This document shows, piece after piece, positions 1 to 27,822 of a stretch of DNA of 27,822 bases. The position numbers and the translations under genes were made by a program. The stretch's first letter is position 1. The number at the start of each line of letters is the position of its first letter. Source of the stretch: a virus; the IMG/VR virus record IMGVR_UViG_3300025889_000751, positions 1-27,822 of that record, one strand, 5' to 3'. The notes under the pieces are model-generated. The model saw only the letters and a list, made by a program, of their open reading frames with translations, was not told where the DNA came from and made no database searches.

Positions 1-1
1 A

Positions 2-40
2 CCTGCGAACGTCACGTCTGTGACGGTCTTCTATGGCTAA
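2..40 (+). CDS. C-terminal end of an upstream gene (partial)
   Basis: Frame 2 is open from the window edge to a TAA at 38-40 and encodes the last dozen residues of a protein, ending in VTVFYG. The short alternating hydrophobic run would suit the end of a beta-rich structural protein, but this is too little to identify. Its stop would overlap the ATG of the next gene at 33 by 8 nt, which fits the tight packing elsewhere. The other two + frames are less convincing: frame 3 stops within about 20 nt. Confidence 0.4.
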   Translation, partial: PANVTSVTVFYG

Positions 41-302
41 GTCAGCGGCATGGACGAGGAAAGAGGGCAAGGACCCCAAAGGCGGTCTAAACGCCAAAGG
101 GCGAGCCTCCTACAACAAGGCGAACCCCGGGAAACCGGGTTTGAAGGCCCCCGCTCCAAGCCCAAAGACAGAGAAAGACGCAGCACGGCGAAAGTCCTTC
201 TGCGCCAGAATGTCTGGGATGAAGTCCAAATTGACGAGTTCAAAGACAGCCAAAGACCCGAACAGTCGTATAAACAAGAGCCTTAGAGCGTGGAACTGCT
301 AA
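33..302 (+). CDS. Small conserved basic phage protein (DUF6321-like)
   Basis: An 89-residue, Lys/Arg-rich protein with no membrane segment. It opens with the motif AWTRKEGKDPKGGLNAKGR, continues with a Pro/Lys stretch, then SFCARMSGMK near residues 55-63, and ends in INKSLRAWNC. I recognise this pattern from small phage proteins, and from memory assign it to DUF6321; the function is unknown. The conserved FCARM and terminal WNC each contain one cysteine. No strong ribosome binding site precedes ATG 33, so translational coupling to the upstream gene is plausible. The basic composition would suit nucleic-acid or capsid contact, but that is inference. Confidence 0.85.
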   Translation: MAKSAAWTRKEGKDPKGGLNAKGRASYNKANPGKPGLKAPAPSPKTEKDAARRKSFCARMSGMKSKLTSSKTAKDPNSRINKSLRAWNC

Positions 303-304
303 AA

Positions 305-553
305 ATGGACATGATGTTGTGGAACGGAGGGTTATCCCTTATCGTTGCTTTAATTCTTCTGTGGGTTAAAACGTCCCAAGATGAAGTTAAGCGCATCGGT
401 ATCTTACTTAGCAAGACTCGCGAAGAGAATGCTGAGAAGTATGTGACTCGTTCCGAACTCCACACAGACATCAACCGCGTTATCGACAGGCTTGATCGGC
501 TAGATACGAAGTTAGATACGTTTATCCGGGAGCAGAAGAGTGCCCTCAACTAG
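305..553 (+). CDS. Small phage membrane protein with coiled coil
   Basis: An 82-residue protein with one N-terminal membrane segment (about residues 5-22, WNGGLSLIVALILLWV). A charged heptad-like helix follows (ILLSKTREENAEKYVT, then INRVIDRLDRLDTKLDTFI), expected to form a coiled coil. I recall similar single-pass proteins from many phages; their role is not known to me, and a lysis or membrane-adaptor role is only a guess. The frame is also open from a GTG at 290 that overlaps the preceding gene by 13 nt. I chose ATG 305 because the familiar protein begins close to the WNGGLS segment; neither start has a good ribosome binding site. It overlaps the next gene by 14 nt. Confidence 0.8.
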   Translation: MDMMLWNGGLSLIVALILLWVKTSQDEVKRIGILLSKTREENAEKYVTRSELHTDINRVIDRLDRLDTKLDTFIREQKSALN

Positions 554-1082
554 CAAAAAACAGGCTAAATTGATGGCGGCTGTGGCGCACAACCCAGCTT
601 TTGCTAAGAAAGTAGGCATCCCACAGTCCGTGGGTAAAGAGTTCAACAAGGCCGATAAAGGCCGTAAATTTGGAACAGGTGGTGATAACATGAAATCCAG
701 CAAGAAAGACATGTCCTTTGACGAAAAAGTCGAAGCTGACAACAAGGTAAAAGAAAAGGATGCCGAGGAACGCGCGACAAAATATCGCACGGATGCCATG
801 ATGGAAGAAGGCAAGAAGAAGGGTGGCATGATTGGCGAGTACGGCGGTGCCGAGAAATACAAGTCCAAAGCAGCTAAGAAGAAGCATGAGGCTAAGGAAT
901 CTCCGTCAGAGGAGAAACTGGAAGCCAAAATGGGCAAGAACATGGCTCGTGCAACCATGCAAAAAGTCGCGTCTCGTGCCGTTAAATCCCACGAAAAGCG
1001 TATGCACAAAGGCATGTCTGGCGGTGGTTCAGTCAAGGGTTATGGTATGGCCCGTGGTGGTCGCGCCTGCAAAATGGTCTAA
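540..1082 (+). CDS. Basic conserved phage protein, PSTSKKQ family
   Basis: A 180-residue, Lys-rich, largely hydrophilic protein. It starts at a GTG and begins MPSTSKKQAKLMAAVAHNP, then KKVGIPQSVGKEFN, a motif I recognise from many phage proteins of unknown function. The GTG is preferred because it restores this N-terminus and has a GGGAG-like site just upstream at about 526-531; the first in-frame ATG (573) would delete it. The middle is charged and helical. Near residue 90 it contains KKKGGMIGEYGG, and it ends in GYGMARGGRACKMV, one of the basic Gly-rich C-termini that recur in this cluster. It overlaps the preceding gene by 14 nt. Confidence 0.85.
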   Translation: MPSTSKKQAKLMAAVAHNPAFAKKVGIPQSVGKEFNKADKGRKFGTGGDNMKSSKKDMSFDEKVEADNKVKEKDAEERATKYRTDAMMEEGKKKGGMIGEYGGAEKYKSKAAKKKHEAKESPSEEKLEAKMGKNMARATMQKVASRAVKSHEKRMHKGMSGGGSVKGYGMARGGRACKMV

Positions 1083-1093
1083 GGAGTATTACA

Positions 1094-1720
1094 ATGGCAT
1101 TTATACGTAAAACATACACTGGCCCCGTCAAGAATCGCGGCACTGTAGCGCGTGGGGGTAAAGAGCTGGCGGATGTGTCTAAAGAAGAGTTGGACGCTTT
1201 CCGCAAAAAAGCTGGAAACGAAGACTTGAGCTACAAAGAAGCACTGCGTAAGTTACTTAATGCAGATCGCAATGCTAAGCCCAAGGCTAAAAAGCCTGAC
1301 GTTCCTAAAGCTAAAGAAGCTCCTCGAATGGACAGTTTTACCGATGCGCCAGAGATAATCAAGCCAGTGGATAGAAGCCCCAAAAAGATTGGTGAAGATG
1401 GCAAACTCAAAAACGTAAACCCTGTGGATATGCCTGAACGTCGTAGGCTTGGTCCAAGAACTGAGGCTCCAGAAATGATTAAAACGTCTGATAAGAAGGA
1501 CGACACTAGCTTATCTGTGAGTGAGCGTATTAAAAACGCCCGCGAGCGTGTTCGTACTAGCGATACTGGTACAGACAAACGTTCTGTTAGCGACCGATTA
1601 AAGGCCGCTTTTGGCATGAAAAAGGGCGGCATGGTCAAAAAAGCCTCTGCCAAAAAGGGTTCAGTAGCCCGAGGCGGCGGTGCTGCTACGCGTGGGACTA
1701 TTTTTAGAGGAGTGCGGTAA
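1094..1720 (+). CDS. Hypothetical basic phage protein
   Basis: A 208-residue, Lys/Arg/Asp-rich protein without membrane segments or a recognisable enzyme domain. The N-terminus carries TGPVKNRGTVARGGKELADVS. A helical segment (KEELDAFRKKAGNEDLSYKE) follows, then a charged linker rich in KPKAKKP-type sequence. The C-terminus has MKKGGMVKKASAKKG and VARGGG, related to the tags on neighbouring proteins. A textbook ribosome binding site, AAGGAG at 1081-1086, sits 7 nt before ATG 1094. Its TAA overlaps the next ATG by one base (TAATG at 1718-1722). I do not recognise a function; packaging, scaffolding or internal head protein are possible roles. Confidence 0.8.
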   Translation: MAFIRKTYTGPVKNRGTVARGGKELADVSKEELDAFRKKAGNEDLSYKEALRKLLNADRNAKPKAKKPDVPKAKEAPRMDSFTDAPEIIKPVDRSPKKIGEDGKLKNVNPVDMPERRRLGPRTEAPEMIKTSDKKDDTSLSVSERIKNARERVRTSDTGTDKRSVSDRLKAAFGMKKGGMVKKASAKKGSVARGGGAATRGTIFRGVR

Positions 1721-2331
1721 TGGCTTTTAATCCAAGAACTCGTAGCAGCGGCGGACGTGGTGGTTTCGGCAGCAACCGTTCCTCACGCCCACAACCTGCG
1801 CCCCGCCCCGCTCAACGCGGGCCCATGGCACCAATGGATGCAGCTCGTCAAGCCGTTTCACAAGGTCAGATGCGGCCTACTGCCCAAAGCGGACCCAACC
1901 CGGCAATGGCTGCGGCTCGGGCTCGTCAAGCCGTTTCACAAGGTCAGATGCGGCCTAGTGCCCAAAGCGGACCCAACCCGGCAATGGCTGCGGCTCGGGC
2001 TCGTCAAGCTGCTGCCATCCAGCAGGGGCAACGTCTATCCAACACGGCAATGACTCCTCAAGCCGCAATGACTCCTCACGCCGCAATGAACCCGGGTCCT
2101 AGTTTTAGTCCCGGAAATGTGAACTCGCCTGGAGTACCGGATCGCGGCAGCATGGATGGCGGAGTTAGTTTTGCTACTGCTCCTTCCGCCGGGCCAATGC
2201 CCCTGCCTTCTTCTTATTCTGGTATGGCGAAGATGAAAAAAGGCGGTAGTGTTAAGACATCAGCTAAATCCGCTGGTAAGAGCCGTGATGGTATTGCCCA
2301 GCGCGGTAAAACAAAAGGAAGGATGTGCTGA
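1720..2331 (+). CDS. Low-complexity phage protein with 26-residue tandem repeat
   Basis: A 203-residue, Gly/Ser/Pro/Gln/Ala-rich, probably disordered protein. It starts with an Arg/Gly-rich stretch (SSGGRGGFGSNRSSRPQ). It then carries two nearly identical 26-residue units (RQAVSQGQMRPTAQSGPNPA and following AMAAARA) differing by one Thr/Ser change, and the beginning of a third. A run of TPQAAMTPHAAMNPGP follows. The C-terminus is MKKGGSVK, then RDGIAQRGKTKGRMC, the same final residues as the next gene's product. GAGGAG at 1707-1712 supports ATG 1720. No function is recognised; the shared tag and location suggest a virion or head-associated protein. Confidence 0.8.
   Translation: MAFNPRTRSSGGRGGFGSNRSSRPQPAPRPAQRGPMAPMDAARQAVSQGQMRPTAQSGPNPAMAAARARQAVSQGQMRPSAQSGPNPAMAAARARQAAAIQQGQRLSNTAMTPQAAMTPHAAMNPGPSFSPGNVNSPGVPDRGSMDGGVSFATAPSAGPMPLPSSYSGMAKMKKGGSVKTSAKSAGKSRDGIAQRGKTKGRMC
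1843..2010. repeat. 78-bp tandem repeat, two full copies plus partial third
   Basis: Copies run 1843-1920 and 1921-1998, and a third copy breaks off after about 10-12 bases from 1999. The two full copies differ at one base that I can see (ACT versus AGT, Thr to Ser). The unit is 26 codons and keeps the frame, so the protein simply gains a repeat. The near identity implies a recent duplication or continuing homogenisation. Confidence 0.9.
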
Positions 2332-2335
2332 AATG
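2287..2335 (+). repeat. Dispersed repeat encoding C-terminal tag, copy 1
   Basis: A 49-base block covering the codons for DGIAQRGKTKGRMC, the stop codon and the start codon of the next gene. It recurs at 2777-2825. The copies differ at six base positions affecting five codons, and all five changes are synonymous. Copy 1 also supplies the ribosome binding site of the gene starting at 2333. Confidence 0.9.
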
Positions 2336-2821
2336 GTACTACCAATATTAGCCAGAGTAGCAGCGGCTGGCGCTGCCGGGTATGGTATGAAAAAAATTGA
2401 CGAAGAAGAAAAAGCCCATCGTAAAGCGCGAGAGGACCGTAAAGCCGAGCGCAGCGGTAAATCTGGCGACCCTAGGTCTCGTGGTCGGCGTATGCCTGAG
2501 AGCTACACGGAAATTGACCCTGTAACAGGTTTCGATGGCCCTAGTCGCACTTTAGAAGATGCTCGTGATAGAGCACGATACCGGTTACAGGGGGAGGCAA
2601 AAGCCGCATATGCCTACAAGAGAGGTGAGCCTTACTCTGAACAGGAGATTGATCTTGCTAACACAATCTATGGAAACGAAAAAGCTAAAGCGGAGCGTAA
2701 AAAGAAAGAAGTAAAAGCAGCTAAAGAAGCTGTTGAAGGCATGAAAAAAGGCGGCGTCGTAAAAAGAAGTCGTGGCGATGGTATTGCTCAGCGTGGTAAA
2801 ACCAAAGGTCGGATGTGCTGA
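2333..2821 (+). CDS. Hypothetical phage protein with basic C-terminal tag
   Basis: A 162-residue protein starting MVLPILARVAAAGAAGYGMK, a short hydrophobic N-terminus. Long charged helices follow (EEEKAHRKAREDRKAER; later YGNEKAKAERKKKEVKAAKE). It ends in MKKGGVVKRSRGDGIAQRGKTKGRMC, identical in its last 14 residues to the preceding protein. The frame is open further upstream (ATG 2249), but ATG 2333 is chosen because it follows the previous stop directly (TGAAATG) and has an AAGGAAGGA site at about 2315-2323. That site lies inside the codons for the previous protein's tag. Function not recognised. Confidence 0.8.
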   Translation: MVLPILARVAAAGAAGYGMKKIDEEEKAHRKAREDRKAERSGKSGDPRSRGRRMPESYTEIDPVTGFDGPSRTLEDARDRARYRLQGEAKAAYAYKRGEPYSEQEIDLANTIYGNEKAKAERKKKEVKAAKEAVEGMKKGGVVKRSRGDGIAQRGKTKGRMC

Positions 2822-2825
2822 AATG
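2777..2825 (+). repeat. Dispersed repeat encoding C-terminal tag, copy 2
   Basis: Second copy of the block at 2287-2335, with the same peptide, the same stop codon and the same TGAAATG junction to the next gene. The sequence around the purine-rich site is AAAGGTCGGATG instead of AAAGGAAGGATG, so its Shine-Dalgarno match is weaker. Confidence 0.9.
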
Positions 2826-3215
2826 CCAGATGTAGCCAAGAAAACATCGCCTGATAAGTGGGAGAAGGCCAAAGCCGACGCCAAAGCGCGTATGGGTGGC
2901 AAACATTCCGCTCGGGCGATGCAACTGGCTACTAAGCTCTACAAAGAGCGTGGCGGTGGGTATTCTGGGGCTAAGGGCAGCGATAACAAGCTGTCCAAGT
3001 GGACTAAGGAAGATTGGGGCACGAAGTCAGGGAAGAACTCAACGGTTGGGCCAAAAGCCACTGGCGAGCGGTATCTACCCAAGAAAGCCCGTGAGAGTCT
3101 GAGCAGTAAGGAATACGCAGCTACCACCCGTGCTAAACGGGAAGGAACGGCTAAAGGCAAGCAGTTTGTGGCACAGCCAAAGAAAATTGCGGCTAAAACA
3201 GCGAGATACAGATAA
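2823..3215 (+). CDS. DUF5872 family protein
   Basis: A 130-residue basic protein: SPDKWEKAKADAKARMGGKH, then LYKERGGGYSGAKGSDNKLSKWTKEDWGTKSGK, GPKATGERYLPKKARESLSSKEYAATTRAK, and a terminal QPKKIAAKTARYR. The W(T/S)KEDWGTKSGK and ATGERYLPKKARE...EYAATTRAK blocks are characteristic of DUF5872, found in phages and large viruses, whose function is unknown. Together they form most of the protein, so it appears full length. ATG 2823 is chosen over an in-frame ATG at 2772, which would start inside the preceding gene. Its stop overlaps the next start by one base. The charge and composition suggest binding to nucleic acid or the capsid interior (inference). Confidence 0.88.
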   Translation: MPDVAKKTSPDKWEKAKADAKARMGGKHSARAMQLATKLYKERGGGYSGAKGSDNKLSKWTKEDWGTKSGKNSTVGPKATGERYLPKKARESLSSKEYAATTRAKREGTAKGKQFVAQPKKIAAKTARYR

Positions 3216-3901
3216 TGGCAACATCAGGAACTACTGCGTTTAACATGGACCTCACCGAGCTGGTCGAGGAGGCGTTCGAACGCGCCGGTGTCGAAATGCG
3301 TACTGGTTACGATTTACGGACCGCTCGCCGATCCCTAAACTTGATGTTTACAGATTGGGCCAACCGTGGCATCAACATGTGGACTATCGAGCAGGGTACC
3401 ATTCCTATGGTGGCTGGTACAGGTACATACAACCTGCCGTCAGATACAGTTGATCTTATTGAGCATGTGATTCGTACAGGTTCTGGTACAAATCAGGCTG
3501 ATTTGTCTGTTTCTCGTATCAGTGTTTCTACCTACGCGTCTATTCCTAATAAGCTAACTACTGGTCGCCCTATTCAGGTTTATATAGATAGGGTTTCCCC
3601 TACCCCCACAGTTAATATGTGGCCCGTACCTGATACTGCCCAGACTTATACGTTGGTTTACTGGCGTTTACGTCGTATCCAAGATGCTGGTGGCGGTGTT
3701 AATACGATGGATGTCCCATTCCGATTCTTGAACTGTATGGTTGCCGGGCTGGCTTATATGCTATCCATGAAAGTGCCCGGCGGTATGGATCGTGTTGGAC
3801 TATTAAAGCAACAGTATGACGAGGCATGGGAATTGGCTGCGACCGAAGATAGAGACAAGTCTTCAAGTCGTTTTGTCCCACGTTACATGGCGATTAATTA
3901 A
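3215..3901 (+). CDS. Putative head-tail adaptor / tail accessory protein
   Basis: A 228-residue soluble protein with the conserved start TTAFNMDLTELVEEAFERAG, then RTGYDLRTARRSLNLMFTDWANRG, a helical block typical of phage connector adaptors. A beta-rich middle follows (GTYNLPSDTVDLIEHVIR; TGRPIQVYIDRVSPTPTVNMWP). The C-terminal helical region (RFLNCMVAGLAYMLSMK, then LLKQQYDEAWELAATEDRD) is also familiar. By architecture I compare it to the P22 gp4 / T7 gp11 class of proteins that extend the portal. That comparison is inference from layout and the nearby SU10-type adaptor, not a demonstrated homology. Start and stop both overlap the neighbours by one base. Confidence 0.8.
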   Translation: MATSGTTAFNMDLTELVEEAFERAGVEMRTGYDLRTARRSLNLMFTDWANRGINMWTIEQGTIPMVAGTGTYNLPSDTVDLIEHVIRTGSGTNQADLSVSRISVSTYASIPNKLTTGRPIQVYIDRVSPTPTVNMWPVPDTAQTYTLVYWRLRRIQDAGGGVNTMDVPFRFLNCMVAGLAYMLSMKVPGGMDRVGLLKQQYDEAWELAATEDRDKSSSRFVPRYMAIN

Positions 3902-4272
3902 TGAGCAATAAGTTCACTTCGGGTAAATATGCCATATCGGAGTGTGACCGGTGTGGACAGCGGTATAAGCTGACCGTCTTGAAGGAACTTATCGTTCGTA
4001 CCCGTAAGACTAATATCATGGTCTGCCCAGAGTGCTGGGAGCCAGACCACCCACAAAACATGCAGGGTATGTACCCTGTTGAGGACCCACAGGCGTTACG
4101 TAACCCAAGGCCTGATAAGTCTTTGTCTTCTACTGGTGGCGATTACACGTCTCGGGATATTCAGTGGGGTTGGAATCCTGTTGGTGGTCCTAGAGGGTTT
4201 GATGGCTCATTAACTCCGAATGATTTGGTCGCAACAGGTATTACTGGTACAGTTACGGTATTAATTGCGTAG
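3901..4272 (+). CDS. Zinc-ribbon phage protein
   Basis: A 123-residue protein with two CxxC pairs, C15-C18 (CDRCG) and C42-C45 (CPEC), spaced as in a zinc ribbon. Conserved stretches follow: WEPDHPQNMQGMYPVEDPQALRNPRPD. The C-terminus is rich in Gly/Thr/Ser and hydrophobic residues. I recognise the family from aquatic phage genomes, where it sits between connector genes; its role is unknown but it is probably a virion component. The ATG overlaps the upstream stop by one base. Confidence 0.83.
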   Translation: MSNKFTSGKYAISECDRCGQRYKLTVLKELIVRTRKTNIMVCPECWEPDHPQNMQGMYPVEDPQALRNPRPDKSLSSTGGDYTSRDIQWGWNPVGGPRGFDGSLTPNDLVATGITGTVTVLIA

Positions 4273-4280
4273 GAGCAACC

Positions 4281-4493
4281 ATGAAGATACTTGTCGAAGC
4301 GCGTGAGATTTCTGCCGATGTTGTGGAGCCAAAGCACGAGGTTGAAGTAGTCTGCGCTCATTGCCAAGACCCTGTCAGTGAAGTCGAAGAGTCTACTGGG
4401 GTTTGTATTAATTGTGGTGAAACGTGGGCGGCTAAACAGAGCGTTAAGATTTGGGCTACGTCTGTCCCTTCGGCTAGTGGCGGAGTAATGTAA
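4281..4493 (+). CDS. Small zinc-ribbon phage protein
   Basis: A 70-residue protein with CAHC (C25, C28) and CINC (C42, C45), a compact zinc-ribbon pattern. The N-terminal half is acidic and beta-like (ILVEAREISADVVEPKHEVEV). AGGAG at 4271-4275 lies 5 nt before the ATG, giving a clear start. The stop overlaps the ATG of the adaptor gene by one base. Function not recognised; the position suggests an accessory virion or assembly protein. Confidence 0.78.
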   Translation: MKILVEAREISADVVEPKHEVEVVCAHCQDPVSEVEESTGVCINCGETWAAKQSVKIWATSVPSASGGVM

Positions 4494-5149
4494 TGAACTA
4501 TTCAGAGCTTTCGGCTGCTATTCAGTCATACACTGAAAACTACGAAACTGGGTTTGTCGCTAGTATTCCGACGTTTGTCAAGCAGGCTGAGCAGCGAATT
4601 TATAATACCATTCAGTTCCCAGTACTACGTAAAAACGTTACTGGTAACACAACCATCAATATTAAGTACGTTGATTGCCCTTCAGATTTTCTGTCTGTTC
4701 ATTCACTTGCTGTTGTAGATGGGAGTGGTAACTATGAGTATTTATTGGATAAAGATGTTAACTTTATTCGACAGGCTTATCCGAGCCCGACAGCTACGGG
4801 CGCCCCTAAATACTATGCTTTGTTTGGCCCGCAATCAAACGATACCAAAGAGCTAGCTTTCATTTTGGGGCCGACACCAAATGCTAACTATGTAATCGAG
4901 CTTCACTATTACTACTACCCAGAATCTATTGTGACCGCCGGAACTTCTTGGCTTGGGGATAACGTGGATTCTGTGCTTTTATACGGGTCGCTTGTTGAGG
5001 CGTACACCTACATGAAGGGTGAGCAGGATTTGATTGCTTTGTACAATACCAAGTATGGCGAGGCATTATCAATGGCTAAACGCCTTGGGGATGGGCTTGA
5101 GCGTCAGGATTCTTACCGCTCAGGACAAGTGCGGACACCAGTAAACTAA
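4493..5149 (+). CDS. Phage adaptor protein (SU10 adaptor family)
   Basis: A 218-residue protein matching the phage SU10-type adaptor family, which bridges the portal ring and the tail. Recognisable blocks are YSELSAAIQSYTENYETGFV near the start, TFVKQAEQRIYNTIQFPVLR, CPSDFLSVHSLAVVDGSGNY, then IELHYYYYPESI, GTSWLGDNVDSVLLYGSLVEA, and the C-terminal helix EALSMAKRLGDGLERQDSYRS. Length and block order agree with what I know of the family, so it looks complete. It lies in a run of connector genes coupled by one-base overlaps, as expected for genes expressed together in assembly. Confidence 0.9.
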   Translation: MNYSELSAAIQSYTENYETGFVASIPTFVKQAEQRIYNTIQFPVLRKNVTGNTTINIKYVDCPSDFLSVHSLAVVDGSGNYEYLLDKDVNFIRQAYPSPTATGAPKYYALFGPQSNDTKELAFILGPTPNANYVIELHYYYYPESIVTAGTSWLGDNVDSVLLYGSLVEAYTYMKGEQDLIALYNTKYGEALSMAKRLGDGLERQDSYRSGQVRTPVN

Positions 5150-5169
5150 TTTTTTGACAGGAGCTAAAT

Positions 5170-5592
5170 ATGGCTATCACTCAGGCAATGTGTACAAGTT
5201 TTAAAGTTGATTTACTCGACGCGGAGCATGATTTTGGTGTTGACACATTCAAAATCGCTCTTTATACCTCTTCGGCGACGTTAGACGCAACAACCACTGC
5301 GTACAGCGCAACAAACGAAGTCGTTGGTACGGGGTATAGCGCCGGGGGTAATACATTAACGGTTTCCCCTACACCGGCTTCGTCCGGTACAACTGCGTTT
5401 TTGAGCTTTTCAAATACGACATGGTCAACGGCAACAATTACCGCTCGCGGTGCTTTGATCTATAACAGTACAAACGCTAATAAAGCCGTAGCTGTACTTG
5501 ATTTTGGAAGCGACAAAACGTCAACCGCAGGCGATTTCACAATCAACTTCCCCACCGCTGACGCTTCCAACGCTATTATTCGGATCGCTTAA
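5170..5592 (+). CDS. Beta-rich phage virion protein
   Basis: A 140-residue, Ser/Thr/Ala-rich protein with beta-strand patterning: MAITQAMCTSFKVDLLDAEHDF, FKIALYTSSATLD, then ARGALIYNST...KAVAVLDFGSDKT, and a terminal FPTADASNAIIRIA. I recognise the family as a very common small protein in aquatic phages next to connector and fibre genes. It is probably a structural (decoration or tail) protein, but its exact place in the virion is unknown to me. AGGAG at 5159-5163 supports ATG 5170. Confidence 0.85.
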   Translation: MAITQAMCTSFKVDLLDAEHDFGVDTFKIALYTSSATLDATTTAYSATNEVVGTGYSAGGNTLTVSPTPASSGTTAFLSFSNTTWSTATITARGALIYNSTNANKAVAVLDFGSDKTSTAGDFTINFPTADASNAIIRIA

Positions 5593-5595
5593 GAC

Positions 5596-5808
5596 ATGGC
5601 TTCTAACATCGTTAACTTTTTCGGCAAGGATTACGAAATGGCGGATATGCCGTTTGAGCTGCAGGAAAAGATTCAGAAGACAGGGCTGCTGGAGCTGGAG
5701 ATTAATCGGACAAAGATGGTCCTTGAGGCGTTATCCATGTCGTATGACATACGGGTAGGGGAGATTGCTCGGGGGCTAGAGGGCGTTAAACCCGTAGATG
5801 TTGAGTAA
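5596..5808 (+). CDS. Small helical phage protein (DUF6447-like)
   Basis: A 70-residue protein beginning MASNIVNFFGKDYEMADMPFELQEKIQ, then two helices (LLELEINRTKMVLEALSMSYD; GEIARGLEGV). The pattern of a short beta hairpin with FGKDY/YE, then 'LP.E.Q..I' and EI.R, resembles DUF6447-type small proteins as I remember them; this is a weak match. It begins 3 nt after the preceding stop without a clear ribosome binding site, suggesting coupling. Function unknown. It closes the connector block before the only long gap in the window. Confidence 0.72.
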   Translation: MASNIVNFFGKDYEMADMPFELQEKIQKTGLLELEINRTKMVLEALSMSYDIRVGEIARGLEGVKPVDVE

Positions 5809-5893
5809 AAGACTGTCCAATTTTAAGGAAAGGACCCTGCGGCTGTAGATTTCGTTTTACACGGTTTATTTTTAAAGTCTCAGGGTAAATTTT
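5809..5893. other. 85-nt noncoding gap with interleaved complementary arms
   Basis: The longest intergenic gap in the window, just before the fibre module. It has no ORF. Complementary arms are interleaved: AGACT (5810-5814) with AGTCT (5876-5880), and ACCCTG (5834-5839) with CAGGGT (5881-5886). This is the topology of an H-type pseudoknot, but the stems are only 5 and 6 bp. The 3' arm of the second stem lies 8 nt before ATG 5894, where a ribosome would bind. I see no convincing promoter or terminator here. Confidence 0.3.
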
Positions 5894-7078
5894 ATGACTC
5901 TTGTTGTTGCAGACAGAGTAAAGGAAACCACCACAACGACTGGGACGGGGACCGTTACTTTAGCAGGCGCCGTTGTTGGATTTCAGTCGTTTGCCGTAGT
6001 TGGTGACGGTAACACCACGTATTACACCATTACCAGCACCGCTGATTGGGAAGTAGGTGTTGGCACGTACACTGCGAGCGGTACGACATTATCCCGTGAT
6101 ACGGTGCTCGCTTCATCAAACAGCGGATCGCTGGTCAACTTTGGCTCGGGGGAAAAGGAAGTTTTTGTAACGTACCCTGCGGGCAAGTCGGTGTATTTAG
6201 ACGGCCCGTATGTGGAGATGACGCAGGACACGGCGTCCCCAAACAATACCGTTAATACATCCATCATCAGCGCTTTGGCACCCTCTGCTAACGCGGACTT
6301 GGTGTTGCGACCAAAGGGTACGGGTTCGTTGCTATTAGCTAACCCGGACAATACTACGACAGGGGGCAATAAGCGCGGAATCTACAACATTGATTTACAG
6401 ACTTATCGCACAAACGCCGACAATATTACACATAGCGATAATAGTTATGCGTTTGGTGCGGATAACCACATTGATTACTATGGTGTGGCGTTGGGTATTG
6501 GGGGCTACAATTCGAGATCAACGAGTAGCACCACACTCATAGGGCTGTATGCGCGGAATTCGTTGTCGGCAACCGCAATTAAATTTGGTGCGGGTAATGG
6601 TGTCGGGACAGCAGGCTTCCCCTACGCTGCCGGGGGTGGTACCTATTCGGAGATGATACAGACAGTCGATGCTACCCAAACAAGATTGAAGAATGGAACA
6701 GGTAGTAGCTTTTCTAATTACTACAGCGCCCCAATAGGTGGAGGAGCGTTGTGCCGTGTGTTGGTGGTAGCAGCAGAACAAATTCCGTATGTAGGCGGTT
6801 CATCTACACAGCCAGAAAGCAAGGCGTGGGAGGCGTTACTACACATAACCGCAGAAAACTCCAGTAATATTAGCCTCACTAACGTAGACTGTTTTCTCGT
6901 TTCTCCTCCAATCATTAACGTGATTTCACAAACTGCGGGGGCAGCGGCGTGGGACATTACTTTTCAGAAAATAACAGGCCTAAGGCCTATCATAGGCACC
7001 TACGTTACAGGGGACCCAACATTAACCGTGAATTGGTGTGCAACGTGGTTCTTTGCCGAAGTGGCCTCCAGCAATTAA
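5894..7078 (+). CDS. Tail fibre protein with YadA-like segment
   Basis: A 394-residue probable tail fibre. Residues 1-105 carry a domain common at the N-terminus of phage fibres: MTLVVADRVKETTTTTGTGT, TTYYTI...DWEVGVGTYT, LSRDTVLASSNSGS and VFVTYPAGKSVYLDGP. Next is DLVLRPKGTGSLLL (about 135-148), a repeat-forming fibre motif. A YadA-head-like segment follows at about 183-222 (NSYAFGADNHIDYYGVALGIG, then STTLIGLYARNS). The C-terminal ~170 residues are a separate beta-rich domain with hydrophobic strands, plausibly receptor binding. Expected to be a homotrimer at the tail. It heads the fibre module and is followed by a small partner gene. Confidence 0.85.
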   Translation: MTLVVADRVKETTTTTGTGTVTLAGAVVGFQSFAVVGDGNTTYYTITSTADWEVGVGTYTASGTTLSRDTVLASSNSGSLVNFGSGEKEVFVTYPAGKSVYLDGPYVEMTQDTASPNNTVNTSIISALAPSANADLVLRPKGTGSLLLANPDNTTTGGNKRGIYNIDLQTYRTNADNITHSDNSYAFGADNHIDYYGVALGIGGYNSRSTSSTTLIGLYARNSLSATAIKFGAGNGVGTAGFPYAAGGGTYSEMIQTVDATQTRLKNGTGSSFSNYYSAPIGGGALCRVLVVAAEQIPYVGGSSTQPESKAWEALLHITAENSSNISLTNVDCFLVSPPIINVISQTAGAAAWDITFQKITGLRPIIGTYVTGDPTLTVNWCATWFFAEVASSN

Positions 7079-7093
7079 TTTTGAGGAAATAAA

Positions 7094-7384
7094 ATGGCAT
7101 TACTAAAACCATTCGAAGAAGTGACAGGCGTCGAAACCGTCTACTGGAAACTATCGTCATTTGTGTGTAAAGGGTTTGAAAGCCCCGGGCACGAAACGGT
7201 GGAGTTTTTCTTGGCGGGCTATTTAACGCAGGAAAAACGGTTGAATGACTACATGCCTACCAAAACTATTAGGTACAGTGCTCCGTTGTCCGTGGTCTGT
7301 GATGAGAATGGGCGTATTGATCGGGCCCTGATTTATGCCCATATAAAAAACATGCCCGAGTTCGATGGTGCGTTAGACGTTTAA
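7094..7384 (+). CDS. Small fibre-associated protein, paralog A
   Basis: A 96-residue protein: ETVYWKLSSFVCKG, then VEFFLAGYLTQEKRLND, TIRYSAPLSVVCDENGRIDRALIYAHIKNMPEF and a final ALDV. It is clearly paralogous to the product at 9246-9533: matching YW, LxGxLTxEKR, (R)TI, DENGxIxRAxIYAxIK and a terminal A-D-V. Each follows one of two long fibre genes, so a role as fibre-attached subunit, fibre chaperone or tip protein is plausible (inference). GAGGAA at 7083-7088 supports the start. It has no membrane segment. Confidence 0.8.
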   Translation: MALLKPFEEVTGVETVYWKLSSFVCKGFESPGHETVEFFLAGYLTQEKRLNDYMPTKTIRYSAPLSVVCDENGRIDRALIYAHIKNMPEFDGALDV

Positions 7385-7393
7385 GGGAAAGCT

Positions 7394-9235
7394 ATGAGCA
7401 TCCAGATTGACCACACAGTAAGTCAGATCACGCAAGATACCGGTAGTGGTTTGACACAGGCCAATGGTACAAACTCTCGTACAGGTTTACGGGACATCAA
7501 GCTGATTCGTAACGTTGAAATAACGTATGCGGAGCTGACATCCCAGTGTGCTGACCTGCTTAACATTTACTCAATGTGCTACAACAATGATGGCACGATT
7601 TTGTATTTGGTTGAGGGCAGCACGTCTACGGCGAGCACCGACGCGCGTAAAACAATTCGCATCCACTACACAACGTTGAGCACAGCCTACGATGTATCGA
7701 CTAAGGATACGTGGAGCTATTTGGATATTGTTTTAAACACGGCCCCCAATACCAGCTACAACGCTGTCCATACCAGCATGCAGTTCGGGGACAGTGGGAA
7801 TTATCTGTATATTTATACTTGCTATCGTTATTTCGGAGCGCCGGACGGTATTACTTGGTATTACTGGTACCCCTACATTGAGCGCCATACGTTGAGTACG
7901 CCATACGACATCACGACGGCGTCATATGATAGTTACTACAACATTTGGAGTTATACCAATAGTGGTTTTACCGATCAGCGCTACGGGCACATGACGCCCA
8001 GTTTCGCGATGAACGCGGATTACTTAACTTGGGGCATCGCATACAATTTTGCGTATAGTCTACCCACCCCATCAAGTTGGGCGCTTCCAACATCTTCCGC
8101 AGGAGCGCAGAGTCAAGGCTATGGCTATCCCGAAAACGGCTACACCCCGTATAGCTGGTGGTATGAAAACAGCGGAACGGAAGCGTTCGCTTATGCTAGT
8201 GAGCCTCCTGCAGATGGGCGGGCGTATCTATACGGCACAACTATTGGTCGATTCACTTCCTTGCCTACCACTAACCGGGTAACGAGTGCAAGTAGTTACG
8301 CCTATAATAATAGTTATTTAACGGACCATGTGCATGGCAATAGCTATAATTCGCAAGAGGGATCCGTATATAGCGCTAGTGCAAGCTTTAAAATGGCGCT
8401 TGAGGGGGTCGATGAACTTTTAAATCCGCGTTTTAGAAACTACCGTCCAGCTGATAGTTCCACGGATGTGAGTAGTTACGCCCTGTCGTCTATTACTCGA
8501 TACAACTATTGGTCAGGAAACATGGTGCCGCACGGCGACACATACACCAATGGCATATCCCGCTTAAACCTTTATACCCCTGCAAACGCCACCTATAACG
8601 TTAATGTTGGGCAGGAACTCAGCATTGATCAATACGGCTTTGGCATCGGTACGCTGAAGACTTCGGGGGTTGAAGAACTAAAAACGTACTCAAAGAAATT
8701 CCAAGTCAATGCGCCTGTTGTAGTGATTGGGGGCAGCTCTATTAACGCAGAGACAGACCAGTCTTTACGGGCGCTGCAGTTCCAGAAAATATTTATTGGT
8801 ACGGCTTCCGATTACTACAGTAACTATTATCTAGCCTCCCGTGTCTACATCGGGTATAAATATGCTTCAGGAACCCCGGACAGTAAGATATGGATAGGGG
8901 AACCGAATGGGACTACCAATATTGGCGGGTCCGTGTACCTAGGCGGGCGAGCTCATTACGGTGCGGTTAACCCATCCTTAGTCGTTAGCACGTTGGACAC
9001 ATTATCTGCATATGGCTATCTTACTATTTCCGGTTCTTCTATTTCGAATCCGACTACGCCAAATGCGCCAAGTATAAATGCTACTGGATTTGCTACGAAC
9101 ATAGACATTGAGCTTAACCCTAAAGGCACGGGGCGCGTTGCTTTTGGTACATACACGGCTGGCGCAGTATCCCAGACAGGGTATATTTCTATTAGAGATT
9201 CGTCAGGCAATTCTCGCAGATTACTCGTAGGATAA
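7394..9235 (+). CDS. Tyr/Ser-rich tail fibre with propeller-like motifs
   Basis: A 613-residue protein unusually rich in Tyr, Ser, Thr and Asn. Residues about 56-104 and 127-178 each have the pattern 'D/N-G/S-xxLY ... LSTxYD(V/I)(S/T)T', a degenerate form of the repeat that builds the propeller protein at 11329. The centre (about 150-380) is dominated by Tyr/Ser clusters. The C-terminus has NIDIELNPKGTGRVAFG (about 568-585) and ends in SIRDSSGNSRRLLVG, a fibre-end motif in other phages. I call it a second tail fibre, probably receptor binding. AGGGAAA lies just before ATG 7394, and the small partner gene starts 10 nt after its stop. Confidence 0.78.
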   Translation: MSIQIDHTVSQITQDTGSGLTQANGTNSRTGLRDIKLIRNVEITYAELTSQCADLLNIYSMCYNNDGTILYLVEGSTSTASTDARKTIRIHYTTLSTAYDVSTKDTWSYLDIVLNTAPNTSYNAVHTSMQFGDSGNYLYIYTCYRYFGAPDGITWYYWYPYIERHTLSTPYDITTASYDSYYNIWSYTNSGFTDQRYGHMTPSFAMNADYLTWGIAYNFAYSLPTPSSWALPTSSAGAQSQGYGYPENGYTPYSWWYENSGTEAFAYASEPPADGRAYLYGTTIGRFTSLPTTNRVTSASSYAYNNSYLTDHVHGNSYNSQEGSVYSASASFKMALEGVDELLNPRFRNYRPADSSTDVSSYALSSITRYNYWSGNMVPHGDTYTNGISRLNLYTPANATYNVNVGQELSIDQYGFGIGTLKTSGVEELKTYSKKFQVNAPVVVIGGSSINAETDQSLRALQFQKIFIGTASDYYSNYYLASRVYIGYKYASGTPDSKIWIGEPNGTTNIGGSVYLGGRAHYGAVNPSLVVSTLDTLSAYGYLTISGSSISNPTTPNAPSINATGFATNIDIELNPKGTGRVAFGTYTAGAVSQTGYISIRDSSGNSRRLLVG

Positions 9236-9245
9236 AGGAAACAAA

Positions 9246-9533
9246 ATGGCTTTAGCACAAGATTTGGAAACCCCCGCAGGTATTGTTTGTCAGTATTGGC
9301 GGATTGGAGAGTATCGTGCGGTCTTCTCCCATGTCGGGTGGAGCCGCGTTTATGTCAGTCTGCTGGGCTTTTTAACCGCTGAGAAACGAGCAGCAGGCAA
9401 GGACCCGTTTGACAGCAGAACAATTGAGATTGAGGTGGGAGAGGTATCCGATGAAAACGGCGGTATTTCTAGGGCCTCGATCTACGCGTGGATCAAAACC
9501 AACGGCGATTTTTTAGACGCTGCTGACGTTTAA
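9246..9533 (+). CDS. Small fibre-associated protein, paralog B
   Basis: A 95-residue protein paralogous to the one at 7094-7384: VCQYWRIGEYRAVF, VYVSLLGFLTAEKRAAGKDP, SRTIEIEVGEVSDENGGISR, ASIYAWIKTNGDF and a terminal AADV. Length, order of blocks and C-terminus agree, though overall identity is moderate, so this is not a very recent duplication. It lacks the cysteines of paralog A. AAAGGAAA just upstream supports ATG 9246. Function unknown; its position after a fibre gene suggests that it works with it. Confidence 0.8.
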   Translation: MALAQDLETPAGIVCQYWRIGEYRAVFSHVGWSRVYVSLLGFLTAEKRAAGKDPFDSRTIEIEVGEVSDENGGISRASIYAWIKTNGDFLDAADV

Positions 9534-9544
9534 GAAAGTAGGCA

Positions 9545-10510
9545 ATGTTTTCCGCTTCGCCTTTTAGTACTGCTCCTTTCTCGGCGCAGAGTCTTGTAGC
9601 GGGAAGCGTTGTAGTTTCTGTTGTTGGTGTTGAGGCCAGCACACAAACCGGCACTGTTTTTGTTAGTACACAGCAGGTTCTTACACCAACCGGGGTAGCG
9701 GCGACAGGTGTTGTTGGTACCGTTGTCGTATCCGCGAACGCAGATATTTCCGTAAGTGGCGTATCCGGCAGCACCGCGCTAGGTAATGCTGCGGTTCGCG
9801 GCGGCGCTACACTTTCCCTTACAGGAGTAGAAGGCACTGCTACTCTTGGAACTGTTGCTATTAGCGGGGAAGCAAATACATACCCAACAGGGGTAGAAGC
9901 CACCACTGCGGTTGGCGTTCCCAGCGTTGTAATAGACGTAGCGGTTACTGTTACAGGTGTTTTTGGTACTACCGCGTTAGGAAACGCCGCCGTCCGGGCC
10001 GCAGCTAACGTATACCCCACAGGAGTGGCGGCAAATGCCGTATTGAACTCTGTGGTTGTTAGTGGCGCCGCAAATGCGTACCCAACCGGATTAGCTGCTA
10101 CTGGAGCTATCGGCACTCCAAGTATCGTAATAGATGTAGCGATTGCTGTTGTCGGTACTTTAGGGACTACTGCACTAGGAAACGCTTCCGTTCGGGCAGC
10201 AGCTAATGTATATCCAACAGGGGTCGCAGCAACTACAACTGTAGGGTCCGTTACTGTAACCGCGACAGCGAATGTATTCCCAGTAGGTGTTTACGCGGTT
10301 GGTGAGCTTGGTTATACTAACGTATGGGGGCTTGTTCCTACTAACAACACCGTGTTGTGGGGTGTGGTTGACACGGGGGCTTCGGGCTCTTGGGCACTGG
10401 TTGATACTACAGTTACGACAGATTGGGCGGCGGTAGACACAACTTCTTCTGGTTCGTGGGTACCTGTAAATACGAACTCTAGTACTAATTGGAATTCCAT
10501 AGCAACATAG
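9545..10510 (+). CDS. 22-residue-repeat virion protein
   Basis: A 321-residue, Ala/Val/Thr/Gly-rich protein. After a short start (MFSASPFSTAPFSAQ) it contains ten consecutive 22-residue units without insertions (residues 28-247) of the type GVxAxxxxGxxxVxxxANxxPT. Residues after about 255 are a different segment with repeated Trp motifs (NVWG, LWGVVDTG, SWALVDTT, DWAAVDTT, SWVPVNTN, NWNSIAT) about 10-14 residues apart. The alternating hydrophobic pattern fits a beta-solenoid or beta-rich shaft. Similar repeats occur in aquatic phage structural proteins in my recollection. Located within the fibre module; probably a tail or head decoration protein. Confidence 0.8.
   Translation: MFSASPFSTAPFSAQSLVAGSVVVSVVGVEASTQTGTVFVSTQQVLTPTGVAATGVVGTVVVSANADISVSGVSGSTALGNAAVRGGATLSLTGVEGTATLGTVAISGEANTYPTGVEATTAVGVPSVVIDVAVTVTGVFGTTALGNAAVRAAANVYPTGVAANAVLNSVVVSGAANAYPTGLAATGAIGTPSIVIDVAIAVVGTLGTTALGNASVRAAANVYPTGVAATTTVGSVTVTATANVFPVGVYAVGELGYTNVWGLVPTNNTVLWGVVDTGASGSWALVDTTVTTDWAAVDTTSSGSWVPVNTNSSTNWNSIAT
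9626..10285 (+). repeat. Ten 66-bp (22-residue) repeat units
   Basis: Ten in-frame units of exactly 66 bp encode the GV-x-A repeats. A higher-order pattern is visible: units 5-7 (9890-10087) and 8-10 (10088-10285) correspond one to one, with paired segments such as SVVIDVAVTV/SIVIDVAIAV and TTALGNAAVRAAANVYPT/TTALGNASVRAAANVYPT. This implies duplication of a three-unit, 198-bp block. Confidence 0.88.
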
Positions 10511-10519
10511 GGCAGATAT

Positions 10520-11329
10520 ATGAGCACTTATTCAAGTAACCTGCGTATTGAACTCATCGACACGGGCACTCAAGCGGGTATATGGGGTATTACAACCAAT
10601 AACAATCTCGGCACACTGCTGGAAAACTCTATTTCCGGTTATGAAGCTGTAAGCGTAACGTCAGCTAACCAAGCCCTGACCGCGATAAACGGTGCCGACG
10701 ACCAAGCGCGTAACATGATTTTAGAGGTCACAACGACCACTGGAGCCAACTTTGCTGTTTACGCCCCACCAACCCCAAAAGTATATGTAGTCAAAAATTC
10801 AAGTGCTTTTGTTGCTACTGTTTACAACTCCACCGTACTAGGTAACACAACCGCCGCCGGTACTGGTGTAGCTATCCCTGCCGGTCGATCGACAACTATC
10901 TGGTCAGATGGCACTAATATGGTAGTTGCGTATAACACTTATACGCTTGATTCAAAGGCAGGGACGATTGACGGTGTAGTTATTGGTGCGACTACCCCGG
11001 CGGTGGCGACCGTTTCAAACTTTGAGACAACTGGCTCGGTTACTGAAGCCGTGTACGCCATGGGAGCAGGAGTTGATCTTGACCCTGCAAACGGCACTAT
11101 ACAGACCAAAGCGCTGAGTGCTAATGTTACATTCACCGAATCTCTAGCAAGCGGTCAAAGCCTCGTACTCCAGTTTACCGGAGGTGCAACTTATACAGTC
11201 ACATGGCCTACGGTTACATGGGTGGGGGCCGCAGGTAATGTTGCGCCGACACTGTCTGGATCAGACGCAGTTATTTTCTGGAAAATTTCTTCCACTCTTT
11301 ATGCTGCTTACGCAGGAAGCTATATCTAA
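10520..11329 (+). CDS. Tail fibre protein with widespread N-terminal domain
   Basis: A 269-residue probable tail fibre protein. It starts MSTYSSNLRIELIDTGTQAG, then WGITTNNNLGTLLENSISGYE, an N-terminal module I recognise from many phage and prophage fibre proteins. Beta-rich segments follow (VSVTSANQALTAINGADDQAR; AVYAPPTPKVYVVKNSS; STVLGNTTAAGTGVAIPAG; TTIWSDGTNMVVAYN). The C-terminal part (LVLQFTGGATYTVTWPTVTW; SDAVIFWKISSTLYAAYAG) is a beta sandwich-like end. Its stop overlaps the next start by one base, so it may be the virion anchor for the propeller protein encoded next (inference). Confidence 0.82.
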   Translation: MSTYSSNLRIELIDTGTQAGIWGITTNNNLGTLLENSISGYEAVSVTSANQALTAINGADDQARNMILEVTTTTGANFAVYAPPTPKVYVVKNSSAFVATVYNSTVLGNTTAAGTGVAIPAGRSTTIWSDGTNMVVAYNTYTLDSKAGTIDGVVIGATTPAVATVSNFETTGSVTEAVYAMGAGVDLDPANGTIQTKALSANVTFTESLASGQSLVLQFTGGATYTVTWPTVTWVGAAGNVAPTLSGSDAVIFWKISSTLYAAYAGSYI

Positions 11330-12978
11330 TGTTAAGCAAAGCGTTGATACTTGCGGCAAATTCTGGTTATGGACAGCCGTGGAACATAGATAATTTCACC
11401 TATGACGGGACCCCGATGAACACCCGTAAGTTATCAGGGCTGTACAGTTACAACCCTCGCGGATTATTCTTTAGGGCGGACGGTACTGAGTTATATGCTA
11501 TATCAAATGGCGGTACGATAAACACTTATTCACTATCTACCGCTTGGGACATTAGTACGGCGTCTTATGTTACATACCATTCTCCGGGCTCTATTACTAC
11601 TGCAGGGGGTCTGTTTTTTAGCTCTGATGGGCTTCGAATGTATGTCATGCGGGTAGACAATAGTACGGTACGACAATACAGCTTATCTTCTGCATGGGAT
11701 GTAAGTAGTGAGACATTTGTTCAGAGCTTTTCTGTAATTGATCCTTTCATAGACATCAACGACGTATTTTTCAGTTCTGATGGACTTAACATGTATGTAG
11801 TTGGTAAAGGGTCCAGTACAGGCAATCCAAACTATGTACATCAATATTCCCTGTCAACCGCTTGGGACATTAGTACGGCATCTTCCTATAATTTCTTTTC
11901 ATTATCTGGAACAAAAGCGCTTGCGCTTTTCTTTAGTTCAAACGGTGATACGCTGTATGCCTTAACCGATGGAAATAACACCATTTATCAGTACGCGCTA
12001 TCTACCGCTTGGGATACTAAGACGGCCTCGACGAATCCATCGACCTTTTACGTACCGTTTGATGGTAATAAGGAACAAGTTAGTTTTTTCTTTAGGCCCA
12101 ATGGTAGCACTTTGTATGTGCTTGATTGGTTTATGGGCGCTGTTTCGCAGTACAGTTTAGGGACAGTGTGGGACATAACTACGGCGTCGTATCAAAAGCC
12201 AACTACCCGGTATTTCGGGCTTAGTAGCGCACAAGTTGGTAGCCCACAAGGATCATTTTTTAAGTCGGATGGCACGAAGATGTACCTCGTCGTGGCAAAT
12301 GCTGGTGTACCCGACAGCACTAAAGCGATTTTCGAATACTCATTGTCCACCGCTTGGGACATTAGCTCGGCTTCTTATGTTCAGAACTTTTCTGTAGCCG
12401 CTCAAGATATAAGTCCCACTGGTGTATTTATTAGTCCTGACGGATTTAATATGTACGTCGTTGGTACTACCGGAGACGATGTAAATCAATATGAACTGTC
12501 TACCGCTTGGGATATTAGTACGGCTTCTTTCATTCAGAACTTTTCTGTAGCTGCTCAAACGACTTACCCAAGGAGTTTATTTTTTAAACCAGACGGCACT
12601 AAGATGTACGTGGCGGGGAGCGACACTGACACGGTTAACGAATACGCGCTATCTACCGCTTGGAATATTAGCTCGGCGTCTTATACCCAAACCTTTTCTG
12701 TAGCTGCTACCGTGAGCGCTATATCATCAATTGTATTTAAACCGGACGGCACTAAAATGTACGCCTCCAACGATGGCAATACTGTAATTAAAGTAACAGA
12801 ATTCTCGCTGTCTACCGGTTGGGATATTAGTACAGCAGCTTTTGTCCGGTCGTTTTACCCCAACTCTCTAGTCCCGCAACAGCGGTTTCTAAAGTCAGTG
12901 TCATTTAACACATTAGGTAGTAGGATGTACATTTCTGACAGTGAAACGAATGCTTTTTGGCAGTACGACCTTACATAA
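11329..12978 (+). CDS. Ten-repeat beta-propeller protein, probable receptor-binding
   Basis: A 549-residue protein made almost entirely of a repeat of about 50 residues: F(F/K)xxDGxxMYV....(Q/E)YxLSTAWDISTASY. I count ten DG-x-x-(M/L)Y elements and nine LST.WD-type elements from residue 47 to the end. This is the signature of beta-propeller blades. The spacing between WD elements is 147-186 bp, and exactly 153 bp for the consecutive blades at 12349, 12502 and 12655. The N-terminal 45 residues (AANSGYGQPWNIDNFTYDGT) are not repeat. The probable role is binding a surface glycan or protein of the host at the tail tip. No enzyme motif is visible. Coupled to the preceding fibre by a TAATG overlap. 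Confidence 0.8.
   Translation: MLSKALILAANSGYGQPWNIDNFTYDGTPMNTRKLSGLYSYNPRGLFFRADGTELYAISNGGTINTYSLSTAWDISTASYVTYHSPGSITTAGGLFFSSDGLRMYVMRVDNSTVRQYSLSSAWDVSSETFVQSFSVIDPFIDINDVFFSSDGLNMYVVGKGSSTGNPNYVHQYSLSTAWDISTASSYNFFSLSGTKALALFFSSNGDTLYALTDGNNTIYQYALSTAWDTKTASTNPSTFYVPFDGNKEQVSFFFRPNGSTLYVLDWFMGAVSQYSLGTVWDITTASYQKPTTRYFGLSSAQVGSPQGSFFKSDGTKMYLVVANAGVPDSTKAIFEYSLSTAWDISSASYVQNFSVAAQDISPTGVFISPDGFNMYVVGTTGDDVNQYELSTAWDISTASFIQNFSVAAQTTYPRSLFFKPDGTKMYVAGSDTDTVNEYALSTAWNISSASYTQTFSVAATVSAISSIVFKPDGTKMYASNDGNTVIKVTEFSLSTGWDISTAAFVRSFYPNSLVPQQRFLKSVSFNTLGSRMYISDSETNAFWQYDLT
11467..12975 (+). repeat. Propeller blade repeats (ten units, ~150 bp each)
   Basis: The core ACCGCTTGGGA(C/T)ATTAG recurs at about 11539, 11857, 12349 and 12502, with variants at 11689, 12004, 12163, 12655 and 12814. 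The blades starting near 12349, 12502 and 12655 are most alike, sharing TTTTCTGTAGC(C/T)GCT, which suggests recent blade duplication at the C-terminal side. Confidence 0.85.
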
Positions 12979-12990
12979 AGCGTTGAAATA

Positions 12991-13470
12991 ATGGACCCAA
13001 TTAGCATCTTCATGGCAGCCACTGCTGCCTTCAATACCGTCAAGAAGCTGGTGGAAGCGGGCCGTGAGGTCGAAGATGTTTTGGGTCAAATCGGCACTTG
13101 GATGGGTAAAGCCTCTGAGCTTGCTGAAATCGACAACAAAAAGCCGGGCCTATTCCAGCGTATTGGTAGCGGTAAGTCTGTCGAGCAAGAGGCAATGGAA
13201 CAACTCCAGCGCCGGGAGGCCATACGCAAACAACACCTTGAGATGATGTCCATGGTGAAGCTGGCCTACGGACCGCAGGCGTTTGAAGACTTGATGCACA
13301 TGCAGCGCCAGATTAAACTTAAGCGCGAGCGTGAAATTATCTTTCAACAACAGCGCCGTCGGGATGCGGTAGGGTATACCCTAGCTGCAATTATTATTGC
13401 TCTTGCAGTATGGGCGTTATGGGGCATGATTGCTACGGCTATTGAGTGGAAACTAAACGGAGTAAATTGA
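12991..13470 (+). CDS. Phage membrane protein of lysis region
   Basis: A 159-residue protein. The N-terminus, MDPISIFMAATAAFNTVKKL, is amphipathic. A long charged helical region follows (VEQEAMEQLQRREAIRKQH; LMHMQRQIKLKREREIIFQQ). One membrane segment lies near the C-terminus (about 126-150, VGYTLAAIIIALAVWALWGM). I recognise the general form from aquatic phage genomes, where it precedes the holin, but its function is not established to my knowledge. A coiled-coil protein with one C-terminal membrane anchor could be a lysis accessory or a virion membrane-interacting protein. Its TGA overlaps the next ATG by one base. Confidence 0.8.
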   Translation: MDPISIFMAATAAFNTVKKLVEAGREVEDVLGQIGTWMGKASELAEIDNKKPGLFQRIGSGKSVEQEAMEQLQRREAIRKQHLEMMSMVKLAYGPQAFEDLMHMQRQIKLKREREIIFQQQRRRDAVGYTLAAIIIALAVWALWGMIATAIEWKLNGVN

Positions 13471-13967
13471 TGGATGACCTTATTTCAATGGTTAAGGGCT
13501 TTGCGCCCGGTATCGCTACTGCGCTTGGCGGTCCTCTGGCTGGTGTGGCAGTTAGTGCGCTTTCTAAACAACTTGGCGTCAAGGATGAAGTGAACGCTGT
13601 GATGAAAGCCATCACAAACGATCCAGAGGCTGAGGCAAAAATTAAACAGTTAGAACATGACAAATTTAAAGCAATTCTTGCGGATAAAGCAAACGCTCGT
13701 GAGCGCGAAATGGCTGTCGTTTCAAGCGAACACGCGCCTTTCATTAACAAAATTGTTACACCGGCTCTTGCGCTGGGGGTCACAGGCTTATCGTTTGTGC
13801 TCTTTGCTGTACTCATGTTTGTTGAAGTCAAGCCGGAAGCTAAAGACATTCTTATCTACATCCTTGGCGTCCTTTCTGCGGCGGTGACACAGATTTTGTC
13901 TTATTACTTTGGTAGTAGTATTGGCAGTAAAGACAAGGATGAACAACTCAAGTCTGTGGTTCGGTAA
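13470..13967 (+). CDS. Holin, 3TM family
   Basis: A 165-residue holin-like protein of the 3TMs (GTA-type) holin family. The N-terminal region is Gly/Ala-rich and hydrophobic (about 10-33, GIATALGGPLAGVAVSAL). The middle is charged (KAITNDPEAEAKIKQLEHDKF). Two further membrane segments lie at about 94-118 and 125-148, and the C-terminus ends with YYFGSSIGSKDKDEQL, a typical family feature. Holins open the inner membrane to release endolysin. ATG 13470 is chosen over a GTG at 13446 because ACGGAG at about 13457 is at the right distance and the start overlaps the upstream stop (TGATG). The M15 endolysin gene lies about 190 nt downstream. Confidence 0.88.
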   Translation: MDDLISMVKGFAPGIATALGGPLAGVAVSALSKQLGVKDEVNAVMKAITNDPEAEAKIKQLEHDKFKAILADKANAREREMAVVSSEHAPFINKIVTPALALGVTGLSFVLFAVLMFVEVKPEAKDILIYILGVLSAAVTQILSYYFGSSIGSKDKDEQLKSVVR

Positions 13968-14242
13968 TGCTATGGATACCCACCGCTTTCGTTTGTTTGG
14001 TGAGCGGTGAATGCGCTTTTCACTATTCTTATGTCGAACGGTATCTACATGAATGCGAAGTGGTCAACCGCAAAGCCGTTCATAAAATGCAAGCTGACCC
14101 TGATGTAAGAGCGTACGATGTGACCTGTATTCAGGTCTTGTTAAAGGAAACCGGCAATGCAAATAACGAGGAACTTCAGCCTAGCGGAAATGGTCAAGAG
14201 CGATACAGCCTTACGCCTAGATATGGACAATACTCCCGGTGA
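13967..14242 (+). CDS. Small Cys-containing lysis-region protein
   Basis: A 91-residue protein with a hydrophobic start (MLWIPTAFVCLVSGECAFHY) and cysteines at about 10, 16, 30 and 54, suggesting an exported or disulfide-bonded protein. The N-terminus lacks the basic residues of a classical signal peptide, and there is no good lipobox. I recognise similar small proteins with a 'DVxCI' block between holin and endolysin genes in aquatic phages. A spanin-like role is possible but not supported by sequence. Its last 86 nt overlap the endolysin gene in another frame, so residues after about 63 (NANNEELQPSGNG) are constrained by that gene. Confidence 0.68.
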   Translation: MLWIPTAFVCLVSGECAFHYSYVERYLHECEVVNRKAVHKMQADPDVRAYDVTCIQVLLKETGNANNEELQPSGNGQERYSLTPRYGQYSR

Positions 14243-14621
14243 AGAAGAGATTGCAAACCTAACCGCCCTGTGCGAAAATGTGCTCCAACCTGTGCGTGAG
14301 CATTTTGGGATGGGGGTCAAAGTAAATTCTGGCTTCCGTCACCCTGATGTAAATGCAAAAGTTGGAGGGTCAAAGACCTCAGATCACTGCAAAGGTATGG
14401 CTGCGGATATTGAGATTCCCGGCATTGCCAACGCAGACTTAGCTAAATGGATTGTAGACCACATGCAATTCCGTCAAGTTATTCTGGAGTTCTACACCCC
14501 CGGCGTCCCCGATTCAGGCTGGGTGCATGTAAGTTTTAACCCTGCGGATAACAAGAAGCAGGTCTTGACCGCCACAAAGCGGGATGGGAAAACAGTTTAT
14601 TTGCCCGGACTCGTAGCCTAA
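14157..14621 (+). CDS. Endolysin, peptidase M15 family
   Basis: A 154-residue endolysin-type D-Ala/L-Ala peptidase of the M15 family. It cleaves peptide cross-links in the cell wall after the holin opens the membrane. The zinc-binding signature is intact: SDHCKGMAAD gives H77 and D84 (S-x-H-x-x-G-x-A-x-D), and GWVHVSF gives H124, the third ligand. NSGFRHPDVNAKVGG upstream and VILEFYTPG are typical family blocks. There is no signal peptide, so it needs the holin. AAAGGAAA at 14143-14150, 6 nt before ATG 14157, fixes the start inside the preceding gene. Confidence 0.92.
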   Translation: MQITRNFSLAEMVKSDTALRLDMDNTPGEEEIANLTALCENVLQPVREHFGMGVKVNSGFRHPDVNAKVGGSKTSDHCKGMAADIEIPGIANADLAKWIVDHMQFRQVILEFYTPGVPDSGWVHVSFNPADNKKQVLTATKRDGKTVYLPGLVA

Positions 14622-14623
14622 TC

Positions 14624-16678
14624 ATGCCACTGCAACCACTCAATTTTAAACCCGGTATTTACCGCGATAACACGTCCCTTGCAAATGAAGGTGGGTGGTT
14701 TGAGTGCGATAAAGTTCGTTTTCGTTCTGGCTACCCAGAAAAAATAGGTGGTTGGACAAACGATGGCGGTGTTCAAGAAAGTGGCTTAACCCCAACAGAA
14801 GCTAATGCCTACCTACCGTCAAAAGCGCCCGCTGGTTCTTTTTGGGGTGTCTGTCGTTCTTTTTGGAATTGGATTTCTAACGCAGGGCGTACGTACTTAT
14901 CTTTAGGGACACACAGAAAACTATATATTCAGGATTCTCCCGGGGGCGCTCTCAATGACGTTACTCCCCTACGCAATACTACTACGGGCACAGCGTCTTT
15001 TTCATCTACTTTTAGTAATCAACTAACAGTTACTGAAGTGAGTCATGGCGCAGTAGCAGAAGATTTTGTTACATTTAGCGGCGCTACATCGCTTGGAGGT
15101 AACATAACCGACTCCGTACTAAATCAAGAACATGTAATAACTTCGGTTGTTGATATTGATACGTATGTAGTCACACTACCCGTATACCGAACAGCCGCTG
15201 ATACTGGGAATGGCGGGGCCGGTATCACTGCAGCGTACCAGATAAACAACGGTAATGCTGTTTCTAGCTACGCGTACGGCTTTGGTACGGGTGGTTTTGG
15301 GGGTGTTACTTCAGGATCGTATAGTAATACGGGCTGGGGTTTTAGCTCTACCGCCGGTATTGTGTCTACTGCTAGAATCTGGAGCCAAGCAAACTACGGA
15401 GACTATCTATTAGCGGCATATCGTGGTGGTCCTATGTACATGTGGGTGCCTTCTGCTTCAATTACTACATTTTATAGAGCGCAGCAACTTTCATCTTCAA
15501 ACCTAAATACTCAGGATGGTACCGCATATTGGACAACGGACGCTAATTGTCCAAGCGTTTGCAATATTGTCTTTGTGTCTGATTCTTCGCGTTTTGTCTT
15601 TGCTTTTGGCTGTAATGATTATGGCAGCGCGAGCCTAAACCCGCTATTGATTCGCTGGTCCGATCAAGAAGACTACTCCACATGGACTCCTGCAGTCACA
15701 AACCAAGCGGGTAGTCTCACACTTAGTGCCGGTTCAGAGATTGTTGCGGTAACGAGCCAACGCCAAGAAATTTTGGTGTTTACGGATACTACGTTGTATT
15801 CGTTGCAATACCTTGGGCCTCCGTATGTTTGGGGCGTACAACAGTTGGGCGTTAACATATCCATCATAAGCCAGAATGCGGTTGTCACCACAAACAACAC
15901 TACGTTCTGGATGGGTGTTGATAAGTTTTACATGTATGACGGGCGTTTACAGACACTACCATGTACTGTGTGGCAGCACGTTTTTAATAATATCGACCCC
16001 CTTCACAATCCAGATACTTTTTCCGGTTCCAATGAAGGGTTTAACGAAGTTTGGTGGTTCTACACATCTCGTACAGCGTCTTACAGTTTGGCGGATAGCT
16101 ATGTTGTTTACAACTATGTGGAAAATATTTGGTACTACGGTACCATGAGCCGTACAGCATGGTTTGATACGTCACTACGAACTAAGCCGATAGCGGCTGG
16201 TACCACACGAACTCCGGGAATATCCGCGCAGTATGCTAACGGGTTTTTGTACAACCACGAAGATACCATGGATGATGGGTCAACAAACCCAGCTAGCCCT
16301 ATCGAGGCGTATATACAGTCGTCTGATTTTGATATTGGGGATGGGCATAACTACGGTTTCGTATGGCGTCTTATTCCGGATGTTAACTTTAACGGCACCA
16401 TTATTTACTCTACCGCAACTGCCCCGCCTGAAGTTACCATCACACTGCTACCGCGTCAGAATCCCGGCGCACCGTATGGCACCGTACAAGGTGAAAACGT
16501 AACGAGTGTTAACTCATATCAGTCCCGACGCGAGTATTCGGTGCAGCAGTTTACCGAAATAGTTTATACAAGAGTGCGCGGGCGCGAGATGTCGTTTAAG
16601 ATTAGCTCTTCTACACTCGGCACCGCTTGGCAGTTAGGTGTCCCCCGCATGGATATACGACCAGACGGACGTAGATAA
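14624..16678 (+). CDS. Tail hub / nozzle-like virion protein
   Basis: A 684-residue protein starting MPLQPLNFKPGIYRDNTSLANEGGWFECDKVRFRSGYPEKIGGWT, split across conserved blocks. Later blocks are RLWSQ-type (ARIWSQANYGDYLLAAYRGG), LLIRWSDQEDYSTWTP, SEIVAVTSQRQEILVFTDTTLYSLQYLGPPY, NTTFWMGVDKFYMYDGR, ENIWYYGTMSRTAW, SSDFDIGDGHNYGF and a terminal PRMDIRPDGRR. I recognise this as a very common large aquatic-phage tail protein. By length and context I compare it to the P22 gp10 / T7 gp12 nozzle class (inference). The repeated beta-strand pattern in the middle suggests a propeller or beta-barrel hub. It is about 200 residues longer than P22 gp10 as I recall it. Confidence 0.82.
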   Translation: MPLQPLNFKPGIYRDNTSLANEGGWFECDKVRFRSGYPEKIGGWTNDGGVQESGLTPTEANAYLPSKAPAGSFWGVCRSFWNWISNAGRTYLSLGTHRKLYIQDSPGGALNDVTPLRNTTTGTASFSSTFSNQLTVTEVSHGAVAEDFVTFSGATSLGGNITDSVLNQEHVITSVVDIDTYVVTLPVYRTAADTGNGGAGITAAYQINNGNAVSSYAYGFGTGGFGGVTSGSYSNTGWGFSSTAGIVSTARIWSQANYGDYLLAAYRGGPMYMWVPSASITTFYRAQQLSSSNLNTQDGTAYWTTDANCPSVCNIVFVSDSSRFVFAFGCNDYGSASLNPLLIRWSDQEDYSTWTPAVTNQAGSLTLSAGSEIVAVTSQRQEILVFTDTTLYSLQYLGPPYVWGVQQLGVNISIISQNAVVTTNNTTFWMGVDKFYMYDGRLQTLPCTVWQHVFNNIDPLHNPDTFSGSNEGFNEVWWFYTSRTASYSLADSYVVYNYVENIWYYGTMSRTAWFDTSLRTKPIAAGTTRTPGISAQYANGFLYNHEDTMDDGSTNPASPIEAYIQSSDFDIGDGHNYGFVWRLIPDVNFNGTIIYSTATAPPEVTITLLPRQNPGAPYGTVQGENVTSVNSYQSRREYSVQQFTEIVYTRVRGREMSFKISSSTLGTAWQLGVPRMDIRPDGRR

Positions 16679-17325
16679 TGCAGAACGCCTTACGCATACC
16701 CGCCCCACCACGGTTGCCCACAGCAAACGAGGAGTATCTACGTCAGGATCAAGAAGTATTTAACAACACATTACGTTTGTACTTCAACCAGCTTTCAAAC
16801 GGTTTGCAGAACATTGCTGGGACCAATGGTGGGAAGTATGTAGAATGCCCTTATGGGTTGTTTTTTAACACGGCAGATCAGACATTTCCGGTGGCTAATA
16901 CAGACTATCCTGTGGTGTACAACCAAACATATTTAGATAATGCAGTTGTATTGCAGTCGGGGAGCACGTCACGGATTGAAGTTTCTGTTGGAGGCATTTA
17001 TAACTTCCAGTACAGCGGGCAGCTTGAAAGCACAAATAGCAGCTCAAAAAACTTCTTTTTATGGATTCGCCGTGACGGAGTGGACATCGGGTATTCCACT
17101 CGTGCGTACAGCATTTCCGGCAGCAACGAGTACCGCTTGATTTCATACTCGTTCGACATTGACATGCAGGTTGGGCAGTACCTTGAGCTTATAGCAGCGG
17201 CGTCCGATACCTCGTTGGACATAAATGCTGAAACAGCAACCGCTCCCCATCCCGGCATCCCATCGTCGGTTATGACGGTAAATTACATATCGCCATTGCC
17301 AGATACATTGCCCACGCCCCCTTAA
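16678..17325 (+). CDS. Beta-rich tail appendage protein
   Basis: A 215-residue protein. The N-terminus has RIPAPPRLPTANEEYLRQDQ and a helix (NNTLRLYFNQLSNGLQ) that is common to phage proteins docking to the tail hub. The C-terminal ~150 residues form a beta sandwich-like domain: VGGIYNFQYSGQLEST, KNFFLWIRRDGVDIGYSTR, AYSISGSNEYRLISYSFDI, GQYLELIAAASDTSLDI. That pattern is TNF/C1q-like or of the general phage jelly-roll type (inference). It ends in a Pro-rich tail. The ATG overlaps the upstream stop by one base. Probably a virion protein of the tail; receptor binding is possible. Confidence 0.8.
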   Translation: MQNALRIPAPPRLPTANEEYLRQDQEVFNNTLRLYFNQLSNGLQNIAGTNGGKYVECPYGLFFNTADQTFPVANTDYPVVYNQTYLDNAVVLQSGSTSRIEVSVGGIYNFQYSGQLESTNSSSKNFFLWIRRDGVDIGYSTRAYSISGSNEYRLISYSFDIDMQVGQYLELIAAASDTSLDINAETATAPHPGIPSSVMTVNYISPLPDTLPTPP

Positions 17326-17336
17326 CTTTGTAAAAT
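17308..17336 (+). promoter_or_regulatory. Candidate sigma70-type promoter before the ejection-protein genes
   Basis: TTGCCC (17308-17313) and TAAAAT (17331-17336) with 17 nt between them resemble -35 and -10 elements (4/6 and 5/6 matches). The -10 ends 6 nt before ATG 17343, so transcription would start at or very near the start codon. That gene has no visible ribosome binding site, which fits a leaderless transcript. The match could also be chance; nothing else supports it. Confidence 0.3.
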
Positions 17337-17342
17337 ACAGCT

Positions 17343-19712
17343 ATGAATAACCTACGCCCAATTGCACAAGCTGTCCGGTCACAAGGACGTAACCAAGATA
17401 CACAGCTTGTCCACATGACGCCCCGTGAAGTTGCGGGATTGCAGGCGCTTGCTATGGCGCACGGTGGCTCACTAAGTATTAACCCTAGTACGGGTTTACC
17501 CGAAGCTGGCTTCCTAGATAAACTTCTACCCGCCGTTGCTGGTTTTGCTCTTGGCCCAGCAGGTTTTGGGTTGATGAGCTCTCTTGGCGCTGGCTTGACT
17601 GTTGGTGGTATAGCTGCTCTGACCTCTGGAGATTTGGGCAAAGGACTGCAGGCTGGTTTGGGTGCTTGGGGCGGCTCGTCTCTTGGCGAAGGTATTCTCG
17701 GCGCAGGCAACGCTGCTCTTGGGGCGGCTAACGCGCCTACTACTGCCGCAGCAGCGCAAAGCGAGGCAGCTAAACAATACGTAACTCAGGGAGCGCAGCA
17801 AGCAGCGGCTGCAAACGCTGCCGCAGAAGTCTCAAAAGCAGAGGCGTTAAAAGCTGGTTTAATGAACCCATCAGGTGTTATTGACCAGATGGGTGGTTTT
17901 GGAAAGACTGCTACGGCACTTGGCGCGGCGGCGTCTCCGTTACTACTCTCTCAGCAAACCACAACTAAAATGCCGGATGTGAAACGTAATCCCGTTACAG
18001 TGGCGCAGCTTGAGTACCGCAAACAGGTAGCGCAGCCCCGCCGTGACCCTAACGACACAAGTGAGCAAAATTGGTTTACTGGCCCCGGCTATGTGAAAGT
18101 AGGGGAAACTACCTACGGCGCTGAAGGCGGCGCTATTGGTTATGCTCAAGGCGGTGCCCCTGTTACAGGCGGCAGACGTGCTATTTTGTCGAATGAAGAG
18201 TACCTCAATCAGTATTTTTCTCCTGTTCAAACCGCAACTCAAATGCCCGGAGTTCGCAAGGCTTCTGGCGGTATCGTTTCATTAGCTGATGGTGGGCTAT
18301 CCAACTATACCCCTTATGGCGCCGGTTACAAACCTATGACGCCGGAAGAATTCTCCAAAATGTATTTCGGACAGTCTGCGACACCGACCGGTTTGCCCGG
18401 CGGAGTTTCTGGCTATGAGGGACGTAGAAACTACACGCCACCGACCGGTACACAGACGCCGTCAACCCCCGGCACTGGTGGTCAGAGCGACATTCTTGTA
18501 GACGCCGAAGGTAAGAAGTACCGACTTGAGTTCGACTCCGCCACCGGTACATACCGCAAGATTTACGAAGCTGAAACCCCCGGTGCCGGTGCTGCTGGTG
18601 GTGCTGCTGGTGGTGCTGGTGTTGCTGGTGCTGGTGGTGTTGGTGGTGCGGGTATTATGGGTGGCGGAGATAGCGCCGGTTCCACTCGCAACGCATATCA
18701 AGAGATGGAAGACAAAGCCTATCAAGAGTACAAATCGTACGGCTACGATGATGAAGCGGCTAGAATAGCCGCAGAAAGAGACACGCTTGCTAAACAATAT
18801 GCCAGCAACCAAGAACTCGCTGATGTTTTAAAAAGTATTTCTAATTTCTCAATTCTTGGCACTGCGGCTAAACTTTTAACTAGCGGCGATCCCTCTAATC
18901 GCGAAGGGCCTCCAGCTGGCGCTGAAAAAATCAACATAAATACTGGGCAAAAAACGACTGTTTCACCCCCCGGTTCTGGTCCTGTTGGTCCTATTGGTTT
19001 AGAAGGTATTGGGTACGTGCCATCAGATAGCGGGGGGTATTCTTATCCCGGCATGCCGACAATTGATACTACGGGTGTTGTCGCATACCCCTCATCAGGA
19101 ACCCCTGCTCTCCCTGCAGATTTGGTAGATTTCGGTGGCGCAGGCCCGGTAGTAACACCTAATACCGAATACACAATTGACTATAACCCACCCACTCCAA
19201 TATTTGACTGGTCCTACAACGACTCCGGTAGTAGTGGTGATAGTTCCGGCGGTGGGAGTACTACAACTACGGGCGACACGTCGATGGGAACGACCAGCTC
19301 TTTTGAGAGCGCTTACGCCTGGGCCAATGGTGGTCTCCTATCTCTTGCTGCTGGCGGCATGGCTAAGGGTGGCTTTGTTGTCCCCGCCGACGTTGTTAGT
19401 GCATTGGGTAATGGTAGTACTGATGCAGGTCTGCGTGCGCTACAAGCTAAACTGGGCGCAATCAAACCAATTAAAGGCAAAGGCGACGGGTTGAGCGACT
19501 CTATCCCAACACACATTGATGGTGTGCAACCTGCGCGGGTAGCCGACGGTGAGGCGTACATTGACCCTAGGACTGTTGCTAAAATAGGCGGTGGAGATAT
19601 GAAAAAAGGAGCTAGCAAGCTCTACGCCATGATGGACAAAATCCGTAAGGCGGCACACGGTAAAACTTCTCAGCAGCGTAAAGTCAATCCTGCTAAAGTC
19701 GTAAAGGCGTAA
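17343..19712 (+). CDS. Large glycine-rich virion protein, probable ejection protein
   Basis: A 789-residue protein. The start contains LVHMTPREVAGLQALAMAHGGSL, then LPEAGFLDKLLPAVAGFALGPAG and hydrophobic Gly/Ala-rich segments (about 58-125) that could insert in membrane. A Gly/Ala run lies at about 415-445. Three GG-motif blocks are present: about 260-275, about 307-320 and about 662-680. The C-terminus (from residue 662) holds GGFVVPADVVSALGNGSTDAG, GKGDGLSDSIPTHIDG, ARVADGEAYIDP and LYAMMDKIRKA, a conserved phage domain that I recognise from tail or internal proteins of aquatic phages. It is the first of three huge genes; packaging in the head or tail and ejection is an inference. Function not demonstrated. 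Confidence 0.82.
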   Translation: MNNLRPIAQAVRSQGRNQDTQLVHMTPREVAGLQALAMAHGGSLSINPSTGLPEAGFLDKLLPAVAGFALGPAGFGLMSSLGAGLTVGGIAALTSGDLGKGLQAGLGAWGGSSLGEGILGAGNAALGAANAPTTAAAAQSEAAKQYVTQGAQQAAAANAAAEVSKAEALKAGLMNPSGVIDQMGGFGKTATALGAAASPLLLSQQTTTKMPDVKRNPVTVAQLEYRKQVAQPRRDPNDTSEQNWFTGPGYVKVGETTYGAEGGAIGYAQGGAPVTGGRRAILSNEEYLNQYFSPVQTATQMPGVRKASGGIVSLADGGLSNYTPYGAGYKPMTPEEFSKMYFGQSATPTGLPGGVSGYEGRRNYTPPTGTQTPSTPGTGGQSDILVDAEGKKYRLEFDSATGTYRKIYEAETPGAGAAGGAAGGAGVAGAGGVGGAGIMGGGDSAGSTRNAYQEMEDKAYQEYKSYGYDDEAARIAAERDTLAKQYASNQELADVLKSISNFSILGTAAKLLTSGDPSNREGPPAGAEKININTGQKTTVSPPGSGPVGPIGLEGIGYVPSDSGGYSYPGMPTIDTTGVVAYPSSGTPALPADLVDFGGAGPVVTPNTEYTIDYNPPTPIFDWSYNDSGSSGDSSGGGSTTTTGDTSMGTTSSFESAYAWANGGLLSLAAGGMAKGGFVVPADVVSALGNGSTDAGLRALQAKLGAIKPIKGKGDGLSDSIPTHIDGVQPARVADGEAYIDPRTVAKIGGGDMKKGASKLYAMMDKIRKAAHGKTSQQRKVNPAKVVKA
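18581..18651 (+). repeat. Gly/Ala-codon microsatellite (GGTGCT-type)
   Basis: A run of GGT and GCT codons with occasional GTT encodes a Gly/Ala-rich stretch inside the protein at 17343. It is low-complexity DNA prone to slippage, and its length may vary between related phages. Confidence 0.75.
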
Positions 19713-19721
19713 GGACAAATC

Positions 19722-22214
19722 ATGGCAGATCAAACTATTACCCAAACAACAAGTTCGATCCCGGACTGGGCGCAAAGCTACTTTACTGGTGATAAAGGGA
19801 TTTTTTCCCAAGCGCAGGCGCTGGCTGAAACGGAATATAAGCCCTATACCGACCAGCGTATTGCGGATTTTAGCGGGCTAACTACACAGGCTATTAAGGG
19901 TGCTGGGGCTATGGCGCCTTCTGGCTTTACCACATTAGGTGGCGGTATTGCTGGGTCGGCAGCGCTAAATGCTGGGAACATGAACTACCAAGGTTTCCAG
20001 CCCGGTCAGTTTACAGGACAAGCGGCAAGTCAATACATGAACCCGTTCATGCAGAACGTGGTGGATATTCAGCAGCGCGAAGCGCAACGTCAAGCTGATA
20101 TTGCAGGTACGCAACGCGGCGCACAAGCAGTTAAAGCCGGTGCGTTTGGTGGGTCTCGTCAAGCAATTATGGATGCTGAAGCCCAGCGTAACTTAGCTCT
20201 CCAAATGGGCGACATTCAAGCGCAGGGTCTGAACCAAGCGTTTACTCAAGCCCAAAATCAGTTTAATACTGAGCAGCAACTAGCTGAACAAGCTCGTCAA
20301 TACGGTGCCGGTTTAGGGTTGCAAGGACTGCAAACCGCCATTCAAGGTGCTGGGCAGTTGGGGACTTTGGGTCAGCAGAGCTTTACTCAGGGTATGGATA
20401 TTAACAAGTTGCAGGGCCAATACGGTGCTCAGCAACAGGCTCTGGAGCAGTCCAAGCTGGATCGGGATTATCAAGACTTTTTGACGCAAAAGCAGTACCC
20501 GTACCAACAATTAGGCTTCTACACCGACATTCTTGGTACCGGCCTGCGCGGCGCATCAGGCGTTACATCAGAGGCAAGTCAGATATATGCGCCTCCCCCA
20601 AGCACTATATCGCAGCTAGCCGGTTTAGGTACAGCGGCTATTGGGTTGGGTGGTTTGTTTACTAATAAAGCTAAAGGTGGCTCAGTCGGCTACGCAGAAG
20701 GTGGATCAGTTGGGGGGTATGCTACAGGTGGTATTTCTGGGTTAAACCCTATGGAACTTGATGCGGCTACCGACCGTATGAGCGACCAGCAGATGCAGGG
20801 TGTTATGGGTCTGGCTAGTGTTACGGACTTAGCTAAACTGCAAATTGCGCAAAAGCTAGCTCAAAATAACATGATCCGTCAGGCAGCGCAGCAGGCACAA
20901 GCCGCAGCTCAACCACAACCACAAGGTACGATTGCCGACGAAGCGCTTGCTGAGATGGGTATTGGTGGTTTAGACGTACCTGATGAAACATTTAGTGCAG
21001 CGGGCGGTGGTATTGTGGCTTTTGGTGTTGGTGGGACCACACTACGAGACATAGAAAGCCGTGCAGGTATTCCTTATGGTACTGAATCTCGCTTTGAGCT
21101 GGATCGACGTAAGGTTGAAGAGGCGAATAGAGAACAAAAAGAAAAAGAAGAAGAGCAGGCTATGCTCCGGCCACTTACTAGGTCACTTACTACGGCTCCG
21201 AAAAAACAGAACGCCGTGCCTGACGCTAGTACTGAACTTAAAGGCATTATGGGGCTTATGGATACTCCAGAGGCCAAAGCTGCGCGTAAAAACTACACTA
21301 GCCAAAAGAAAGAAGCTGCTGAACTACTAGCAGATACGGCTTACGAAGACATGGCTGATTACGACGTAGATCAAGCAAAACTTGGTAAGCGAGGCGTCAA
21401 ACGTGAAGAGTCTATCAATAAACAGTTGGAAGAGTTGACTGGACAAAAAGATCAAAACTTTAACATGGCTCTACTTGAAACAGGTTTAGCCATGATGGCT
21501 GGTACCTCAGCTAATCCGTTTGAAAATATCGGTAAGGCCGGTTTGATCGGCAAAAAATCGTACGAAGCAAGCCAAGAAAAGTTGCAAGCGCGTAAGGACA
21601 AACTTGAAGAGGCGATGAACGATTTGGAGGACGCTCGCTTCACTGATACTAAAGAAGGTATGGCTGAGCAGCGCCGTCTTAAAGGTGTGTACAACAAGGC
21701 TAAAGCTGATGTTACAAACGTCATGGCTGAAGTTTACGGTAAGCTGGAAGTAGAGCAGCCACAAAAAATGGCTGAAACGGCTCTCAATATTTGGGCTGCG
21801 GATAGACGCCAAGCACTTTCCGACGCCCGTGCTGATGCTAGGGCTATTAGAACGGAAGACCCAGTAAACGCACTAAAGCGGCGAATTGACGAAGCCTACA
21901 CCGCAGGGGATGTGGCGCTAGCTGAAAAACTTACAGAGCAGATGAAGTCTACGCAAATGGCTGCGTATGCTCCTATGACTACGCAACAAGGGCGGCTGAC
22001 TGTTGAGCAGGTTAAAGCACTTAATGAAATAGTATCAAAAGAAGCGCACGCTTTATCTATTGCTAGAATGTCTGGGAACCCAGAAAAAATAGCGCAAGCA
22101 AAAACAGACTACGATAATGCGTTTACTAAGGCTCAAGTAGCGTTAGGGCTTATACCTAGCGCAGGAGCTGGTAACTCTCCACCACCTCCCGACGGATATA
22201 AACGAGATCAATAA
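19722..22214 (+). CDS. Large Gln-rich helical virion protein, probable ejection protein
   Basis: An 830-residue, Gln/Ala-rich, largely helical protein. The N-terminal ~275 residues are a module I recognise from aquatic phages: IPDWAQSYFTGDKG, EYKPYTDQRIADFSGLT, QYMNPFMQNVVDIQQREAQRQ (residues 104-124), AVKAGAFGGSRQAIMDAEAQRN, YGAQQQALEQSKLDRDYQDF, KQYPYQQLGFYTDILGTGL. A Gly-rich motif follows (AKGGSVGYAEGGSVGGYATGG, about 317-337), then AAGGGIVAFGVGG (about 427-438). The last 370 residues are charged, coiled-coil-like helices, and the tail is Pro-rich (SPPPPDGYKRDQ). Its role is unknown; position and composition suggest an internal virion or ejected protein (inference). AAGGA just before the ATG supports the start. 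Confidence 0.82.
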   Translation: MADQTITQTTSSIPDWAQSYFTGDKGIFSQAQALAETEYKPYTDQRIADFSGLTTQAIKGAGAMAPSGFTTLGGGIAGSAALNAGNMNYQGFQPGQFTGQAASQYMNPFMQNVVDIQQREAQRQADIAGTQRGAQAVKAGAFGGSRQAIMDAEAQRNLALQMGDIQAQGLNQAFTQAQNQFNTEQQLAEQARQYGAGLGLQGLQTAIQGAGQLGTLGQQSFTQGMDINKLQGQYGAQQQALEQSKLDRDYQDFLTQKQYPYQQLGFYTDILGTGLRGASGVTSEASQIYAPPPSTISQLAGLGTAAIGLGGLFTNKAKGGSVGYAEGGSVGGYATGGISGLNPMELDAATDRMSDQQMQGVMGLASVTDLAKLQIAQKLAQNNMIRQAAQQAQAAAQPQPQGTIADEALAEMGIGGLDVPDETFSAAGGGIVAFGVGGTTLRDIESRAGIPYGTESRFELDRRKVEEANREQKEKEEEQAMLRPLTRSLTTAPKKQNAVPDASTELKGIMGLMDTPEAKAARKNYTSQKKEAAELLADTAYEDMADYDVDQAKLGKRGVKREESINKQLEELTGQKDQNFNMALLETGLAMMAGTSANPFENIGKAGLIGKKSYEASQEKLQARKDKLEEAMNDLEDARFTDTKEGMAEQRRLKGVYNKAKADVTNVMAEVYGKLEVEQPQKMAETALNIWAADRRQALSDARADARAIRTEDPVNALKRRIDEAYTAGDVALAEKLTEQMKSTQMAAYAPMTTQQGRLTVEQVKALNEIVSKEAHALSIARMSGNPEKIAQAKTDYDNAFTKAQVALGLIPSAGAGNSPPPPDGYKRDQ

Positions 22215-22216
22215 TA

Positions 22217-25200
22217 ATGGCCCTTCAAACAGCTACTAATCCAAAAACCGGTGAACGTGTAGCTCTTGTAGGTGGTCAGTGGGTTCCTATAACTCAAACT
22301 GCTACTAATCCAGAGACCGGGGCGCGAGTCGGTTTAGTTAACGGACAGTGGCTACCACTGCCTACTAGTGCGGGTATGAGTAAACCAACTCAAGCGCAGC
22401 CTACGGATGAGACTCCAGAAGATCAGTCATTCCTCCGTGAGATTGCTGACGTTCCGTTGAAGTTAGCTGGCGGTGTCACCACTGGTGTTCGTCTTATCGC
22501 CGACGCGCTAGGTGCAGATAACGCTATTTCTCAAAATCTGCGTGGGGTCGAAGACTGGATCGGCGCGTTGTATAGCGCCCAGTCAAAACAAGACAGCCAA
22601 GAAATCGCTCGGATTATGAAGGAGGCCGAGAACAAGGGCGTAGCCGATCAGGTTGTCGCCGGTCTTAAAGCCTTCTCCGTTGCTCCAATTGACATGGTTG
22701 TCAACGCGCTTGGTACATCTGCCCCTGCAATCGTTGCTGGCTTGGCGGGCGTTCCAGCTATGCTCGGTGTCGGTGCTGTGATGGGTGCTGGTACGGCTAA
22801 GAGTGCTATTTATGACGCTACCAAAGAAATACTAAAAGAAAAAACACAAATGTCACCCCAGCAGATTGAAGCTGCTGCGGTTAAAGCACAGGAATATGGC
22901 GGCGAAAACCTAGACCAAATTCTGCTTTCTTCTGGCATAGGCGCGTTTGCTTCTAGGACCGGTGCAGAAGCTAGTATTGTCAAGCAAATTGCTAAAAGCA
23001 TAGAAGAGCGCGCTGCAATTAAGAAAGTTCAGTCTGCGGCGGCAGAAGCGGCTGCTAAAAAAGTGGCTGAGCGCGGTGCGATAAGACAAGGGGCGCTCAC
23101 CGCTGGTAAAGAATCCGCTACCGAGGCAGTTCAGGGTGGACAAGAACAGTTTGCCGCCAACCTAGCGCAGCAACGCCAAGGTTTCGATACCCCACTTATG
23201 CAGGGTGTTGCCGGTCAAGCCACTCTTGAAGGCGTAGCTGGTGCAGGGCTTGGCGCTATCTCAGGCGCACGAGAGTCCATGGTAGAGCAGAGGGCGCAGC
23301 AAGCTAAACTTCCTTCTGGAGAACCCGATACAGATTTTCTGTTCACCAGCGAAGAAGGTGATGTACCTTCTACACAAAGAGGCTTTACGGCTGAAGATGC
23401 TGATTTGCTCTTGCCGTCCTCTACACAGGCAGGTGCGGCTACGGTAGAAGGTGTTACTCGTCCCGAAGTAACTGAAGAGACTATTACACCAGAAACAGTA
23501 GCGCAAAAATATTTGGATGATATTGCTAGCGGAGCAGTGAAACCAAGTTGGCCTAAGCTTAAAAAACTTGCTTCTGATTTAGGTATTGAAGTAGAAACAG
23601 GAGAAGGGTCTAGCCAACGTGCCCAAGAAGCTATCGCCGCCCGTCTTAAAGGACAACAAGATGTTACAGGAACTATCGACCAAACAGCTGGAGAAGGCGC
23701 TGGAGTGGCTGGAGAGCCCGGAGCAGCGGGTGCCGAAGGACTTGGAACAACTGTCGACGGTGGAGTGGATACTACTGGAGCAGATACTGCGGACGTTACA
23801 GGAGGAGAAGGAACTCAACTCCCTACACTAGCCACTCTAAAACCCGGGCAGCAAGTAGCTTTGTACCGTGGTGAAAGTGAAGAAAATGATGCCAACGGTC
23901 AGTGGTGGACTTCTGATCCGGCTAAAGCCGCTAAATACGGCGCAGTAACTCAACGAACGTTGCCCGCTGAAGTAATTGGCGCAAACGCTGCGCAAGGAGC
24001 TGGCGGTGCGGATGAGTTTGTATTCCCAAACAAAAGACCTAACGAACTTCTACTAGAACAGTTTGAAGATGTAATAGACTTAGGTGGACCAGTAGACCTG
24101 ACTGCTAACGTTCCAGAAGTAGCACCGGGGCAACTTAGCCCGGGGTCTACAGCCACTACTACCATTGAACGCGACGGCGAGACTACTACAACCACAATCC
24201 CCGCTAAGGCTGAACCTATAGCAGAAAATAGGACAAAGGCACGTATTGCCGCAGATGAAGCGCAAAACGAATTTGAAGTACTTAACGAGCAAGTAAACGA
24301 ACTAGAAAATGAGATAGCTGGACTACGACTAAAAGATGGTAAATTACCTGCCCCTAATTCCCCAGCCCGTAAGAAATACGATGAGCTTACTCAGCAGCTG
24401 GAAACTTTACGCTCTCAGAGCGACGCCGCTGAAGCAAGGGCAAACCGCCTATTTGACGACTATAAAGCGCTGTCAGACGAAAACAAATTATCCGCTAGAA
24501 AAGAAGAACCTACTTCTGCTCTCACGTTTCCACAGCGACGGAAGATTGACAACCCAGTCGTAAAGGCCGCGCTAGCCAAAACACCCTATGAACGTAAAGA
24601 AGGTGTCAGTGTACAAAATATACCACCAGACGCGGAACAGAAATATAACGCTGCTAGAGAAGAATTACTGCCGGGTATTAGGGACTACAACGAAAAACGT
24701 AAGCCTCTAATAAAAGCAGTAGAAGAGGCGGAAGAAAAACTAAAAAGACTCAAAAAGAACAACGCTTCTGAAGAAGAAATAGGCGCGGCTGAAGATGCGC
24801 TTAACGATGCAGAGTTTGACTTACAAGAATACGGTCCAGAGGTAACTGAGCCGGGGGAATGGTACAAACTAGATTCATGGGAAAAAGAGGTCCTTTTTGA
24901 TTCTATTAAATCATCCAGTATTTCAGGGCCAGATGAAGCCGACATATTAGATTATCGTGATGGCGTAGCTGCAATTTCTGAAGTTAATACGCTATTAGGT
25001 GAAGAGAAAGTAACGGCAGACGCGGGTGAACGCCGCATCATGCTTGAGTACGACCGTAATCGTAACGCGGCTAAAAATCGTATAAAAAATCAAATAGAAG
25101 AAACCACTAACAAAGCTTTTGATTTTTCTTTACCACGCTGGAGTGATTTATCTGATAAAGCAAAGGATTTATTCCGTAACGCTGTACAGGTCGTTAATCC

Positions 25201-27822
25201 AAATACGAATAAGTTAGAGCCAACACTTACGCTTGAACAGCAAGATGCTGGATATGAAGCTGTGGTCGCTCAATTACTGGCTGAAGAGAACTCTCGTGGA
25301 GCCCTTAGCCCAGAAATTATAAAACAGCGGGAAGAGCAATTAAATAAGTTCCGCGCGCAACGTGAAAAAGACCTTGCTGAACTCAAGAAAGTTCAAGAAG
25401 ACTACGAAAGACGTAATAAAGGTGCTAAAGCTGCTGGTGCTACCACACTACCAAATAATGTAATTGAACAGCTTCAGCGCGGCAACCTAAACGCCGCGTT
25501 AGACATTTTACTTGCTAGGTTAAATAATAAACAAAACAAGTCAACTGCTGAAAAACTTCAGATACAAGTGTTGACTCAGTTACGCAAGTTAAACCTCAAG
25601 ACTAAGGTCACGGTTGCTGGCGATATGTTGCCTGACGGTGACTTGGCGCGCTACTACACTGACGATGACCATATAATTTTTAGCCCATCAGCAAACAGTT
25701 TTACAGCTCACACGTTAGCACACGAAGTAACCCATGCCGCTACAGTTACCGTTTTATACCGGTATCTAAATAAACAATACAACATGATTACCGCTCAGCA
25801 AAGAGCTGCGGCGGCGCAAATCGAAAAACTATTTAGAGCTACAAAACCATTCTTAGGTGACAAGTTTGCTAATGCGTATGAAAACCCATACGAGTTTGTT
25901 GCTTACGCAATGACAAATAAAGGGTTTGCTAACGCTCTTAAAAATTTAGGAGTGAAGAACCTGTATCCCGGCGTGAGCCCAGAGGAGGGGATTGAACTTA
26001 CAACGGTCGGTAAAGAAGTAACGGTAGAGGAAGCCGGACGCCAAGTAAATCGTACTTTGGGTGGCCCCGAAATCATAAATAGACTGAAGAATATAGCTTC
26101 AATCTTACCCGCTGCACGTAATGCATGGTCAGTATTCAAACAAAGTGTTGCTGAGATATTGGGTATACCACCCGGTCGCATGTCTTCTGTTAACTACTTA
26201 ATGGAGATGCACGCAGCGTTTGAAGACATTTTGGCAGCGCCAATAGAACCGATTTATCTGACCGGTAAGTCTACGCTTGCCGCTAAAGGTGCTAAACCTA
26301 AGCCTAAGCCTAAAAAAGTAAAAGAAGGAGAGACACCAAAAGAAAAAGGACTCTTTGAAGACGATGAGCGGTACACAGTACGTGACAAAATCTCGCCTAG
26401 TAGACTACGTCAGTTAATTAGAAGACTGACTACTAGAGAAGGTTGGCAAGATAATATCCGTGACTTCCAAGACAAGACTTATTTCACCCGTGTTTGGCAA
26501 AATACTAGGGCAAAAGCTGGTCAGATTACGCATGACCCATCAGGTGCGTTTACTAATATAGCCGACCAACAAGATGGGGCAATGGCTGATGCTAGGAATT
26601 TTGTAACATATTACGTCCAAGAGCCGGTAGATGCGCTACGCAAACTTGTCGCCAACTATGCTGAAAAATATAACAGAAACATAGATAAGCAAGTTTTGCC
26701 AATGATTGCTAAGTTGGCTGAAATGTTCCACGAACCAGAACGGCGCATAGTCTACTTCATTATGCGGGTACCTCTTAGTACAGAGTCTACAGGCCCCAAA
26801 GGGCTAATCCATAATGGTAAACCAATTAGCGCCGCAGACCGCAGAGTTCAACTTGTGGGTGATCCTGCTATAGGCAGGGAAGGACTTATCCATAGGATTG
26901 ATTTAACAAAAGAACAACGCTTAGCTATCCGAAAAGAGCTTGAATTTTTAGCTGATAACTATGCCGATGCTAACGGCTATGGAATGGCTGCTTCTAGTGA
27001 TATGTCACCAGCTGAAAAAGCAAAATTATTAGATAAAAACAATAGCGCGTATAACGCGGTTGGTATTAGTTTAGATACGGTTAAAGATCGAAGAGAAGAA
27101 TTTAATCAGCTGTCCGAAGAAGAACGTAAAGACATCGAAGCTATTTTTGACCAAATCCGAAAAGTTGCTGAAGTTCAAAAAACTTTAGACAAGATCGGTA
27201 AATATTGGTCGCGCCCAGTGGATAACCTTGTCGGTATATACGACTATAAATACTATATGCCATTCCAAGGATTTAACGAAAGCGCAGCGGATAGGCAGTT
27301 GGACCCTGAATCATTGGCGGCGGTTGAATCTCAGGAAATACCAATGCCTGGTACAGGTCGTTCTGAGACTACAACAAGATCAAAGAACCCACTACTTGCT
27401 CTTTTGGCTAACACCTATCGCGCAGCTGGAAGAGCCGGACGGCGTAACTATACACAGTCAATTAAGAATGCAATAGAGCAAGGTTTGATACCTGAAGGAA
27501 AAATTGTTGCGAAATTTACTTTTGCTCAACGCGAAGCTGATCCAAAACTGATACAGCAGTTTAAAGGCGCTAAAGGTAAAAGCATCTTCCATTACGATTC
27601 CGATGGTACTCTGTACATTATGCAGATCAGGGGTAATGACAGACTATTGAACTCTATGCGCCCAGAATTAGCCCAGCCAAATTGGTTGCTTGATATGGCT
27701 AATGACATAACTGGTTTCTTTGGCGCTCAGCACACGCGCTATAACTACAACTTTGCGCCATTGAACTTTGTGCGCGATACGTTAACCAACGCATGGAACA
27801 TTGGCGCTAGTGGTGATTTGGG
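22217..27822 (+). CDS. Large polyvalent protein (partial, runs off window)
   Basis: Open frame from ATG 22217 (1-nt gap-free junction TAATAATG) to the window end: at least 1868 residues without a stop. Order: two 'ATNPxTGxRVxLVxGQW' repeats (6-24, 29-47); a hydrophobic Gly/Ala segment (~166-193, possible membrane insertion); a helical part; an acidic Gly/Thr linker (~475-535); a candidate ADP-ribosyltransferase region (~545-605) with LYRG (R551), WWTSDPAKAAKYG (T565, S566) and ADEFVF (E600); coiled-coil helices (~670-1110); a zincin motif HEVTH (1169-1173) with a likely third ligand E1226 in NPYEFVAY; and at the end RYNYNFAPLNFVRDT, the beginning of an LPD38-like region. This fits the large polyvalent proteins injected by phages, which carry toxin-like and protease domains. 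Assignments of ART and LPD38 come from memory. The C-terminus is cut off. Confidence 0.85.
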   Translation, partial: MALQTATNPKTGERVALVGGQWVPITQTATNPETGARVGLVNGQWLPLPTSAGMSKPTQAQPTDETPEDQSFLREIADVPLKLAGGVTTGVRLIADALGADNAISQNLRGVEDWIGALYSAQSKQDSQEIARIMKEAENKGVADQVVAGLKAFSVAPIDMVVNALGTSAPAIVAGLAGVPAMLGVGAVMGAGTAKSAIYDATKEILKEKTQMSPQQIEAAAVKAQEYGGENLDQILLSSGIGAFASRTGAEASIVKQIAKSIEERAAIKKVQSAAAEAAAKKVAERGAIRQGALTAGKESATEAVQGGQEQFAANLAQQRQGFDTPLMQGVAGQATLEGVAGAGLGAISGARESMVEQRAQQAKLPSGEPDTDFLFTSEEGDVPSTQRGFTAEDADLLLPSSTQAGAATVEGVTRPEVTEETITPETVAQKYLDDIASGAVKPSWPKLKKLASDLGIEVETGEGSSQRAQEAIAARLKGQQDVTGTIDQTAGEGAGVAGEPGAAGAEGLGTTVDGGVDTTGADTADVTGGEGTQLPTLATLKPGQQVALYRGESEENDANGQWWTSDPAKAAKYGAVTQRTLPAEVIGANAAQGAGGADEFVFPNKRPNELLLEQFEDVIDLGGPVDLTANVPEVAPGQLSPGSTATTTIERDGETTTTTIPAKAEPIAENRTKARIAADEAQNEFEVLNEQVNELENEIAGLRLKDGKLPAPNSPARKKYDELTQQLETLRSQSDAAEARANRLFDDYKALSDENKLSARKEEPTSALTFPQRRKIDNPVVKAALAKTPYERKEGVSVQNIPPDAEQKYNAAREELLPGIRDYNEKRKPLIKAVEEAEEKLKRLKKNNASEEEIGAAEDALNDAEFDLQEYGPEVTEPGEWYKLDSWEKEVLFDSIKSSSISGPDEADILDYRDGVAAISEVNTLLGEEKVTADAGERRIMLEYDRNRNAAKNRIKNQIEETTNKAFDFSLPRWSDLSDKAKDLFRNAVQVVNPNTNKLEPTLTLEQQDAGYEAVVAQLLAEENSRGALSPEIIKQREEQLNKFRAQREKDLAELKKVQEDYERRNKGAKAAGATTLPNNVIEQLQRGNLNAALDILLARLNNKQNKSTAEKLQIQVLTQLRKLNLKTKVTVAGDMLPDGDLARYYTDDDHIIFSPSANSFTAHTLAHEVTHAATVTVLYRYLNKQYNMITAQQRAAAAQIEKLFRATKPFLGDKFANAYENPYEFVAYAMTNKGFANALKNLGVKNLYPGVSPEEGIELTTVGKEVTVEEAGRQVNRTLGGPEIINRLKNIASILPAARNAWSVFKQSVAEILGIPPGRMSSVNYLMEMHAAFEDILAAPIEPIYLTGKSTLAAKGAKPKPKPKKVKEGETPKEKGLFEDDERYTVRDKISPSRLRQLIRRLTTREGWQDNIRDFQDKTYFTRVWQNTRAKAGQITHDPSGAFTNIADQQDGAMADARNFVTYYVQEPVDALRKLVANYAEKYNRNIDKQVLPMIAKLAEMFHEPERRIVYFIMRVPLSTESTGPKGLIHNGKPISAADRRVQLVGDPAIGREGLIHRIDLTKEQRLAIRKELEFLADNYADANGYGMAASSDMSPAEKAKLLDKNNSAYNAVGISLDTVKDRREEFNQLSEEERKDIEAIFDQIRKVAEVQKTLDKIGKYWSRPVDNLVGIYDYKYYMPFQGFNESAADRQLDPESLAAVESQEIPMPGTGRSETTTRSKNPLLALLANTYRAAGRAGRRNYTQSIKNAIEQGLIPEGKIVAKFTFAQREADPKLIQQFKGAKGKSIFHYDSDGTLYIMQIRGNDRLLNSMRPELAQPNWLLDMANDITGFFGAQHTRYNYNFAPLNFVRDTLTNAWNIGASGDL
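22232..22357 (+). repeat. Two copies of a 19-residue N-terminal motif
   Basis: Codons 6-24 (22232-22288) and 29-47 (22301-22357) encode ATNPKTGERVALVGGQWVP and ATNPETGARVGLVNGQWLP, a period of 23 codons (69 bp). The DNA copies differ more than the protein copies, so the peptide is conserved rather than newly duplicated. Confidence 0.9.

Follow-up and report, generated by a model that had tools for sequence, protein, structure and literature searches.

Four consecutive genes of a viral DNA encode proteins that end in a short peptide tag, which belongs to a larger family of C-terminal tags, and codon comparisons support selection on the peptide itself. The DNA, called the window here, comprises positions 1-27,822 of IMG/VR record IMGVR_UViG_3300025889_000751 (27,822 nt, virus DNA). 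The tagged genes lie at 540-2821, with tag classes B, C, A and A in order (Table 1). The data bear out that the tags form a family, keep a set distance from the stop codon, are conserved as protein and are nearly restricted to one phage lineage and to the gene block between capsid and adaptor. They also support that related bodies differ in tag class or in having a tag at all, that tagged bodies are shared less and, at low confidence, that the tag is disordered in two models. What does the tag do? Our best explanation, to which we give about an even chance, is a portable C-terminal docking peptide that would recruit variable cargo to the capsid or procapsid; the head as docking site, the receptor there, a place of the tagged proteins in the virion and their delivery to the host are what we infer beyond the data.

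Table 1. Features of the tagged gene block in the window
Feature	Coordinates	Strand	Description
Untagged protein	33..302	+	DUF6321 protein
Untagged block protein	305..553	+	Small; hydrophobic N-terminal stretch
Tagged protein	540..1082	+	180 aa; N-terminal helical module at ~1-43
Class B tag	1032..1082	+	VKGYGMARGGRACKMV + stop; end of ORF 540-1082
Tagged protein	1094..1720	+	208 aa; body of no recognised family
Class C tag	1670..1720	+	RGGGAATRGTIFRGVR + stop; end of ORF 1094-1720
Tagged protein	1720..2331	+	203 aa; Pro/Gln/Ala-rich body with 78-bp tandem repeat
Class A tag	2287..2331	+	DGIAQRGKTKGRMC + stop; end of ORF 1720-2331
Word within tag codons	2315..2322	+	AAGGAAGG; 10 nt upstream of next ATG
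Tagged protein	2333..2821	+	162 aa; short hydrophobic Gly/Ala-rich N-terminus, then charged body; no recognised family
Class A tag	2777..2821	+	DGIAQRGKTKGRMC + stop; end of ORF 2333-2821
Untagged block protein	2823..3215	+	phrog_14910
Tail adaptor	3215..3901	+	SU10 adaptor family; downstream boundary of the block

Tag classes and distance to the stop codon

An earlier note on this DNA reported two proteins with the same 14-residue end behind an MKKGG-type sequence. These are the proteins of ORFs 1720-2331 and 2333-2821, where MKKGGSV and MKKGGVV precede the shared end, respectively; the start given for the finding, 1630, falls inside the preceding gene rather than at the tags. The ends of the 540 and 1094 proteins, described there as related, represent the two other classes, and R-G at -9/-8 is common to all four tags.

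Could such ends be similar by chance? Among the ORF ends of 119 tag-chosen contigs and the window, identity to the tag falls into two modes separated by a trough at 6-7 of 14 residues, and identity to the reversed tag reaches at most 5 of 14. The bimodal distribution and the reversed-tag control together rule out chance similarity as the origin of the tag. The register was scanned with DNA patterns containing no stop codon, and the distance to the next stop was then measured. All 68 class B matches lie exactly 2 residues before the stop, as do 135 of the 140 class C matches listed, while 116 of the 179 class A matches listed lie exactly 3 residues before it. The remaining class A matches are found at 10-29 residues (48), 43-46 residues (14) and 71 residues (1) before the stop, and represent longer or N-terminal variants, 25 of them having been inspected. 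The totals for classes A and C are lower bounds (at least 179 matches on at least 120 contigs, and at least 140 on at least 120).

Upstream of the tag, GG is present in 190/191 class A, 43/43 class B and 83/125 class C ends, the linker thus missing in 42 of the latter; the class-defining residues and the stop distance are preset by filters in these end-alignment sets, and the free evidence for the register comes from the pattern scans. Gly at -13 occurs in all 44 class A ends where the row filter had not fixed that position. Conservation in the end-alignment sets extends ~16 residues from the C-terminus, and in every class basic residues are followed by a mostly hydrophobic or Cys end. Such ends would also suit a ClpX-type C-terminal degron for timed removal of the tagged proteins in the host, and the tag may resemble the C-terminus of MuA. 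However, ClpX-type degrons need fewer conserved residues than the ~16 seen here, and the tag is almost limited to one lineage and one gene block, so we regard a degron as very unlikely.

A class A-like motif also stands at the N-terminus of 24 distinct proteins. All 12 of those listed are ~60 aa long, and the 8 with a known adaptor position all begin ~1.1 kb past the adaptor start. A free C-terminus and the block are thus both dispensable. In both structure models (pTM 0.25 and 0.49) the tag is the low-pLDDT end, which suggests with low confidence that it may be disordered.

Selection on the peptide

Is the peptide conserved for its own sake, or only as DNA? As the earlier note counted, the codons of the two window class A tags differ at 5 of 15 positions with the stop included (GCC/GCT, CGC/CGT, ACA/ACC, GGA/GGT and AGG/CGG), every difference being synonymous and no amino acid changed. 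The five differences fall on 9.33 synonymous sites and none on 32.67 non-synonymous sites; if sites were hit at random, all five would be synonymous with a probability of ~5e-4. For 14 within-genome tag pairs from 8 loci chosen without regard to the tag, pN/pS is 0.32, against 1.01 for a control of random, non-homologous body stretches. In the codon-use and pN/pS sets, G, K and T at -8 to -6 were fixed by the row filter, and the ratio recomputed without these three codons is 0.38. Divergence within genomes reaches 56% of synonymous and 18% of non-synonymous sites (58% and 22% without the filtered codons), and the first six codons of the tag alone give a ratio of 0.26. Thus the selection proposed in the earlier note is borne out by these comparisons, and among relatives the tags vary in a patterned way rather than freely.

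It might still be argued that the tag has no protein function and is either a remnant of recombination or gene conversion between neighbour genes or a by-product of ribosome-binding sites. At -4 and -3 the codons lean toward GGA/GGG and AGG, and a Shine-Dalgarno-like word occurs in 18 of 25 tags closely trailed by a gene, against 74 of 211 untagged genes. As judged from the codon skew, AAGGAAGG in the first class A tag is likely to double as the ribosome-binding site of ORF 2333. At most other positions of the tag, however, codon use is mixed and close to background, Thr and Ala showing some preference for codons that end in C/T; the excess of synonymous over non-synonymous divergence and the fixed stop distance of three unlike classes also speak against a remnant or by-product, which we consider hardly probable. 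Recent duplication or gene conversion as the sole cause is excluded by the synonymous differences together with the three classes.

Lineage, gene block and tagged bodies

Counted across phage genomes, the tag family is larger than the earlier note reported, with three classes that belong mostly to one head-module lineage. The data support a lineage of mostly uncultured aquatic tailed phages to which the tag is nearly restricted, and most contigs found carry its head genes (those of HTVC023P, DSL-LC04 and Pag-Yong1). A core head-module gene is present on 67/67 class B contigs, on 113 of the 120 class C contigs listed, and on 114 of the 117 class A contigs examined (of at least 120). Six of the 120 class C contigs listed carry no marker gene, and one of them, L236, is probably a chance match. 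Since IMG/VR may contain near-duplicate contigs, all counts refer to contigs or distinct sequences and not to independent events.

In 47 loci showing both the capsid and the adaptor gene, 83 of 85 class A tags are enclosed by the two. Of the roles suggested in the earlier note, docking or packaging would fit this position and is the best reading, while recognition by a protease finds no support. In 21 long tag-chosen records, 46 matches form one cluster of at most ~3 kb per record, and the reversed pattern gives none. Tags are also present in 43 of 44 loci retrieved by the adaptor protein alone, these being the ones with at least 2 kb upstream among 79 (35 were dropped), drawn from the best 80 of at least 600 by likeness to the window adaptor. 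The tag expressions used for these loci are broad, and at least two class B labels (L162 and L183) look wrong, both loci being otherwise tagged. L188, scored as tagless in this set, has a tag-like end. Among 82 capsid-adaptor intervals, a partly tag-selected set, 74 are tagged and 8 tagless.

The position of the block leaves room for docking to the particle exterior or neck (adaptor or portal vertex), with the tagged proteins as accessory decoration or tail parts. The block stops at the tail adaptor gene, two tags of L004 are located past the adaptor, and gp32 of HTVC023P, which has a class C tag, adjoins the portal gene. But the block starts at the capsid gene, and many bodies appear by eye disordered, charged or membrane-seeking, unlike decorations; we therefore think this alternative rather unlikely.

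Is the tag confined to phages? In a genome contig collection of 84,980 species only 5 contigs match, 4 of them with this head module, which rules out a host protein sorting tag. In the fifth contig, L125, the match is near the contig end, and the contig is possibly chimeric. Named relatives with this capsid protein number 21 in the collection, and stretches of 12 were read. No recognisable tag was found in the stretches read of 9 of the 12 (CRP-901, CRP-902, HTVC027P, 023Pt_psg01, Caulobacter RW, Alcaligenes QDWS535 and three metagenomic phages), and DSL-LC04 has tag-like ends only; the tag is therefore not needed for this head. The named carriers are HTVC023P, with gp32 and gp51 tagged, and Pag-Yong1, with UMO75986 tagged. 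A tblastn search of short tag tails against annotated phages gave no match, a weak result since it missed the tagged HTVC023P and Pag-Yong1 as well. The capsid protein of DSL-LC04 gave matches to Phage_capsid_4 and Mu gpT, and may share the HK97 fold of these two. In families that fuse protease and capsid, it is the capsid part that it matched. A 'Pam1-like' label for the lineage, from one GenBank note, was dropped as the window adaptor and the DSL-LC04 capsid have no match among PDB sequences.

The 366 tagged bodies fall into 180 clusters, although masking of low-complexity sequence may have split families, and ORF starts were guessed. They are small and mostly without family. In scans of 112 of the 180 cluster representatives against Pfam, PHROGs and PADLOC, no family matches more than 2 and no curated family covers the tag across bodies. 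Nor was a terminase, capsid or scaffold, whose neighbourhood the earlier note had proposed to check for the tag, or a portal recognised among these 112. Profile searches against PDB were uninformative, and Foldseek gave no match at E <= 0.001 for a beta-sheet family of putative cargo and the 540 model. At 55-65% adaptor identity, the fraction of bodies common to two genomes is 0.11 for tagged proteins against 0.34 for untagged neighbours, in 82 capsid-adaptor intervals that include tag-selected loci.

Relatives of one protein may carry different tag classes, or have the tag present or absent. The 540 protein has 226 homologous ORFs in the loci studied. Its own tag in the window is of class B, whereas of 218 family members 1 has class C, 207 have A or A2 and 10 are unclassified; usually at least 10 residues lie beyond the motif (class A2). 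Tags are present in 11 of 184 relatives of the DUF6321 protein, appended behind the terminal W-N-C, and absent from 170.

Most tagged bodies are basic (median pI 9.5) and the tags are rich in Arg, Lys and Gly, as would be expected of a nucleic-acid-binding tail by which the proteins coat or condense phage DNA in the head or the infected cell, the tag itself binding DNA or RNA. The conserved Gly/Ala positions and the fixed C-terminal distance exceed what such a tail needs, a quarter of the bodies have a pI below ~8.2, and the tag hardly leaves one head-module lineage. Binding of nucleic acid is therefore an unlikely main role.

Possible docking to the head and known systems

How might docking work? 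The body, folded or disordered, would be joined by a flexible Lys-Gly-Gly-rich linker to a terminal motif of 14-16 residues. In this motif Gly and Ala stand ~10-13 residues before the C-terminus, [RK]-G occupies -9/-8, and basic residues lead into a mostly hydrophobic end; classes A, B and C would be interchangeable. The docking site would be a head component conserved in this lineage, namely the scaffold, the portal or the inside of the HK97-type shell. If docking takes place while the procapsid is assembled, proteins that are small, mostly basic and rapidly exchanged would be taken into or onto the head and travel together with the genome. The block adjoins tail genes too, and therefore docking at the neck or tail is also compatible with it.

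A wider scenario, which we put forward tentatively and hold somewhat less probable than not, is a lineage-wide 'postcode' whose three interchangeable dialects would route hypervariable, unrelated small proteins to the inside of the HK97-type head, to be delivered to the host along with the DNA. The cargo would then be membrane-seeking, beta-sheet, EF-hand-like and disordered proteins. A gain of ~15 codons at the 3' end would turn any protein into cargo, and the block would therefore work as an exchangeable cargo bay, whose genes could encode counter-defence or entry proteins.

If docking holds, virion cargo could be recognised from sequence alone in uncultured aquatic phages, where the small genes of the head block are otherwise orphans, and a compact tag to load proteins into phage particles would be at hand. 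T4 and P1 target proteins to the capsid by N-terminal signals, and the tag would be their C-terminal equivalent. The old question of which small proteins a phage sends into the cell along with its DNA would also become testable in HTVC023P and Pag-Yong1. No mention of proteomics was found in the part of the HTVC023P literature searched, and nothing pertinent on Pag-Yong1. Our literature search found no account of the tag sequence or of a C-terminal phage cargo motif.

Encapsulin cargo-loading peptides are C-terminal, stand behind a flexible linker on unrelated cargo and act in an HK97-fold shell. The tag is likewise C-terminal after a probable flexible linker, as the GG counts and the low-pLDDT ends suggest; the comparison made here is one of description, and encapsulins are bacterial compartments, not phage heads. 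By analogy, the best reading is that the tag may work like these peptides and like the capsid-targeting sequences of T4 and P1, though we do not class it with either group.

In T4, several different head proteins reach the prohead by means of a short terminal peptide, the capsid-targeting sequence (CTS), which is N-terminal, 10-20 residues long and removed by the prohead protease (PMC5694885). As with the CTS on internal proteins and Alt, a short terminal peptide is shared here by unrelated proteins, which are putative cargo. Unlike the CTS, to which it is likened by description and not by alignment, the tag is C-terminal in fixed register, the N-terminal forms aside, and occurs on ~180 body clusters. 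T4 and phiKZ-type heads cleave targeting peptides (same source), and the tag might accordingly be a site that a prohead protease recognises or cuts. Yet no separate protease was recognised among the 9 DSL-LC04 head-module proteins scanned, portal left out, and with only 2-3 residues between the motif and the C-terminus there would be hardly anything to remove behind it; such a site is highly improbable.

The genes of T4/P1-type targeted proteins lie in or near the head block, as do those of the tagged proteins. In P1, an N-terminal 30-residue signal of DarB suffices to bring a foreign protein into the head; in contrast to the tag, it is described in PMC9024508 for one large protein, and its sufficiency is demonstrated in P1. 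The minor proteins DarA and Hdf are bound to the inner head surface and DNA (PMC12810830), and P1 differs from the tagged phages in genome organisation. The phiKZ-like jumbo phages package minor ejection proteins, several with long N-terminal propeptides cut by the prohead protease (PMC5694885). The N-terminal module of the 540 protein recurs in proteins of this group, which are not known as ejection proteins. The module also matches two PHROGs named virion structural protein, and in Stenotrophomonas phage BUCT555 it is a small free protein next to a portal-size gene.

Tag classes in the window and register to the stop codon

The window, a virus record, is 27.8 kb long. The earlier note had claimed that two neighbouring proteins of the window share their C-terminal end with synonymous codon changes only. 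This was confirmed: the last 14 residues of the two class A proteins are identical, and 5 of the 15 codons differ, all synonymously. Its claim of related ends on two upstream proteins was also borne out, these being other classes of the same tag. R-G stands at -9/-8, counted from the C-terminal end, in 4/4 window tags.

Tagged proteins and associated features (window positions unless a locus or phage is named)
Feature	Location	Observation
Tagged ORF, class B	540-1082	C-terminal end VKGYGMARGGRACKMV
N-terminal module of the 540 protein	540-668	~43 aa, three predicted helices
Tagged ORF, class C	1094-1720	C-terminal end RGGGAATRGTIFRGVR
Tagged ORF, class A	1720-2331	
Tandem repeat within the preceding ORF	1843-2009	78 bp, in frame, 2.1 copies, 98% matches
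AAGGAAGG	2315-2322	may be ribosome-binding site of next gene
Tagged ORF, class A	2333-2821	
Untagged protein (phrog_14910)		downstream of tagged genes
Tail adaptor, SU10 adaptor family		downstream of tagged genes and phrog_14910 protein
Large protein	17343-19712	repeated internal GG motifs (AKGGSV, AEGGSV) as in next row; resemble linker preceding tag; terminal motif absent
Large protein	19722-22214	as preceding row; matches PHROG named DNA ejection protein
Open-ended ORF, at least 1868 aa	22217-27820	contains HEVTH, a stretch of HExxH type; may be an injected protein with several domains
Tagged six-stranded antiparallel sheet proteins, predicted	L282:1497-1877; L332:5601-6104; L272:2752-3129	
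ORF of Patulibacter MAG contig	L125:165-1841	membrane-enzyme-like by eye, joined to complete class A tag close to contig end; may be an assembly chimera
HTVC023P gp32		class C tag; adjoins portal gene
HTVC023P gp51		class C tag
Pag-Yong1 UMO75986		class A-like tag RDGCAKRGRTKGRFI
N-terminal-motif proteins with known adaptor position	L134, L136, L139, L144, L168, L170, L174, L182	60-64 aa

How widespread is the tag? A back-translated pattern of the exact class A peptide plus stop was found in at least 119 IMG/VR stretches, holding 122 tagged ORFs with visibly different bodies (the protein minus its tag). Identity between ORF ends and the tag was bimodal, and the reversed tag reached at most 5/14. 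Since this pattern fixed peptide and stop together, the search was repeated with looser patterns holding no stop codon. Class B matches then lay exactly 2 residues before the stop in 68/68 cases, as did 135 of the 140 class C matches listed. Among the 179 class A matches listed, 116 lay exactly 3 residues before the stop, 48 at 10-29 residues (those inspected mostly the longer A2 form, in the family of the 540 protein), 14 at 43-46 residues (an N-terminal form in the three inspected, L363, L379 and L389) and one at 71. In larger sets filtered by the core of each class, position -9 is occupied by R or K in 99% of class A ends (n = 191) and 92% of class C ends (n = 125). Ala is found at -11 or -10 and Gly at -13 or -12, with a mostly hydrophobic residue at -2.

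Tagged bodies and exchange of tag classes

From the 393 distinct tagged proteins came 366 bodies at least 25 aa long, which fell into 180 similarity clusters (125 with a single member), and no Pfam, PHROGs or PADLOC family matched more than 2 of the 112 cluster representatives scanned. Most bodies are basic, with a median pI of 9.5. Recurrent kinds are a hydrophobic Gly/Ala N-terminus followed by charged sequence (by eye; including window protein 2333), an EF-hand/dockerin-like kind (by eye, one member also by family scan) and the six-stranded sheet family (by eye and model). Structural matches of the sheet family, which include cyanophage outer-membrane-like barrels and porins, were weak and none was significant; relatives in L274, L288 and L233 have ORF ends without the tag. 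Two AlphaFold models, whose overall confidence was low (pTM 0.25 and 0.49), show the tag as the end with pLDDT mostly below 50, preceded by better-predicted helices or strands.

Tag classes occur mixed within body clusters, though the mixing in the second cluster may reflect low-complexity similarity. Of the 218 members of the 540 family, the window protein carries a class B tag, the L223 member a class C tag and 207 members an A or A2 tag; 10 fall into no class. In DUF6321, a set of 184 homologues partly selected by tag, 170 are untagged with a W-x-C end, 11 have the tag appended (10 counted by script plus L362, listed there as other) and 3 have no recognisable end. Across genome pairs, which are non-independent and come from contigs often cut, sharing was lower for tagged bodies than for untagged genes from the block between capsid and tail adaptor in every identity bin: 0.11 versus 0.34 at 55-65% adaptor identity, and 0.50 versus 0.58 at 95-99.5%. 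The N-terminal module of the 540 protein recurs in phiKZ-like jumbo phages and Rhizobium phages; in Stenotrophomonas phage BUCT555 it forms a 52-aa protein, whose gene lies beside one of portal size.

One head lineage and the proposed docking reading

All 67 class B contigs hold core head-module genes of one and the same lineage, as do, among matches listed, 113/120 class C contigs and 114 of the 117 class A contigs examined (of 120). The match in L236, a class C contig without marker gene, is probably due to chance. Of the first 119 contigs, 115 have a capsid, adaptor, cement or adjacent structural gene; block genes are present in the remaining 4. The lineage capsid protein, of Phage_capsid_4/Mu gpT type, occurs in 21 named records, among them HTVC023P, DSL-LC04, Pag-Yong1 and CRP-901. 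At the 47 loci with both genes, 83/85 class A tags fall in the capsid-adaptor interval; in 21 long records picked for carrying the tag, the 46 matches group into a single cluster per record, no longer than ~3 kb. Among loci retrieved by the adaptor protein alone (best 80 of at least 600, by similarity), 44 have 2 kb or more of upstream sequence; broad regular expressions found at least one tag in 43 of these (mean 2.2), and class A proper in 30.

What might the tag do? The tag has conserved small residues at set positions relative to the C-terminal end, usually follows a Gly-rich linker, is interchangeable among unrelated bodies, and is almost restricted to one head lineage and one head-side block, as would be expected of a docking signal. 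A conserved head component would bind the tag, and tagged proteins would be loaded while the head assembles. Several observations speak against head docking, however. Of 12 named relatives, among the 21 records with the capsid protein, 9 have no recognisable tag in the partial genome stretches read, and the tag is absent from 8/82 capsid-adaptor intervals. Moreover, in the loci examined a class A-type motif begins 24 distinct proteins, and the 8/8 with known adaptor position begin ~1.1 kb past the adaptor start, outside the block. Docking at the neck, DNA binding by the tag and a role as degron are less probable alternatives. No virion data were found in the open-access literature searched. 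The N-terminal-motif proteins open with MAFTKSADGIAxKGKTxGKN... and frequently end in GR(N/G)xAR..NQKRG, class B-like by eye; such a protein may be tag-like at both ends, and a bridging role between proteins is conceivable.

Targeting peptides of such a kind are reported at the N-terminus in T4 internal proteins (PMC5694885) and P1 DarB (PMC9024508). The phage tag here, in contrast, is C-terminal and a candidate targeting signal, and it is therefore not assigned to either signal family. A search of 5.39 million open-access texts for the tag sequence and for fragments of each of the three classes retrieved no paper, and concept searches of that literature gave no title or abstract describing the tag.

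Selection on the peptide and probable second use of its last codons

The adaptor-fetched loci hold 44 distinct class A 14-mers, filtered for GKT at -8 to -6 only; all have G at -13, with limited choice elsewhere and mixed codons. For within-genome tag pairs (14 pairs, 8 loci), pS was 0.56 and pN 0.18, a ratio of 0.32. Without the three filtered codons the values were 0.58, 0.22 and 0.38, and the first six tag codons alone gave a ratio of 0.26. Random, non-homologous body stretches of the same gene pairs, used as control, gave 1.01. At -4 and -3, codon use within the tag is biased towards GGA/GGG and AGG, and a Shine-Dalgarno-like word occurs in 18/25 tags with a gene close behind versus 74/211 untagged genes. 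Thus the last tag codons probably double as the ribosome-binding site of the next gene.
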